Source: Natronoarchaeum mannanilyticum (GTDB lineage Archaea; Halobacteriota; Halobacteria; Halobacteriales; Natronoarchaeaceae). From it: DNA of 64,000 bases. Below the pieces are notes generated by a model. It saw nothing but the letters and a program-made list of their open reading frames with translations, did no database searches and was not told where the DNA came from. Below are positions 1-64,000 of the stretch, piece after piece (within the stretch, counting starts at the first letter, position 1; each line of letters opens with the position of its first letter). The stretch is taken from positions 124,001 through 188,000 of the forward strand of contig NZ_BAAADV010000007.1 of the NCBI RefSeq assembly GCF_039522665.1. Reading direction: 5' to 3'. Position numbers and translations under genes: made by a program.

Positions 1-792
1 GAGAAGACGCGCCGAGCGAACGAGGACGCCGAGCGTCGGGAGCGCGAGGCCGAGGAGGGGATCGAGACGGCGAGTATCAAGGTGTTCCGGTACGATCCCG
101 AGGTCGAGGGCAAACAGGAACCCCGCTTCGACACATTTCGGGTTCCCTTCGAGAAGGGGATGACCGTGCTCGACGCGCTGATGTACGCCCGCGATCACTT
201 CGACTCCTCGCTAACCTTTCGCCACTCCTGCCGGCAGGCGATCTGCGGGTCGGACGCGTTCTTCATCAACGGCCGCCAGCGTCTGGGCTGCAAGACTCAG
301 ATCCAGGCCTTAGAGGAGCCGGTGCGGGTCGAGCCGCTGCCACACATGGACGTGGTCAAGGACCTCGTCGTGGAGATGGAGGACTTCTACGAGCAGATGG
401 AGGCCGTCGAGCCCTACTTCCAGGACGAGGACACGCCGCCGATCGAGGAGTTAGAGGAGCAGCGCCAGAGCCCCGAAAATCGCGAGCACGTCAAGATGTC
501 GACGCGCTGCATCTGGTGTGGCGCCTGCACGTCCTCGTGTAACATCGCCGCCGACAGCATGTATCTGGGACCGGCCTCCGTGAACAAGGCCTACAAGTTC
601 ATCATGGACGAGCGGGAGGACGACGCCGATATCACCCAGCACCGCATGGAGATCATGGAATCCGAACGCGGCGTCTGGCGCTGCCAGACCCAGTTCTCCT
701 GTACCGAGGTGTGCCCGAAGGACATTCCGCTGACCGAGCACATTCAGGAGCTCAAGCGAGAAGCGGTGAAGCGGAACCTCAAGTTCTGGTAG
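1..792 (+). CDS. sdhB: Succinate dehydrogenase iron-sulfur subunit, 5'-truncated by window edge
   Basis: The reading frame is open from base 1, so the true start lies upstream; the GTG at base 82 is internal. The charged stretch before it matches the acidic N-terminal extension usual in haloarchaeal SdhB. The visible part carries the plant-type [2Fe-2S] cysteines (HSCRQAICGSDAF, then RLGCK) and two C-terminal cysteine clusters, CIWCGACTSSC and CTEVCPKDIP, that bind the [4Fe-4S] and [3Fe-4S] centres. It passes electrons from the flavoprotein subunit to the membrane quinone pool in the TCA cycle and respiratory chain. It ends LKFW like other archaeal SdhB. The other sdh genes would be expected upstream, outside the window. 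The family call is very secure. Confidence 0.95.
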   Translation, partial: EKTRRANEDAERREREAEEGIETASIKVFRYDPEVEGKQEPRFDTFRVPFEKGMTVLDALMYARDHFDSSLTFRHSCRQAICGSDAFFINGRQRLGCKTQIQALEEPVRVEPLPHMDVVKDLVVEMEDFYEQMEAVEPYFQDEDTPPIEELEEQRQSPENREHVKMSTRCIWCGACTSSCNIAADSMYLGPASVNKAYKFIMDEREDDADITQHRMEIMESERGVWRCQTQFSCTEVCPKDIPLTEHIQELKREAVKRNLKFW

Positions 793-834
793 CTCGTCCC
801 GAGCGCCGCGACCGTCACTCGGTTCGACGCCGCG

Positions 835-2013
835 CTACAGCGCGTCCCAGGCCTTCCGGGCGCGGTTCCAGGACGTGATGTCGGCGATCCAGCGGGCGGC
901 GATGACCTTCTTCAGCGTCTCGGCGGGCTTGCCGTCGAACGTGCCGAGCGTCTCGAACAGCACGCCGGCGCCGTAGCCGGGGTCGACGTCGGTCGCGACG
1001 GCCTCGTCGCCGATCGAGATGACCGTCCCCTTGTCCTTGTGCGTCCAGGTCTTCAGCGGCCGATCGTCGACGGCGCGGGCGACGTTCTCTCCGGCGACCT
1101 CCGCGGCCTGCCAGGCGGCCTGCGCGGTCGGCGGCGCGGGGTTCTCGCCCTGGTCGATCACCGCAGAGTCGCCGATGGCGAACACGCGGTCGTCGCTGGT
1201 CTCGAACGTCGAGGAGGCAGTAACGCGGTTGTGTTCGTTGTCGAGATCGACGCCGTCCATCGCGTCGCGGCCGGTGATGCCGCCGGTCCAGACGAACACG
1301 TCGTAATCGATCGCGTCGCGCTCGTCGAACTCGATGGCGTCCTCGGTGGCCTCGGTGATCGGGTCGTCGGTGAGGATGTTCACGCCGGCGTCCTCGAGCT
1401 TCTCGCGGAGCGCCGCCTGGATTTCCTCGGAGCCCGGCGGGAAGATCTCCTCGAGCGCCTCGACGAGCGTGATCTCGATCGGCGCGTTCGTCCTGTCGCG
1501 GAACTCGGCGACCTCGCCGGCGCTCTGGATGCCCGAGAGCCCCGCGCCGCCGATGACGACCTCGGCGGGATCGCTACGCGTCGCGTCCTCGGCGGCGTCC
1601 TTGACACGCTCGTGGATATCCAGAGCGTCGTCGAGGCTCTTGAGCGTCATCGAGTGCTCCTCGAGGCCGGGGATGCCGTAGTAGGCGGTCTGGCTGCCCA
1701 GCGCGACCAGCGCGTAGTCGTAGTCGATCGTCTCGCCGTCGGCCAGCTCGATCTCGCGGTCGTCGACGTCCATCCCGGTCACCTCGCCCTCGACGAACGT
1801 CGTCGCGGGCGACTTGATCTCCTCGACCGGGATGGTGATCTTGTGCTGGACCGAGGGATCGCGGATCACGCGGTGGGACTCGTGGAGCACGAGATGGTAG
1901 TCCGTATCGGAGACCCAGACGATCTCCGTGCTGCCGTTCAGTTCCTCCTCGAGTTGCTGGACCGCGCCGGCGCCAGCGTAGCCTGCGCCGAGAACGACGA
2001 CGGTAGCTGTCAT
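835..2013 (-). CDS. ndh: Type II NADH dehydrogenase-like FAD/NAD(P)-binding oxidoreductase
   Basis: A 392-residue flavoprotein. It opens with a Rossmann FAD motif (VVVLGAGYAGAG), has a second dinucleotide site near residue 150 (EVVIGGAGLSGIQ) and the C-terminal FAD contact VFAIGDSAV, then a short amphipathic tail (WNRARKAWDAL) that could hold it at the membrane. This is the layout of non-proton-pumping NDH-2 or sulfide:quinone-type reductases. The redox cysteines of sulfide:quinone reductase are not seen, so NADH-quinone oxidoreductase is favoured. The ATG at 2013 is chosen over an upstream in-frame start at 2085 because a TATA-like TTTGTATCAC lies about 27 bases before it on this strand, which predicts a leaderless message. 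It follows sdhB convergently. Confidence 0.82.
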   Translation of the reverse strand: MTATVVVLGAGYAGAGAVQQLEEELNGSTEIVWVSDTDYHLVLHESHRVIRDPSVQHKITIPVEEIKSPATTFVEGEVTGMDVDDREIELADGETIDYDYALVALGSQTAYYGIPGLEEHSMTLKSLDDALDIHERVKDAAEDATRSDPAEVVIGGAGLSGIQSAGEVAEFRDRTNAPIEITLVEALEEIFPPGSEEIQAALREKLEDAGVNILTDDPITEATEDAIEFDERDAIDYDVFVWTGGITGRDAMDGVDLDNEHNRVTASSTFETSDDRVFAIGDSAVIDQGENPAPPTAQAAWQAAEVAGENVARAVDDRPLKTWTHKDKGTVISIGDEAVATDVDPGYGAGVLFETLGTFDGKPAETLKKVIAARWIADITSWNRARKAWDAL

Positions 2014-2218
2014 GGCTGGTACTCCGCAACCCTGTGATACAAAGCCTTTGAAACCGCAACGCGTGTGGTAGCGGTTGACTCCCACTACGTGCGGCGATAC
2101 AGTACCGGCGGGGCGACCGCTCGAAACGGTGACGGTGCGAGAACAGAGTGAGGAGATCGAGAGCGATCGAGTCGGCGATCGGACGCCGATGCGGGGACCG
2201 GACGGTTCCGGTCGCCGA

Positions 2219-2752
2219 TCAGTGCTCGGGCTCTTCGGCGGGCGCGACCATGTCGTCGATCTTCAGGATCAGAATGTTGGCGGTGTCGTCCTTGCCGTCG
2301 ACTGTGCCCTCGACCTTGAGCTTCGAGAGCGGCGTCGGGCCGACGACGACGGTGTCGCCCTCGTGGATGTCGCGGACCGATCCCTGGATGTGGATCTCGG
2401 CGCGGCACAGCTCGGGGTGGTGGACGCTGCTGAGGTCGATCCCCTCGACGTTACCCTCCGTGACCGGTTCGCCCTCGTGGGTCATGGGAACGGAGGCGGG
2501 CTCGTCCATCTGCTGGATGTCGAGCGCCTCGTAGGCGGTCGCGGTCGGCTTGTAGCCGCCCTTCGGACCGGGGACGCCCTCGACGAGCTGGAGCGCCTTC
2601 AGACTCTGCATCTGGTTGCGGATCGTGCCGGGGTTGCGGTCGACCTCCTCGGCGATGTCCTCGCCTTTCACCGCGTCCTCGGACTCTCTGTGGAGATTGA
2701 TCAGAGCGGTGAGAATGGTCTTCTGGCTGGGTGTGAGCTCGATGGATGACAT
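2219..2752 (-). CDS. Winged-helix transcriptional regulator, haloarchaeal type
   Basis: A 177-residue protein. Residues 1-75 form a winged helix (TPSQKTILTALINL, then GEDIAEEVDRNPGTIRNQMQ as the recognition region), followed by a linker and a beta-rich C-terminal domain (about 95-177) that could sense a ligand or dimerise. The ATG at 2752 is preferred to the longer frame to 2833, since a TATA-like GATTTAAGAC lies about 28 bases upstream of it. The family is common in haloarchaea, but I cannot name its regulon. It sits alone between ndh and the DtxR-type regulator, all on the same strand but with separate promoters. Confidence 0.75.
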   Translation of the reverse strand: MSSIELTPSQKTILTALINLHRESEDAVKGEDIAEEVDRNPGTIRNQMQSLKALQLVEGVPGPKGGYKPTATAYEALDIQQMDEPASVPMTHEGEPVTEGNVEGIDLSSVHHPELCRAEIHIQGSVRDIHEGDTVVVGPTPLSKLKVEGTVDGKDDTANILILKIDDMVAPAEEPEH

Positions 2753-2863
2753 TACTGTTACGTTCGGTGGTGAACGTCTTAAATCCGGCGAATAGGACCA
2801 CTTTTCGCCCGCGTGATACTGATTTCCACGCACGGCGTCATACGACGATATCGACGAAAACTG

Positions 2864-3529
2864 TCAGACGGCGTCGTGGACGTGAACGTCGGCGGCGACG
2901 TTTTCCGGAAGCGACACCTCGGCGTCCCGATCTTTCGGGCGCGCCGTGATCATCCCGAAAGGGGCGACTTCGTCGATCCGGAGCGTGACGCCGGGATCGA
3001 TCCCGCGCTCGGAGAGATACCGGAGCACCTCCGAATCCCTGTCGCTGATCCGTTCGACGACGACGCGGTCGCCCTCGCCGAACTCGGTCAGCTTGCGGGT
3101 CTGGCTCTCCTCCGGCGGTTCGAGCTGCTCGTTGGGGATCGGGTCGCCGTGGGGATCGACTTCCGGATCGCCCAGCGCCTCGACGACGCGGCGCTCGAAC
3201 TTCTCGCTGATGTGGTGTTCGAGCCGGTCGGCCTCCTCGTGGACCTCGCTCCAGTCGTAGTCGAGCTGCTCGGTGAGGTACGCTTCGAGCAGCCTGTGGT
3301 GACGGACGACTTCGAGAGCGACGGTCTCGCCTTCTGGCGTGAGTTCGACGCCCTTGTACTTCTCGCGGTCGACCAACCCACGTTCTTCCAGCTTGTCGAT
3401 CATGCTGGTGACCGTCGGCGACGTGACGTCGAGGTACTCCGCGATCTCGGAGGTGCGGATCCGCCCGTCGCGCTCGTCCTGGAGGTGGTAGATCACCTTC
3501 AGGTAGTCCTCCATCACGTCGCTGAGCAT
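2864..3529 (-). CDS. DtxR/SirR-family metal-dependent transcriptional repressor
   Basis: A 221-residue regulator. Residues 1-65 hold the DtxR winged helix (TSEIAEYLDVTSPTVTSMID), residues 66-145 the metal-binding and dimerisation region (VRHHRLLEAYLTE, EADRLEHHIS, DPHGDPIP are the usual ligand-bearing segments), and the C-terminus an SH3-like FeoA domain. Such proteins repress iron or manganese uptake genes when the metal is abundant. Two adjacent ATGs (3532 and 3529) are possible; 3529 is chosen because relatives begin MLS. A TATA-like GATATACAAG lies about 35 bases upstream. It is divergent from the arginase gene, with 94 bases between start codons. No ferric or manganese transporter is nearby, so its targets are elsewhere. 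Confidence 0.88.
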   Translation of the reverse strand: MLSDVMEDYLKVIYHLQDERDGRIRTSEIAEYLDVTSPTVTSMIDKLEERGLVDREKYKGVELTPEGETVALEVVRHHRLLEAYLTEQLDYDWSEVHEEADRLEHHISEKFERRVVEALGDPEVDPHGDPIPNEQLEPPEESQTRKLTEFGEGDRVVVERISDRDSEVLRYLSERGIDPGVTLRIDEVAPFGMITARPKDRDAEVSLPENVAADVHVHDAV

Positions 3530-3532
3530 CAT

Positions 3533-3623
3533 CTCGGCAGCGAGTAGGGAGGGCGGACTTGTATATCTACCGCGGTCGGACGACGCCACAGATAATAAGC
3601 GCCCCCTGCTCGTACGACGCTCC
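3533..3623. promoter_or_regulatory. Divergent promoter region, DtxR-type regulator and arginase
   Basis: The 91-base gap holds two TATA-like elements. Facing right, GATAATAAG near 3592-3600 sits about 28 bases before the arginase ATG. Facing left, GATATACAAG near 3562-3572 serves the regulator gene. Both predict leaderless or near-leaderless transcripts. Autoregulation by the DtxR protein is possible, but I see no convincing dyad. Confidence 0.5.
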
Positions 3624-4544
3624 ATGACGCGAACCGTCCGGATCATCGGGGCGCCGACCGACTACGGCGCGAACCGCCGCGGCGTCGACATGGGGCCTTC
3701 CGCGATCAGGTACGCGGGCCTGGCCGACGCCGTCGAACGGACGGGGGCGAACGCCGCCGACGCCGGCGACCTGTTCGTCGCGCGCGCCGAGGAGCGCGAC
3801 CCGGACGCCGAGGCGCCGGCGGGCGACGCAAAGTTCCTGCGCGAGGTCGAGGAGGTCTCCGAGCGCCTCGCGGAGGAAGTCGCCGAGACCGTCGCCGACG
3901 GCGAACTGCCGCTCGCGCTCGGCGGCGACCACTCGATCGCGATCGGCACCCTCGCCGGAACGGGCCGCGACGCCGAGATCGGCGCCGTCTGGTTCGACGC
4001 TCACGGCGACTTCAACACGCCCGAAACGTCGCCCAGCGGCAACGTCCACGGGATGCCGCTGGCCGCCGCGCTTGGCAGAGGAGCGTTCGCCGACAGGGAG
4101 TGGGCGCAGTCGGAGGGGCTGCGGGAAGAAAACGTCGCGATCGTCGGTCTTCGCAGCGTCGACGGGGCCGAGCGCGAGGCGCTCCGCGAGAGCGCCGTCA
4201 CCGTCTACACCATGTCGGATATCGACGCGCGCGGCCTGACGCCGGTCGTCGAGGACGCGCTCGACGTCGCGACCGACGGGGTCGAGGGGTTCCACGTCAG
4301 TCTCGATCTCGACTGGCTCGATCCCGGAGAAGCGCCCGGCGTCGGGACGCCGATCCGGGGCGGCGTCAGCTACCGCGAGGCCCACGCCGCGATGGAACGG
4401 GTGGCGGCCCGCGACGCGGCGGGCGACGCCGTTCTCCGGTCGATGGAACTCGTCGAGGTCAACCCGATCCTCGACGAGCACAACGAGACGGCCGAACTGG
4501 CCACTGAACTCGCCGCGAGCGCGCTCGGCAAACGGATCCTGTAG
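3624..4544 (+). CDS. rocF: Arginase
   Basis: A 306-residue ureohydrolase. The binuclear manganese site is complete: His103 in GGDHS, Asp125/His127/Asp129 in DAHGDFN, and Asp228/Asp230 in SLDLDWLDP. The substrate loop SGNVHGMPLA and C-terminal ELVEVNP are those of arginases rather than agmatinases. It hydrolyses L-arginine to ornithine and urea, feeding arginine catabolism in the cytoplasm. It appears monocistronic with its own TATA element; the next gene converges on it one base after its stop codon. Agmatinase or formimidoylglutamase activity cannot be excluded from sequence alone, but the loop signature argues for arginase. Confidence 0.88.
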   Translation: MTRTVRIIGAPTDYGANRRGVDMGPSAIRYAGLADAVERTGANAADAGDLFVARAEERDPDAEAPAGDAKFLREVEEVSERLAEEVAETVADGELPLALGGDHSIAIGTLAGTGRDAEIGAVWFDAHGDFNTPETSPSGNVHGMPLAAALGRGAFADREWAQSEGLREENVAIVGLRSVDGAEREALRESAVTVYTMSDIDARGLTPVVEDALDVATDGVEGFHVSLDLDWLDPGEAPGVGTPIRGGVSYREAHAAMERVAARDAAGDAVLRSMELVEVNPILDEHNETAELATELAASALGKRIL

Positions 4545-4545
4545 C

Positions 4546-4875
4546 TTAGGACTGTCCCGGATACTCTTCGCTCCGCGGTGGCTGGTTCTCGGCGATCCGT
4601 ATCGTCTCGCCGCCTCGGACGACGACGGTACACCCCTGGAAGGTAAATTCGACGCGTACGCGGCTATCGCGGGCGCTGGAGTGCCGTACCAGTGATTCTA
4701 GGGCCTCCACGTCGACGCTCTCGTACAGCGTATCCAGATCGCGCTCCGCGACGCCTTTCAGCGCGGCGACGCTCCGGAGTATCGCGCGCGTCAGGGATTC
4801 CTCGGGTCCCCGTTCCACGACGACTTCCGCACCGCCGTCGGTCGCCGATCGATCGCCGCGTCCGTTTCGTCCCAT
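4546..4875 (-). CDS. HalOD1 output-domain protein
   Basis: A 109-residue soluble acidic protein. The central 75 residues (from SLTRAILRSVAALKGV to GETIRIAE) match the haloarchaeal HalOD1 output domain, with the recurrent 'LDTLYESVDVEALESL' helix and an 'RVRVEFTFQGCTVVV' strand pair. The domain is found alone or attached to response-regulator receivers in halophiles, and its output target is unknown. It converges on arginase with a one-base gap. No paired kinase or receiver is nearby. Confidence 0.72.
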   Translation of the reverse strand: MGRNGRGDRSATDGGAEVVVERGPEESLTRAILRSVAALKGVAERDLDTLYESVDVEALESLVRHSSARDSRVRVEFTFQGCTVVVRGGETIRIAENQPPRSEEYPGQS

Positions 4876-5001
4876 TTTCTTACGTAACGCTGCGCAGAGC
4901 TTTCAGTTCTGCACCCAACTGTGTAGGTTTTGCCGGCTTTTTAGTTGCGTTCTCGACTTCGACAGAAACCGTCAGCGCCGGTTAGATCGGATTGCACCCG
5001 A

Positions 5002-5700
5002 TCAGACGCCGCTTCCAGCGGGCGTCGGTCTGCGGTCCAGCGCCAGCGTCTCCGGATCGAGCAGGTAGTAGCTCTCCCAGACCGGTGCGAGTCCGACGAG
5101 TCGCGTCTCCCGGTGCGTCCCTTCGGCGTGGCGGTGGTGGTGCCCGGTCAGACACAGGTCGGGGCCGACGGCTTCGATCACTTCGTCGATCTTCTCGCAG
5201 CCGAGCCCGCCCAGCAGCGCGCGGGGCGCTTCGTGCGCGAGCAGGACGTCGACGTCTTCGAGTCGCTTCGCGCGCTCGACGTCCTCGCGCACGAAGTGGC
5301 GGCGGCGCGCCCCCGACAGTTCCTCGCGCGACTTCTCGTACTGCGTCGGCGCGTAGTTGCCCGACAGCCCGGCGACGCGCAGTCCCTCGACCTCGGCCGC
5401 GGCGCTCGCGAGCAGGGTCGCGTTCGCCGGCGCCGTCGACTCGTCGGTCCAGCGATCGAGCGTCTCGTTCCCGCGCATCCCCTCGATCGCGTCGAAATCC
5501 TCGTTGTTGCCCGCGACGAACCACGTCGGGACGGGCAGATCGTAGTGTTCGAGGTCGCCGACGTGGAGCGCTCGATCCGCCCCGGAATCGCGGTACGCCG
5601 CCAGCAGCGCCGCGCGGTTCTCGGGGTCGCTCGCGTGGGCGTCGCCGAGCACCAGCATCGTTCGCGGTTCGGGCGCCGCGCCGAAAACCGTTCGTCCCAT
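5002..5700 (-). CDS. Calcineurin-like metallophosphoesterase
   Basis: A 232-residue phosphoesterase. The metal-site motifs appear in order: LVLGDAH, LHVGDLE, AGNNED, LLAHEAP and LTGHHHRHAEG. In the first motif the aspartate and histidine (GDAH) are kept. Its natural substrate cannot be read from the sequence. The ATG at 5700 is preferred to a GTG at 5727, because the longer form would leave only 15 bases to the divergent neighbour. It resembles the small stand-alone archaeal phosphoesterases of the YfcE/MJ0936 type. Function beyond metal-dependent phosphoester hydrolysis is not claimed. Confidence 0.8.
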   Translation of the reverse strand: MGRTVFGAAPEPRTMLVLGDAHASDPENRAALLAAYRDSGADRALHVGDLEHYDLPVPTWFVAGNNEDFDAIEGMRGNETLDRWTDESTAPANATLLASAAAEVEGLRVAGLSGNYAPTQYEKSREELSGARRRHFVREDVERAKRLEDVDVLLAHEAPRALLGGLGCEKIDEVIEAVGPDLCLTGHHHRHAEGTHRETRLVGLAPVWESYYLLDPETLALDRRPTPAGSGV

Positions 5701-5742
5701 CGGAACGAAAGACAAATGTTCTGACACGTTCTACGTCGTACT

Positions 5743-6219
5743 GTGAGCGAGACAGCGACCGACGCCCACTTCCGTGAGACGCAGCGCTTCAGGCAGCCGT
5801 GGCTCTGGGGACTTCTGCTGGGGGTGACGCTGCTGGTCGGGGGCAGCCTGTACGTTGAGGGGGCGTCCGGCCCCGGTGCGGCGATCGGACTGGCCGTCGT
5901 AGTCGCCGTACTGGTCCTGTTCGCCGTCGCCAAGTTGACGGTCGAGGTTCGCGACGACGGCGTCCGGATTCGGTTCTTCCCTCTCCACCTCTCGGCTCGC
6001 CGCGTCCCGCTCGGGGAGATCGAGCGCGCGGAGGCCGTCGAGTACAGCCCGATCAGGGACTACGGCGGGTGGGGGATCCGGTGGACCGGCGGCGGCAAAG
6101 CGTACAACGTTAGCGGTAGTGAGGGCGTCCGCCTCGATCGGCGAGACGCGAATGAACTACTGATCGGCTCCCAACGCGCCGACGAGCTGGAAGCCGCGAT
6201 CGAGCGGGCTCGGTGGTAG
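5743..6219 (+). CDS. Two-helix membrane protein with a PH-like cytoplasmic domain
   Basis: A 158-residue protein beginning at GTG. Two hydrophobic segments (about 21-40 and 46-62) are followed by a beta-rich domain with VEVRDDGVRIRFFP, VPLGEIERAEAVEY and a glycine-rich YGGWGIRWTGGGKAYNV turn, typical of membrane-anchored PH-like proteins widespread in bacteria and archaea (I believe the DUF6141 group). Role unknown. It is divergent from the phosphoesterase and convergent with the small membrane gene that follows. Confidence 0.7.
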   Translation: MSETATDAHFRETQRFRQPWLWGLLLGVTLLVGGSLYVEGASGPGAAIGLAVVVAVLVLFAVAKLTVEVRDDGVRIRFFPLHLSARRVPLGEIERAEAVEYSPIRDYGGWGIRWTGGGKAYNVSGSEGVRLDRRDANELLIGSQRADELEAAIERARW

Positions 6220-6258
6220 GATGACGGGACCGAAGCCTCCCGGCGCCGTCGCGCGGGA

Positions 6259-6438
6259 CTACCCCTCCTCCCGGTGCTCCCGCCACGCGGTGACGAAGCC
6301 GGCCACCGCGAAACAGACCCCTGCGATCAGTAGTCCGTAATCGAGGAAGGTCTCGGTGAGAGTGGCGACGACGGTAAGCAGCATTCCGACGGCAGTGTAG
6401 GTCAGCGCCGTACTGTCCGCGTCTTCGCCGTCGGTCAT
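6259..6438 (-). CDS. Small two-helix membrane protein (59 aa)
   Basis: A short gene encoding 59 residues: an acidic start (MTDGEDADST), a hydrophobic helix (about 11-28), a short turn with DYG, a second hydrophobic helix (about 34-50) and a charged tail (WREHREEG). The acidic ends, the two clean membrane helices and the codon usage are like neighbouring genes, so I believe it is real. Function unknown. It lies between the PH-like gene and gyrA. Confidence 0.55.
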   Translation of the reverse strand: MTDGEDADSTALTYTAVGMLLTVVATLTETFLDYGLLIAGVCFAVAGFVTAWREHREEG

Positions 6439-6543
6439 CGGGAACTCGTTGTTCGGCGCGTACTGTAAAACAACCGGGAGCGGTACTGTCGAGGCACGAA
6501 GTCGGCCGGCGTGTCGACGCCGTAGACGTTGCGACGGCGGCGA

Positions 6544-9036
6544 CTACTCGTCGTCGGCCGGCACGCTTGCTTCTTCGGCCTGCGCGTCGTCGGCGTCAGG
6601 CGTCGCGGCGGGCAGCACGTCGACGCTGGCGACGGCGTCGTCGTCCTCGACGTCCATCACCGTCACGCCCATCGTGTTGCGGCCGACGATCGAGACGTCC
6701 GAAGCGCGGGTCACCATGATCTGGCCGTTCTCGCTCATCAGCACCAGCCCGTCGTCCTCGGCGACGGACTTGACCGTCGCGACCGGCCCGTTGCGCTCGC
6801 CGGTCTTGATGTCGATCAGGCCCATACCGTACCGCGATTGGGTGCTGTACTCGGCGAGCTTCGTCCGCTTTCCGAACCCGTTGCGAGTGACCGTCAGCAG
6901 TGCGTTGTCGTCGTCCTCGTCGGTCGCGACGAGCCCGGCGACCTTGTCGTCGTCCTGCAGCTTGATGCCGCCGACGCCCCTGGCGTTCCGACCCATGCAG
7001 CGCACTTCGGACTCGTCGAACCGGATCGTCATGCCGCCCTCGGTGGCGATCACGAGGTCCTTCGTGCCGTCGGTCACCTCGACGTCGATGAGCTCGTCGC
7101 CGTCTTCGAGGTCGGCGGCGATGATCCCCGTCGAGAGGATGTTCTCGAACTCCTCGCCCTCGGTGCGCTTGACGTAGCCGTCGCGGGTGACCATCGTCAC
7201 GCACTCGCCGTCCTCGAACTCGTCGGTCGCGACGACGGCGGTGATCTCCTCGCCGTCGTCGAAGTCGATCAGGTTGATCGCCGACTTGCCCCGCGCGGTA
7301 CGGCTCATCTCGGGAATCTCGTAGGTCTTCAGGCGGTAGACCTGGCCGTGATTGGTAAAGCAAAGCAGGTAGTCGTGGGTGTTCGCGCGGAACACCTTCG
7401 AGACCCGATCGCCCTCCTTCACGTCGGCGCCGATGATCCCCTTGCCGCCCCGACCCTGGGGGTCGAACCGGTCGGCGGGCATCCGCTTGACGTAGTCGTC
7501 CTCGGTGACGACGACGACGACCTCCTCCTCGGCGATGAGGTCCTCGTGGGTGACCGTCCCCTGATCCTCGATGATGCTCGTCCGCCGATCGTCGGCGTAC
7601 TCCTCTTTGATCTCGCGGAGCTCCTCCTTGATGACCGCCAGCAGCTCCGACTCGTCTTCGAGGATGGTCTCCAGGCGCTCGATGCGCTCCTGGACGTCCT
7701 CGTACTCGGACTCGATCTCCGCGGCCTCCATCGACGTGAGGCTCCCGAGCTGCATCCGGACGATGTGGTCGGCCTGGTCGGTCGAGAAGTCGTAGGCCTC
7801 GATCAGGGCCTCCTTGGCGGCGTCGCGGTCCTCCGAATCCTGGATCAGCTCGACCACGTCGTCGACGTTCTCCAGCGCCGTGAGGCGACCTTCGAGGATG
7901 TGCGCGCGATCCTCGGCTTCCCCGAGGTCGTACTCGCTGCGCCGGCGCACGACCTCCTTGCGGTGCTCGACGTAGTGTTCGAGCGTCTCCTTGAGCGTCA
8001 GCACCTTCGGCTGGCCGTCGACCAGCGCGAGGTTGATGACGCCGAACGTGTTCTCGAGGTGGTGCTCCAGAAGCTGGTTCTCGACGACGTCGGGGTTGGC
8101 GCCCCGCTTGAGCTCGATGACGATCCGGACGCCGTTCCGGTCGGACTCGTCGCGCAGGTCCCGGACGCCCTCGATCTTGCCCTCGTTGACGTCGTCGGCG
8201 ATGCGCTCGACGAGGCGGGCCTTGTTCTGCTGGAAGGGGACCTCGGTGATGACGATCTTATCGTCGTCGGTCTCGTACTCCGCGCGGACGCGGAGGCGAC
8301 CGCGGCCGGTCGAGTACGCCGAGTAGATGGCGTCGCGGCCGACGATGTTCGCGCCGGTCGGGAAATCGGGCCCCTTGACGTGCTCCATCAGGTCCTCGAC
8401 GGTCGCCTCGGGGTCGTCGATCAGCTCGATCGTGGCGTCGACGACCTCGCCCAGGTTGTGCGGCGGGATGTTCGTGCTCATTCCGACGGCGATGCCCGAC
8501 GAGCCGTTGACCAGGAGGTTCGGGAACGCAGAGGGCAGCACGTCGGGCTCGGTCAGGCGGTCGTCGTAGTTCGGCGAGAAGTCGACGGTGTCCTTCTCGA
8601 TGTCTTCGAGCAGTTCCTCGGCGATGGGGCTCATCCGGGCCTCGGTGTAGCGCATCGCCGCGGCCGGGTCGCCGTCCATCGAGCCGAAGTTCCCCTGGCC
8701 GTCGACCAGCGGGTGGCGCATCGAGAACGGCTGGGCCATCCGGACCAGCGTGTCGTAGATCGCGCTGTCGCCGTGGGGGTGGTAGTCACCCATCGTCTCC
8801 CCGATCACCGAGGAGGACTTCCGGTGGCTGGACCCGCTGGTGACGCCCATCTCGTGCATCGCGTAGAGGATGCGCCGGTGGACGGGCTTGAGCCCGTCCC
8901 TGACGTCGGGCAGCGCGCGGCCCGCGATGACGCTCATCGCGTAGTCGATGTAACTCTGCTCCATCTCGTCTTCGACGCGCACCCGCTCCACGCGGGCGGC
9001 GTCGACGTCGCTCGGATCGGGTACGTCTGAACTCAT
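6544..9036 (-). CDS. gyrA: DNA gyrase subunit A
   Basis: An 830-residue type IIA topoisomerase subunit that cuts and rejoins DNA. The catalytic tyrosine is Tyr130 in [12 protein letters not shown]. The quinolone-binding helix reads [14 protein letters not shown], keeping the serine (91) and acidic residue (95) found in drug-sensitive bacterial enzymes. The C-terminal DNA-wrapping beta-pinwheel begins after residue ~500 and contains the GyrA box as QGRGGKG, so this is a supercoiling gyrase rather than topoisomerase IV. A short Asp/Ala-rich acidic tail follows. It lies 13 bases after gyrB and is surely co-transcribed with it. Confidence 0.97.
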
Positions 9037-9049
9037 GTAGATTCCTCCA

Positions 9050-11292
<2,243 letters not shown>

Positions 11293-13785
11293 ATGACCTC
11301 GTTTCAGTCGACGCTCGGTGACGAGGCGGGGATCGCAGAGGAGCTGGCAGAGAGCCAGCAGGCGATCTCCATCGCCGAGTTCTTCGAGAAGAACAAGCAC
11401 ATGCTCGGGTTCGACAGCGGGGCCCGAGGGCTGGTCACGGCCGTCAAGGAGGCCGTCGACAATTCGCTGGACGCCGCCGAGGAGGCGGGGATCCTGCCCG
11501 ACATCTACGTCGAGATCCGGGAGTCCGGCGACTACTACACGCTGATCGTCGAGGACAACGGGCCCGGCATCACCAAGGAGCAGCTCCCCAAGGTGTTCGG
11601 GAAGCTGCTGTACGGCTCCCGCTTCCACGCCCGCGAGCAGTCCCGCGGCCAGCAGGGGATCGGCATCTCGGCGGCCGTCCTCTACTCCCAGCTCACCAGC
11701 GGGAAGCCGGCCAAGATCACCAGCCGGACGCAGGGGTCGGACGAGGCGCAGTACTTCGAGCTGATCATCGACACCGACACCAACGAGCCCGAGATCCGGA
11801 CCGAGGAGACGACCTCCTGGGACCGCACGCACGGCACGCGGATCGAGCTGGAGATGGAGGCCAACATGCGGGCCCGGAGCCAGCTCCACGACTACATCAA
11901 GCACACCGCGGTCGTCAACCCCCACGCGCGCATCGAACTCAAAGAGCCGAAGAACCATTTCAAGGGCGAGCGCGCCGAGGAAGCCGAACTCCCCGACGAG
12001 ACCGAGGAGATCCGCCCGCATCCCCACGGCGTCGAGCTCGGAACGGTCCTCAAGATGCTGGCGGCAACCGACTCGCACTCGATGTCCGGGTTCATGCAGG
12101 AGGAGTTCACCCGCGTCGGGAAGAAGACCGCCGACAGCGTGACCGACAACTTCCGGGACAAGCACTACGGCCGAGAGATGACGTGGACGCTCCCGCGGCC
12201 CCACGAGGACGCCGACGTCGCGGAGGCCGTGGCCGACGCGACCAACGGGAAGGGGCCCGAGGCCACCGAGGCGTTCGGCGAGGCGGTCGTCGATCAGCTC
12301 GACGACCTCGACCGGGTCGCCCACTACCACGTCGAAGACGCCGTCGCGGCGGCGGCCGACGAGGTCGCCGAGGAGCACGGCGCGACGCTGGGCGACACCG
12401 TCCGGGAGAACGCCGTCGATGCGGCGTGGACGGCGATCACCGAGGGTGCGACCGGCGAAGACGCCGATGCGGACGCGGCCGGCGACGCGGCGGACGCCGA
12501 CGCCGAAGCGACGACCGGCGCCGGCGGACGCCGCGCCGACAGCCTCCACGGCATCGTCGACGAGGCGACGAGCACCCGGAAGGACGACGCGACGGTGCGG
12601 GGCGTCGCCGAGCGCCTCGCCGAGAAGTTCGAGAGCGCGGACGACGAGCGCGACCGAGTGACCCGCGCCGAACTTCGCGAGTACCTCGACCGCTCGGTCG
12701 AGATGTTCCAGAAGACCGACGACGAGGTGACGTTCGGCGACACGGCCCGCGAGAACGTCGTCGAGGCGCTGTGGACCCGCGCGCGGACGGTCCCGGACGA
12801 CCCGCCGCTCGTGCGGGAACTGGCCGACGACCGCGACGCCGCCAGCGACCTGCTGGAGGCGATGCGAACGAGCGACATCATGGCGCCGCCGACGAACTGC
12901 CTCGCGCCGATCGAGGCCGACCTCGTCGAAGCCGGACTTCGAAAGGAGTTCGACGCCGACTTCTACGCGGCGGCGACGCGCGACGCCGAAGTTCACGGCG
13001 GCGACCCGTTCATCGTCGAGGCCGGCATCGCCTACGGCGGCGAGCTCGAAGCCGAGGGCAAGGCCGACGTCATGCGGTTCGCCAACCGCGTCCCGCTGGT
13101 GTACCAGCGCGGCGCCTGCGCGACGACCGACGTGATCAAGCAGATCGGCTGGCGCAACTACAACCTCGACCAGCCGGGCGGGAGCGGCATCCCGAACGGG
13201 CCCGCGGTGCTGATGGTCCACGTCGCGTCGACGAACGTGCCGTTCACCAGCGAGTCCAAGGACGCCGTGGCGAACGTCCCGGAGATCGAAGACGAGATCG
13301 AACTCGCGATCCGCGAGGCGGCCCGCGAGCTCAAAAGTTACCTCAAGAAGCGCAAGTCCCTGGAGAAGCGCAAGCGCAAGCAGGACGTGCTCGCCGACAT
13401 CCTCCCCGAGATGGCCGAGAAGGTCGCGGAGGTCACCGGCAACGACGAGCCGAACTTCGACGACGCGCTCGCGCGCATCATGAACAACGTGCTCGTCGAG
13501 CGCGAGATCAAGGCCAACGGCGCGGGCAGCGAGGTGACCGTCACCGTCGAGAACAACTCCAGCACCAACGAATCGCTCGAAGTGACCGACATCGTCACGG
13601 CCGAGCCGACCGACCTCCCCGACGACGCGACCGTCGTCGAGATGGACGGCGAGTGGTTCGTCAAGTGGTCCGCGGACGTATCGAGCGACGACGAAGCGAC
13701 GCTGTCGTACGCGACGGCTGACGACGCCGAGTTCGACCTGAGCGTCGAGGGCGTCGAAGACGCGAAACTCACCATCAACCAATGA
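11293..13785 (+). CDS. top6B: DNA topoisomerase VI subunit B
   Basis: An 830-residue type IIB topoisomerase ATPase subunit. The GHKL site is clear: [38 protein letters not shown]. It is followed by the H2TH and transducer domains (PTNCLAPIE, the conserved switch region, about residue 533). At roughly 300-530 there is a long acidic region, including an Asp/Ala low-complexity stretch, which makes the protein much longer than the ~530-residue crenarchaeal and methanogen versions. A C-terminal Ig-like domain ([17 protein letters not shown]) is present. The ATG at 11293 fits the TATA position. Its stop overlaps the start of top6A by four bases (ATGA). Confidence 0.95.
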
Positions 13786-14873
13786 GCAGCGACACCAGTT
13801 CCGAGGCCCAGCAGAAGCTGATCGACCTTGCGGCGGAGTTCTACGACCAGATGGACAGCGGGGAGATCCCCGAGATGTCCATTCCGACCCGCACCAAGAG
13901 CAACATCGTCTTCGACGAGGACGAGGACGTCTGGGTGTACGGCGAGCGCGAGAGCACGCGCTCGGCCAACAGCATCCGCGGCGCCCGCAAGCTGCTGAAG
14001 GCGATCTACACCATCGAGTTCCTCGACAACCAGCTAGAGGAGGACCGCTCGTCGACCCTGCGTGAACTGTACTACCTCTCGGAGTCGTGGGACTCGAACG
14101 AGGCCCAGTTCAACGATCAGGACGAGTCCAACCAGCTCATCGAGGACCTCGAAATCGTCTCGGAGGTCACCCGCGAGGACTTCCACATGCGCCCGGAGGA
14201 GTCGGGCGCGACGGTGATGGGTCCGCTGCGCCTGCGGGAACAGACCCGCCGCGGCGAGCGCGAGATCCACTGCCAGGAGGACGTCGGCGAAGGCGGTTAC
14301 CAGATCCCGAACAACCCCGACACGATCGAGTTCCTCGAGTGCGACGCCGACTTCGTCCTCGCGGTGGAGACCGGCGGCATGCGCGACCGGCTCGTCGAGA
14401 ACGGCTTCGACGAGGAACACAACGCGCTGGTCGTCCACCTCAAGGGCCAGCCCGCCCGCGCGACCCGCCGGCTCACCCGCCGGCTCCACGACGAGCTCGG
14501 CCTGCCGGTCACCGTGTTCACTGACGGCGACCCCTGGTCCTACCGGATCTACGGCTCGGTCGCGTACGGGTCGATCAAGTCCGCGCACCTCTCGGAGTAC
14601 CTCGCGACCCCGGAGGCGCAGTTCATCGGCGTCCAGCCCGAGGACATCGTCGAGTACGACCTGCCGACCGATCCCCTCAGCGACTCCGACATCAACGCCC
14701 TGGAGAGCGAGCTGGAGGACCCGCGCTACCAGACCGATTACTGGGAGGAACAGATCGAGCTTCAGCTCGACATCGGCAAGAAGTCCGAGCAGCAGGCCCT
14801 GGCGTCCCACGGCCTGGACTTCGTGACCGAGACGTACCTGCCCGAACGTCTCAGCGATATGGGCGTTCTGTAA
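13782..14873 (+). CDS. top6A: DNA topoisomerase VI subunit A (Spo11-like)
   Basis: The 363-residue DNA-cleaving subunit, homologous to eukaryotic Spo11. The catalytic tyrosine is in [12 protein letters not shown], most likely Tyr98. The TOPRIM residues are Glu in VLAVETGGM and the acidic pair in [13 protein letters not shown]. With Top6B it forms an A2B2 enzyme that relaxes and decatenates DNA by ATP-dependent double-strand passage. The overlapping ATGA start with top6B implies translational coupling and balanced subunits. Confidence 0.96.
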
Positions 14874-14958
14874 GGGCGCGCGTCGAATCTGGAGACGACC
14901 TTCGGTTTTCTCGTCGGCCACGCACGATTTAACCCCGTCGCGTCCTACACTACAATAG

Positions 14959-15219
14959 ATGTCACCAGATAGCACGGCCGACGACGAGAAGCTGTACGTG
15001 ATCTACTGGTGCGAGGAGAACGGGTACGCCGGGAGCTGCGATTTCGTCCCCGCCGAGTCGCTTGACGACGCGCGCGAGCGCTCGACGTACGCGAGCGGGA
15101 GCGTCGCCCACCAGCGGCTCATCTTCGAGGGAACGTACGGGGAGTTTCGCGAGCACGTCGCCGAGGAGCTCGACGACGAGTCCAGGGACGAGCGGCGGTT
15201 CTCGATCGAGTGGGGCTGA
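14959..15219 (+). CDS. Small acidic conserved protein (86 aa), unknown
   Basis: An 86-residue protein with a compact alpha/beta look: LYVIYWCEENGYAGSCDF, then ALDDARE-like helix and QRLIFEGTYGEF. Codon usage and acidic composition match neighbouring genes, and a TATA-like GATTTAACC lies about 30 bases upstream of the ATG, so expression is likely. Two cysteines (in WCEEN and GSCDF) might pair or bind metal. I do not recognise a family. Confidence 0.6.
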   Translation: MSPDSTADDEKLYVIYWCEENGYAGSCDFVPAESLDDARERSTYASGSVAHQRLIFEGTYGEFREHVAEELDDESRDERRFSIEWG

Positions 15220-15351
15220 GCGCGACCTCGGCCGCGCGACGCCGTACCGGCCGCTGTGCCGACTACGTTTCGAGCGGGCGAAGTCCGGTCCTTGCTCCGG
15301 GAACGGCTCGCCGACTTCTCCGTCGAGTTCTGAGCGGGCCGATCGGCGTGA

Positions 15352-15603
15352 TCAGCCCCGAACGGGGACGCGCTCTTCGAGTTGCTCTTTCCGCTCGGCG
15401 GCTGCCGCGGCGAGTCGCTCGCCGGGGGCCGCTCGCAACTCGCCGATCAGGGCGCCGACGAGGCCGCCGACCGCCGCTCCGGCGGTGGCTGCCTTGAAGC
15501 CGTAGAAGCCGCCGACGGCGCCGCCGATCCCGCCGAAGACCCCGGCGTATCGTGCTCGTAGAACTGCACGCTTGGCGCGATGGACTCGGTCTCGGACCTG
15601 CAT
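15352..15603 (-). CDS. Small glycine-zipper membrane protein (83 aa)
   Basis: Eighty-three residues from the ATG at 15603 (an upstream TTG at 15630 is less likely). A basic N-terminus (VRDRVHRAKRAVLRARY) precedes a Gly/Ala-rich region with GxxxG spacing (GVFGGIGGAVGGFYGF ... AVGGLVGALIGEL), suggesting a glycine-zipper hairpin in or on the membrane, then a charged helical tail. Function unknown; such proteins occur near stress and envelope genes. Converges with the plus-strand gene at 14959. Confidence 0.55.
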   Translation of the reverse strand: MQVRDRVHRAKRAVLRARYAGVFGGIGGAVGGFYGFKAATAGAAVGGLVGALIGELRAAPGERLAAAAAERKEQLEERVPVRG

Positions 15604-15679
15604 GGGCGACCGTACGTTCTCGCGGTTCAAGTATTCTCCCGGAGCGACGGGTGGCGGAGCGACCGGAGCGCGGAGTCGC

Positions 15680-16426
15680 CTACTCGTCGAGCGCCACGGG
15701 GATGCCGCGATCGGCGACGTCGAGCGCGAACACTTCGGAATCGGCTTCCAGCCCCGCGAACGTGTTGTAGTGGATCGGGACGACCAGATCGGGATCGAGC
15801 GCCGCGGCGAGCTCGGCGGCCTCGCGGCGGCCCATCGTGAAGTTGCCGCTGATCGACGGCAGGAACGCGTCGACGTCCAGTTCCTCGTGGCCCGGCAGCA
15901 CGTCCGAGTCGCCCGGCCAGAACACGGCGGTATCGCCGATCGTGAGGTGGTAGCCGACGCCGATTCCTTCGGGGTGGTACGGCTCGCCCTGCTCGTCGAC
16001 GTGCGGGCCGTCGGGCTCGTTGTACGCCGCGATCGTCCGAACGATCACGTCCTCGAACAGCCGATCGGTGTGCTCGTCGACGCGGACGACGTCCTGGGGC
16101 AGGTCGTCGAGCGGTTCGACGTCCCGGTCGATCCCCGGCGGGTAGACGGCGTCGTAGACGACGACCGTCGCGTCCTCGCGCGCGACCCGGCGGATGCCGT
16201 CGGAGTCGTAGTGGTGGTCGTGGGTCACCAGCACGAGGTCGCCGTCCCGCGCGTCGTAGTCCCGGGCCGGCGGATGGCCGACGCCCTCGGTGTCGGGCGT
16301 CCACTCGCCGGTCAGCGTGCCGTAGCGGCCGGGGTCGAGGTAAACCACGGTCCCGTCGCCGTCCTCGATGCGGACGGTCGCGTAGCCGAGCCAGTCGATC
16401 GTCAGGTCGCCGCGGCTGATCGTCAT
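15680..16426 (-). CDS. MBL-fold metal-dependent hydrolase (UlaG-like)
   Basis: A 248-residue single-domain metallo-beta-lactamase fold enzyme. The metal motif reads THDHHYD (HxHxxD family variant), with later ligands in FWPGDSD and PIHYNTF. This is the compact UlaG/YtkL-type layout, generally Zn- or Mn-dependent hydrolases of lactones, phosphodiesters or thioesters. The specific substrate cannot be told. Transcribed leftward and separated from the ligase gene by 70 bases, so an operon with the ligase is possible. Confidence 0.78.
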   Translation of the reverse strand: MTISRGDLTIDWLGYATVRIEDGDGTVVYLDPGRYGTLTGEWTPDTEGVGHPPARDYDARDGDLVLVTHDHHYDSDGIRRVAREDATVVVYDAVYPPGIDRDVEPLDDLPQDVVRVDEHTDRLFEDVIVRTIAAYNEPDGPHVDEQGEPYHPEGIGVGYHLTIGDTAVFWPGDSDVLPGHEELDVDAFLPSISGNFTMGRREAAELAAALDPDLVVPIHYNTFAGLEADSEVFALDVADRGIPVALDE

Positions 16427-16496
16427 GCTCGGTGATTCGGGCTCCCCGGATTCAAGGGTTCGGTTCGCGATGCGACGTGACGCCGACGCTCCCCGA

Positions 16497-18203
16497 CTAC
16501 TGTCTGTCGGCCAGCCGCTCGACGCGCTCTAACGTGTCGACGTCGTCGGGATCGAGGTCCTCGCGGACGCCGACGAACCGCGGGAACCGGAGCGCGTAGC
16601 CCGACGAGTACGTCGGCGAGGCCTGGATCTCCTCGTAGCCGACCTCGAACACGACGGCCGGTTCGACGTCGACCTCCTGGCCGTCCTCCGCCCGGACGTG
16701 GGGGTCGAGCAGCCCGGTCAGCTCTTCGAGCTCCTCGTCGGTGATCCCGGTCGCGACCTTGCCGATCGTCTCGTACTCGCCCCGGTCGTCGACGCGGGCC
16801 GACAGCAGGAACGTTCCGAGGAACGTCGCGCGCCGACCTTCGCCCCACTCGGCGCCCGTCACGACGAGGTCGAGCGTCTCGACGTCGGGCTTGCGCTTGA
16901 GCCAGTTCTTCCCGCGGCGCCCCGGCGAGTACGTCGATTCGGGGTTCTTGAGCATGATCCCCTCGTGGCCCGCGTCCAGCGCGTCGGCGTCGATCGTCTC
17001 GATCTCGTCGGGATCGTCAGAACGCCAGAGCTTCGAGAGCCCCTCGACGTCGGCCGCGGTGTCGTCCGGCGCCACGCCGCCGTCGTCGAGCACTCCGGCG
17101 AGCCGCTCGTGACGCTCCGCGAGCGGCGCGTCGAGCAGATCCTCCCCGTCCGCGTGCAGGCAGTCGAAGAAGGCGGGACGAACCGCGACCTCCTCGCGGG
17201 CGGCCGCGACGTCGTGCTTGCGCCGGAACCGGCGCAGGACGTTCTGGAAGGGTAGCGGCTCGCCGTCGTCGTCGATCGCCACGACCTCGCCGTCGAGGAT
17301 CGCGGGGACGTCGATGCGCTCCTCGGCGAACTCGACGACCTCGGGGAGCGCGTCGGTGACGTCCTCCATGTTCCTGGAGTAAACGCGGGTGAGCCCCTCG
17401 GGTTCGTGATGTAGCTGGACGCGCGCGCCGTCGAATTTCCACTCGACTGCGGCCTCGTCCCAGTCGTCGAGCGCGTCGGTGACCGCCCCGGCCTGCGCGA
17501 GCATCGCCTGGACCGGGCGGCCGATCTCCAGAGTGAGCTCCGCGAGCCCGTCGACGCCGTCGTCGCGCGCGACCGCGGCGACGAGGCCGTAGTCGTTCGA
17601 GACCTGCAGGGCGCGCTCGACCTCGTCGACGGGGACGTCGAACGCCTCCGCGACGGCGTCCCGAACCGCGCCCTCGCCGACGCCGATGCGCATCTCCGAG
17701 AGAACGATCCGGACGAGATACTTCGCTTCCTCGGGAGAACACTGATTGAGCAGCCCGAATAGGAGGTCGATCTTGGCGTCCTGACTCCCCTCGCCCTCGG
17801 TTTCCGCGAGCGTTTCCAGCTCCTCCGTAACGTCCCCCACCGTGAGGTCCTCGCTACCGCCGCCAGCACCGGCGCCGAACGCTCCCAGCCCGGTCTGGCC
17901 GCCCAGATCGTAGCTCGCCGCGACCTCGCCGATCTCGCCGCGTTCCGCCAGCTCGTCCTCGACGTCGTCGGCGTCGACGTTCTGCCCGGCAGCGCGGGCG
18001 ATCGCCTCGTAGAGGTAGCTCGGTCCGACGTCCAGCGTCGTCGAGTCGTGGTCGGGGAACACCCGCCCCTGGACGAACCGCGCGACGACGGGCAAGTTCT
18101 CGTCGGCGGCGTCGAGCAGGTCGGTGACCAGAGCGACGACTTCGAGGTCGGCCGGTTCGGCCTCGATCTCCGCGGCGCGCTCGGCGAACTCCCGGAACTC
18201 CAT
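16497..18203 (-). CDS. lig: ATP-dependent DNA ligase
   Basis: A 568-residue archaeal type I-like DNA ligase. The N-terminal DNA-binding domain spans about 1-230. The adenylated lysine is Lys256 in EWKFDGARV (motif I). Motif III is AILDGEVVAID, and motifs IV-V are EGIMLKNP and GRRGKNWLKRKPD; an OB-fold follows. It seals nicks during replication and repair. The ATG at 18203 is chosen because a TATA-like GTTTATTGAC lies about 27 bases upstream; the longer frame adds nine unmatched residues. A short Gly-rich loop (about 107-116) is an unremarkable insertion. Confidence 0.95.
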   Translation of the reverse strand: MEFREFAERAAEIEAEPADLEVVALVTDLLDAADENLPVVARFVQGRVFPDHDSTTLDVGPSYLYEAIARAAGQNVDADDVEDELAERGEIGEVAASYDLGGQTGLGAFGAGAGGGSEDLTVGDVTEELETLAETEGEGSQDAKIDLLFGLLNQCSPEEAKYLVRIVLSEMRIGVGEGAVRDAVAEAFDVPVDEVERALQVSNDYGLVAAVARDDGVDGLAELTLEIGRPVQAMLAQAGAVTDALDDWDEAAVEWKFDGARVQLHHEPEGLTRVYSRNMEDVTDALPEVVEFAEERIDVPAILDGEVVAIDDDGEPLPFQNVLRRFRRKHDVAAAREEVAVRPAFFDCLHADGEDLLDAPLAERHERLAGVLDDGGVAPDDTAADVEGLSKLWRSDDPDEIETIDADALDAGHEGIMLKNPESTYSPGRRGKNWLKRKPDVETLDLVVTGAEWGEGRRATFLGTFLLSARVDDRGEYETIGKVATGITDEELEELTGLLDPHVRAEDGQEVDVEPAVVFEVGYEEIQASPTYSSGYALRFPRFVGVREDLDPDDVDTLERVERLADRQ

Positions 18204-18341
18204 CGCACGCCGGTACGTCGGTGGGGTCAATAAACGATCCGGACCGTCTCCGCCCCCAGCGTCGATTCAAAGGGTTTCAAGGGTGCGCTTTCGTCGCAGT
18301 CGTCGGTTTCAAGGAACTCGGCCGCGCAGTGAGCCACACAC

Positions 18342-19916
18342 ATGCCGGAGGCCGACCTGGCGGCGGCGGTGGACGACGTGCTGTCGATCGATCCAGAAGA
18401 GTTCCAGTCGGCCGTCGACGCCGACGCGGAGGTAATCAAGTCCGAGCTCCGGGACGGCACCTTCGACAACTCCCAGGCGATCGTGGGGCTGGAGTACGAG
18501 TTCTACGCGGTCGCCAACCCCGCCGACGACCCCTGGACGACGGGCGCCGAGGACGGCGGGACGCTCAAGCGCGTCCCGCGGCGGCTGCTCGAACTCATCG
18601 GGTTCGAGAAGGAACTGGGGCTGCACAACGCCGAGATGACCGTCAGCCCGCAGCCGCTCAACTCCTACGGGCTCGCAGCACAGGAGGCGGAGGTCAACGC
18701 GCGGCTCTCGGCCGCCCAGGAGCGCACGCGCGCCGAGGGGATGCAGCTGGTCAGCGACGGCCTCTGGACGATCCCGCCGGAGGGCGAGAGCGCCCGGAGC
18801 TACCTCACCGACAGCATCGAGGACCGGGGCGTCCGGATCGCCTCGAACATGAGCGACTCCGTGCGCTACCACGCGATGGCCAACACCGAGGCCGCAGACG
18901 ACGTCGGGCTCCGGATCGACGCGCCCCACGTCAGCCTACAGGGCGACACGGTGATGCCAGAGAGTGTGATCACGTCGATCCAGCCCCACTATCAGGTGCC
19001 CCAGGCGATCGACCTGCCGACGTACTTCCGGTACGCCCTGCGGATCGCCGGGCCGCTGCTCGCGCTCGGCGTCAACTCGCCGTTCTTCCCGCCGGACCTG
19101 TACGACGCCGACGCGACGGCCGAGGATATCCTCGCGGACGGCTGGATGGAACACCGGATCAGCGTGTTCGAGACGTCGCTCAACCCGCCGGACGCCGATA
19201 TGGGGGAAGGGAAAGTCCGGTTCCCGCACGATCTGGAGCACGTCGAGCAGGCGGTCGACCGGATCGCCCGTGACGACACGCTCGTACCGATGCCGGTCGA
19301 TCCGGGCAACGGGTTCGACGACGAGTTCGCCCACTTCCGGCTCAAGCACGGCACCTACTGGCGCTGGGTCCGGCCGGTGTTCGGCGGCGGGACGCGCTCG
19401 CAGGCCAACGCCCGCATCGAGTTCCGCCCGCTGCCCGCCCAGCCGACCGTCAGCGACTCGGTGGCGTTTCAGGCCGCGCTGGCCGGGCTGCTGGAGAGTC
19501 TCCCGCGGGTCGAACATCCCGTCGCCGACCTCGACTGGGAGGACGCCCGCGAGAACTTCTACGCGGCGATGCGAAACGGCATCGACGCCGACCTGCAGTG
19601 GATCACCAACTCCGGGGAGGAAACGACCGACCGGGAGACGCTGTACGCCGACCTGCTCGACCACGCCGCGGACGGCCTGCAGCGCCGCGGGCTCACCGAC
19701 ACCGAGATCGAGGAGTACCTCTGGCCGCTCCGCCAGCGCGCCCGCCACGAGCTGACGCCGGCGCGCTGGAAGCGCCGCGAGGTCAAGCAGCGCCTCGACG
19801 ACGGCGCGAGCTTCGAGGACGCGGTGTACGGGATGCAGCGCCGGTATCTCGAACGCCAGCACGACTCGCTGATCGGCGGGAGCTTCACGGACTGGCTCGA
19901 CGACCGGGAGTGGTAG
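18342..19916 (+). CDS. Glutamate-cysteine ligase-like (GCS2 family) protein
   Basis: A 524-residue cytoplasmic protein. Features of the GCS2/YbdK family are visible: VGLEYEFYAV near residue 49 (the conserved acidic Mg/ATP-binding start), LHNAEMTVSPQPL, SVRYHAMANTEA, LRIDAPHVSLQG and ARIEFRPLPAQPT. Known members make gamma-glutamylcysteine, the main low-molecular-mass thiol of haloarchaea, or other gamma-glutamyl amides. At 524 residues it is longer than the typical ~360-residue haloarchaeal GshA, with an extra helical C-terminal region, so it may act on a different amine. A 10-base direct repeat, ggtttcaagg, at 18273 and 18305 lies upstream. Confidence 0.7.
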   Translation: MPEADLAAAVDDVLSIDPEEFQSAVDADAEVIKSELRDGTFDNSQAIVGLEYEFYAVANPADDPWTTGAEDGGTLKRVPRRLLELIGFEKELGLHNAEMTVSPQPLNSYGLAAQEAEVNARLSAAQERTRAEGMQLVSDGLWTIPPEGESARSYLTDSIEDRGVRIASNMSDSVRYHAMANTEAADDVGLRIDAPHVSLQGDTVMPESVITSIQPHYQVPQAIDLPTYFRYALRIAGPLLALGVNSPFFPPDLYDADATAEDILADGWMEHRISVFETSLNPPDADMGEGKVRFPHDLEHVEQAVDRIARDDTLVPMPVDPGNGFDDEFAHFRLKHGTYWRWVRPVFGGGTRSQANARIEFRPLPAQPTVSDSVAFQAALAGLLESLPRVEHPVADLDWEDARENFYAAMRNGIDADLQWITNSGEETTDRETLYADLLDHAADGLQRRGLTDTEIEEYLWPLRQRARHELTPARWKRREVKQRLDDGASFEDAVYGMQRRYLERQHDSLIGGSFTDWLDDREW

Positions 19917-19919
19917 CGA

Positions 19920-20075
19920 TCAGAGCAGGTCTCGCGGCGAAGCTGCCCCGGCGTCCTGTAGCTCTGAATCGAACGTAACGAGGTCGGCATTCAGGACGCT
20001 TGCTGCGACTGGTCCCGTTTCGGGCTCGTCGGTTACAGCAGCCACGAGAACGTTCGTGTCGAGAAACAATCTCAT
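19920..20075 (-). pseudogene. Internally deleted VapC (PIN-domain) toxin remnant
   Basis: Encodes only 51 residues. The first part, MRLFLDTNVLVAAVTDE, is the exact N-terminus of a PIN nuclease, with the first catalytic aspartate in LDTNVL. The last part, DLVTFDSELQDAG, matches the C-terminal strand of the same family. A full PIN domain is about 130 residues, so the middle, with the remaining acidic metal ligands, is missing although the frame is kept. It should be inactive as an RNase. It overlaps the upstream antitoxin gene by four bases (ATGA), as in intact vapBC operons. Confidence 0.7.
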
Positions 20076-20224
20076 GTCCGATCGCGTAGTTCGCGGACCT
20101 CTTCGACCGAATCGACGTCAAGTTCCGCCGCCATCCCCCGGAGTCGATCACCGAGTGGTTCCCGATCTTCGTCGCCCTCGTCCGAACCGACGAACTCGGA
20201 TACGTCGCTGACGTAGACGCCCAT
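20072..20224 (-). CDS. vapB: VapB-like antitoxin (50 aa)
   Basis: A 50-residue acidic protein: MGVYVSDVSEFVGS, then a charged helical stretch ending VEEVRELRDRT. Size, charge, and position directly before and overlapping a PIN-domain gene mark it as the antitoxin of a vapBC pair. The frame is intact while its toxin partner is collapsed. A TATA-like TTTTTATCG lies about 25-30 bases upstream on this strand, so the message would be leaderless. The fold is not clear enough to assign an antitoxin class. Confidence 0.6.
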   Translation of the reverse strand: MGVYVSDVSEFVGSDEGDEDREPLGDRLRGMAAELDVDSVEEVRELRDRT

Positions 20225-20258
20225 ATCCTCGGAGACGGACGCCACCGATAAAAACAGT

Positions 20259-20275
20259 CCGCCGACAGTCGGCGG
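20259..20275. promoter_or_regulatory. Perfect 17-base palindrome upstream of the vapB TATA element
   Basis: The sequence ccgccgac-a-gtcggcgg is a perfect inverted repeat with 8-base arms. It lies immediately upstream of the TATA-like element of the vapB-like gene, where the archaeal BRE would be. Toxin-antitoxin operons are usually autorepressed through such palindromes, so an operator is a reasonable inference. It also happens to mark the start of the AT-rich patch. Confidence 0.45.
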
Positions 20276-20513
20276 TTGTGATCAAGGACAGCACCACAAG
20301 CGTCAGCAGGACTTGGTAATCGGAGGCATCTTGAACGATCGGCTCGGCAACCAGTAGTGGTAATGATGATTGTAATTTCTGATGGCTAAATACAAATATT
20401 ATTCAGTCATGGATTGAATTTGAGGATGGCTCATATTATACACACCAATTATTAATACTCTAATATTTTTCAAACCAATAATTATATCTGATGGCAATAT
20501 CTACCAATAATGG
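20276..20513. other. AT-rich gene-free stretch at island edge, with promoter of the protease gene
   Basis: Composition changes sharply to AT-rich here. No ORF, tRNA or IS end is recognisable. Near 20481-20490, ATTATATCTG is a TATA-like element about 28 bases before the ATG at 20514, again implying a leaderless transcript. The abrupt change suggests that the following two genes were acquired. Confidence 0.5.
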
Positions 20514-21599
20514 ATGTCAGATAGTGACCATTCATCACGGCGCAGATTCCTTCAAGGAACCACCGTAGCAGCAAGTAGCCTATTCGGTGTAGGTCAAGTG
20601 TACGGAAAAAATATAGGACAACCCGATGAAATAGACATTCCAGTAGTTGTGTCTGGAGACAAAGTAGTGGAGACGGCTACTGTTCCATTCAAATGGTGGC
20701 AGCACGAACAGAGAGTAATCCGTCTTCAAGAGCAGCTTGTTGACCGGCTTGGCGATACTCCAGGCATTGTGAGTGTTGGAGTCGGTACACAATCCAGTAC
20801 AATCGGTGGAAAGAAAGTTAGCCATCTTCGGGTTGGACGTGATTCGGAGGCCGACATTTCTACAAATATGCCAACCCGTGTAGATGGTATTCCAGTTGAA
20901 GTTCATTCTCCAGAAAAAACTGAACTACATTCCTGTGACGATAGCTGGGATGATACAAACACCTATGACCCTGTCGAAGGCGGTGTAAGACTTGATGGGT
21001 CACACTCATCATGTTGTGCAGTTCGGTACACAAACGATGATGGGGAAATTCTGAACTGTCTTATGACTGATGGACACTCCTATGATTGCTCCTTCGAATC
21101 GATAGACGACACAGTTGAACAGGAAGGCCAGAAAATTGGCGAGATCGAGGAAATTCGGCCAGCTCAGGACTGGGCCATTATTCGATTGACCAATGATGCT
21201 GACATTTCTTTTTTCTCGAATAATATTGCAGGCAGTTCACCTAAAGCGAGCGGTTATGTGTCACAACACGGACTACATCAGTTAAAGAGCAATGATACAA
21301 AAGTTTTTAATAGAGGCGCAAAAACCACGCTCACAAATGGCACTATAACTGGTTATGATAAGCAGCTTCCGTACACATCTGGATGCGAGGGATCAAATGA
21401 CTATGAAAACTACGTTCGGTTGACTACCTGTACATTTGGTGGAGACTCCGGAAGTATCCACTACCATGAATATACCAATTACAGAGGAGATAAAAGGGCA
21501 GCAGTCATCGCGCCGCATAAGGGTGGCGGGGACGATTATTCAGTTGGATGTGCAGCGTATCGAATTAGAGAATCCAATGATATTGAATTCGGAGAATAA
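20514..21599 (+). CDS. Tat-exported trypsin-like serine protease
   Basis: A 361-residue protein with a twin-arginine leader (SSRRRFLQG, then a hydrophobic stretch to about residue 26). Residues 80-130 (GIVSVGVG ... TRVDGIPVEV) resemble the small domain that precedes the catalytic domain in several secreted bacterial and archaeal S1-type proteases. The chymotrypsin-fold triad is visible: His188 in TDGHSYD, Asp219 in AQDWAIIRL, Ser312 in GGDSGS. Eight or more cysteines in the mature part may form disulfides outside the cell. The gene is AT-rich compared with flanking DNA and sits 42 bases before a lipoprotein gene, possibly in one unit. Substrate unknown. Confidence 0.72.
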   Translation: MSDSDHSSRRRFLQGTTVAASSLFGVGQVYGKNIGQPDEIDIPVVVSGDKVVETATVPFKWWQHEQRVIRLQEQLVDRLGDTPGIVSVGVGTQSSTIGGKKVSHLRVGRDSEADISTNMPTRVDGIPVEVHSPEKTELHSCDDSWDDTNTYDPVEGGVRLDGSHSSCCAVRYTNDDGEILNCLMTDGHSYDCSFESIDDTVEQEGQKIGEIEEIRPAQDWAIIRLTNDADISFFSNNIAGSSPKASGYVSQHGLHQLKSNDTKVFNRGAKTTLTNGTITGYDKQLPYTSGCEGSNDYENYVRLTTCTFGGDSGSIHYHEYTNYRGDKRAAVIAPHKGGGDDYSVGCAAYRIRESNDIEFGE

Positions 21600-21641
21600 T
21601 CATATAATTATGCATTATAATACATACAATAGTTTATAAAT

Positions 21642-22334
21642 ATGGCAGAGAGATCACGAAGGAAAATCCTTCACCAAGGTAGTCTTATTGGAACTATGCT
21701 TCTCATGGGCTGTAGTAGAAATACTGACTCACCCAACTCCAGCAACAATGCCTCACCTATCGGTTCCTGTGGCGAAAGCCAAATCTTTGACCCTCCAAAA
21801 GAAGCCTCTAATCCAGAAGGGGGTTATCCGGTAGTCACTACATCGGTGTCCACATCAACCAATACCGGAAAGATCGGCGCAGCATCTCGATGCATTCGGT
21901 CATTTTCATCTTCGTCACCAGCTCGAATCTGGATAGCATTAGCGAACCTCGGCGACGATCCGATCACGCTGGGATTCGGTGCACATCAGCCCTTGACGCG
22001 GTACGCAGCTGAACACAGAACCGCTGATTTTTCAATCTACGTTGTTCCATCAAGGTTCGAGAACGAAGGGAAACATCATTCAAACGGGAATGACACTACA
22101 AGTGATCAAAACTTCGGGTGCTGGAAGCTTGATGAGTGGGGATACGATAGCGAGGTGAACAATGTCACGCTGGACCCGTGCGAAATCATCAAGGGGACCT
22201 ACGCACTCTTCGCATCTGCTGGCAACGGTGGTTGTCTAATCGACGGAACCTATCGAGTCGATGAGAACCTTAGTGGGCCTAACGGTCAGGTGGAGGCGAG
22301 TCTCTCGCTGAGCGTCTCCGTAGACCACGGCTGA
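21642..22334 (+). CDS. Lipoprotein with a beta-sandwich-like domain; partner of the protease?
   Basis: A 230-residue exported protein. The leader has SRRKIL and a hydrophobic run ending in the lipobox LMGCS, so Cys24 is probably lipid-anchored outside the membrane. A Ser/Asn-rich linker is followed by a beta-rich domain (about 80-230) with the motifs [27 protein letters not shown] and DGTYRV. The same ordered motifs occur in the signal-less protein at 61469-61984 (LFIIPPEYEEN, DGCWRAHTR, VTIDPGE, SGTYEF), so the two are homologous. The overall pattern recalls small protease-inhibitor sandwiches of the BsuPI type, but this is a weak resemblance. AT-rich like the protease gene before it; TATA-like sequence about 25-30 bases upstream. 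Confidence 0.6.
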
Positions 22335-22344
22335 GCGTTCGACA

Positions 22345-22361
22345 AGTCTCTCAATTTTTGT
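22345..22361 (+). terminator. Possible T-rich terminator after the lipoprotein gene
   Basis: The sequence tctctcaatttttgtct, eleven bases after the lipoprotein stop, has a run of five T with flanking pyrimidines, the typical archaeal termination signal. It also marks the return to GC-rich DNA. Confidence 0.35.
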
Positions 22362-22444
22362 CTAACGGTAACCATCCCGGATCACGACTATCCGATTTAA
22401 GAATCCTCGTCAGTACTATAGTCCCCCCGTCCAGTATGGGTGGT

Positions 22445-23437
22445 ATGGTCACGTTCCTCTCCGGTGGCACCGGAACGCCGAAGCTTCTCGACGGTGCCGC
22501 GATATCCTTCTCGCCCGACGAGACGACGGTGATCGCGAACACCGGCGACGACGTCGAGCTCGGCGGTCTGCTGATATCGCCCGACGTCGACACGCTGATC
22601 TTCCAGGGCGGCGGCGTGCTCGACCGCGAGGACTGGTGGGGCATCAAGGGCGACACGACCCGCACGAACACCGCGCTCCACGACATCGGCGAGGCGATGG
22701 GGCTCGACGAGGGCCCGAAATTTCTCCCCGAGGAGAAACAGACCGAGGGCCGCGACATCGCGCAGTGGCGCCGCTTCTCGGGCGCGATGGAGTTCATGGA
22801 GATCGGCGACCGCGACCGGGCGGTCCACATCACGCGGACGAGCCTGCTCGATCAGGGCCACACGCTCTCGGAGGTCACCGACGAGCTGGCGAAGGGGTTC
22901 GGCCTGACGATCGACCTGCTGCCGATGAGCGACGACCCGGTCGCCAGCCTCATCCACACCGACGAGGGCGTCATGCATTTCCAGGAGTTCTGGGTCGCCC
23001 GCGGCGGCGAACCCGAGGTCGACAGCGTCGAGTTCCGCGGCTCCTCGAGCGCCGAACCCGCGCCGGGCGTGCTCGACGCCCTCTCCGAGGACGTCGTGAT
23101 CGGCCCGTCGAACCCGGTGACGAGCATCGGGCCGATGCTCGCGGTGCCCGGGATCTCGGATACGCTGTGGGACACCAACGTCGTCGCCGTCTCGCCGTTC
23201 GTCGAGGGCGAAGCGTTCTCGGGACCGGTCGCCCAGCTCATGGAGGCCGTCGGCGCCGAGCCGAACTCCGCGGGCCTCGAGACCGCCTACCCCTTCGCCG
23301 ACGCGCTGGTCGTCGACGAGGACGACGACACGGAGTTCGACGTGCCGGTCGTCAGAACCGACATCGAGATCGACGACCGCGAGGACGCCGCCCGCGTCAC
23401 CAAGGCCATCGAGGCCGCCTTAGAGGAGGTCCGGTAG
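22445..23437 (+). CDS. cofD: 2-phospho-L-lactate transferase (coenzyme F420 biosynthesis)
   Basis: A 330-residue enzyme that joins the lactyl-phospho (or related) guanylate to the deazaflavin Fo, giving F420-0. Family motifs are clear: [16 protein letters not shown] at the N-terminus, [11 protein letters not shown], and [17 protein letters not shown] in the second half. Two in-frame ATGs (22436, 22445) are close; 22445 is chosen because relatives begin M-V/T-TFL. A TATA-like TACTATAG lies about 27 bases upstream. It heads a tight run of four genes (gap of three bases to the next). Confidence 0.93.
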
Positions 23438-23440
23438 GCC

Positions 23441-24241
23441 GTGTTCGGCCCGCGCGTCGCGATCGCGAGCCTCAGCGGGCGTTCGGATGCGGCGTGGGCC
23501 GAAGCCGCCGCCGAGCACGTCGGCGCCGCGTTTCTCGGCGGCATCGCGCTCGACGAGCGCTCCCGGCGGGCGGCCCGCGATCTCGTCGCGCGCGACCGGG
23601 AGGAGTTTCTCCCCGAGGACCCCCTTGCATTCATCGATGCCGAACTGGCCGCGCTCGAAGCTGTCCCGATCCGGCCGGCGTTCAACGTCCGCAGCGCGAC
23701 GGTCGAACCCGTTCGCGAAGCCGCCGAAATCTGTGCCGAACGGGGCGCCGTTCTGGAGATCAACGCTCACTGTCGGCAGGACGAGCTGTGCGCCGCGGGC
23801 TGCGGCGAGGCCCTTCTTGCCGACGCCGACCGGCTCTGCGAGTACGTCGCCGCGGCGTCGGGGACGGGCGCAAGCGTCAGCGTCAAAGTTCGAGCCGAGG
23901 TCGACGGCGTCGACTTGCCCGCGACCGCGCGCCGGATCGACGCCGCGGGCGCCGACGCGATCCACGTCGACGCGATGGACTCCGAGCCGATGATCGGCGA
24001 CGTCGCCGACGCCGCCGACCTGTTCGTGATCGCCAACAACGAGGTCCGCGACCGGGCGTCAGTCCGAGAGTACCTGAACTACGGCGCCGACGCCGTCAGC
24101 GTCGGGCGACCGAGCGACGATCCGCGAGTGCTCCGGCGCGTCCGGCGGGCCGTCGACGAGTGGTTCGAGGGCGGAGAGCGGGATCACGGCTCCGGGACTA
24201 CCACGACCGAGTCGGCGTCGACGCCGGAGCCGCAATCCTAA
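23441..24241 (+). CDS. tRNA-dihydrouridine synthase-like TIM-barrel flavoprotein
   Basis: A 266-residue protein starting at GTG three bases after cofD. It has the FMN-binding barrel layout of the archaeal dihydrouridine synthase-like family: RPAFNVRSAT, EINAHCRQDELCAAGCGEA, VSVKVRAEVDGVDL, DAIHVDAMD, NNEVRDRASV and YGADAVSVGRPS near the C-terminus, where the phosphate of FMN would bind. It is shorter than bacterial Dus enzymes and lacks their helical tRNA-binding domain, so activity on tRNA is uncertain. Its place between cofD and a CitG-like gene suggests a role in cofactor metabolism instead, but this is inference. Confidence 0.75.
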   Translation: MFGPRVAIASLSGRSDAAWAEAAAEHVGAAFLGGIALDERSRRAARDLVARDREEFLPEDPLAFIDAELAALEAVPIRPAFNVRSATVEPVREAAEICAERGAVLEINAHCRQDELCAAGCGEALLADADRLCEYVAAASGTGASVSVKVRAEVDGVDLPATARRIDAAGADAIHVDAMDSEPMIGDVADAADLFVIANNEVRDRASVREYLNYGADAVSVGRPSDDPRVLRRVRRAVDEWFEGGERDHGSGTTTTESASTPEPQS

Positions 24242-24271
24242 GTGCCCGCGGCGTCGACGTTTCTACAGACG

Positions 24272-25120
24272 ATGCGAACGCCCGCCCAGAACGCCGAGCT
24301 CGCCCTGTTGCTGGAGGTCGCCGGGACGCCCAAGCCCGGCAACGTCGACCGGAAACGCGACCTGCCCGACCTCCGGTTCGAGCACTTCTTGGCCGGCGCA
24401 GTCGGTGCGCAGGACGGCCTCCGGGCGGCCGGCCGCGGCGATCCCGTCGGGTCGGCGTTCGAGCGGTCGGTCGAGGGGATGGCCGAGCAGCGGGGCGGGA
24501 ACACGCAGTTCGGCGCGCTGCTCCTGCTGACGCCGCTCGTCCGCACCGCGGGCGACGACGAGATCGAAGAGTTGACGCCGGAGGCCGCGGCGGCGACGGT
24601 CGCGGCGACGACCGTCGAGGACGCGGTCGACTTCTATCGAGCGTTCGATCACGTCGACGTCCGCGCGGGCGATCCGCCCGAGGATATGGAACCGCTCGAT
24701 GTCCGCCGCGGCAGCGACGCCGCCGACGCCGTCCGGGACCGCGGGCTGACCCTGCAGGAGCTGATGGCCGAGAGCTCGGAGCGCGACGGCGTCGCCCGCG
24801 AGTGGACCGACGGTTTCGAAGAAACGTTCGCGGTCGCCGATCGGATTGCCGATAGCGACGAACCGCTGCCGGCCAGAGCGGCCGACGCGTTCCTCTGGTT
24901 GCTCGCGCGGCGTCCCGACACGCACGTCGCGAAGAAGCACGGCGCCTCGACGGCCCGGAGCGTGATGGTCCGCGCGCAGGAAGCCCGCGAGGGCGGCCCG
25001 GACCTGGTGGCCGCGTTCTCCGAGTCGCTCGTCGAGTCGGGTATCAACCCGGGGACGACCGCTGATGTCGTCGCCGCCGCCCTGTTCGTCGCGCTCGAAC
25101 GCGACGGACTGGAGGTGTGA
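24272..25120 (+). CDS. CitG-family (triphosphoribosyl-dephospho-CoA synthase-like) protein
   Basis: A 282-residue helical protein. LLLEVAGTPKPGNVDR at the N-terminus and GGNTQFGALLLL carry the conserved CitG residues that bind the nucleotide substrate, and VAKKHGASTARSV, with its conserved histidine and lysine, lies in the C-terminal third. True CitG makes the citrate lyase prosthetic group, but no citrate lyase is seen and archaea use this family in other, unproven pathways. The ATG at 24272 begins where relatives begin; an in-frame GTG at 24242, directly after the preceding stop, would add ten residues. Overlaps the next gene by four bases (GTGA). Confidence 0.75.
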   Translation: MRTPAQNAELALLLEVAGTPKPGNVDRKRDLPDLRFEHFLAGAVGAQDGLRAAGRGDPVGSAFERSVEGMAEQRGGNTQFGALLLLTPLVRTAGDDEIEELTPEAAAATVAATTVEDAVDFYRAFDHVDVRAGDPPEDMEPLDVRRGSDAADAVRDRGLTLQELMAESSERDGVAREWTDGFEETFAVADRIADSDEPLPARAADAFLWLLARRPDTHVAKKHGASTARSVMVRAQEAREGGPDLVAAFSESLVESGINPGTTADVVAAALFVALERDGLEV

Positions 25121-25749
25121 GCGTGGACGACGACGGAGTCACGGGACGGGACGACATCGAAACCGGGGCCCGGACCGTCGAGTGGCCGGTCGAACTCCGG
25201 GGAGTCACCGAGTCGGTCGTCGCGACGCTCGGCCCGAACGGCCTGTGGAACGACGCCGCGCTGGGCGTGCACGCCGGCGATCCCGCCACCGCCCGCACGT
25301 ACGGAAACACGCGAACGCGGCGGAACTTCCACCGGGAGGGCGAGGGGTACGTCCAGTTCGTCCGCGAGCCGCTGGCGTTCGTCGAGAGCGCGCTCTCGAT
25401 CCGCGAGCGCGAGGAGCCGATCATGGACGCCGCCGACGCCTGGGCGCGCGTCGAGGTCGAGCAAGTCGACGCCGGCGAGGATGGATCGACTCGCTGGGAG
25501 GAGTGGGAACTTCGGCCGGTCGAAGCCGTCCGCCGCGAGCACGAACCGGCGACGACGAACCGTGGCTACTACGCCGTGATCGAGGCGACCGTCGCCGCTT
25601 CGCGACTTGACGTCGACGCCTACGACGCGGCGACGCTGCTCGACCGGCTCGCGTACTTCGCCGAGGTCGTCGAGACCTGCGGCGGGGAGCGCGAGCGCGC
25701 GGCGTTCGACCGGCTCTCGGAGCTGACCGGCTGGCGCGACCGGCTGTGA
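25117..25749 (+). CDS. DUF447-family flavin-reductase-like protein
   Basis: A 210-residue protein starting at GTG inside the end of the CitG-like gene, with a purine-rich ggaggt directly upstream. WPVELRGVTESVVATLGPNG and NDAALGVHAG are the first strands of a split-barrel FMN-binding fold; TYGNTRTRRNFHREGEGYVQF is the typical loop of the DUF447 family. A helical C-terminal part carries NRGYYAVIEATVAASR. The family occurs in archaea and in methylotrophs that use archaeal-type pterins, suggesting a cofactor role. Function unproven. Confidence 0.75.
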   Translation: MSVDDDGVTGRDDIETGARTVEWPVELRGVTESVVATLGPNGLWNDAALGVHAGDPATARTYGNTRTRRNFHREGEGYVQFVREPLAFVESALSIREREEPIMDAADAWARVEVEQVDAGEDGSTRWEEWELRPVEAVRREHEPATTNRGYYAVIEATVAASRLDVDAYDAATLLDRLAYFAEVVETCGGERERAAFDRLSELTGWRDRL

Positions 25750-25854
25750 GCGCGCCGACGAGAGCGGCCGTGCGCCGGTGGCGAGCGCCGGTCGCCGCCG
25801 ATCGGCCGTCGAACATCGAACCCTTTTAGGCGCCGGTCGGACAACGATTCGAAC

Positions 25855-26049
25855 ATGCCAATCAAACCTGGGTACGTCAAGAAGACCGGTAACATCCTGC
25901 TCGAGCGATACCCCGACGCGTTCTCGGACGACTTCGAGCACAACAAGGACGGCGTCGACACGCTGACAAACATCGAGTCCAAGGACGTCCGGAACCGCGT
26001 CGCCGGCTTCATCTCGCGGAAGAAGAGCGGCAACGCCGCCGAAGCGTAA
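25855..26049 (+). CDS. rps17e: Ribosomal protein S17e
   Basis: A 64-residue archaeal/eukaryotic small-subunit protein. It begins PIKPGYVKKTGNILLERYPD and has the conserved helix DDFEHNKDGVDTL and NRVAGFISRKK tail that contact 16S rRNA. Length is normal for the archaeal form. A TATA-like CCTTTTAGGC lies about 28 bases upstream, so it is transcribed separately from the cofactor genes, as a leaderless message. Confidence 0.95.
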   Translation: MPIKPGYVKKTGNILLERYPDAFSDDFEHNKDGVDTLTNIESKDVRNRVAGFISRKKSGNAAEA

Positions 26050-26170
26050 GCACGTTCTCGCCGTTCTGTCGTCGATAGATCTCTGATAGCGGCTGCGCCG
26101 GCCAGTTCGAGCGCTACGCGGCGCCGCGCTATCCAAACCGTTTTTGCTCCCCGATACCACTCCTACCACA

Positions 26171-27205
26171 ATGTCAGTACGAGTCGGTATTCTCGGAGCG
26201 ACCGGCGCGGTCGGACAGCGCCTGATTCAGCAACTCGACCCCCACCCGCAGTTCGAGATCGCGGCCCTGACCGCGAGCGAATCGAGTGCGGGCCGATCCT
26301 ACAGCGACGCCGCGAAGTGGCGCGTCAACACGCCGATTCCCGAGGACGTCGCGGAGATCACGGTCTCGGCGACCGATCCCGACGAGGTTCCGAACGACGT
26401 CGACCTGATCTTCTCCTCGCTGCCCTCCAGCGTCGGCGAGCGGGTCGAGCCCGGCTTCGTCGAGGACGGCTACGTCGTCTCCTCGAACTCCTCGAACTCG
26501 CGGCTCGCCGAGGACGTTCCCCTCGTCATCCCCGAGGTCAACCACGACCACCTCGACCTGATCGAGGTCCAGCGCGACGAGCGCGGCTGGGACGGCGCGC
26601 TGATCAAGAACCCCAACTGCTCGACGATCACGATGGTGCCGACGCTGGCCCAGCTCGACCAGTTCGGCCTCGAAAAGGTCTTCGTCTCGACGCTGCAGGC
26701 CGTCTCCGGCGCTGGCTACGACGGCGTCACCTCGATGGAGATCATCGACAACGTCCTGCCCCACATCGGCGGCGAGGAAGAGAAGATGGAAAGCGAGTCC
26801 CGGAAGCTGCTCGGCGAGTTCGACGGCGCCGAGCTCAGCTGGCACGACGTCGACGTCTCGGCGTCCTGTAACCGCGTCGCGACGCTGGACGGCCACCTGG
26901 AGAACGTGTTCGCCGAACTCGCCGAGGACGCCTCCGCGGCCGACGTCGAGGCCGCGTTCCGCGAGGCGCCGACGATCGACCTCCAGAGCGCCCCCGACGA
27001 GCTCATCAAGGTGTTCGAGGACCCCAACCGGCCCCAGCCCCGCCTCGACCGCAACGTTGCCGACGGCCAGGGCATCGCGACCGGCCCGGTCCAGGAGACC
27101 AGCGACGGCGTCCAGTTCGACTGTCTCGCCCACAACACGATCCGCGGCGCCGCCGGCGCCAGCGTGCTGAACGGCGAGCTGCTGGTCGAGGAAGGCTACC
27201 TGTAA
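26171..27205 (+). CDS. asd: Aspartate-semialdehyde dehydrogenase
   Basis: A 344-residue NADP-dependent enzyme. The Rossmann motif is GILGATGAVGQRL. The active-site cysteine lies in KNPNCSTITMVPTL, and the catalytic histidine is expected in SCNRVATLDGHLENVF. It reduces aspartyl phosphate to the semialdehyde, feeding lysine, threonine and methionine synthesis. This fits the methionine synthase genes at the end of the window only in pathway terms. The start at 26171 is preferred over 26144 because relatives begin MSVRVGILG. Confidence 0.95.
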   Translation: MSVRVGILGATGAVGQRLIQQLDPHPQFEIAALTASESSAGRSYSDAAKWRVNTPIPEDVAEITVSATDPDEVPNDVDLIFSSLPSSVGERVEPGFVEDGYVVSSNSSNSRLAEDVPLVIPEVNHDHLDLIEVQRDERGWDGALIKNPNCSTITMVPTLAQLDQFGLEKVFVSTLQAVSGAGYDGVTSMEIIDNVLPHIGGEEEKMESESRKLLGEFDGAELSWHDVDVSASCNRVATLDGHLENVFAELAEDASAADVEAAFREAPTIDLQSAPDELIKVFEDPNRPQPRLDRNVADGQGIATGPVQETSDGVQFDCLAHNTIRGAAGASVLNGELLVEEGYL

Positions 27206-27260
27206 GCGTAGCGCGCCGTTTTCCGAACGGCCATCCGGACACCGCTATCTTGACACTTTT

Positions 27261-27683
27261 CTGAATCGTAACGGCGAGCGTGTCGAGCGACGGGCTCTCG
27301 ACGCCGCGGCGGGGACGCTCGTCGTCGGTGACGCCGAGACCGATCTGGACGCCGTCGCCGAGGTCCGGCGGATCGATCTGGGAAGCCACGCCGTCCTCCG
27401 GCTGTCGTACGCCGGGCCGAACGATCTCGGCAGTCCGAGGCTGGTCATCGTTCCGCTGTCAGTCGCCGATGCCGCGGTCGCCGCGGTTCCAGAGGACCCA
27501 GGCGCGAGCGAGGAACCGCCTCCGGCCGCCGAGCGCGCCGCACTGATCGGCGCGGCCGCCGTCTTTCTGGGACTGGCCGCGGTGCTCGTCGTCGGGCGCG
27601 GGACCGAGAATGCGGCCGCGCTCTACGCGTTCGCGGCGATGCCGGGGTCCGTCGGCGCGCTGCTGGTCTACCTCGCCGCGTGA
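27261..27683 (+). pseudogene. Remnant of a membrane protein gene without a usable start codon
   Basis: One frame is open from inside the end of asd to TGA at 27681-27683 and looks protein-like: LDTFLNRNGERVERRALDAA, then GTLVVGDAETDLDAVAEVRR, VIVPLSVADAAVAAVPEDP, and two hydrophobic helices (AALIGAAAVFLGLAAVLVVG; ALYAFAAMPGSVGALLVYLA). There is no ATG, GTG or TTG in this frame at the proper position; only a CTG at 27261. The GTG at 27280 is in another frame and ends at 27546. Most likely a 5'-decayed gene, or a gene with a frameshift near 27260-27300. No family recognised. Confidence 0.4.
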
Positions 27684-27711
27684 CGGCGAAGAAGTTCGAC
27701 GATCTGAACGG

Positions 27712-28677
27712 CTACAGCGACACTTCGTTCTCCAGTCCGTCGTACTCGCCCGTTTCGGCGATCTGTCGGACGTTTCCGGCGACGATGTCGGCGAGGCGCT
27801 CGTAGTAGTCGGGCGTGTGGCCGGCGTGGTGGGGCGTGATCTGGACGTTTCCGAGATCCCACAGCGGGTGGTCCCGGGGCAGCGGTTCGGGATCGGTCAC
27901 GTCCAGCGCGGCGCCGCGGATCCAGCCCGAGCGCAGCGCTGTCAGGAGGTCGTCGGTGTCGACCACGGGGCCGCGGGCGACGTTGACGAGCACGGCCTCG
28001 GGCGGGAGCGTGACGAACTCCTCGCTGCCGATCAGCCCCCGCGTCTCGTCGGTCAGCGGACAGGCGAGTACCAGATAGTCGGTGCGCGCGAGGGCCCCGT
28101 GGAGGGCGTCGTCGTCGAAGCCGATCACCTCGTCCGTCGGGCCGCCCTTCTCGGGCGTGTACCGGACGCCGATCGTCTCGACGTCGAACCCCTCCAGGCG
28201 CTCGACGACGGCCTGCCCGATCGCGCCGAGGCCGACGACCGTCACTGTGCCGTCGTGCAGTTCGTGAGCCTTGTAGTGGCGCCACTCGTTGCGGCGCTGG
28301 CGGCGGAACCCCTCGTTGAACCGGCGGGTAAAGGTCAAGATGTTGCCCAGCACGTGCTCGCCCATGTTCGGGCCGTGGACGCCCGAGGCGTTGGTCACCG
28401 TGACGCCGTGTTCGCGCAAGCGGTCGAGCGGCAGGTGGCCGACGCCGGCGTACGCGCAGGCGAACAGTTCCATGTTCTGGGCCCGATCGAGCAGTTCCTC
28501 GTCCAGTACCATCCCCGTCACGATCCGGGCGTCTTCGATCTCCTCGCGCTCGGCTTCCGGCGTCCGCGCGAGCGTGACGTCGCTGTCGGGCAATCGTGTG
28601 CGGAGCGCGTCGGCGTACTCCTCGACGGGAATTCCGTGGGTTCCTTTCCGTAACACGAGCACGTCGTGATCGCTCAT
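27712..28677 (-). CDS. D-2-hydroxyacid dehydrogenase family protein
   Basis: A 321-residue NAD(P)-dependent oxidoreductase. The dinucleotide site reads VTVVGLGAIGQAV near residue 145. The catalytic trio is expected as Arg in LVNVARGPVVD, Glu in DVTDPEPLP, and His in ITPHHAGHTP. VHGPNMGEHVLG is typical of the glyoxylate/hydroxypyruvate and phosphoglycerate dehydrogenase relatives. Without an ACT domain it is unlikely to be the regulated serine-pathway SerA. The ATG at 28677 starts the conserved region; the long open frame upstream is a GC-rich shadow. Confidence 0.85.
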   Translation of the reverse strand: MSDHDVLVLRKGTHGIPVEEYADALRTRLPDSDVTLARTPEAEREEIEDARIVTGMVLDEELLDRAQNMELFACAYAGVGHLPLDRLREHGVTVTNASGVHGPNMGEHVLGNILTFTRRFNEGFRRQRRNEWRHYKAHELHDGTVTVVGLGAIGQAVVERLEGFDVETIGVRYTPEKGGPTDEVIGFDDDALHGALARTDYLVLACPLTDETRGLIGSEEFVTLPPEAVLVNVARGPVVDTDDLLTALRSGWIRGAALDVTDPEPLPRDHPLWDLGNVQITPHHAGHTPDYYERLADIVAGNVRQIAETGEYDGLENEVSL

Positions 28678-28864
28678 GTGCTCGTGATCGGTAGACGGCG
28701 ACATAAGTCCGGGTCCGGGGGCGAACGCTGCTGGTATCGGCGGCCGGCGACGGACGTCGGCGTCGACGGCGATCGGCGCATCCGATCCGGATCGGCGTCG
28801 AGACAGGTCAGCGCGTCCGAGAGGCACCCCTGTCGTTGATAACTCGCGACGAGCATAGGTACGT

Positions 28865-30793
28865 ATGGTAGCTGGCCAGGTAGTCCTGACCGTCCTTATG
28901 GGACTCTTTCTCGTGGGCGTCGCCGCGTGGCTCGGACGGCAATCGGACTGGCGACCGTCGACCGTCGGCGGCGGCGCGGTCGAGGAGGATCGCCGCGAAA
29001 CCGCGGAGAAGCCCGGCGGCCTGATGCGCTGGTTGACGACGGTCGACCACAAGGATATCGGGATCCTCTACGGGCTGTTCTCGGTGACGGCGTTCGTCGT
29101 CGGCGGCCTGATGGTCGTCGTGATGCGCCTGGAGCTGCTCCAGCCCGGCGAGACGATCATCGCCGCCGCGACGTACAACGCCCTGCTGACGAACCACGGC
29201 ATCACGATGCTATTCCTGTTCGGGACGCCCTTTATCGCCGCGTTCGCGAACTACTTCATCCCGCTGTTCATCGGCGCGAACGACATGGCGTTCCCGCGGA
29301 TCAACGCCATCGCGTTCTGGCTGCTGCCGGTGAGCGCGGTGCTGATCTGGGGCGGCTTCTTCCTCTGGCCGATCGTGGAGAACGTCGCGCCGGCCCAGAC
29401 GTCCTGGACGATGTACCCGCCGCTGTCAACCTCGAGCACGGCCCAGGGGACGCCCGCCGGCCCTACGGGGGTGGTTAATCCCGGCGCCGACATGATGATG
29501 CTGGGGCTGCACCTCTCGGGGATCTCGGCGACGATGGGGGCGATCAACTTCATCGCGACCATCTTCACCGAGCGCGGCGAGGACGTGGGGTGGCACAACC
29601 TCGATATCTTCTCGTGGACGATCCTCACCCAGTCGGCGCTCATCGTCTTCGCGTTCCCGCTGCTGGGCAGCGCCCTGTTGATGCTACTCTCCGACCGGAA
29701 CTTCGGGACGCTGTTCTTCGCTCCCGAGGGCGGCGGCCCCATTCTGTGGCAGCACCTGTTCTGGTTCTTCGGCCACCCCGAAGTGTACATCCTGGTGTTG
29801 CCGCCGATGGGGATCATCAGCTACGTCCTGCCCCGCTTCGCGGGCCGGAAACTGTTCGGGTTCAAGTTCGTCGTCTACTCGACGCTCGCGATCGGCGTCC
29901 TCTCCTTCGGCGTCTGGGCCCACCACATGTTCGCCTCCGGCATGGACCCGCGGATGGAGGGCGCCTTCATGGCCGTCTCGCTGGCGATCGCCATCCCGAG
30001 CGCGGTGAAGGTGTTCAACTGGATCACGACGATATGGAGCGGATCGATCACGTTGACTGCGCCGATGCTGTTCTGCATCGGCTTCATCTCGAACTTCATC
30101 ATCGGCGGCGTCACCGGCGTGTTCCTCGCCGCGGTGCCCGTCAACCTGATCCTCCACGAAACCCACTACGTGGTCGGGCACTTCCACTACATCGTGATGG
30201 GCGCCATCGGCTTCGCGTTCTTCGCCGGGTTCTACTACTGGTTCCCGCTCGTGACCGGGCGGATGTACCAGCAGCGCCTGGCGAAGTGGCACTTCTGGCT
30301 CTCGATGGTCGGGACGAACGTCGTGTTCTTCGCGCTGGTCCTGCTGGGCTACGCCGGGATGCCCCGCAAGTACGCCAACTACGACGTGCCGGTCGGGCCC
30401 CAGGAGCTGTTCATCAACCTCAACCAGATCGCGACGCTGGGGGCGCTGGTGTTGTTCGTCGGCCAGCTCGTCTGGGCGTACAACTTCATCTCTTCGGCGT
30501 TCGAGGGGCCCATCGTCGACGACGACGACCCCTGGGACCTCGACGAGACGGGGATGAAGACCCGCGAGTGGGACTGGTTCCGCGAGAACCGGATGCCGAT
30601 GTCCGGCGGCGGGCACGCGATCGCGTACGACGGCGGGACTGAACAGGATGCCGATGCAGAGGTTACGTCAGACGCTGACGCACAGGCACCGGCGGACGCC
30701 GATGCGACGACGGCATCGCCCGACGAAGATCCGCTATCGACCGACGCGGACGCCGAAGCGCGCGAAGCTGACCGAGACGCCGACGAAAACTAG
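28865..30793 (+). CDS. cox1: Heme-copper terminal oxidase subunit I
   Basis: A 642-residue integral membrane protein with about 13 helices. Landmarks: LLTNHGITMLFLFGTP (low-spin heme His), WFFGHPEVYILVLPP (CuB His with the cross-linked Tyr and the A-type Glu nearby), VWAHHMFASG (CuB His pair), and GHFHYIVMGA (heme ligands). These mark an A-type oxidase that reduces O2 to water and pumps protons. A C-terminal extension of about 70 residues is Asp/Ala-rich and probably cytoplasmic. No subunit II, III or heme-synthesis gene lies beside it, so partners must be elsewhere. The neighbours on both sides are on the opposite strand. Confidence 0.93.
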   Translation: MVAGQVVLTVLMGLFLVGVAAWLGRQSDWRPSTVGGGAVEEDRRETAEKPGGLMRWLTTVDHKDIGILYGLFSVTAFVVGGLMVVVMRLELLQPGETIIAAATYNALLTNHGITMLFLFGTPFIAAFANYFIPLFIGANDMAFPRINAIAFWLLPVSAVLIWGGFFLWPIVENVAPAQTSWTMYPPLSTSSTAQGTPAGPTGVVNPGADMMMLGLHLSGISATMGAINFIATIFTERGEDVGWHNLDIFSWTILTQSALIVFAFPLLGSALLMLLSDRNFGTLFFAPEGGGPILWQHLFWFFGHPEVYILVLPPMGIISYVLPRFAGRKLFGFKFVVYSTLAIGVLSFGVWAHHMFASGMDPRMEGAFMAVSLAIAIPSAVKVFNWITTIWSGSITLTAPMLFCIGFISNFIIGGVTGVFLAAVPVNLILHETHYVVGHFHYIVMGAIGFAFFAGFYYWFPLVTGRMYQQRLAKWHFWLSMVGTNVVFFALVLLGYAGMPRKYANYDVPVGPQELFINLNQIATLGALVLFVGQLVWAYNFISSAFEGPIVDDDDPWDLDETGMKTREWDWFRENRMPMSGGGHAIAYDGGTEQDADAEVTSDADAQAPADADATTASPDEDPLSTDADAEAREADRDADEN

Positions 30794-30794
30794 C

Positions 30795-31604
30795 CTACTC
30801 GCCCTGAAAGTCGGGCTCCTCGTCGCCGAAGAACGCCTCGTGGCCGCGCGCGTAGTCGTCGGTCCCCGCGAGGCGCGCGATCGTGTCGGCCTCCGCCTCC
30901 AGGTGCTCCTCGAACGTCCGCCCGTGGCTGTTCGCCATGAGGCGCTTGGTGGCGCCGAAGGCGCGCGTCGGGCCCGAAGCCAACTCGTCGGCGAGTTCCG
31001 CGAGCCGGTCGTCCAGCGAACTCACCGGGACGACCTCGGTCGCCAGCCCGTAGTCGACGGCGCGCTCGGCGTCGATCGGCGCGTCGAGCAGCGCGATCTC
31101 GCGGGCGCGCCGGTGGCCGACGAGTTCCGGCAGGAGGTACGTGATGCCGCCGTCGCCCGACAGTCCGAGCCGCGGGTAGGCGTACTCGAAGCGGGCGTCC
31201 TCCGAGACGACGACGAGGTCGGCGGCCATCGCGAGGCCGAAGCCCGCGCCGGCCGCGGTGCCGTTGACGCCGGCGATCACCGGCTTGGGCGCAGTCGCCA
31301 TGTGCCGGATCGCCGTGTGAAGCCGCGACGCCAGCGCGCGCAGCCGCCGGCCGTCGGACTCGTCGCCCTCCAGGTCCGTCAGGTCGGCGCCGGTGTTGAA
31401 CCAGTCGTCGGCGCCGGTCAGCACGACACAGCGCACGTCGTCGTCCGAGTCGGCGAGTTCGATGACGGCGTCGCGCAGGTCCCCGGCCATCGCCTCGCTC
31501 AGCGCGTTGTACGCGTCGGGCCGATCCATCCGGATGTAGCCCACCGCGCCCTCGCGCTCGACCTCGACGTGCTCGCTGCCGGCCTCGAAGCTGTCGGATT
31601 CCAT
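30795..31604 (-). CDS. Enoyl-CoA hydratase/isomerase family protein
   Basis: A 269-residue crotonase-fold enzyme. Oxyanion-hole segments are WFNTGADLTDL and GVNGTAAGAGFGLAMAAD; YPRLGLSGDGGITYLLP covers the second catalytic region, where an Asp rather than the usual Glu lies. This favours an isomerase (PaaG-like) over a classical hydratase, but cannot decide it. The ATG at 31604 is backed by a TATA-like GATTATTTC about 30 bases upstream. It is convergent with cox1 (one base between stops). Confidence 0.85.
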   Translation of the reverse strand: MESDSFEAGSEHVEVEREGAVGYIRMDRPDAYNALSEAMAGDLRDAVIELADSDDDVRCVVLTGADDWFNTGADLTDLEGDESDGRRLRALASRLHTAIRHMATAPKPVIAGVNGTAAGAGFGLAMAADLVVVSEDARFEYAYPRLGLSGDGGITYLLPELVGHRRAREIALLDAPIDAERAVDYGLATEVVPVSSLDDRLAELADELASGPTRAFGATKRLMANSHGRTFEEHLEAEADTIARLAGTDDYARGHEAFFGDEEPDFQGE

Positions 31605-31748
31605 GCGGGTACCTGCGCGGCCCACCCTGAAATAATCTAGCGCGGATCGACGGGATTCCCGTCACTCGGGGGCCGCCGGAACTGACGCGTCGACGAACGA
31701 CCGCAAGCTATCGGGACATTAATATCGCTGGCATGGACCCTTCGGTGT

Positions 31749-33119
31749 ATGGAGCGGTACGACGTGGCCGTCGTCGGTGGCGGTCCCGCGGGGACGTGTG
31801 CCGGCTGGGAGGCCGCCAAGGGCGGCGCCAGCGCGGTGGTACTGGAGAAGGGCGTCCCCCGCGAGGATCGCGACGGACTCGGTCCGGACTCGACGGACGC
31901 AGCGGGGATGCTCGACTACTGGGTCGACATCATGGACATCGACTACGAGCGCATCCCCGACGAGGCGATCCTCCGGGAGCTGTCGGGCACGGACTTCGTC
32001 GGCCCGAACGAGTCCGTCTCGCTCGACACCACCGGGATGGCGTCGAGCTACGACGGGTTCGGGTTCACGTTCCAGCGCGCCCGGATGGACGACTGGCTCC
32101 GCGAGGAAGCCGAGAGCGCGGGCGCCGACTACCGCGTCGGCGTCAGCGTCACCGACGTGGAGACCGACCTCTCGGGCGACCCGCGCCACGTCCTCGGTCT
32201 GCGCGACGGCGAGGACATCGGCGCGAAGTATCTCGTGCTCGCGGACGGCCCCCAGCGCCAGGTCACCAATCGCGTGCTCGATCGGTTCCTGCCCGACGAC
32301 GCCGACGTCACCGACTACGTCGGGACGACCCACGCCAACCACATCGCCTATCAGGAACACCGCGAGGTGCCAGAGGACGTGTTCGAGGACGACCGACTCA
32401 AGTTCTGGTGGGGGTACATGCCCGGCGAAACGGCCTACCCCTGGGTGTTCCCGAACGACGGCAACGTCGCCCGCATCGGGCTGACGATGCCGATCGGGAT
32501 GGACATCGACGAGGTCGAGAACCGCGATGACTACGCCCTGCTGGAGCCCGAGGACGACGGCATCCCGTCGGGAAGCGAGTACATCCGACGCCTGCTAGAA
32601 CGCGAGTACGGGGACCGGTACGACATCGAGGAAGACTTCCCGCTCGTCGAGGATCGCGGCAAGCGCGGCGGCACCGAGACGTACGCCATCTCCTCGACGC
32701 GCCCGATCGACTCGCCGACCCGCGCCGGCATCGCGGTCGCCGGCGGCGCGATGGGTACGACTTCGGCGTTCCACGAGGGCGGCTACCACGTCGCCGTTCG
32801 ATCGGGGCGGATCGCCGGCGAACTCGCCGCCAACGACGAGCTCCGGCGCTACAACGACGCCTGGAAGGACGCCATCGGCGACGAGCTCCTGCGGAACGTC
32901 ACGTTCGCGGACATCGTCGCGGAGTACGGCCCGGCGGACTGGGACCGGACTTTCGGCGTCGCCAACGACCTGCTCGCGCCCGAAGACGATCGGCTGCTGC
33001 GCTGGCAGCTCCGGTCGGGACTCGCGGGGCTGAAGGTCGTCGGCGAGTACAAGTGGCGGAAGTTCGGCTACCGGGACGGCAAATACGTCCAGCTCCGGGA
33101 GTCCGAGTACCAGCTGTAG
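31749..33119 (+). CDS. Geranylgeranyl reductase-family flavoprotein
   Basis: A 456-residue FAD protein. VAVVGGGPAGTCAGWEAAK is the N-terminal FAD site; FQRARMDDWLREEAE is the conserved second contact, and GIAVAGGAMGTTSAFHEGGYH the third. Members saturate the isoprenoid chains of archaeal lipids or quinones. It is longer than the ~400-residue digeranylgeranylglycerophospholipid reductases, so menaquinone or carotenoid side chains are possible targets. The start is supported by a TATA-like CATTAATATC about 28 bases upstream. Confidence 0.82.
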   Translation: MERYDVAVVGGGPAGTCAGWEAAKGGASAVVLEKGVPREDRDGLGPDSTDAAGMLDYWVDIMDIDYERIPDEAILRELSGTDFVGPNESVSLDTTGMASSYDGFGFTFQRARMDDWLREEAESAGADYRVGVSVTDVETDLSGDPRHVLGLRDGEDIGAKYLVLADGPQRQVTNRVLDRFLPDDADVTDYVGTTHANHIAYQEHREVPEDVFEDDRLKFWWGYMPGETAYPWVFPNDGNVARIGLTMPIGMDIDEVENRDDYALLEPEDDGIPSGSEYIRRLLEREYGDRYDIEEDFPLVEDRGKRGGTETYAISSTRPIDSPTRAGIAVAGGAMGTTSAFHEGGYHVAVRSGRIAGELAANDELRRYNDAWKDAIGDELLRNVTFADIVAEYGPADWDRTFGVANDLLAPEDDRLLRWQLRSGLAGLKVVGEYKWRKFGYRDGKYVQLRESEYQL

Positions 33120-33131
33120 GCGTCGATCGAG

Positions 33132-33344
33132 ATGCGGGCCACCACGCTGACGAAACTGGTCGGCCTGTCCGCGATCCTGGTGGTCGGCGGCTTCGTGACG
33201 ATGGGGTTTTCGCGGCTCGCGATCGGCTACGATCTCGCGCGAACGCTCGCGGCGCCGCTGTTTCTCTCGGGCTTTGCGATCGCGGTCGGCCTGTTCGCGT
33301 TCGGCGTGCTCTGGAAACTCGGCGTCGTCGCGATCGAGGAGTGA
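33132..33344 (+). CDS. Small two-helix membrane protein (70 aa)
   Basis: Seventy residues with two hydrophobic helices (about 8-25 and 41-64) joined by SRLAIGYDLARTL. It starts twelve bases after the flavoprotein gene, so the two are probably co-transcribed. It may anchor or assist the reductase at the membrane, but nothing in the sequence proves it. No family recognised. Confidence 0.6.
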   Translation: MRATTLTKLVGLSAILVVGGFVTMGFSRLAIGYDLARTLAAPLFLSGFAIAVGLFAFGVLWKLGVVAIEE

Positions 33345-33696
33345 CGCCGAAGTGGCGGTAACGACGCCGTCGGTGCTCGTGGCGACGCCCTTTTTTGGCC
33401 CCCTCGCCTACGTCCGACTGCGTACCTCAGTCCCCGCCCGAGCACGTCCGCCAGGACGCGATGACAGCGCGGAGAACCCGGGTGCGCGACACGCAGTTGC
33501 TGACCTGGTCGAGCGTCGCTCGACCCGCCCGGCACGAGGGTTTCCCGGTTGACAGGGCCTGCCGCCCGCGGATGATACCGGTCGTTAGTGTTCCGGGCGA
33601 CAACCACTCATTTACCGGTATAAAATCGCGTATCCCGGCTTCTATTGGCCGTATACGGCACAATTCGTTTATAACCAAAATGAGCTGAGTATCGGG
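33345..33696. other. Gene-free boundary region of the second island, with two palindromes and a promoter
   Basis: No convincing ORF. A perfect 19-base palindrome (ggtcgagcg-t-cgctcgacc) lies at 33507-33525 and may be a terminator hairpin or an operator. A 10-base palindrome, ccgtatacgg, is at 33649-33658. Composition shifts to AT-richer after about 33560. GTTTATAACC at 33667-33676 is a strong TATA-like element whose expected start point falls at 33697. Confidence 0.5.
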
Positions 33697-33756
33697 ATGA
33701 ATACTAACGACATTATCGATAATCTCAGGAGGTGCGTGTTCGATGCCTCCGCGTGA
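33697..33756 (+). CDS. Putative leaderless 19-codon upstream ORF
   Basis: ATG at 33697 opens a 19-residue frame (MNTNDIIDNLRRCVFDASA) that ends at 33754-33756, inside the start of the next gene (33743), in another frame. The TATA element centred at about 33671 puts the transcription start on this ATG, so the short ORF would be leaderless. The Shine-Dalgarno sequence of the next gene (aggaggtg, 33727-33734) lies within it. A leader peptide giving translational coupling or control is therefore plausible. No peptide evidence. Confidence 0.4.
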   Translation: MNTNDIIDNLRRCVFDASA

Positions 33757-34333
33757 TTACGATGATCGCCGGGTAGAAGTCTACTTCGGGCCGTCACACA
33801 AGGTTGACGTGACAAAGGAGGAGCTGGCTGAGTTCATCATCGAGGAGATGGCTCTCGAACGGTCAGATGGTGGGCCAAAGTGGACCGAAGGTGTGGCCGA
33901 GCTCGTCGAACTCGGGATGGAAGCCTTTGAGGAACAATATGGAGATGATCCAGAGTATGCGGAGGAGATCGCGAAGCTGAACCAGAAGCTCGATGAGTAC
34001 CAGAGCGAGATCAGAGAGATTTCGATTTCCCAGGAGGAGCCAGTTGACACTCTCATTCAAGCATCTAAACTAACCAGGCGTGCCCAAGCTCGTATCCTCA
34101 AAGTCTTGTCCGAAAATGCGAGAGAGGACGATGGGATGTCGCTGTTTGTCGATTTAGCGGAAGTAGCCAGAGAGGCGGATATGGAGTATAGTGCTGTTTC
34201 GCACTACACTCGTTTACTTGATCTGGGTGGGTTCGTTGATCGAGACACATACGGACAAAAGGCAAAACTGAACCATAGAAATGCATTTGAGAAATTTTGT
34301 GAGACAAGAATGGTCAACCCTGAGTCAATTTAA
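33743..34333 (+). CDS. Putative DNA-binding protein with C-terminal winged helix, unknown
   Basis: A 196-residue protein. The N-terminal 55 residues (RRVEVYFGPSHKVDVTKEEL, then an amphipathic helix) are unlike anything I know. The middle (about 68-100) is a charged helical stretch, perhaps coiled coil. Residues 110-196 look like a winged helix: ARILKVLSENA, then LAEVAREADMEYSAVSHYTR as the helix-turn-helix and GFVDRDTYGQ as the wing. A rare strong Shine-Dalgarno (aggaggtg) lies nine bases before the ATG, unlike most genes here. Codon usage is AT-richer. Convergent with the next gene (19-base gap). Likely a regulator for the island. Confidence 0.6.
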   Translation: MPPRDYDDRRVEVYFGPSHKVDVTKEELAEFIIEEMALERSDGGPKWTEGVAELVELGMEAFEEQYGDDPEYAEEIAKLNQKLDEYQSEIREISISQEEPVDTLIQASKLTRRAQARILKVLSENAREDDGMSLFVDLAEVAREADMEYSAVSHYTRLLDLGGFVDRDTYGQKAKLNHRNAFEKFCETRMVNPESI

Positions 34334-34352
34334 ACTGAATTGAGGTAGTTCC

Positions 34353-35744
34353 TTAGTCTTGAAAAAGCCCGGAGAGTAGTCTTTTTACATTATCCACTCT
34401 TGACAGAACGTTTGTGGTTGTCTCAGTCAGGTCATCATCAAATTGAATGATGTTGTCTTCGGTAGAGATGATGTCTATCACATCCTCTGTTGTCAGTTCA
34501 TTCCGCTCGTAAGCACACAGCATTTTGTAAAGCTCAACTGTTGTTAGTAACTTGAATCCCCTTTCATCAAGTTCATCAGTGAAGTTTTCAGTATTCAGAC
34601 GACGATCCTCCGGATCGCTCTTACGATCATGATTGACGATCAGTAGCCCAGTTCGATTTGTCCCATAGCCTTCACTCTCGGCGTCACTGAGATGACGATC
34701 AAGTTGGGAAATTTTCCCGTGGCTGACTCCCCCATCTGTTCCTGTTATCTCAAGAATATACGTTTCCGAATCAAGCGGAATTCCGCCATCACGGTGGCCA
34801 GATTTCTCTGGGTCTACACTTAATCCCATATGTCGAAGTACTCCCCTTACTGTGTCTTCAAGTGAATCTCCTGTGTCAAATAGGATCGTACGAAACTCTC
34901 TTGAGTTTCTTATTGTATCTTCAAGTGATGAAATCTGACTCTCAATATCGTTGATCTCCTGTTCTACCTTGTTATGATTGGGTAGTTCATAACTGTCAAC
35001 CCATCCCGGAACAGAGTCAAGATCAAATTCAAATAGGTGAGTTAGTGTCTGTCTGACAAAACCATCAAAGTCTTGGCTTTTCTTTTCTGGAACGAGGTAT
35101 ACCGCACCGGGCGAAACTTGGTCCTCGCTCTCATCTATTAGGCGGACCTCAGCGGCAATAGCACGGTTGACATTGTCCACGGCGATTCGCCAAAAATCAA
35201 AGTGTGGACCATACTCTCCCTTAGTCGGACTTCTCAGTGCTTTTGGCCCCCCTTTTCTCGGTCGAGGGTCAAGATATGGGTCCCAAGTAAATGTTTGTAG
35301 TTGTCCGATGTCATTGATTACAATTTCCCAATTAAATTGGTTCCCGAAATACCAATCCCACTCATCATCAACAAGCTCAATCAAGTCACCATTTTCGTCA
35401 TCACTGGCATCTATTCCAAATGGGAGCCATGAGAGTAGGTTTGCTTGATACTTCTCATCGTTCCCGTCGTGGTCTTCTCCTTTGAAATACGGTGAAAGTT
35501 CCTCAGGTAGTCTGATTACGACGTCATTCCCCGCCCCGATAAATTGAACAAGATCACGCCGGTCCGGGAATGTCACTGATTCTTCCCAGCCAAAGTAGGG
35601 GTGGGCAAATTCATGAGCATGTAACTGAAGATCCATCAGGTCGATGAACGCATGTGTATGATTTTTAATATTATCTGATTCGTCCCAATCGACATGTGTG
35701 TCAGCTATGGAGCAATCAGGGCCCTTGACCAGAATCCGTCTCAT
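34353..35744 (-). CDS. Large unknown protein with coiled coil and PD-(D/E)XK nuclease-like domain
   Basis: A 463-residue cytoplasmic protein. Residues 1-80 (MRRILVKGPDCSIADTHVDW; DLVQFIGAGNDVVIRLP) resemble an alpha/beta nucleotide- or amidotransferase-like N-domain. A middle region to 255 is unassigned. Residues 256-281 form a heptad-like coiled coil. Residues 284-410 have the order expected for a PD-(D/E)XK nuclease: helix with SLEDTVRGVLRHMGL (Glu296), Asp319 in HRDGGIP, Glu332 in YILEITG, and Gln347 in KISQLDRHL. The usual lysine after the Glu is replaced by Thr (EIT), so cleavage may be altered or lost. AT-rich and foreign-looking. Nuclease-like domains in accessory islands often serve defence; unproven here. 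Confidence 0.6.
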   Translation of the reverse strand: MRRILVKGPDCSIADTHVDWDESDNIKNHTHAFIDLMDLQLHAHEFAHPYFGWEESVTFPDRRDLVQFIGAGNDVVIRLPEELSPYFKGEDHDGNDEKYQANLLSWLPFGIDASDDENGDLIELVDDEWDWYFGNQFNWEIVINDIGQLQTFTWDPYLDPRPRKGGPKALRSPTKGEYGPHFDFWRIAVDNVNRAIAAEVRLIDESEDQVSPGAVYLVPEKKSQDFDGFVRQTLTHLFEFDLDSVPGWVDSYELPNHNKVEQEINDIESQISSLEDTIRNSREFRTILFDTGDSLEDTVRGVLRHMGLSVDPEKSGHRDGGIPLDSETYILEITGTDGGVSHGKISQLDRHLSDAESEGYGTNRTGLLIVNHDRKSDPEDRRLNTENFTDELDERGFKLLTTVELYKMLCAYERNELTTEDVIDIISTEDNIIQFDDDLTETTTNVLSRVDNVKRLLSGLFQD

Positions 35745-35850
35745 TACTATAATTCTGTCTCGTGAATTTGCTTAGTCGTTTGGTCATATCGACAGGTGTC
35801 GGGTTTGTGGGCGTAAATCATTATAGCGGCAAATCCAGCAAAACGACTGT

Positions 35851-36387
35851 CTATCGGGGTGATTTAATACCGACACGTCGACCCAACCAGCCAGTCACGG
35901 CGGCCACTACGGCGGCGATAAGAAAGCCACTGGCCAGCATACTTGCAAGTAATCCCCCTTCAAGTAACATTTCTCTTGTAATCAGAGGAGGAGAAACGGT
36001 ATATGCATAAGCAAGTGAGGCTATCGGAACAAGAACCAAGGCTACTATCCCAACACCAAGACCGACCAGTAACAACTGAACGCTGGTACGATCTCGAGCG
36101 AAACGAAGAAGTGGATACTGAGCGGTAATCGGTTCCCTTACATCCTGTTTGAGCCACCAGAGTCGATCTCGTCCAGGCTTTCGAGTCCCCAGAATATCTC
36201 GGCTCGCAAGGTCTTTCAGTCGTCTACGTACCTGTCGGTCGCTCAAATCGACTCTCTCAGATACTTCCGTCGTTAGAAGGACTTGGTGCTCCGCATACGA
36301 GAACGCATCAATAATCGGTTTGTCCTGTGTTTTTAGACTCGCATCAAGATCAGATATGGCCTCAGAATCCTCACTTTCCAAGCTCAT
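35851..36387 (-). CDS. Membrane-anchored winged-helix protein
   Basis: A 178-residue protein. Residues 24-80 are a winged helix (FSYAEHQVLLTTEVSERVDL, then SDRQVRRRLKDLASRDIL and a wing with GRDRLWWLK). Two membrane helices follow (about 104-128 and 143-166), with a short basic tail. The DNA-binding part would face the cytoplasm, so it could sense a membrane or outside signal and act directly at a promoter. The ATG at 36387 is chosen over a GTG at 36411. It is divergent from the TraB-like gene, with 118 bases between starts that hold repeated sequences. Confidence 0.65.
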   Translation of the reverse strand: MSLESEDSEAISDLDASLKTQDKPIIDAFSYAEHQVLLTTEVSERVDLSDRQVRRRLKDLASRDILGTRKPGRDRLWWLKQDVREPITAQYPLLRFARDRTSVQLLLVGLGVGIVALVLVPIASLAYAYTVSPPLITREMLLEGGLLASMLASGFLIAAVVAAVTGWLGRRVGIKSPR

Positions 36388-36505
36388 TGGTCGATGTCCC
36401 CTTGCGGACACTGGCTCTGTCCGGTTACAGACACAGATTTTGGATGTCTTTTTGCGGTCATCCTCTTGCCCCTATAATTCCCTGGCACGTCAGTTAACAT
36501 ACGCA
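36388..36505. promoter_or_regulatory. Divergent promoter with an 18-base direct repeat
   Basis: Two copies of an 18-base element, gatgtcCCCttgcggAca (36393-36410) and gatgtcTTTttgcggTca (36443-36460), match at 14 of 18 positions and are exactly 50 bases apart. Between them cggaca and tgtccg form a short inverted repeat. A TATA-like CTATAATTC at about 36471-36479 lies 27-31 bases before the TraB-like ATG. The spacing, about five turns of the helix, suits a regulator binding on one face, perhaps the winged-helix protein encoded beside it. Confidence 0.45.
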
Positions 36506-37297
36506 ATGAGTCGAGCCACTGTCAAAAAGACTGGCACGATCGAGGAGGATAGTAGTACAGAATCAGAGTCAGTAGTCCACCTGAAAGGGGAGATTCACAG
36601 TAGTCGCGGAGACCACGACAAAGAACGGGAGTTGATGAAGGATGGTATTGATGCTCTCGTTTTGGAAGGAACAGAGAACACTGGCGACTATGGGGTTACT
36701 GAGGGCTGGTTCCAACAGGCGATAGCGGGGATGTTCTATATTCTGAGCCCACTCTATGTTTCGAAGGAAATTCTCGTCGACTTCGCTGAGCTACAAGGTG
36801 CTAATGTGTACTTCACGCGGGAGAGTGACGCGGAGGTACTACGGAATGCCCCCTTAACGATGAGAGTGATTTCCGCCTCGTTGTATTTCCTTCTCCTACC
36901 GAGTAGCGTGATTGTCGGACTAATAACGGGGGACTATCTCGCTGGTGCTGGTTTCTTGGCCGTGAGCTTCTCTGTGCCGGTTCTTCTTCTCAGGTTCTAC
37001 AATATGGAGTTCAACTCAGGCGATCAGAATCGGGACGAGGTTATGGCTCAGAAAATCGCTGATGCGGCTGAGGAGAATGATACGGTACTTGCGGTTGTCG
37101 GAGCGGGGCATGCTGATGGTATAATTGACGCGCTACCGAAAACCCTGAACGTAACCTATCATCCGCCGGAATACGGTAGAGCATCCAAGGAGCATCTCAA
37201 AGAGATTCTCATTCCATTGTTCCAGACGTTCTCTCTCCTCCTAACTCTCTATCTGGCCATTCTTTGGATCATCGTGACTCTTGTCGGTTTCCTCTGA
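36506..37297 (+). CDS. TraB/PrgY-like membrane protein
   Basis: A 263-residue protein. The N-terminal segment SVVHLKGEIHSSRGDHDKER followed by DALVLEGTEN, and the later NRDEVMAQKIADAAEEN with LAVVGAGHADGI, are the two conserved halves of the TraB/PrgY/GumN fold, with the histidine and glutamate of a presumed metal-dependent protease-like site. Two membrane helices (about 119-163) lie between the halves and one more is at the C-terminus (239-262). PrgY-type proteins dampen peptide pheromones in enterococci; archaeal roles are unknown. The ATG at 36506 fits the TATA element; the long frame upstream is not coding. Confidence 0.7.
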   Translation: MSRATVKKTGTIEEDSSTESESVVHLKGEIHSSRGDHDKERELMKDGIDALVLEGTENTGDYGVTEGWFQQAIAGMFYILSPLYVSKEILVDFAELQGANVYFTRESDAEVLRNAPLTMRVISASLYFLLLPSSVIVGLITGDYLAGAGFLAVSFSVPVLLLRFYNMEFNSGDQNRDEVMAQKIADAAEENDTVLAVVGAGHADGIIDALPKTLNVTYHPPEYGRASKEHLKEILIPLFQTFSLLLTLYLAILWIIVTLVGFL

Positions 37298-37600
37298 CCA
37301 ACCCAAGAACGAGCTCTTGAAACATAATTAAAATGTTGTATCGTGGATTGGAGGGTTGATCGATTATTTGTATGAATCCTGTGTATGGCATATTGTGCGC
37401 CAACTACCAGAATTTTGGTATTTATCGATAATAGAGGATAATCCCGGGCGATACACTTTCACATAATACTCACAAGAGCGCGGATCGGCTCGAGTGCGGA
37501 GTCTCACCTGATGCTATCCCATCGTAACCGCGTCATTTCGGAGCAAAAAACTGCGCAGGCGGCACAGAGTAGTCGACGCTTCGTTGTGCTTCTCACCCGC
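37298..37600. other. Gene-free stretch, right edge of the island
   Basis: About 300 bases. The left half is AT-rich (near 37320-37440) without an ORF of protein-like composition; the right half returns to mixed composition. I see no tRNA, direct repeat matching the left edge, or IS end. Confidence 0.4.
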
Positions 37601-38638
37601 TCAGGAGTTTGGATCGAACGGATTCGGGAGCTTGGTGTCGGCCCCCTGATCCACGATCAGTTCGTCGAATCCCGAGACGTCGTTGCCGATCAGTTTAGTG
37701 TTCTCCGCGGACGAGTACACGAGGATGCCAATGTCCCCGTCAGTAGCGGAAATCGTGTTCTGCCGGACACCGGTGTTCTCAGTATCTAGCACGAGGACTC
37801 CGTAGTGGGCGACGCCGTTCTCGCCGGGATCGGCCTCGCTGACCTCGACAGCGTTGTGGATCGCATTGTGCCTGTCGCCGCCCCACAGGGCGATGCCGGC
37901 GTCGTTGTTTCTAACCTCGTTTCGCTGGATGTTGATGCTGTCCCCTGGCTGATAGAGGATGATCCCGGATGACTGAAAGTTATCCAAGTCCCACCAGTGG
38001 TCTTCGACGGTGTTGTCGCGCACGTCTCCGGTCGCATCGCCGCTAATTTGGATCCCGTTCTCGGCCCATCCGTCGGATTTTGGGCCCAGGCCGGTTACGT
38101 CGTTGCTCCGTATCGAGATGTCCGTTCCGCTCCCCTCAGCGAGAATTCCGACTCGGTGGCCTCCGTTCAGTGTATTGTCTTCGGCCCGACCGGTAGCACC
38201 GTCGGCGACGCCTATTGATAGGAACTGTTTGCCGAGTGCATCGTCCCCGTCCACGGTGTTCGACCTCACGTCAACGTCACCACCCTCAACTCTGATTCCG
38301 AACGTCGGACTCTCTGGAACCTCGTCGACTGAGATCTCGTTGTTCGAGATCTCGCCGTCGTAGCCGTCGTTGTAGATGATGTACGCACCCTCTCCGCCAT
38401 CGTAACCGACTCCATTATCGACTGTAATCTCCTGGTCGGAGATCACGAAACCGTCGTCGGTTGCGACGATAGCGCCGCTACCTGTCTCTTCGGCGTTGAC
38501 AAGCCCTCCGTCACCGTTTCCTCTCCCGTTACCGTTGCTGTTCCCCCGGCCGTTCCCGTTCTGCACGGCGGACCCCGTTCCGAGCGTTCCGAACCCGGCG
38601 AGGCCGACGGCCGTGCCGACGAACGTTCTACGATTCAT
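37601..38638 (-). CDS. Tat-exported right-handed beta-helix protein
   Basis: A 345-residue protein. It starts MNRRTFVGTAVGLAGFG, a twin-arginine signal, then an Asn/Gly-rich linker (GNGRGNSNGNGRGNGDGG). From residue 60 on, the sequence repeats the parallel beta-helix pattern with asparagine ladders: ISNNEISV, VRSNTVDG, AEDNTLNG, IRSNDVTG, VRDNTVED, IQRNEVRN, VRQNTISA, LIGNDVSG, each about 23-35 residues apart. Proteins of this NosD-like shape often bind or cut polysaccharides. No catalytic residues can be named. Probably surface-attached or secreted. Confidence 0.75.
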   Translation of the reverse strand: MNRRTFVGTAVGLAGFGTLGTGSAVQNGNGRGNSNGNGRGNGDGGLVNAEETGSGAIVATDDGFVISDQEITVDNGVGYDGGEGAYIIYNDGYDGEISNNEISVDEVPESPTFGIRVEGGDVDVRSNTVDGDDALGKQFLSIGVADGATGRAEDNTLNGGHRVGILAEGSGTDISIRSNDVTGLGPKSDGWAENGIQISGDATGDVRDNTVEDHWWDLDNFQSSGIILYQPGDSINIQRNEVRNNDAGIALWGGDRHNAIHNAVEVSEADPGENGVAHYGVLVLDTENTGVRQNTISATDGDIGILVYSSAENTKLIGNDVSGFDELIVDQGADTKLPNPFDPNS

Positions 38639-38891
38639 GGTATTTTCGACGAGTGCATATACCACGGCGACTGATCGGCTGAAGTAATTAGTTGCTAGTC
38701 ATGTTTGTAATATACTACAGGCTGAGGCGTTTCCATCGCTTTATGAATATTCCAAGACGTTTGTCGGCCGGCTTCAGTCCGTTGACGGCTGGCAGCAGGT
38801 GATCTCACTAGTTACGGCCGGTTGCATTCGGAAAGAGACGACAGAAGTGAGGCGCCGCACGTGGCCGTCGAACGAGAAGTATCGAGGGCGC
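38639..38891. other. Intergenic region between the beta-helix gene and katG
   Basis: About 250 bases. It holds the promoter of the beta-helix gene (GGTATATGCAC near 38653-38663 or CTAATTACTTC near 38690, read leftward). No other gene is seen. Confidence 0.35.
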
Positions 38892-41021
<2,130 letters not shown>

Positions 41022-41196
41022 CTATTTCACTCGACCGCTACTTTCCGCTACTCCCAAAAAAACCTGTGGAATCGCGAATGAGGGTTCTCGGTAACGGTAG
41101 AATAATGTGCCGTAGCGGCCAGTGGAATTTCCGATCGTTCGCCCTTCGCCTCGCCGATCCAGAAACGGTTTGTTCGCGCCGTTCCCACCTACCGGT

Positions 41197-42471
41197 ATGA
41201 ACCAGAGCGCAGTCGCCGACCTCGGCCCGGACGACCGGTCAGCGCTGTTCGATCGCGACGCCGGCGTCGCCGCGGTGCGCGAGGATGTCCGCGAGATCGT
41301 CGACCGGGTCCGCGAGGAGGGCGACGTGGCAGTCAGAGAGTTCTGCAAGAAGTTCGACGACGTCCAGGTCGGGAGCTTAGAGATCACCGACGAGGCCGAG
41401 CGCGCCTACGACGAAATCGATGACGAGCTCCGCGAGGCGATCGACGCGGCCGTCGCGAACGTCCGCGAGTTCCACGAGGCGCAGGTGCCCGAGGACTGGC
41501 GCGAGTCGTTCGACGGGCGCGAGCTCGGTCGACGGTTCCGACCGATCCAGCGCGTCGGCGTGTACGCGCCCGGCGGCACCGCGGCCTACCCCTCCAGCGC
41601 GATCATGGGCGTCGTCCCGGCGAAGGTCGCGGGCGTCGAGCAGGTCGCCGTCGCGACGCCGCCGGCCGAGCAGATCAACCCCGCGACGCTGGCGGCGATC
41701 CACGCCGCGGGCGCCGACACCGTCTACAGCGTCGGGGGCGCGCAGGCGGTCGGCGCGCTGGCCTACGGCACCGAGTCGGTCAACCGCGTCCAGAAGATCG
41801 TCGGCCCGGGCAACCGCTGGGTGACCGCCGCCAAGGCCGAGGTTCGCGGCGACGTCGACATTGACTTCCTCGCCGGGCCGAGCGAGATCCTCGTCGTCGC
41901 CGACGACACCGCCGATCCCGAGTACGTCGCCGCCGACCTGGTCGCGCAGGCCGAGCACGACGAGAACGCCTCGGTCGTCGCCGTCACCGACGACGCCGAC
42001 CTCGCGGACGAGATCGCCGACGCCGTCGATCGGCAGGCCGACGGTCGCGAGCGCGAGGACGTGATCCGCGGCGCGCTCGACTCAGACGCCAGCGGCGTCT
42101 TCCACGCCCGCTCGATGAGCGAGGCGATCTCGTTCGCGGAGGCGTACGCCCCGGAACACCTCTCGATCGTCGCCGAAGACGACGAGTCGATTCTCGACCG
42201 GATCGAGAGCGCGGGCAGCGCGTTCCTCGGCCCGTACACGCCCGTCGCCGCCGGCGACTACGCCAGCGGCACCAACCACGTCCTGCCGACCGGCGGCGGC
42301 GCGAAGCTGACCGGCGGGCTCTCGGTCGACACGTTCGTCCGGTCGACGACCGTCCAGCGCCTCGATCGCGACGCGCTGGACGATCTCGGCGACACGATCA
42401 CGACACTCGCGGACGCCGAAGGACTGGAAGCCCACGCCGAGAGCGTCCGGCGGCGTCTGGACGACGAGTAA
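41197..42471 (+). CDS. hisD: Histidinol dehydrogenase
   Basis: A 424-residue Zn-dependent NAD enzyme that carries out the last two steps of histidine synthesis. Signature parts: VGVYAPGGTAAYPS, SVGGAQAVGALAYGT, KIVGPGNRWVTAAK, DFLAGPSEILVVAD, AQAEHDENA (catalytic His and zinc ligands), and APEHLSI. The ATG at 41197 begins where relatives begin; the upstream in-frame start at 41122 adds 25 unmatched residues. Not clustered with other his genes, as is usual in haloarchaea. Confidence 0.95.
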   Translation: MNQSAVADLGPDDRSALFDRDAGVAAVREDVREIVDRVREEGDVAVREFCKKFDDVQVGSLEITDEAERAYDEIDDELREAIDAAVANVREFHEAQVPEDWRESFDGRELGRRFRPIQRVGVYAPGGTAAYPSSAIMGVVPAKVAGVEQVAVATPPAEQINPATLAAIHAAGADTVYSVGGAQAVGALAYGTESVNRVQKIVGPGNRWVTAAKAEVRGDVDIDFLAGPSEILVVADDTADPEYVAADLVAQAEHDENASVVAVTDDADLADEIADAVDRQADGREREDVIRGALDSDASGVFHARSMSEAISFAEAYAPEHLSIVAEDDESILDRIESAGSAFLGPYTPVAAGDYASGTNHVLPTGGGAKLTGGLSVDTFVRSTTVQRLDRDALDDLGDTITTLADAEGLEAHAESVRRRLDDE

Positions 42472-42472
42472 T

Positions 42473-42607
42473 TCATCGAGCGGGGACGACGTCGTCCCGA
42501 CCGAACTCCTCGTCGCAGTCCTCGCACCGATACCTGCCGATCGCGATTTTTCTCACCGTGTGCACCCGCTCGCAGGTCGGGCAGGCGATGTCCACGACGA
42601 CCGTCAT
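42473..42607 (-). CDS. Small zinc-ribbon protein (44 aa)
   Basis: Forty-four residues, with two cysteine knuckles (CPTCERVHTV and CEDCDEEFGR) forming a zinc ribbon. Such mini-proteins are abundant in haloarchaea and some affect growth, stress or transcription. The role of this one is unknown. It is convergent with hisD, one base after its stop. Confidence 0.65.
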   Translation of the reverse strand: MTVVVDIACPTCERVHTVRKIAIGRYRCEDCDEEFGRDDVVPAR

Positions 42608-42721
42608 CGGACGAGTATCACCGCCCGACGAGCATGAGCGCGTCGGCGCTCGGCCGGGCTGCCCGGCGGCGGCGCCGACAGTCTCGAAACGCATTTTTGC
42701 CGCCGGTATGAGATGCGGATA

Positions 42722-43924
42722 ATGCCCACCCTGACGCGACGCCGGTTGCTCGGAGCCGGCGCGGCGACGGTCGTCGGCGGCGTCGGCGTCGAACTGCTCG
42801 CCGGTCCCGCGCCGACGTTCGACGCGTGGGAGCCCGCCCCCGACGCGTGGCCCGCCGAACGCCGCGACTCCGCCCGAACCGCGGCGGCGCCGGAGATGAA
42901 CCCGCCGACCGGCGAGCCGTCGGTCGAGTGGACGGCCGAAGTCGAGAGCGCGCCGAACGAGGGCGTCACCGCGCTCGTCGTCGGAGACGGGACGGCGTTT
43001 CTCGGCGGCGACTTCCGCATCGCTGCCGTCGATCTTGCGGACGGCAGCCGGCTGTGGGACGCCGACGCCCCCGCGGAGCATCTCTGCTATCGGGACGGCG
43101 TCCTGTACTGTGTTAGCATTATTCATGGGGGCGGGCTCGTCGCGCTGGACGCGGCGGACGGCCGGACTCACTGGACGTTCTCGGAGGGCGGCTCAACTGA
43201 CGTTCACGACCTGCTCGTCGTCGGTGACGCCGCTCTCGTAGGAACACACGGTCAACTCGTCGCACACGACGCACGGGACGGCACTGTCGCGTGGCGGCTA
43301 AACGTCGGCGGGAGCGGCAAGGTCCACCCGGCGGTGGCCGACAACACGCTGTACGTCGGCGGGCCGGGCCCGTTGGCCGCGTACCGATCGCGCGAAGGCT
43401 GGAACGCGGTTCGCGAGGCGACGCCGCGCCGAACCGAGCGAGACCGGTCGCACGGGCCGCCGTTCGTGACTCATCCTGTCGTGACCGACGACAGCGTGTA
43501 CGTCGGCGGCCACGTCGATCCCTTCGAGGAGATCACCGGCGCTGCGTTCTCCCGTTCGGGGCTCTCCCACCGCTGGAACGGACCGACCGGCAACGGACTC
43601 ACCTCGCCCGTACCGATCGACGACGTCGGCGTCGTCCGGATCTACCACCACGGCGATAACCAGGAGTACGAACTGGTCGGCGTCGATCTCGACGACGGCG
43701 AGACGGAGTGGTCGATCAATAGAAATGCTCAGATAGCGCCCCCGGTCGGTGCGGGCGAACTGGCGTTCACGTGTAGCGCCGACGGCGCCGTGCTGGCGAT
43801 CGATCCGGGGACGGGCCGGATCGTCTGGGAGACGACCGTCGACGGGTCGACGCGGGCCGTCGTCCCCGCAGGTGAGCGACTCCTCGTCGCCGACGCGTCT
43901 GGGACGGTCCGGTGTCTGCGATAA
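42722..43924 (+). CDS. Tat-exported PQQ-like beta-propeller protein
   Basis: A 400-residue protein. The leader has LTRRRLLGAG and a hydrophobic run. The mature part repeats the outer-strand motif of PQQ-binding propellers, W-D/E after a DG turn: LADGSRLWDADAP, DAADGRTHWTF, DARDGTVAWRLN, LDDGETEWSIN, PGTGRIVWETT. PQQ itself may not be bound; many haloarchaeal copies probably act in extracytoplasmic protein assembly or sugar oxidation. Two close ATGs (42713, 42722); 42722 is chosen, giving a normal Tat leader length. Confidence 0.78.
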   Translation: MPTLTRRRLLGAGAATVVGGVGVELLAGPAPTFDAWEPAPDAWPAERRDSARTAAAPEMNPPTGEPSVEWTAEVESAPNEGVTALVVGDGTAFLGGDFRIAAVDLADGSRLWDADAPAEHLCYRDGVLYCVSIIHGGGLVALDAADGRTHWTFSEGGSTDVHDLLVVGDAALVGTHGQLVAHDARDGTVAWRLNVGGSGKVHPAVADNTLYVGGPGPLAAYRSREGWNAVREATPRRTERDRSHGPPFVTHPVVTDDSVYVGGHVDPFEEITGAAFSRSGLSHRWNGPTGNGLTSPVPIDDVGVVRIYHHGDNQEYELVGVDLDDGETEWSINRNAQIAPPVGAGELAFTCSADGAVLAIDPGTGRIVWETTVDGSTRAVVPAGERLLVADASGTVRCLR

Positions 43925-43989
43925 ACCGGGTCCCGGCAGGTACGCTCGGCGGCGTCACTGTTATCTACGTGACCGCACTACACGTACCC

Positions 43990-44358
43990 ATGAGTACTGA
44001 CGCCGCGTCCGGCGGGGAGACCCAGCCGTCGATCGAGATCACCGAGGCGGCCGCCGAGCGTGCGCTGGGGCTGCTCGAACAGGAGGAGATGGACACCGAC
44101 GAGGCCGGGCTTCGCCTGTTCGTCCAGCAGGGCGGCTGCGCGGGGCTCTCCTACGGGATGCGCTTCGACGGCGAACCCGACGAGGACGACACCATCTACG
44201 AGCACCACGGGCTGCGCGTGTTCGTCGATCCCGCCAGCATGAACTACGTGGAGGGCAGCGTCGTCGACTTCGAGGAGGGTCTGCAGGCGGAGGGGTTCCA
44301 CGTCGAGAACCCCAACGTCGTCAGCGAGTGCGGCTGCGGCGAGTCGTTCCGGACGTAG
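43990..44358 (+). CDS. Iron-sulfur cluster carrier (IscA/ErpA-type)
   Basis: A 122-residue A-type carrier. The three cluster-binding cysteines are Cys50 in GGCAGLSYGM and Cys114/Cys116 in SECGCGESF. It hands Fe-S clusters to enzymes such as the succinate dehydrogenase and aconitase class. ATG at 43990 is the start of the conserved region. Confidence 0.93.
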   Translation: MSTDAASGGETQPSIEITEAAAERALGLLEQEEMDTDEAGLRLFVQQGGCAGLSYGMRFDGEPDEDDTIYEHHGLRVFVDPASMNYVEGSVVDFEEGLQAEGFHVENPNVVSECGCGESFRT

Positions 44359-44559
44359 TCACTCCTCGAGCTGGAACGCGACCACGACCTCGGCCTGGTA
44401 CTCCCTGTTTTCCGCCGACGCGATCTCGACGCCGAGCTCGTCGACCTCGGCCCAGTGGATGTTGTCCAGCGTGTCCTCGGCCCGGTCGAGCGCGTCGTCG
44501 GCCGCGTCCTCGAAGCTCTCCGTGCTCGTTCCGATCAGCGTGATCTTCTTGAAAACCAT
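44359..44559 (-). CDS. dod: Dodecin (flavin-storage protein)
   Basis: A 66-residue dodecamer-forming protein. It starts [20 protein letters not shown], and the flavin-stacking tryptophan (Trp36) and glutamine (Gln55) of the Halobacterium dodecin are both present ([16 protein letters not shown]). It stores riboflavin or lumichrome and protects against light-driven flavin damage. A TATA-like CATTAAGTTC lies about 30 bases upstream. It converges with the iscA-type gene without a gap. Confidence 0.94.
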
Positions 44560-44669
44560 GACAGTTACCGGTTTCGCGCGGACGAACTTAATGGTACGGA
44601 GTCACACGGCCGATCCGGACCGCGAGCTCAACGTCGGGTGCCGCGATCGGGTTGCGTGACATCGCCCGA

Positions 44670-46427
44670 TCAGTTCCGGGTGACGAGGTTGCCGCCGTCG
44701 CTGTAGCGGAACCCGGCATCGCGGAACACGTCTCTGGCTCGTTTCTGGTCGACTTCGCCGTTTTCGCCGGGGAACGGGCCGAGATTCCCACCCTCGCCCC
44801 AGGCGAACTCGTCGGCGAGGTAGTCGGTTCGCAGGAGCGGTGTGTCCGACGGGTCGGCGTGGCCGTACATGATCTCGTCGACGGAGTACTGCCGATCGAT
44901 CAGCCGCGCGACGGCGGAGCGGAACTGGTAGTTGCCCATCGGGTGGCGGCGGGTGTTGAACCCGAGCATGTAGAACTCGCCCTTGTCGCCCGACAGCAAC
45001 TCGACGCCGTCGGCGCTTTCGGCACCAGCGGCGTGTTCGGGCTGGATCGGCGACGAGCTGATGTCGATGCTGTCGTCTCCGACGCCGCTGATCAGCAGGA
45101 GCGACTGTTCAGTTATGTCGAACAGAATTTCCTCGAACGCGCCGTCGCCGGCGAACTGGTCGTACCGCTCGTCGAGATCCCGCCCGTCGAAGAGGAAGTG
45201 GTCCCCGTTTCGCGAGAGCAACAGCCGGTTCCCGACGTTCGCGTTCTCGAACCGGTAGGGGCCACAGCCGATCGCCGACTCGTTGTCCCAGACGAGCGCT
45301 CGGGTCATGTACTCCCGGACCAGTCCGGTTCGCTCGATCCAAATGTGTCGCGGCAACAGCGGCACCGTCAGCGACCGGATCGCAACATCCCGCGTCGCGT
45401 CGCCGAACGACAGTTCGATGTCGTAGTTCGACGGCGTCGACGTCGAGGTCACGGCGCTCGACTCGCTGCGGAACCGCGGCGCCGGAATCGGCGTCGACTC
45501 GTTGCCCATCGCGGTGTCCTGCAGGAACTGGTACGTGAACTCGGCGTCCGTTGCGTCGAGGCGTTCGCCGTCGTGCCACCGAAGGTCGTCTCGGAGCGAC
45601 ACGCGCACCGTCATCTCCTCGGCGTCGTCGACCCAGTCGACCGACGCCGCGAGCCACGGGAGATACTCGCCGTCGACTCGCTTGACCAGCGGTTCGTACA
45701 GGAGGCCGAGCATGTCCGTTCGGCTGTGGTGCGCGACCGCGAGCGGGTTCCGGTTACGCGTGATCGAGCCGCCGAGGTGGCCGACGCGGAGTCGGTCGAC
45801 GTCGGGGTTCGCGGCACCCAGCCGGAGGTAGTCGTGGGCCCCGATCAGGCCGCCCGGCGTCCGTTCGAGGTTCAGATCGGTGCTCGCGACGGAGAGCTGG
45901 TCGGGGTAGGCGAGCACCGTGAACGGCTGTCGTTCGAGTAACTGCGTCTGCAGGTCGGTCACGGTCCCCATGCGTTCGTCGCCGGTCTGGGTCTTCTGGG
46001 TCTCGAGCAGATCGTCGACGGCCGGCTCGTTGAAGCCGAAGGGGTTCTGCCAGCCGGCCTCCTCGCTGAACGTGGTGTGGAGCAGTCCGCGGAGTTCGTC
46101 GGGGTCGCTGACGCCCGGATGCCGAGCGATGAACAGGTCGAAGTCCTGCTCCATGAGCACCGTGCGCAGCAGCGAGCCTTCGCTCTGGGGCTCGTAGCTC
46201 GCGTCGATTCCGGCGGCTTCGAGGTTCGTCTCGAGCTGACGAGCCATCTGGGTGGCCGCGGTGTCGACGTTGGCGGGGACCGTCGCGATGGTGAGGGAAA
46301 CGCTGTCGGGGCTGGACCAGGCAAACCGGGAGAGGGCGTTCGTACAGCCCGCGGTCGATCCGAGCGCCGTGGCTCCGAGCGCCGCGAGCATCTCCCGCCG
46401 ATTTGGGCCGGAGCGGGGAGAGGGCAT
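44670..46427 (-). CDS. ABC transporter substrate-binding lipoprotein (family 5)
   Basis: A 585-residue exported binding protein. The leader has PNRREMLAALGATA and a lipobox TAGCTN, so it is Tat-exported and lipid-anchored. The mature part is a family 5 peptide/nickel-type binding protein (MTVRVSLRDDLRWHDGERLD; GCGPYRFEN; FYMLGFNTRRHPMGNYQFRS). The substrate is not evident. No permease or ATPase genes are next to it, so this is an orphan binding protein. TATA-like CTTGTAAGTC about 30 bases upstream. Confidence 0.85.
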   Translation of the reverse strand: MPSPRSGPNRREMLAALGATALGSTAGCTNALSRFAWSSPDSVSLTIATVPANVDTAATQMARQLETNLEAAGIDASYEPQSEGSLLRTVLMEQDFDLFIARHPGVSDPDELRGLLHTTFSEEAGWQNPFGFNEPAVDDLLETQKTQTGDERMGTVTDLQTQLLERQPFTVLAYPDQLSVASTDLNLERTPGGLIGAHDYLRLGAANPDVDRLRVGHLGGSITRNRNPLAVAHHSRTDMLGLLYEPLVKRVDGEYLPWLAASVDWVDDAEEMTVRVSLRDDLRWHDGERLDATDAEFTYQFLQDTAMGNESTPIPAPRFRSESSAVTSTSTPSNYDIELSFGDATRDVAIRSLTVPLLPRHIWIERTGLVREYMTRALVWDNESAIGCGPYRFENANVGNRLLLSRNGDHFLFDGRDLDERYDQFAGDGAFEEILFDITEQSLLLISGVGDDSIDISSSPIQPEHAAGAESADGVELLSGDKGEFYMLGFNTRRHPMGNYQFRSAVARLIDRQYSVDEIMYGHADPSDTPLLRTDYLADEFAWGEGGNLGPFPGENGEVDQKRARDVFRDAGFRYSDGGNLVTRN

Positions 46428-46537
46428 ACACCCTCTTTGTTTTCGGGGCGACTTACAAGTTACCGAATGGATCTCGTTCCGAACTACCGTGTCCCAAAGA
46501 AGCGGTCGGCGTCGCTTCGCGCCTCTCGTAGCGACAC

Positions 46538-46855
46538 TTAGGCGCTAGCTCCCGCTGCCGGCGGGGCGCGGACGACCTCGTAGTCGTCGTTCGCGACGGA
46601 GATGATCGCCCAGTCGTAGTCCGGATCGGTGCGCACCAGTCGTCGCCTGACTTCGTTGGCCTGCGAGCGCCTCGTCACGAAACAGCGAAGGCCGCCCGAC
46701 TCGGGTGGGTCGTCGGGCTCCGGCATCGTCGTCACCCGCACCGCCTTCCAGTCGCGCTCGGCCGTGAACTCGGCGCCGTCCCCCGAGACGGTGTACCCCA
46801 GGCGGGTGAAAATCGATCTGGCCTCGTCGTCCAGTTGGGTGCTAACAGTACCCAT
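46538..46855 (-). CDS. Conserved haloarchaeal protein (DUF7116-like)
   Basis: A 105-residue acidic protein: MGTVSTQLDDEARSIFTRLG, a YTVSGDGAEFTAERDWKAV strand region and DYDWAIISVANDDYEVV at the C-terminus. I believe it belongs to the haloarchaeal DUF7116 group. Function unknown. TATA-like CTTTATCACG lies about 30 bases upstream. Confidence 0.65.
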   Translation of the reverse strand: MGTVSTQLDDEARSIFTRLGYTVSGDGAEFTAERDWKAVRVTTMPEPDDPPESGGLRCFVTRRSQANEVRRRLVRTDPDYDWAIISVANDDYEVVRAPPAAGASA

Positions 46856-46926
46856 TCGGTAGTCGCTACGCCGGCCACCGTGATAAAGTTACCCACGGTC
46901 GATAAAACTGCTAGAAAGGAAACACG

Positions 46927-47166
46927 CTACTCGTGGGCGGCGTCCCACTCGGTCGGCTTCCGGAGGTTGTCACAGCGGTTGCACTGGATCCGGCCCATCG
47001 CGTCCATCGCGTTGTCGACCGTCTCGCACTCCGCGCAGAACCAGCCGTAGCGGCGCTCGCGGTCGGGCGTCACGTAGGCGACGTAAAACGGCGCCTTCGA
47101 ACCGCGATCGCCCTCGTCGGTCGCGACGTAGACGGTTTCGCCTTCGGGCGTCGTGTGCGTCTTCAT
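46927..47166 (-). CDS. Small zinc-ribbon protein (DUF5816-like)
   Basis: A 79-residue protein: ETVYVATDEGDRGSK, APFYVAYVTPDRERRYGWF, then two CxxC knuckles (CAECETVDNA, CNRCDNLRKP) and a WDAAHE end. The arrangement matches the haloarchaeal DUF5816 family. Probably a metal-binding regulator or adaptor. Function unknown. Confidence 0.72.
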   Translation of the reverse strand: MKTHTTPEGETVYVATDEGDRGSKAPFYVAYVTPDRERRYGWFCAECETVDNAMDAMGRIQCNRCDNLRKPTEWDAAHE

Positions 47167-47362
47167 ACGGGCCCGTAACGAGTCCGGGAGGATAGGTGAT
47201 TCGACACGGGACGACGCCGATAGTGCGGCGGTGAGGCTCGACATCGATCGTCCCGCCGTGCGACGCCGCGGCGGCATCCCGCAGCGCGGGGCCGTCGCAC
47301 GTCGCCGATCGACCCCGGTCGGGTCGTAGATATATTAGTCGCGGCGTTCTCACTACCGGTGT

Positions 47363-48901
47363 ATGGCCCTCCGGATCCTCCACTACTCCGACGTCGAGAA
47401 CGCCTACGACGCGCCCGAGCGTATCGGGCGCCTCGCGGGCGCGATCGGCGAGCGCCGCGACGCGGAGACGCTGCTGGCCGGCGCCGGCGACAACACCGCC
47501 CCGGGCGTGCTGTCGCTCGTGACCGACGGTCGCCAGGCGCTGGACTTCTTCGACGCGGTCGAGCCCGCGGTCGACACGTTCGGGAACCACGACTTCGACC
47601 ACGGCTACGACGCCCTCCGAGAACTCGTCGACGACTCGCCCCAGACGTGGGTCGCGGCGAACGTCGAACTCGACGGGCGGCGCTTCGCCGACGACGCCGG
47701 AGCGGAGCCCTGGACGGTCGTCGAGCGCGGCGGCCACGAGGTCGGCGTCGTCGGCGTGACGACGCCGACGACCCCCTCGATCACGCCGACGGCGTCAGAT
47801 CTCACCGTGACGGAGCCGGTCCCCGCCGTCGCGGACGCCGTCGCCGCCCTACGCAAGCGAGGCGTCGACTACGTCGTCGTTCTGGCCCACATGGCCGACG
47901 ACGAGCGGATCGCCGCCGAGTGCGATGTCGACGCTGTGCTGGGCGGGCACACCCACACCGAACGCACGGCTCGCGTGGACGGCGCCGTCCTCACGCGGCC
48001 GGCCGCCAACGGCGAATCGCTCTACGAGATTTCCTTCGACGGCGGCGACCCGACGGTGACCCGCCATCCGGTCGACGACGCGCCGGTCGACGCCGAGGTG
48101 GCCGCTACGCTCCGCGAGCGGAAGGTCGCCGCTGACCTGGAGACCACGGTCGACACCGTCGAGCGCCCGGTCGAGCGCACCCACGAGACGGCGTTCCGCG
48201 GCGAGAGTCGGATCGGCAACTTCGTCGCCGACGCCTACCGGTGGAAAAGCGGCGCCGACGTCGGGCTCCAGAACAGCGGCGGCATCCGCGCCGGCGAGCC
48301 ACTGGCGGGCGAGATCACCGTGTCGGACCTGATCAGCGTCGTTCCCTTCGAGGAGCCGGTGGTCGTCGCGGAGGTCTCGGGGGAGGAACTGCGCGCGATC
48401 TGCCGGCAGGCCAGCGGATCGACGGTCGAACTCGGCGAGCCCGAGTGGTGGCACGCCCACGTCAGCGGCGCCGAGATCGTCTGGGACGGCGCCGACGCCG
48501 CCCTGGAGGCCGTCCGCGTGGACGGGGATCCCGTCGAGCCGGGCGCGACCTACACGATCGCGACCTCGGAGTACCTGCTCGGGACCGACCACGAGTTCCC
48601 GACGCTCGAACCCGGTCACCGCGTCGACACGCTGGACATCCAGTACGACGTGCTCGTCGAGTACGCCCGCGAGCGCGGCGTCGACCCGGAGCTAGAGGGA
48701 CGGATTCGTCGGCTCGGCCTCGATTCCGACCGCCGGGAAGCGGAGAGAGACGCAGACACTGGGACGGCAACTGACGATAACGCTGCGACGGCAGCCGACG
48801 CGGCGACGCCGACCGACGCCGCTGCTGCGGAGCAACCGGACGCCCGGAGCGCGAGCCGATCCGACGCCGCGGGTTCGCACAGCCTGGCCGACGACGAGTG
48901 A
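47363..48901 (+). CDS. 5'-nucleotidase/UshA-family phosphoesterase, signal-less
   Basis: A 512-residue two-domain enzyme. The metallophosphatase half has GAGDNTAPG, TFGNHDFDHG, VLAHMADDERIA and GGHTHTER. The first metal motif, usually DxH, here reads SDVENAYD, with Glu12 in place of histidine. The second half (from IGNFVADAYRW, about 280, GLQNSGGIRAGEP) is the 5'-nucleotidase C-terminal domain that holds the base. A Thr/Ala/Asp-rich tail (about 450-512) is disordered. No signal peptide, so it acts in the cytoplasm, unlike most UshA proteins. TATA-like TATATTA lies about 28 bases upstream. Confidence 0.85.
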   Translation: MALRILHYSDVENAYDAPERIGRLAGAIGERRDAETLLAGAGDNTAPGVLSLVTDGRQALDFFDAVEPAVDTFGNHDFDHGYDALRELVDDSPQTWVAANVELDGRRFADDAGAEPWTVVERGGHEVGVVGVTTPTTPSITPTASDLTVTEPVPAVADAVAALRKRGVDYVVVLAHMADDERIAAECDVDAVLGGHTHTERTARVDGAVLTRPAANGESLYEISFDGGDPTVTRHPVDDAPVDAEVAATLRERKVAADLETTVDTVERPVERTHETAFRGESRIGNFVADAYRWKSGADVGLQNSGGIRAGEPLAGEITVSDLISVVPFEEPVVVAEVSGEELRAICRQASGSTVELGEPEWWHAHVSGAEIVWDGADAALEAVRVDGDPVEPGATYTIATSEYLLGTDHEFPTLEPGHRVDTLDIQYDVLVEYARERGVDPELEGRIRRLGLDSDRREAERDADTGTATDDNAATAADAATPTDAAAAEQPDARSASRSDAAGSHSLADDE

Positions 48902-48950
48902 CCGGCGTGAGAGCCAACACTTACGCCCGACGCAACGCTGGGATCGAACG

Positions 48951-49355
48951 ATGAGTCACGTCGTGGTTCCGGTTCGGTACCCGCTGACGAGCCACTCGAA
49001 GAACACGCTCGCGAAGGCGATCGAGATCGCCCGCGAGCGGGACGCCCAGCTGACCGTCCTCCACGTCGACCTGTACCACGACAGCCACCACGTCACGCGC
49101 TCGGAGCTGAAGCAGTCGGTCGAGTCGGCGTTCGACGTCCCCGAGAAGATGCGCTACGCCGTCAGGAAGGCGTTTCTCGTCGAGGAGACCATCCTGGAGG
49201 AAGTCGCCTCCGAGGACGCCGACGTCGTCGTCATCGGCCACAAGCAGGCCGGGCGCTGGCGCCGGATGATCCGCAAGCTCGTCGACGATCCCGACGTCGA
49301 GAGCTACCTCCGGCAGCGCGTGGACTGCGAACTCGTCACCGTCCGGGCGAACTGA
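48951..49355 (+). CDS. Universal stress protein (UspA family)
   Basis: A 134-residue UspA-fold protein: VVVPVRYPL at the N-terminus, TLAKAIEIARERDAQLTVLHVDL, and DADVVVIGHKQAGRWRRMIRKL. The ATP-binding loop GxxGxS/T is changed to GHKQAGRW, so it is probably of the non-ATP type. The short form suggests a dimer. Possibly co-transcribed with the nucleotidase (49-base gap). Confidence 0.75.
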   Translation: MSHVVVPVRYPLTSHSKNTLAKAIEIARERDAQLTVLHVDLYHDSHHVTRSELKQSVESAFDVPEKMRYAVRKAFLVEETILEEVASEDADVVVIGHKQAGRWRRMIRKLVDDPDVESYLRQRVDCELVTVRAN

Positions 49356-49399
49356 GCCTGCCGCTCTGTGGCATTCTTACGTGCGGCGTCGCGACGCCG

Positions 49400-50515
49400 T
49401 CACTCCGTGTCGGCGTTGGTCGACTCCGCGTTAGCGTCGGTCGACTGCGCGGCGGCGTCGTCAGACTGCGGAACGGCGTCCGGCGGCTCTTTCTCGGTCT
49501 GGGCGGCCGCGTGGCCGCCGCGATCGGCCGCGCGGTGCTGTTCGGGCGGCGCTTCCGGCCCCTCCGGTCGGGGGCGCCTGTGGGTCACCGCGACGTCGGC
49601 CTGCCCGCTCGTGTCGTCGAACATCAGGTGGGTGTGGGGGTAGGCGATCTCGACGTCGGCGTCTTCCAGCTCGTCCCAGAGGTGCTCTTGAATCTTCGAG
49701 CGAGCGACCAGCAGCTTGTACGGCTCCTGCAGCCAGTAGCGCAGCGTCAACAGCACGCCGTGGTCCGCGTACTCGTCGATGTAGCAGGTCGGCGCGGCGT
49801 TGTAGCGCGCGCTGCCGACCCGGATGCCCGGCCCGCCCGTGATCACGTTCTCGACCTGGCGCGCCGAGCGCTCGATGATCTTCCTGGCCTCCGGGATGTC
49901 GCTCTCGTAGGTCACGAGGATCGACAGCGACTGGCGGGTCCGCTCGTCCTCGGCGGAGTAGTTGATCACGTCGCGCTCGCGGATCGTCGAGTTCGGGACG
50001 ACGATGAACGTGTTGTCCAGCGTGAACATCTTCGTGTAGCGCAGCGTGATGTCCTCGACGAACCCCTTCCGGCCGCCGTTGTTGTCGGGCAGCTCGATCA
50101 TGTCGCCGATCTCGAAGGGCTGGTCGGCGAGCACGAACAGGCCGCTGATCACCGACGCCACGATCGGCGCCAGGATCACGGCCACCACCGCCGAGAACAC
50201 GGTCACCGAGAGCAGGATGTTGCCCGGCTGGAACCCCAGGATCTGGACGGCGATCCCGATTGCGACGAGCAGGACGCTCGCACGAATCCCTCGGAGCACC
50301 GTCTGGGTGATACTTGGCCGTGCGAACTGCCGGGCGATCATCCGGCCGGCCGAGCGAACCACCAGCTTCGAGACGTACCAACCCGCGATCACCACCAGAA
50401 TCGCCTCGGCCCACTGCCAGACGATGCTCGGCACGGGTTGGGCGACGGCGTCGACCACGGGAGCGACCCTCGGGGGCAACTGCGCGAGGCCGAGCGTCCC
50501 GAGGTCAATAGTCAT
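49400..50515 (-). CDS. Small-conductance mechanosensitive channel (MscS family)
   Basis: A 371-residue membrane protein. Three or four hydrophobic helices (about 25-50, 72-92, 98-130) lead into the pore and the beta-domain ([54 protein letters not shown]), the MscS core signature. The C-terminal 60 residues are polar and disordered (Ala, Asn, Asp-rich). It opens under membrane tension to release solutes on osmotic downshock, fitting a halophile. Confidence 0.92.
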
Positions 50516-50655
50516 ACCACGTTCATCCCTCCCGGTTCCGAATAAGGGTTGCGCCCGGACGACGGCATCCTCGCGCTGCCGATACAGCCGTGCCGACTCG
50601 GAGATCCGTTCTCCGGGTCGGTGGAGTTACACGCCTCGCCGTACTCCATCGAAGT

Positions 50656-51168
50656 ATGGACGAACACACCCGCGACCCGACCGTCGAACCGCCAGTCGGG
50701 AACCCGACCGGGTGGCGCCCCGAGGGCGCGGTCGACGACGTCGCCGCGATCGGCGGGCCGGGCGCGTGGGAGCACGCGACCCTGCGGCGCGCGGTGGTCC
50801 ACGGCGTCCGGCTCTACAACGCCGGCGAGTTCCACGAATCTCACGACTGCTTCGAGGACGAGTGGTACAACTACGGGAGCGGCACCACGGAAAGCGCGTT
50901 CGCCCACGGGATGGTTCAGGTCGCCGCGGGCGCGTACAAGCACTTCGACTTCGAGAACGACGACGGGATGCGTTCGCTGTTTAGAACCGCGCTCCAGTAC
51001 CTGCAGGGGGTTCCCAACGACTACTACGGCGTCGACCTGCTGGACGTCCGGACGACGCTGACGAACGCGCTGAACGATCCCGCAGTGCTGGACGGCTGGA
51101 AGATCCGGTTGGACGGCGAGACGCCGACCGCCGAACCCGAGGACTTAGAGTACGCCGAACGGCTGTGA
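50656..51168 (+). CDS. DUF309 family protein
   Basis: A 170-residue all-helical protein. The family hallmark is [20 protein letters not shown], followed by [16 protein letters not shown]. Conserved His, Glu and Trp suggest metal or nucleotide binding, but the function is not known. Start ATG at 50656; the upstream frame is a GC-rich shadow. Confidence 0.8.
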
Positions 51169-51195
51169 GGCGTTCGTCAGTTCACCCGCTCTCTA

Positions 51196-51924
51196 CTACC
51201 CCGGCCCGAAGGCCGCGATATCGGCGCCCACCGTCGCCAGCGCGTCGGCGGGGTTCGGGTCGCTGTCGGCCAGGTGCGTGTACCGGTGGTCCGGGACGCT
51301 CGACAGCGCCGCCGCGACCGCCTCGCTGTACGTCTCGACGCCCGATTCCGTCGGATCGTCGCCGCCCCAGACGTCCCGGATGACCGTCATCGAGTCGATG
51401 CGCACCTCCAGCGCGCGCGGCTCGTAGCGAGCCAGCAGTTCGGAGAGCCCGAGCTGCAAAGCGACGTACTCGGCGGTGTTGTTCCCTGCCCGGGAGCCGA
51501 CGGGGCGACCGAGGCGAGCGAGTTGCTCCTCCGCGGCGTCCATGATAACAGCGCCCGCTCCGGCGGGGCCGGGATTGCCGCGCGAACTGCCGTCGACGTA
51601 GAGGACGAACGCGTCGCCCGTCGGTTCGGGAACGGGCGGCCGGTCGAGCCCGGACTCCAGTAGCCGATCGAGCGCGCGGCGCAACTCGTCCGGGTCGGTC
51701 GCGGGGTCGAAGAGGCCGCCGTAGCCGGGCACGGCGTCGTCGATGGCGTCCGTGGCGGCCGACATCTCGTAGCCGACGCCCGCGAGCACCTCGTCGACGA
51801 GCGCGGCGAGCGGCGAGAGGTGTTCGGCCGGGAGGCGATCGTCGGTCACGTCGCGCCACCCATCGGGCACCGGATACGGGACCTCACGCCCCCGCTCCGT
51901 GGTCTCGTCGGCTGGTCGCGCCAC
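51196..51924 (-). CDS. rnhA: Ribonuclease HI-like protein with N-terminal extension
   Basis: A 242-residue protein from a GTG start at 51924. Residues 1-115 are an unassigned helical extension. Residues 116-240 are RNase H: LYVDGSSRGNPGPAGAG (first Asp), NNTAEYVALQLGL (Glu), VRIDSMTVI (second Asp), and a last Asp in NPADALA. It degrades RNA in RNA-DNA hybrids. A longer form to 51963 is possible. Confidence 0.82.
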   Translation of the reverse strand: MARPADETTERGREVPYPVPDGWRDVTDDRLPAEHLSPLAALVDEVLAGVGYEMSAATDAIDDAVPGYGGLFDPATDPDELRRALDRLLESGLDRPPVPEPTGDAFVLYVDGSSRGNPGPAGAGAVIMDAAEEQLARLGRPVGSRAGNNTAEYVALQLGLSELLARYEPRALEVRIDSMTVIRDVWGGDDPTESGVETYSEAVAAALSSVPDHRYTHLADSDPNPADALATVGADIAAFGPG

Positions 51925-51978
51925 TCCATGTCGGTCGTCGGTGGTCGAGCGAAATAAAAGCACGCGCCCGGCGACCGA

Positions 51979-52626
51979 TCACGGCTCGACGCCGCCCTCC
52001 AGCATCGCGTCGTACAGTTTCGACTGAGCGGCCGCGAGATGCTCGGTAAACGTCGATCGCGCGATGTCCAGATCTTCCGCGACTTCGCTGGCGTTGGCCC
52101 CCTTGGGGTACTCGAAGTAGCCGAGTTCGTGAGCGCGCTTGAGCACGCGGCGCTGGCGCTCGGTCAGCGCGGAGCGATCCACGACGACGGCGTCGGACTC
52201 CTCGCCGTCGTCGCCCCGTGAGAGCGTTCGGAGGTGGACGCCGTCGAACGCGTCGTCGAGCGCGGCGACGACGGCCCGCACCTCGGCGACGTCGGCGGCG
52301 CGGAACGAAATTTCCAGCCCGCCGTCTGCCGCGCTGATGTCGGCCAGCGGCGGCCCGGTGTGCTCGACGAGGTCGCACGCGCAGAGCTCGTCGAGCTCGC
52401 GCTCGAATCGGTACACCGTCCGATCGCCCTCGCTGGCGATCGGCGTCGCGTCGACCGACACCTCGGCGTCGCCGTCGACGGCGAACTCCTCGGACACGAC
52501 GCCGTCGCGACCGCCCGTCGCGCGGTCGATGCGGTCGATCCGGGCGTCGGCGTCGGCCGACGCGGCGGCGACCGGGCAGTCGCCGGGCGATTCGATCTCG
52601 ATGCGTGCGCGCACGCCGCCGTTCAT
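51979..52626 (-). CDS. Bat-type HTH_10 transcriptional regulator
   Basis: A 215-residue protein. The C-terminal 55 residues (LTERQRRVLKRAHELGYFEYP, then ASEVAEDLDIARSTFTEHLAAAQSKL) are the HTH_10 domain used by haloarchaeal bacterio-opsin activator (Bat) relatives. The N-terminal 150 residues form a beta-rich sensor part without PAS or GAF features that I can recognise. Targets unknown. Confidence 0.85.
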   Translation of the reverse strand: MNGGVRARIEIESPGDCPVAAASADADARIDRIDRATGGRDGVVSEEFAVDGDAEVSVDATPIASEGDRTVYRFERELDELCACDLVEHTGPPLADISAADGGLEISFRAADVAEVRAVVAALDDAFDGVHLRTLSRGDDGEESDAVVVDRSALTERQRRVLKRAHELGYFEYPKGANASEVAEDLDIARSTFTEHLAAAQSKLYDAMLEGGVEP

Positions 52627-52879
52627 ACCTGTCCCTGCGTTCTGGGGGCGTAAAAACCGGGCAGCGGATTTTCACGCCGCGGGAATCGTCGTCCCATCGC
52701 GGCGGGGAACATGTTCGGCAGGCGGCCTACCGACGGCAGGCCCGTAGCCGACGGCATGGTCTTCGAACCAGTCGTCGCGTCGGACTCCCGCCGGGCCGCC
52801 CGCGGCGACCGACGCCGCCGTCGCCGCCGCGTCGCAACAACAGACCATTTATGTAGACAAACCGACGATGGTCGATAGG

Positions 52880-53257
52880 ATGGTACGGGATCCATTTGCC
52901 GACGAGGACATCCCCGACGTCGAGGAGCTCCTCGGGGCGCTGGAAGATCCCGACTGCCGGACGATCATCCGGCAACTCGAAGAACCCATGACCGCGAGCG
53001 AACTGTCCGACGAGTGCGAGATTCCGCTGTCGACCATCTACCGGAAGCTCGACACCATGTCGGACGCGACGCTGCTCGACGAGCTGACGGAGGTGCGCGG
53101 CGACGGCCACCACACGACGCGCTACGAGATCGCGTTCGACGAGGTGCGGCTCGTCCTGGAGGACGACCGCAGCCTCGAAGTCGACGTCAGCCGTCCGGCG
53201 CGCACGGCCGACGAGCGGCTCGCGGACATGTGGTCGGAGGTGAGCAAGGAACTATGA
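52880..53257 (+). CDS. ArsR-like winged-helix regulator
   Basis: A 125-residue regulator: DVEELLGALEDPDCRTIIRQL, TASELSDECEIPLSTIYRKLD as helix-turn-helix, and GDGHHTTRYEIAFDEV as wing. Two ATGs (52868, 52880) are close; 52880 is better placed after the TATA-like CATTTATG at about 52846-52853. Its end overlaps the next gene by four bases (ATGA), so the two form an operon. Confidence 0.8.
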   Translation: MVRDPFADEDIPDVEELLGALEDPDCRTIIRQLEEPMTASELSDECEIPLSTIYRKLDTMSDATLLDELTEVRGDGHHTTRYEIAFDEVRLVLEDDRSLEVDVSRPARTADERLADMWSEVSKEL

Positions 53258-53550
53258 GCCCACACTCAACGGCGGGATCTGCGGTACTGCTGGGGATCGC
53301 GGTCGTCAAAACGCTGATACTGATCACCGGCGGGGTCATCACGTACTTCGCCTTCAGAGCGTATCGGCGCACCGACAGCAGATCGCTCGGAGCGCTGGCG
53401 CTGGGGTTCGGCCTGATAACCATGGGGACGTTCCTCGCGGGGGTGATCGCCGACGTGATCGGGATGTCGCTCGCGGTGGGCGTCCTCACCGAGAGCGTGC
53501 TCGTGCTGGCCGGCTTTCTCGTGATCGCGTACTCGCTGTACACGCGGTGA
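53254..53550 (+). CDS. Small membrane protein partner of the ArsR-like regulator (DUF7521-like)
   Basis: A 98-residue protein with three hydrophobic helices (about 9-33, 46-68, 72-95); YFAFRAYRRTDSRSL is the charged loop. It resembles the small DUF7521 membrane proteins that haloarchaea encode directly after an HTH regulator. The pair may form a membrane-sensing unit, with the membrane protein holding or releasing the regulator. Confidence 0.7.
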   Translation: MSPHSTAGSAVLLGIAVVKTLILITGGVITYFAFRAYRRTDSRSLGALALGFGLITMGTFLAGVIADVIGMSLAVGVLTESVLVLAGFLVIAYSLYTR

Positions 53551-53588
53551 GCGCCCGCGCATATTGGCCCTCGGTCTGCGGCATTTTT

Positions 53589-53664
53589 ACTTAAACGAGT
53601 TCGCCGTATCGGTCAGTTCGTCTGCCTCGGTAGCCGTTTCGCTTCACATTACAGTCGTTTAAGT
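53589..53664. repeat. 10-base inverted repeat upstream of the halocyanin gene
   Basis: acttaaacga at 53589-53598 and tcgtttaagt at 53655-53664 are perfect inverted copies, with 56 bases between. Both also look like TATA elements facing in or out, so they may be two promoters or a looped operator. Upstream of the halocyanin gene at 53747. Confidence 0.35.
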
Positions 53665-53746
53665 GCAAACGCCGAGCCGATTCCTACGACGTGAGAATCG
53701 GCTTCCCCCGTTAACAGTGTCCGACGGCTACGCTCAGGTGGAGACA

Positions 53747-54226
53747 ATGACAGATCGAACGGACGGCGTTTCCCGACGGCGGTTCGTCAGTATCGCAGCG
53801 GCGTCGGCCGCGGTGCCCGCGCTGGCGGGCTGTACCGGCGGCGGCGACGAGGCCGAGCCCGCCGACGGGAACAACGACGACGGAAGCGGCGACGGAAGCG
53901 ACGGCAGCGGCGATAGCGGCGACGGGAGCGGCGACTCGGGTGGCGGCGACGGCTCGACCGTCATCGTCGGGCCGGGCGGCGACTTCACGTTCGATCCCGA
54001 GGAGCTGACGGTCTCGACGGGCACAACCGTCACCTTCGAGTGGGACTCCGACTTCCACAACGTCGTCCCGACTTCCCAGCCCGACGACGCCGACTGGTCC
54101 GGCGAGACCGAGACGTTCAACTCGGGCCACACCTACGAGTACACGTTCGAGGTCGCCGGCACCTACGAGTACGTCTGCGAGCCGCACGAGGGCTCGGGGA
54201 TGGTCGGCACGATCGTCGTCGAGTAA
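53747..54226 (+). CDS. hcp: Halocyanin-type blue copper protein
   Basis: A 159-residue exported electron carrier. It has a Tat-type leader (SRRRFVSIAA) and a lipobox ALAGCTG (Cys29 lipid anchor). A linker of Asp/Ser/Gly repeats (about 40-70) precedes the cupredoxin domain. The copper ligands are His104, Cys144, His147 and Met152 (FHNVVP; YVCEPHEGSGM). It moves electrons on the outer face of the membrane, likely to a terminal oxidase such as the cox1 product. Confidence 0.92.
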   Translation: MTDRTDGVSRRRFVSIAAASAAVPALAGCTGGGDEAEPADGNNDDGSGDGSDGSGDSGDGSGDSGGGDGSTVIVGPGGDFTFDPEELTVSTGTTVTFEWDSDFHNVVPTSQPDDADWSGETETFNSGHTYEYTFEVAGTYEYVCEPHEGSGMVGTIVVE

Positions 54227-54289
54227 CGTCGATCTCGACGCGACCGCTTTTCTGACAGGTATTACTGCCCCGGCGCCGTAGGGTCCGGT

Positions 54290-54796
54290 ATGAGCGACGT
54301 CGACACGCTGGAGGACCTCTTCGAGCACGAACTGGCCGGGCTGTACTACGTCGAGACGGAACTGATCGACGTGCTCGACGAGCTGGCCCTCGAATCGCGG
54401 AACGACGAGATCAAAGCGGCGTTCGCCGACCACCGCGAGGAGACGCGGGAGCACGCCACCCGGCTCGAAGACGTGTTTCGCGCGGTCGGCGAATCGAGTT
54501 ACACGGTCCGCAGCTCGACGCTCGACGGCCTCGTCGAGGACCGCCAGCGGGTCGTCGAAGCGACGAACGATCCCGACCTGGTCGACTCCCACTCGGTCGC
54601 GATCGGCCGCCGGATCGAAGCCGTCGAGATCGAGGCCTACGAGTCGCTGCTCCGGATGGCCGAGGAACTCGACTACGAGGAAGACGTCACGGAGCCGCTC
54701 GAAAAGACGCTGGACGAAGAGGAGGACGCCAAAGAGAAACTGAGCGCGATCGGGAAACAGTCCCGGTTCGGGAAGCTGCTGGCGAAGATTCGCTGA
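54290..54796 (+). CDS. DUF892 (YciE-like) ferritin-like protein
   Basis: A 168-residue four-helix protein. LEDLFEHELAGLYYVETELIDVL, AFADHREETREHATRLEDVF and AIGRRIEAVEIEAYESLLRMA are the helices that carry the acidic and histidine residues of a di-iron site. Members are linked to stress. Function in archaea is not established. Confidence 0.8.
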   Translation: MSDVDTLEDLFEHELAGLYYVETELIDVLDELALESRNDEIKAAFADHREETREHATRLEDVFRAVGESSYTVRSSTLDGLVEDRQRVVEATNDPDLVDSHSVAIGRRIEAVEIEAYESLLRMAEELDYEEDVTEPLEKTLDEEEDAKEKLSAIGKQSRFGKLLAKIR

Positions 54797-54876
54797 CAAG
54801 GCGTCGCAGCCGAGACGCCGAGCGGCCTTACCCCGCTCCCGAAGCTGTTTTCGTCGCCGAGCGAGAGCGTCCGGAC

Positions 54877-55536
54877 GTGCACGTCCTCGTCAACGCGGCG
54901 ATCAGCGCCGACGGGAAGCTCTCCTCGCGCCGCCGCGAGCAGATCGCGATCAGCGGGCCCGAGGACTTCGACCGGGTCGACCGCGTCCGGGCCGACAGCG
55001 ACGCGGTGATGGTCGGCGTCGGGACGGTGCTGGCCGACGACCCGAGCTTGACGCTCGACGCGCCGGAGCGTCGCGAGCGCCGGATCGAATCCGGGAAGTC
55101 CGCGAACCCGGCCCGCGTCGTCGCGGATTCCCGCGCGCGGACGCCGACCGACGCGCGGGTTCTCGACGACGAGGCGACGACCTACGTTCTGGTGGCCGAC
55201 GCCGCGCCTGCCGAGCGCGTCGCGGCGCTCCGGTCCGCCGGCGCGGAGATCGTCCGCGCGGGTGAGGACCGGGTGGCGCTCCCGGCGGCGCTCGAACAAC
55301 TGGAGGCCGCGGGGATCGATCGGCTGATGGTCGAGGGCGGCGGCGAACTCATCTTCTCGCTGTTCGAGGACGGCCTGGTCGACGAACTGTCTGTGTTCGT
55401 CGGCCCGAAACTCATCGGGGGGCGGGACGCGCCCACGCTAGCCGACGGCGAGGGGTTCGTCGAGGAGTTTCCGGCGCTGACGCTGGAAGACGTCGAGCGG
55501 CTCGACGACGGCGTCGTGCTCACCTGGATCGCGTGA
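54877..55536 (+). CDS. arfC: 2,5-diamino-6-ribosylamino-pyrimidinone 5'-phosphate reductase
   Basis: A 219-residue NADPH-dependent reductase of archaeal riboflavin synthesis, with a GTG start. The RibD C-terminal fold is clear: HVLVNAAISADGKLSSRRRE, DFDRVDRVRADSDAVMVGVGT, ANPARVVADSRARTP, MVEGGGELIFSLFEDGLVDE and VFVGPKLIGGRDAPT. It reduces the ribose ring of the pathway intermediate that leads to riboflavin and Fo. Forms FMN, FAD and F420 precursors used by other genes in the window. Confidence 0.9.
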   Translation: MHVLVNAAISADGKLSSRRREQIAISGPEDFDRVDRVRADSDAVMVGVGTVLADDPSLTLDAPERRERRIESGKSANPARVVADSRARTPTDARVLDDEATTYVLVADAAPAERVAALRSAGAEIVRAGEDRVALPAALEQLEAAGIDRLMVEGGGELIFSLFEDGLVDELSVFVGPKLIGGRDAPTLADGEGFVEEFPALTLEDVERLDDGVVLTWIA

Positions 55537-55575
55537 CCGCCGTCGGCAGAAAAGGGCGCCGCGATTCGGCGTCGA

Positions 55576-55866
55576 TCAGTGGTCGTGACCGGTCATCTCG
55601 CCGAAGGTCTGGCCGAACCGCTCCTCGAAGCGGTCCAGCGTCGCCTCCTCGATCGCTTCGAGCTCCGGGCCGGCCTGGCCCTGGCCGTGGTGGACGGCGC
55701 CGTGAATCCGCTGCGCGCAGCTGATCAGCGCGAGGTCGCCGACGATCTGGGCCGAGGACTCGTCGTCCTCCTCGGCCAGCAGCTCCAGCATGTCGGTCGG
55801 GATGGACAGCTCGTCGCTCGATCCGTCGTCGGACTCGATCGTGAACGTCGTTTCGTCGGATGCCAT
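55576..55866 (-). CDS. Small conserved haloarchaeal protein (96 aa)
   Basis: A 96-residue acidic protein: DELSIPTDMLELLAEEDDE, QIVGDLALISCAQRIHGAVHH, GPELEAIEEATLDRFEERFG and QTFGEMTGHDH. I believe it belongs to the DUF7545 group, but am not sure. Function unknown. It is convergent with arfC (39-base gap). Confidence 0.6.
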   Translation of the reverse strand: MASDETTFTIESDDGSSDELSIPTDMLELLAEEDDESSAQIVGDLALISCAQRIHGAVHHGQGQAGPELEAIEEATLDRFEERFGQTFGEMTGHDH

Positions 55867-55947
55867 ACCGTCGCTTCGGCATCGCGGCGTAAAAGGAGGG
55901 TGTTCTCGCGCCGTCGAGCGTCGGAGACGAATCCGCGAGTCGACCGA

Positions 55948-57333
55948 TCAGTCGTCGGACTCGGCCAGCGCGGCGTCCTCGGTCGACGCCTCGGCGTCGC
56001 CGGCTTCGGCCCGCTCCTCGAGGTACACGTCGGCGTCGATCGCGGCCTTGCAGCCCATGCCGGCCGCGGTGACCGCCTGCTGGTAGTGGTAGTCGACGAC
56101 GTCGCCGGCGCCGAAGATGCCGGGCACGTCGGTCTGGGTCTGGCCGCCGCCGAAGCCGCCCTTGGTCTTCAGGTAGCCGTCCTCGTCCATCTCGACGCCC
56201 GTTCCTTCGAGGTAGTCGGTGTTGGGCGTGTGGCCGATGGCGTAGAACACCGCGCCGACGTCCATCTCGAACTCGTCGACCTCGTACTCGGGATCGTCGA
56301 GCTTGTCGGTCGGGTGCCCCTCGGGGTGCTCGACCAGCGTGACCTCCTCGACGCCGGCCTCCTCGCTGCCGTGGAGTTCGGTGACCTCGGTGTTGCGCAG
56401 GATCTCGATGTCGTCCTCTTCGACCTGCTCTTTCACGCGGTCGACCCAGTAGTCCTCGGCGCGGAACTCCTCGCGGCGGTGGACCAGGTAGACGGTGTCG
56501 GCGAACTTGGTGAGGAACGACGCCTCCTCCATCGCGGCGTCGCCGCCGCCGACGACGATCATGTCTTCGCCGCGGAAGAAGGCGCCGTCGCAGGTCGCAC
56601 ACGTCGAGAGGCCGTAGCCCATCAGCTCGTCCTCGCCGGGGACGCCGAGCGTCCGCGCGCTCGCGCCGCTGGCGGCGATCACGGCGTCGGCCGTGTACAC
56701 GTCGCCGTTTTTCAGCTCGACGCGGAACGGCCGCGAGGAGTCGTCGACCGACTCGATGACGCCGTTGATCAGGTCGGCGCCGAACTTCCTGGCCTGCTCT
56801 TTCATGTTGTTGACCAGTTCGGGGCCGCCGATCCCCTCGGGGAAGCCGGGGTAGTTCGCGACGTCGGTCGTCAGGGTGAGCTGGCCGCCGGGTTCGTCGC
56901 CCTCGATCACCAGCGGGTCGTTGTTCGACCGGCCGGCGTAGATCGCGGCCGTGAGGCCGGCGATCCCGGTGCCGGCGACGACGAGCTTGCGGTGCTCGAC
57001 GATTTCGCCGTCATCGTCGTCGTCGGCTTCGCCGCCTCCGTTCCGATGCTCCTCCGGAGCATCGCTCGCGATCCCGAGCTTCTCGTCGAGCTCGCCGGTC
57101 TCGTCGAGATCGCTCGTGTCGTCCCAGCCGCCGATCAGCTCGTCGTCGACGAACACTTCGGGCGCGGTCTTGCGGCCGTCGGCTCGCTCGACCATCTCTT
57201 CAAATAGCTCGTCGTCGCCCGTCACGTTGTACTCCTCGTAGTCGACGCCCTTGGCGTCGAACAGGTCCTTGGCCTTCTCGCAGTACGAGCAGTTTTCCTT
57301 CGTATAGATCTCCACCCGTGGCTCGTCGCTCAT
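55948..57333 (-). CDS. trxB: Glutaredoxin-thioredoxin reductase fusion
   Basis: A 461-residue fusion. Residues 1-90 are a glutaredoxin (VEIYTKENCSYCEKAKDLF, active cysteines 15 and 18; TAPEVFVDDELIGGWDD). A linker rich in Asp/Glu (about 91-112) joins thioredoxin reductase: LVVAGTGIAGLTAAIYAGR for FAD, DEPGGQLTLTT, CATC (Cys245/Cys248), VVGGGDAAMEEAS for NAD(P)H and GIFGAGDVVDYHYQQ. The reductase could pass electrons straight to the attached glutaredoxin. GSH-like thiol in haloarchaea is gamma-glutamylcysteine. Not a frameshift artefact, since the frame is continuous. Confidence 0.9.
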   Translation of the reverse strand: MSDEPRVEIYTKENCSYCEKAKDLFDAKGVDYEEYNVTGDDELFEEMVERADGRKTAPEVFVDDELIGGWDDTSDLDETGELDEKLGIASDAPEEHRNGGGEADDDDDGEIVEHRKLVVAGTGIAGLTAAIYAGRSNNDPLVIEGDEPGGQLTLTTDVANYPGFPEGIGGPELVNNMKEQARKFGADLINGVIESVDDSSRPFRVELKNGDVYTADAVIAASGASARTLGVPGEDELMGYGLSTCATCDGAFFRGEDMIVVGGGDAAMEEASFLTKFADTVYLVHRREEFRAEDYWVDRVKEQVEEDDIEILRNTEVTELHGSEEAGVEEVTLVEHPEGHPTDKLDDPEYEVDEFEMDVGAVFYAIGHTPNTDYLEGTGVEMDEDGYLKTKGGFGGGQTQTDVPGIFGAGDVVDYHYQQAVTAAGMGCKAAIDADVYLEERAEAGDAEASTEDAALAESDD

Positions 57334-57558
57334 GCCAACACGTTGCTACGCTGGGGGTATTTAGCTTGTGTTGTTGTGCGGTGGCGCCGCACTTCGGGCG
57401 CGGAACAAACGCTCCAGACGCACGATAACGGGACGCATACGTCCAACGAGCGATCGGCGAAACGAGCGATCATCGGCGGCGTCGACGCCGTCGACGCTCG
57501 GGCTCCCGACGACCCGCCAGTCGAAGCGCTTTCCCCCGCGAGCGTCCACCACACTCGC

Positions 57559-57843
57559 ATGGCCGCCGACATCGACGAGAAGACCGACCGCTACGAGGGC
57601 CTGCTCGCCGAGGCGCTCGACGCCGCCGAGATCGCGCCGGCAGAGGAGACGCCGCTGCACGACGCCGCGCTGGAGTGTCGCGAGATGGCGGCGTCCTACC
57701 TCGAAGACGGGCGGCATTTCCGCGAGAACGACGACCTCGTGAACGCGCTGGCGTCGTTCTCCTACGGTCACGCCTGGCTCGACGCCGGCGCCCGGATCGG
57801 CCTGTTCGACGTGCCGACCGAGGGGCATCTGTTCACGGTGTGA
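57559..57843 (+). CDS. DUF357 family protein
   Basis: A 94-residue helical protein: ADIDEKTDRYEGLLAEALDAA, ALECREMAASYLEDGRHFRE, NDDLVNALASFSYGHAWLDAGARIGLF. This fits the archaeal DUF357 family, often next to tRNA or signalling genes. Function unknown. ATG at 57559 begins the conserved part; an upstream in-frame GTG is less likely. Confidence 0.8.
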   Translation: MAADIDEKTDRYEGLLAEALDAAEIAPAEETPLHDAALECREMAASYLEDGRHFRENDDLVNALASFSYGHAWLDAGARIGLFDVPTEGHLFTV

Positions 57844-57911
57844 CGCCGGTCGCGCCGCGCGCCACCTTCTTCGGGATTGTTAAGTAGTGGCCCCCGCAAG
57901 GTGTCGGTCAC

Positions 57912-59366
57912 ATGAGCGCAGGGGTTACGATCTCCTCGACGTCGGATTACGCCATTCTGGGCTGCGGGAGCGTCGGCCACGTCGTCGCCGAGGAGCTGGT
58001 CGAGCAGGGCAAAGACGTCCTCATCATCGATCGAGACGAGGGACGCGTCGAGGCCCTGCGCGATCAGGACCTGAACGCGATGACCGCCGACATCCGCGAC
58101 GACTCGATCGTCGAGGAGATCGCCGACCGGGAGGTCGTGTTGATCATGTCCTCGGACGTCGAGGCGAACAAGGCGGCCGTCGAGCGGATCCGCGAGGACG
58201 GCGACGACCAGTTCATCGTCGTCCGCGCGAGCGACCCCGTCTCGGGCGACGAGCTGAGCGAGCTGGGCGCCGACGTCGTGATCAACCCGTCGTCGGTGAT
58301 CGCCGACTTCGCGCTCCGGTCGCTGGAGTCGGGCGAGCTCGAACACAAGGCCCGCCAGCTCTCGGACGTGATCGAGGAGTCGCGCGACCGGATGGCGATA
58401 CTCACCCACGACAACCCCGACCCCGACTCGATCGCCAGCGCGACCGCCCTGCAGGCCGTCGCCGCCCACCTCGACGTGGAAGCCGACATCTTCTACATGG
58501 GCGACATCGGCCACCAGGAGAACCGCGCGTTCGCGAACCTGCTGGGCATCGAGCTCAACGACTGGGACGAGGTCGAGGACGTCGACCAGTACGACACGAT
58601 CGCGCTGGTCGACCACGCCAAGTCCGCCGAGTTCCAGGTCGACCTGGACATCGACGTGCTGATCGACCACTACGAGCCGGACGTCGACTACGACGCCACG
58701 TTCGTCGACGTGCGCCCGAACATGTCCTCGACGTCGACGATCATGACGAAGTACATTCAGGAGTTCGACATGAACGTCGGCGAGGAGGTCGCCACCGCCC
58801 TTCTCTACGGCATCCGCGCCGAGACGCTGGACTTCAAGCGCGACACCAACCCGGCGGACCTGACGGCCGCCGCCTATCTCTACCCCTTCGCGAACCACGA
58901 CACCCTCGAACAGGTCGAGTCGCCGTCGATGTCGCCCGAAACGCTCGACGTGCTCGCCGAGGCGATCACGAGCCGCGAGGTCCAGGGGAGCCACCTCGTC
59001 TCGAACGCCGGGTTCATCCGCGACCGGGACGCGCTGGCCCAGGCGGCCCAGCACCTTCTCAATCTGGAGGGGATCACCACGACCGGCGTGTTCGGCATCG
59101 CCGACGACACGATCTACCTCGCCGCGCGCTCGAAGGACATCCGGATGAACATCGGCAAGGTGCTCCAGGACGCCTACGGCGAGATCGGCGAGGCCGCGGG
59201 CCACTCGACGCAGGCCAGCGCCGAGATCCCGCTGGGCATCTTCACCGGCATCGAGACCAACGAGGAGAACCGCGATACGCTTCTGCAGTTGACCGAGGAA
59301 GCCGTCAAGAGCAAGCTGTTCGACGCGATGGGCGTCGAGAGCGGCGACGGCTCGAACGGCGGGTAG
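57912..59366 (+). CDS. TrkA-N/DHH phosphoesterase fusion
   Basis: A 484-residue cytoplasmic protein. Residues 12-135 are an NAD-binding RCK/TrkA-N domain (YAILGCGSVGHVVAEELVE; DVLIIDRDEGRVEAL). Residues 155-330 are a DHH phosphoesterase (ILTHDNPDPDSIASA, IALVDHAKSAEF, LIDHYEPDVDYDA). Residues 360-475 are DHHA1 (substrate domain). Such fusions are thought to cleave nucleotides such as cyclic dinucleotides or nanoRNA, possibly under control of NAD(H) or potassium signals. TATA-like GTTAAGTAG lies about 30 bases upstream. Confidence 0.87.
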   Translation: MSAGVTISSTSDYAILGCGSVGHVVAEELVEQGKDVLIIDRDEGRVEALRDQDLNAMTADIRDDSIVEEIADREVVLIMSSDVEANKAAVERIREDGDDQFIVVRASDPVSGDELSELGADVVINPSSVIADFALRSLESGELEHKARQLSDVIEESRDRMAILTHDNPDPDSIASATALQAVAAHLDVEADIFYMGDIGHQENRAFANLLGIELNDWDEVEDVDQYDTIALVDHAKSAEFQVDLDIDVLIDHYEPDVDYDATFVDVRPNMSSTSTIMTKYIQEFDMNVGEEVATALLYGIRAETLDFKRDTNPADLTAAAYLYPFANHDTLEQVESPSMSPETLDVLAEAITSREVQGSHLVSNAGFIRDRDALAQAAQHLLNLEGITTTGVFGIADDTIYLAARSKDIRMNIGKVLQDAYGEIGEAAGHSTQASAEIPLGIFTGIETNEENRDTLLQLTEEAVKSKLFDAMGVESGDGSNGG

Positions 59367-59555
59367 CTCCCCGTCGTGTCTACCGAGTTGTAGCCAGCGA
59401 TTGACTTCGGCCGACGCTTTCTGTCGCGCGCAGTCGTCTGACGGCGTCGAGCGACGTCCGTCGCAGCATCGGTCCGCGGTGCTGCCAGAAACGTTATATG
59501 AGTCATCGAGAGAAAGCTACGAACGGCTACATCGATCGCCGCTCGCGAGGGCCCC

Positions 59556-61361
59556 ATGACACTGACGAACATCTACACGCTGACGCTGCTCCCGGTCGCG
59601 GGAATCAGTCTGCTCGTCGCCGTCTACGGGTGGCGGAGTCGGTCCAAACCCGGCGCCGTCCCGTTCGCGGTCTTCAACCTCGGCGCCGCGGTGTGGGCGA
59701 CGGCCGCCGCGTTCGCGGCCGCGAGCGACGGCGTGACGTGGTCGTACGTCTGGGTGTACTCGCAGTACTTCGGCATCCTGCTGGTGCCGACCGCGTGGTT
59801 CGCGTTCGCGCTCGACTACACCGGCCGCGACAAGTGGCTCACGCGCAAGTCGGTCGCGGCGCTGGCGATCGAACCGCTCCTCGCGCTGGCGCTCGTCTGG
59901 ACGTCCCACCGCAATCACCTCTTCTACGCCCACGACGAGCTGTTCGCCGCCGGCGACGTCACGACGGTGTTGCTGCTGCCCGGGGTCGGCTTCTGGGTCC
60001 ACGTCGCGTACAGCTACGCGCTGGTGGTCCTCGGGACCGCGATGCTGGTCCACCTGATGCTGACGGTGCCGGACCGGTACCGATCCCGGACCGTCGCGGT
60101 GCTCGTTTCGATCGCCGCGCCGGGCGCGCTGAACCTGGCCTACATCGCAGGTCTGATCCCGATCCCCGTCGATCCGACGCCGTACGCTTACGCCGTCTCC
60201 GGCGCAGTCTTCGTCTGGGCGCTCTTCGAGCGGGACCTGTTCGAGGTGCCGCCGATCGCGCCGACGGTGGCCCACGGCGTCGCGTTCGAGCAGGTCTCCG
60301 ACGGCGTGCTCATCGTCGACGCCGGCGGCCGCATCGTCGACTACAACGCGGCCGCCGGCTCGCTGCTCGACGACGGCGTCGACCAGCGGGGCGAGCCGTT
60401 CGTCGAACTGTTTCCGTCGCTGGCGGAGCGGCTCGAGCCGCTCGACGGCCCGGTCGAGACTGTCGACGAAATCGCGTTCCCGGTCGACGGCCACGAGCGG
60501 TACTTCGAGGTCACGTCGCGACCGATCGAGCGCGGCCGGCGCCACCAGCTCGGGCGGCTGATCACGTTCCACGACGTCACCGACCGGCTGCTCCGCGAGC
60601 AGCGCCTCGACGTGCTCCACCGCGTGCTGCGCCACAACGTCCGCCAGGAGACCAACAAGATCCTCGGCCACGCCGACTTCCTCGAGGAGACGGTCTCCGA
60701 CGACGACTCGCTCGATCACGCCGACGCGATCGAGTCGGCAGCGCGAGATCTGGTCGACTGGAGCAACCAGGCCCGGTCGATCGAACGGACGCTGGCGCCC
60801 GCCGACAGCAGCGACGCGCCGGTCGACGTGGTCCGCGCGATCGAGTCGGTGCTCGACGATCTGGAAGGGTCGTACCCCGACGCCGAGATCGACACCGACC
60901 TCCCCGAGGCGGCGGTCGCCAGCGCCCACGTCTCGCTGGAGGAGGCGCTGTTCGAGGTCGTCGAGAACGCGCTGGAACACAACGACGCGGCGACGCCGCG
61001 CGTCGGGATTTCGCTCGAACGCGACGGCGAGTGGATCGAGCTGTCGGTCGGCGACAACGGCGACGGGCTCCCCGAACCAGAGCGGGTCGTCCTCGAGCGG
61101 GGCCGCGAGACGCCGCTCGAACACGGGAGCGGGCTCGGCCTCTGGCTGGTCAGCTGGACGGTCCGGGCCTCGCGGGGCTCGCTCGACATCGACGTCGACG
61201 GGGGGACGACGATCACGATGCGGCTTCCGCGAGCGGAGAGCCATGATGATGCGGCGTCCGGCGAGGTCGACGACGCGGAGCCGATCGAGGACGTCGATCC
61301 CGACGCCGACGCGATCGGCGACGTGGACGATCCACTACGGGACGGGTCGAGTCCGACCTGA
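59556..61361 (+). CDS. Membrane sensor histidine kinase with 7TM region and PAS domain
   Basis: A 601-residue kinase. Seven hydrophobic helices (residues about 5-225) form an HisKA_7TM-type sensor. A PAS-like domain (about 240-345: QVSDGVLIVDAGGRIVDYNAAA) follows. The phosphoacceptor His360 is in LHRVLRHNVRQETN; the N box is VVENALEHNDA; the G1 box is VGDNGDGLPEPE, and GSGLGLWLVSWTVRASRGSL the G2 box. A low-complexity acidic tail ends the protein. No response regulator is adjacent, as is usual in haloarchaea. Confidence 0.9.
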   Translation: MTLTNIYTLTLLPVAGISLLVAVYGWRSRSKPGAVPFAVFNLGAAVWATAAAFAAASDGVTWSYVWVYSQYFGILLVPTAWFAFALDYTGRDKWLTRKSVAALAIEPLLALALVWTSHRNHLFYAHDELFAAGDVTTVLLLPGVGFWVHVAYSYALVVLGTAMLVHLMLTVPDRYRSRTVAVLVSIAAPGALNLAYIAGLIPIPVDPTPYAYAVSGAVFVWALFERDLFEVPPIAPTVAHGVAFEQVSDGVLIVDAGGRIVDYNAAAGSLLDDGVDQRGEPFVELFPSLAERLEPLDGPVETVDEIAFPVDGHERYFEVTSRPIERGRRHQLGRLITFHDVTDRLLREQRLDVLHRVLRHNVRQETNKILGHADFLEETVSDDDSLDHADAIESAARDLVDWSNQARSIERTLAPADSSDAPVDVVRAIESVLDDLEGSYPDAEIDTDLPEAAVASAHVSLEEALFEVVENALEHNDAATPRVGISLERDGEWIELSVGDNGDGLPEPERVVLERGRETPLEHGSGLGLWLVSWTVRASRGSLDIDVDGGTTITMRLPRAESHDDAASGEVDDAEPIEDVDPDADAIGDVDDPLRDGSSPT

Positions 61362-61468
61362 CGGCTGCGATCGACGGCGCGGCGGCGTGTATCAGGTACG
61401 GGTGATTGGTTCGTCGCGCCAGAGTTTATTTCAACCGACAATCCAAATCGTAACACAGAGCGTCCGCC

Positions 61469-61984
61469 ATGTCGTTCCCAACCATCGAAGCCGACGACGC
61501 GTTTCCCGACTGCGATGTCAGCACGTCCGCGTCCGTCGAGTCGCAGATGTCGCCCGATTCGCCCGCTCTAGTCGAACTGTGCGTCCGAAACGAGGCGTCC
61601 TCGTCGCGGCGGTTCACCTTCGGCACGCCGCCGCCGTTCCACGGCATGAAAAACGAATCCGGACTGGCGGAGCTGTTCATCATCCCGCCCGAGTACGAGG
61701 AAAACCACGCGCCGAAAGAGCACTTGCTGATCCCCGACTCGCCCGAAGCGGACGGGTGCTGGCGGGCCCACACGCGATTCGTCGGCTACGACACGACGCG
61801 CGGCGTGACGATCGACCCCGGCGAAGCGTTTTGCACCGAGTACGTCCCGCTGATGCAGCCGCGCGAGCAACGGTGCTTCCCGTCGGGGACCTACGAGTTC
61901 GAATCGCGCGTTCGCTGGCGAGAAGACGGCGAGTGGTTCGGCCCGCACGACTGGGAACTCGAACTGACCGTCGAGGAGTCCTGA
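61469..61984 (+). CDS. Beta-rich protein, paralogue of the lipoprotein domain at 21642
   Basis: A 171-residue protein without a signal peptide. Ordered motifs FTFGTPPPFHG, LFIIPPEYEEN, DGCWRAHTR, VTIDPGE, QRCFPSGTYEF and WELELTVEE match those of the lipoprotein ([45 protein letters not shown]). So both share one beta-sandwich-like domain, with cysteines at matching places. Location may be cytoplasmic. Codon usage is normal for the host, unlike the lipoprotein gene. Function unknown. Confidence 0.65.
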   Translation: MSFPTIEADDAFPDCDVSTSASVESQMSPDSPALVELCVRNEASSSRRFTFGTPPPFHGMKNESGLAELFIIPPEYEENHAPKEHLLIPDSPEADGCWRAHTRFVGYDTTRGVTIDPGEAFCTEYVPLMQPREQRCFPSGTYEFESRVRWREDGEWFGPHDWELELTVEES

Positions 61985-62018
61985 GTCGGACCCCGACCTA
62001 CGTTTCGCGGGCTGTGGG

Positions 62019-62184
62019 ACCGCGCGTTAATCGTCGGCGCTAATCAGCGCCGAGATCGAGGTCTCGCGATAAAACGCTCGGCCGACCGCTCGCGGGTCGT
62101 TCCTCCCCGCTCGCGTTTTCGCGGTTCTCGCTCGGTTGCACTCGCTCCGAACCGCGCGTCAGTCGTCGGCGCTGGCCGGCGCCG
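62019..62184. repeat. Decayed direct duplication of the 3' end of metE
   Basis: Bases 62151-62184 hold the end of metE (minus strand, ending SADD then TGA). A 34-base copy lies at 62019-62052 with 28 identical positions; all six differences are transitions. The offset is 132 bases, a multiple of three, and the frame between is free of stops, ending again in SADD then TAA. So a read-through of the TGA would add 43 residues. Probably a past in-frame duplication in decay. Confidence 0.5.
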
Positions 62185-63229
62185 CCTCGACGTCGATCTC
62201 GCCGGCGTCGAGTTCGGCCTCGACCTCGCGGGCCGCCTTGACCATGTTCTCCATCTTGCCGTAGGCGACGTCGCGGGGCAGCAGCTTGACGCCGCAGTCG
62301 GGCGAGACGACGAGGCGCTCCGGCGGAACGACCTCGAGGCCCTTCTTGATGTTCTCCTTGATCTCCTCGACGGACTCGGCTTCCGCGACGTGGACGTCGG
62401 TGACGCCCAGTGCGAGGTCGGCCGTGAACTCGGGGTCTTTGAACACGTCGAGCTGCTCGTAGTCGCCGTTGGCGAGTTCGAGGTCGAACTCGTCGACGGG
62501 GAACTCCAGGATCTCGGGGTAGATGCGGAAGTAGTCGCCGTAGCAGACGTGCAGGCCGATCCGGACCTCCTCGGGGATGTCGTCGACGATGCGCTCGAGG
62601 GCGTCGCCGACGATCTGGTGGTCGTCCGGCGTCGTCGCGAGCGCGGGCTCGTCGATCTGGATGTAGCGACAGCCGGCGTCGACGAGCTTCTCGATCTCCT
62701 CGTTGACCAGGTCGGCGAGATCGTTCGCCAGCGCGGCGTCGTCCTCGTAGGCCTCGTTGAAACACCACGACGCGAGCGTGTAGGGGCCGGTGATCGGCAC
62801 CTTCACGGGCTTGTCGGCGACGTCGGCAGTGAACTCGTACTCGTCGACCAGCCAGGACTCGTCGTACTCGACGTCCTCGACGACGCTTGGCTTGTCGAAC
62901 GTGTTGTGGCCCCAGACCTTGACGGGGCCGTTGAACTCGTAGCCCTCGATCCGGTCGGCGAAGAACTCGACCATCTCGTTGCGCCGCATCTCGCCGTCGA
63001 CGACGACGTCCAGCCCGGAGCGCTCGTGCTCCTCGGTGATCAGGCGAGAGGCGTCGTCTTGGGCCTCCTGCCAGTCGTCCTCGTCGACCGTGCCGTCATC
63101 TTCCTCGTACAGGTCCTGCATCCGGTTGAGCCACTTCGGCTTGGGGTAGGAGCCGACGACGGTCGTCATGATGAAGTGGTCGTTCGGGTGGTCCGCAGGC
63201 TTGAACTGATCCTTGTTCTCGTTAGTCAT
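62159..63229 (-). CDS. metE: Methionine synthase, cobalamin-independent C-domain type
   Basis: A 356-residue enzyme matching the C-terminal catalytic half of MetE: TTVVGSYPKPKWLN, VPITGPYTLASW, RYIQIDEPALATT, then the zinc ligands His227 and Cys229 in GLHVCYGDY and Cys312 in VVSPDCGVKLLP. It transfers a methyl group from a folate or pterin to homocysteine. Start ATG at 63229 overlaps the stop of the upstream gene by four bases (ATGA). The enzyme needs the N-domain-like partner upstream or works alone, as archaeal MetE does. Confidence 0.93.
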   Translation of the reverse strand: MTNENKDQFKPADHPNDHFIMTTVVGSYPKPKWLNRMQDLYEEDDGTVDEDDWQEAQDDASRLITEEHERSGLDVVVDGEMRRNEMVEFFADRIEGYEFNGPVKVWGHNTFDKPSVVEDVEYDESWLVDEYEFTADVADKPVKVPITGPYTLASWCFNEAYEDDAALANDLADLVNEEIEKLVDAGCRYIQIDEPALATTPDDHQIVGDALERIVDDIPEEVRIGLHVCYGDYFRIYPEILEFPVDEFDLELANGDYEQLDVFKDPEFTADLALGVTDVHVAEAESVEEIKENIKKGLEVVPPERLVVSPDCGVKLLPRDVAYGKMENMVKAAREVEAELDAGEIDVEAAPASADD

Positions 63230-64000
63230 GCTTTCACCTCCGCGATGTCGGCCGCTTCGCCGAGCGCCTCGAGCTTGGCCTCGAACTTGTTGACCGGCAG
63301 GTAGAACAGCTCGGTGTTCGAGGTCAGGTAGGCGCGCTCGAAGTCGGCGCCGGGGGTCTGGTCGTCGATCCACTCCACGCGCTCGCGGATCGTCTCGGGC
63401 GTCTCGACGAGCGTGTTCTGCCCGTCGACCAGCCCGAGCGCGACGTCGTCGGTCGCGCCGTACTCGTTGATGTTGTAGATGTTCTGCTCCTTGTTCGCGA
63501 CGAAGTCGAAACCGACCGCGTCGACGTCGGCGTCGAGCAGGTGGGCGTACACCTTCTCCTCTAAGGCGCCCCAGTAGGGCTGGACGACGACCTCTGCGTC
63601 AGCGGCGGACGCCACGGCGTCGATGGCCTCGGACGCTCGTTCATCTTCGCCGTCCTCCGGCGCGTTCTCGACGAGCGAGGGCTCCAGCAGCGTGAGCGTC
63701 TCGACGTCCGGGAAGGCGTCGACCTCGCCGGCGAGGAACTCGCCGATCGCAGCGAGGAACTCGGCGTCGTCGCCGTAGTGCTCGTCGGTCGCGAGGTCGG
63801 CCAGCGAGTACGGGCCGGGCAGCACGGCCTGGAGCGACTCGTCGGTCAGCTCGGCGGTCGCCTCGAGCTCGGCGGCGACGTCGCCGTCGAAGTCGAGCTC
63901 GTCCTGCACCGCGGGGTCGCGGTAGAAGTTGTTGTTGTCGTAGTAGCGGACGATCCCGCGCGTCTCGACGCTGTCGTGGACCGCCAGCGGGTGGGCCAGC
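63226..64000 (-). CDS. Second MetE-type protein (N-domain-like), 5' end beyond the window
   Basis: The frame is open to the right edge, so the start lies beyond base 64000; the ATG at 63909 is internal. About 258 residues are visible. VLPGPYSLADLATDEHYGDD and FLAGEVDAFPDVETLTLLEP are from a MetE-like barrel, and VEWIDDQTPGADFERAYLTSN with LFYLPVNKFEAKLE form the C-terminus. The zinc ligands of the catalytic half are absent, so it is a partner or paralogue, as in other haloarchaea with two met genes in tandem. It is co-transcribed with metE. Confidence 0.8.
   Translation of the reverse strand, partial: LAHPLAVHDSVETRGIVRYYDNNNFYRDPAVQDELDFDGDVAAELEATAELTDESLQAVLPGPYSLADLATDEHYGDDAEFLAAIGEFLAGEVDAFPDVETLTLLEPSLVENAPEDGEDERASEAIDAVASAADAEVVVQPYWGALEEKVYAHLLDADVDAVGFDFVANKEQNIYNINEYGATDDVALGLVDGQNTLVETPETIRERVEWIDDQTPGADFERAYLTSNTELFYLPVNKFEAKLEALGEAADIAEVKA

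Follow-up and report, generated by a model that had tools for sequence, protein, structure and literature searches.

A 3.85-kb AT-rich island at the 3' end of an H/ACA-type guide-RNA gene in Natronoarchaeum mannanilyticum: a probable remnant integrative element at a shared haloarchaeal acceptor

Gene content and extent of the island

The window analysed here, a stretch of 64,000 nucleotides from the Natronoarchaeum mannanilyticum contig NZ_BAAADV010000007.1 (positions 124,001 to 188,000), carries four genes, designated A to D, between a conserved non-coding RNA gene and katG (Table 1). The GC content drops from 0.68-0.69 at 32001-33500 to 0.44-0.50 at 33501-37500 and regains 0.67 by 39-40 kb, to the right of the island. 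Compared with the remainder of the window this composition is a far outlier, and one similar stretch is encountered at 20.0-22.4 kb. The first-pass annotation of this DNA had described an accessory island at 33345-37600, AT-richer than its flanks, with four genes and an open reading frame upstream of a winged-helix gene. The difference in composition (GC 44-50% in the island, 65-70% in the flanks), the four genes and the upstream frame were all recovered. The proposed extent held in part only: the island proper occupies ~33603-37455, that is 3.85 kb between the 3' end of the RNA gene and an imperfect right copy of that end, and the segment 33425-33602 had to be withdrawn from it, being the conserved RNA gene. 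Between the island and katG lies E, a fifth accessory gene in AT-richer DNA, which was not found in the eight family relatives compared.

Table 1. Features of the island and of its flanks (positions in the window)
Feature	Position	Strand	Remarks
FAD-dependent oxidoreductase (geranylgeranyl-reductase-like)	31749..33119	+	Native left flank; syntenic beside the RNA gene in the congener G179, in G030 and in G313
Small membrane protein	33132..33344	+	Native left flank; syntenic in G179
Conserved non-coding RNA gene, H/ACA-type	33425..33602	+	Host gene of attB; conserved in haloarchaea, with covariation
attL core TAGTGTTCCGGGCGACA	33586..33602	+	3' end of the RNA gene; left limit of the homology to the G030 island, at 33586
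Upstream ORF, 19 codons	33697..33756	+	Overlaps the start of A; kept in G030, without its start codon in G375
A, coiled coil and winged helix	33743..34333	+	Probable integrase partner; relatives at the same RNA end, in three genomes before a tyrosine-recombinase gene
B, undescribed family, coiled coil and PD-(D/E)xK-like invariants	34353..35744	-	15-member alignment
C, winged helix and two TM segments	35851..36411	-	HTH_24, E 0.02; divergent neighbour of D
D, TraB-like membrane protein	36506..37297	+	TIGR00261, E 7e-7; PF01963, E 1e-4
attR-like imperfect copy TAATCCCGGGCGATACA	37439..37455	+	Homology to the G030 island stops at 37458
E, Tat-signal right-handed beta-helix protein	37601..38665	-	PF13229, E 2e-13; separate accessory gene
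katG	38892..41018	-	Native right flank; in G179 after the RNA gene and a 0.86-kb PIN gene pair

The RNA gene at the left edge

The RNA gene, which we take to be the one named sR-h45, was matched in 192 of 194 haloarchaeal genomes with a 126-base query and is single-copy in nearly all of them. Its second hairpin (~33521-33602) terminates in GGGCGACA (ANA box). Across 27 aligned sequences, the hairpin consists of a 7-bp basal stem, a pocket, a 5-bp apical stem and a terminal stem, amounting to 15 pairs with 99% of the alignment cells paired and six pairs doubly covarying; none of 500 shuffles was as good. ACA or ATA follows the basal stem at a distance of 0-1 nt in 27/27 sequences, and both elements of a K-turn-like GA...GATGA are near-invariant in the same alignment. 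This anatomy is that of an archaeal H/ACA guide RNA. The H/ACA hairpins HP1 and HP2, predicted guides for rRNA pseudouridines, were described in Haloferax and other haloarchaea (PMC2584109); the present gene probably corresponds to this published RNA, as judged by structure and description and not by sequence comparison. A tRNA or an Rfam-listed RNA was also considered as the target and rejected: none is present in this region of the window, and the acceptor RNA itself has no Rfam match at the threshold applied.

Ends of the island and corresponding loci in relatives

The congener G179 shares the flanks (FAD gene, membrane protein, RNA gene and katG) and carries no island, the interval between the RNA gene and katG being occupied only by the PIN gene pair (PIN domain, E 3e-11). 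In G030, which belongs to another family, A, C and D are respectively 70%, 87% and 94% identical to their window counterparts, in the same order and next to the same RNA gene. The DNA homology between both islands is limited on either side by att-like copies of the last bases of the RNA, TAATCCGGGGCGTACATTTC being the G030 counterpart of the right copy. In the window, the end repeats are imperfect (TGTTCCGGGCGA and AATCCCGGGCGA) and share the short exact core CCGGGCGA. G030 differs from the window by ~0.4 kb of other DNA filling the slot of B. It also contains four copies in direct orientation of the 14-mer TAGTGTTCCGGGCG, the one present in the attL core, which bound small toxin-antitoxin-type segments inserted between the RNA gene and A.

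Two further genomes carry partial versions of the island. In G313, a part of B, together with C and a part of D, is found on a single stretch of 93% identity that assembly gaps interrupt; B seemed truncated in this genome, a reading that was rejected since the break coincides with undetermined bases (N) of the assembly and is therefore not biological. In G375, relics of A and C flank a different gene pair. The layouts of G030, G313 and G375 indicate that A and C-D travel together, with an exchangeable slot between A and C.

Gene A and its link to tyrosine integrases

Relatives of A encoded by G279, G316, G313 and G145 start 50-150 bp past the 3' end of the RNA. In the first three of these genomes they precede a tyrosine-recombinase gene, which is broken in G316 and G313. 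The A-Int element of G279 is complete: it measures 21.3 kb and is bordered by 17-bp identical direct repeats, TGTTCCGGGCGACATTT, the first at the RNA end and the second at contig position 33.2 kb. The GC content along the element passes from 0.69 outside to mostly 0.5-0.6 inside and 0.72 beyond. Its integrase displays the domains PF00589 (E 2e-21) and PF13495 (E 5e-8), and the corresponding gene overlaps A by 4 nt. Three large genes carried by the same element resemble, by eye only, a type I restriction system.

The island of the window contains no integrase gene, and its A protein is just 33-35% identical to those of the A-Int elements. Searches against Pfam, NCBIfam and PADLOC gave weak hints only of a winged helix and a coiled coil in A, a PDB profile search with A and B returned chance matches only, and the single-sequence AlphaFold model of A (pLDDT 46) is too low for use. 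Hints of Csa3/CARF in A and C (E 0.01-0.03) were discarded. Viral contigs yielded no relatives of A, of Int or of the cassette tail described below. The location of A relatives at the RNA end and the recombinase genes adjacent to them suggest that A is probably an integrase partner, its own integrase having been lost in the window, and B, C and D cargo; the sequence evidence on A is best explained in this way, and not by a role in defence.

A close parallel is provided by integrative elements inserted at the 3' end of tRNA genes, such as those of archaeal SNJ2, pNOB8 and other tyrosine-integrase families, where the 3' end of an RNA gene is likewise hit and restored (PMC8371274). IntSNJ2 is boosted by coiled-coil and MarR-like proteins encoded in the int operon (PMC8371274). 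SNJ2-type elements thus resemble the G279 relative in combining a PF13495 and PF00589 tyrosine recombinase with coiled-coil and winged-helix helpers. This is a likeness of domains and not a family placement, and the SNJ2-type operon layout of integrase and helper is found in G279, not in the window. In contrast to the tRNA-targeting elements, the target here is an H/ACA-type guide-RNA gene and the integrase has probably been lost from the window; unlike the SNJ2 helpers, A unites coiled coil and winged helix in a single chain.

Genes B, C and D

The family of B numbers at least 15 proteins, encountered in haloarchaea, Fusobacterium and Streptomyces. B comprises a coiled coil at ~257-280 and a C-terminal domain in which D319 and E332, invariant in 15/15 family proteins, adopt a PD-(D/E)xK-like spacing; the motif reads ExK in the Fusobacterium, Streptomyces and Halobaculum members and ExT in the rest. 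Pfam, NCBIfam and PADLOC returned no hints for B, and its single-sequence model (pLDDT 34) is too low to support a nuclease fold. The genes encoding this family are AT-rich even among neighbours that are not. B is probably exchangeable cargo encoding a putative PD-(D/E)xK nuclease. By eye, several B genes lie near recombinase-like genes.

C is 87-94% identical in G030 and G313. Its apparent presence in 194/391 genomes was rejected as consisting mostly of short generic winged-helix matches, full-length relatives occurring in about seven. Winged-helix/two-TM look-alikes of C are found divergent beside D on two further occasions, on a Haloarcula plasmid and in G037. D itself is present in 22/391 genomes, with relatives on haloarchaeal plasmids as well. 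The C-terminal GxGH stretch of D fits the TraB/PrgY proteins (TIGR00261, PF01963), but D scores under both curated cut-offs (28.5 bits vs 178 for TIGR00261, 22.6 vs 26.8 for PF01963) and is not accompanied by conjugative-system partner genes.

The first-pass annotation saw in the four genes a candidate defence or stress unit matching no known system, and as an alternative the cargo of one transfer event. No known counterpart emerged among the PADLOC models (best E ~0.01 for the window proteins; 0.0013 for 1/15 B-family members). The genes do recur side by side, as A-C-D in G030, B-C-D in G313 and relics of A and C in G375, without forming an obligate set: G030 lacks B, about a dozen genomes carry B alone and D occurs without A or B in about 20. 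A coherent module, in which the nuclease B, the regulators A and C and the membrane protein D would act jointly against viruses or plasmids, would fit the invariants of B, these co-occurrences, the toxin-antitoxin type of the nearby cassettes and the type I restriction-like genes noticed by eye in the G279 element. It is however unlikely, because the G030 island dispenses with B, B stands alone elsewhere, PADLOC finds no match, A is tied to integrases and each gene follows a separate phyletic pattern. As a single functional unit the proposal gives way to a remnant island; B may even so be a defence nuclease in its own right. The co-occurrence is accounted for by shared mobility at a single integration site, which supports the alternative of cargo brought by one transfer event.

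The reading that we prefer, with a probability of roughly 0.8, is that these 3.85 kb are what remains of an integrative element that entered the 3' end of the H/ACA-type guide-RNA gene by site-specific insertion, this RNA end being a general haloarchaeal acceptor for cassettes as well. Site-specific recombination would restore the 3' end of the RNA. A would represent the coiled-coil/winged-helix helper of a tyrosine integrase since lost and B the occupant of the exchangeable slot between A and C. The divergent C-D pair, a predicted membrane-anchored regulator and a TraB-like protein, would be carried as cargo. Such an insertion accounts for the position and the ends of the island and gives A a testable role. 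The site, its ends, the comparison with the congener, the A-Int linkage, the structure of the arrays described below and their host-dependent tails can be read from the sequence itself; the crossover chemistry, the helper role of A, the nuclease activity of B, the role of C-D and the origin of the recombinase are deduced.

Cassette arrays at the same RNA end

Sixty genomes were drawn from the list of RNA matches irrespective of their downstream content. Twelve of them carry serial cassettes of ~0.8 kb downstream of the RNA gene, mostly of the toxin-antitoxin type. The cassettes have a fixed tail, TCACTTCCACCGAGCCTACTAGTAGATTCTCGCCCGGTAGTG followed by TTCCGGGCGTACATTTC, and each is closed by the conserved core CGCCCGG-TAGTGTT-CCGGGCG. 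Scanning 84,980 species genomes for the tail pattern retrieved 38 stretches, all in Halobacteria; 33 are located downstream of the RNA gene on the same contig and in the same orientation, and five on other or broken contigs. Halopenitus malekzadehii and Halomicroarcula sp. SYNS111 are among the array carriers. When the 3' 14-mer of each host's own RNA was sought with at most one mismatch, 24 downstream copies were found in 13 of the 60 genomes, and none upstream or on the opposite strand.

In silico excision delivered 71 cassettes, mostly of 0.65-2 kb. Whole cassettes are common to different genera, at differing positions, as exemplified by G030 and G069 (760/760 bp at 97.4%). Their recurrent genes encode Fic/Doc, PemK-like proteins with a winged-helix partner, DUF5615 with DUF433, a DUF3368/PIN-type protein, HicA and DUF7387, and it is from these families that the toxin-antitoxin reading derives.

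The arms of the core are inverted (at least 5/7 positions) in 74/79 tails, around the 7-bp spacer TAGTGT(T/C); to judge from the sequence, this is the usual plan of a tyrosine-recombinase site. The two bases following TAGTGT agree with those of the host RNA in 53/62 tails, as against a mean of 28.9 and a maximum of 41 among 10,000 shuffles, and the agreement holds even for near-identical cassettes residing in hosts with differing RNA ends. A crossover inside TAGTGT would lead to such a pattern: the RNA would receive its 3' end from the incoming circle, and its previous end would come to lie beyond the cassette.

The recombinase acting on the arrays is probably encoded elsewhere. Neither a motif search nor tblastn with a single Int query detected a recombinase gene in or beside them. 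The A-Int integrase was rejected as the maker of the arrays, since 0/12 array-bearing survey genomes have a relative at E 1e-10, and another recombinase is therefore likely. The arrays and the A-type island have the acceptor site in common and not the CTACTAGTAG tail, so that they may use different recombinases.

We consider it fairly likely that these arrays reflect a capture system unrelated to IntI/attC, in which the 3' end of the RNA gene would serve as a fixed acceptor. Circular cassettes ending in a CTACTAGTAG...CGCCCGG-TAGTGT(T/C)-NCGGGCG tail would be added serially by a trans-acting recombinase, each contributing a fresh 3' end to the RNA and displacing that of the host. The same entry point would serve the larger A-Int elements, the island of the window being a remnant of one of these.

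A true integron with an IntI integrase, at the arrays and by extension at the site, is very improbable. Integrons, those of archaea included (PMC9668308), likewise combine one acceptor, serial small cassettes with one-sided recombination sites, a richness in toxin-antitoxin genes and whole cassettes common to several genomes, and the ~0.8-kb cassettes described here conform to this picture. However, the GTTRRRY and RYYYAAC motifs of IntI-type attC sites are together in 0/79 tails, which possess instead a short inverted-arm core. The searches mentioned above disclosed no integrase beside the arrays, the recombinase being unlinked, a conserved RNA gene provides the acceptor at its 3' end, and the archaeal integrons of PMC9668308 were not reported from Halobacteria. 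Least probable, and strongly disfavoured, is a scenario in which random insertions and homologous recombination, with no specific site, would have piled up unrelated AT-rich genes between katG and the FAD gene: the imperfect window repeats and the presence of other foreign DNA (E and the second AT-rich stretch) would suit it, but the homology limits coincide exactly with the two repeat copies and G279, G316, G313, G145 and many array genomes make use of this RNA end too.

Site-specific insertion at the RNA end points to an unrecognised and widespread haloarchaeal acceptor for foreign genes. No earlier description of RNA-end islands or cassette arrays was found in the open-access literature, subscription papers and preprints being outside the search, and an acceptor collecting strings of cassettes at the end of a guide-RNA gene seems undescribed. 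If the arrays are confirmed, Halobacteria would possess their own integron-like store of toxin-antitoxin-type genes, in a gene thought to guide ribosome modification. This would raise the questions of which recombinase moves the cassettes, whether the exchange of the RNA 3' end changes pseudouridylation and whether the arrays act against viruses.

The pdif modules of Acinetobacter plasmids, which are acted upon in trans by XerC/XerD, are also small, often of the toxin-antitoxin type and delimited by short cores with two inverted arms and a spacer. The haloarchaeal arrays differ from these modules in being chromosomal, in relying on a single fixed acceptor within an RNA gene and in displaying a core unlike dif.

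Accessory genes in the window

The gene for a beta-helix protein flanking the island (E) was not found in eight family relatives; it is an accessory gene separate from the island. Another AT-rich stretch has a GC content of ~0.45-0.50 (window 20000-22350).

Genes outside the island, in window coordinates
Feature	Position	Strand	Location
Tat-signal secreted protein, protease-like by eye	20514-21599	+	AT-rich stretch 20000-22350
Lipoprotein-like gene	21642-22334	+	AT-rich stretch 20000-22350
E, Tat-signal beta-helix protein	37601-38665	-	between island right end and katG

Related loci in other genomes

Winged-helix/two-TM genes resembling C of the island stand divergent to relatives of D, the TraB-like gene, at L031 (4187-5717) and L132, and the C-D pair is possibly recurrent on haloarchaeal plasmids and elements. 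A different two-gene unit in G375 (L118, 7726-11133), near a tRNA-Arg, is bounded by relics of C and of the probable integrase partner A; its 469-aa protein contains a D...DAKF stretch and, judging by this motif, may be another nuclease. What look like gene truncations at L102 (G313:C1:52000-68000) are artefacts; short N runs in that assembly join unrelated pieces.

In Halorientalis regularis, scaffold 6 (L278) holds a cassette tail, possibly at a secondary acceptor, and the guide RNA lies on a different scaffold. At L271 (~2469, oriented with the cassette tail on the + strand), the RNA 3' end (GGGCGACAATCTACTAGTAG) is followed immediately by a CTACTAGTAG motif, which may be a cassette end in inverted or partial form.
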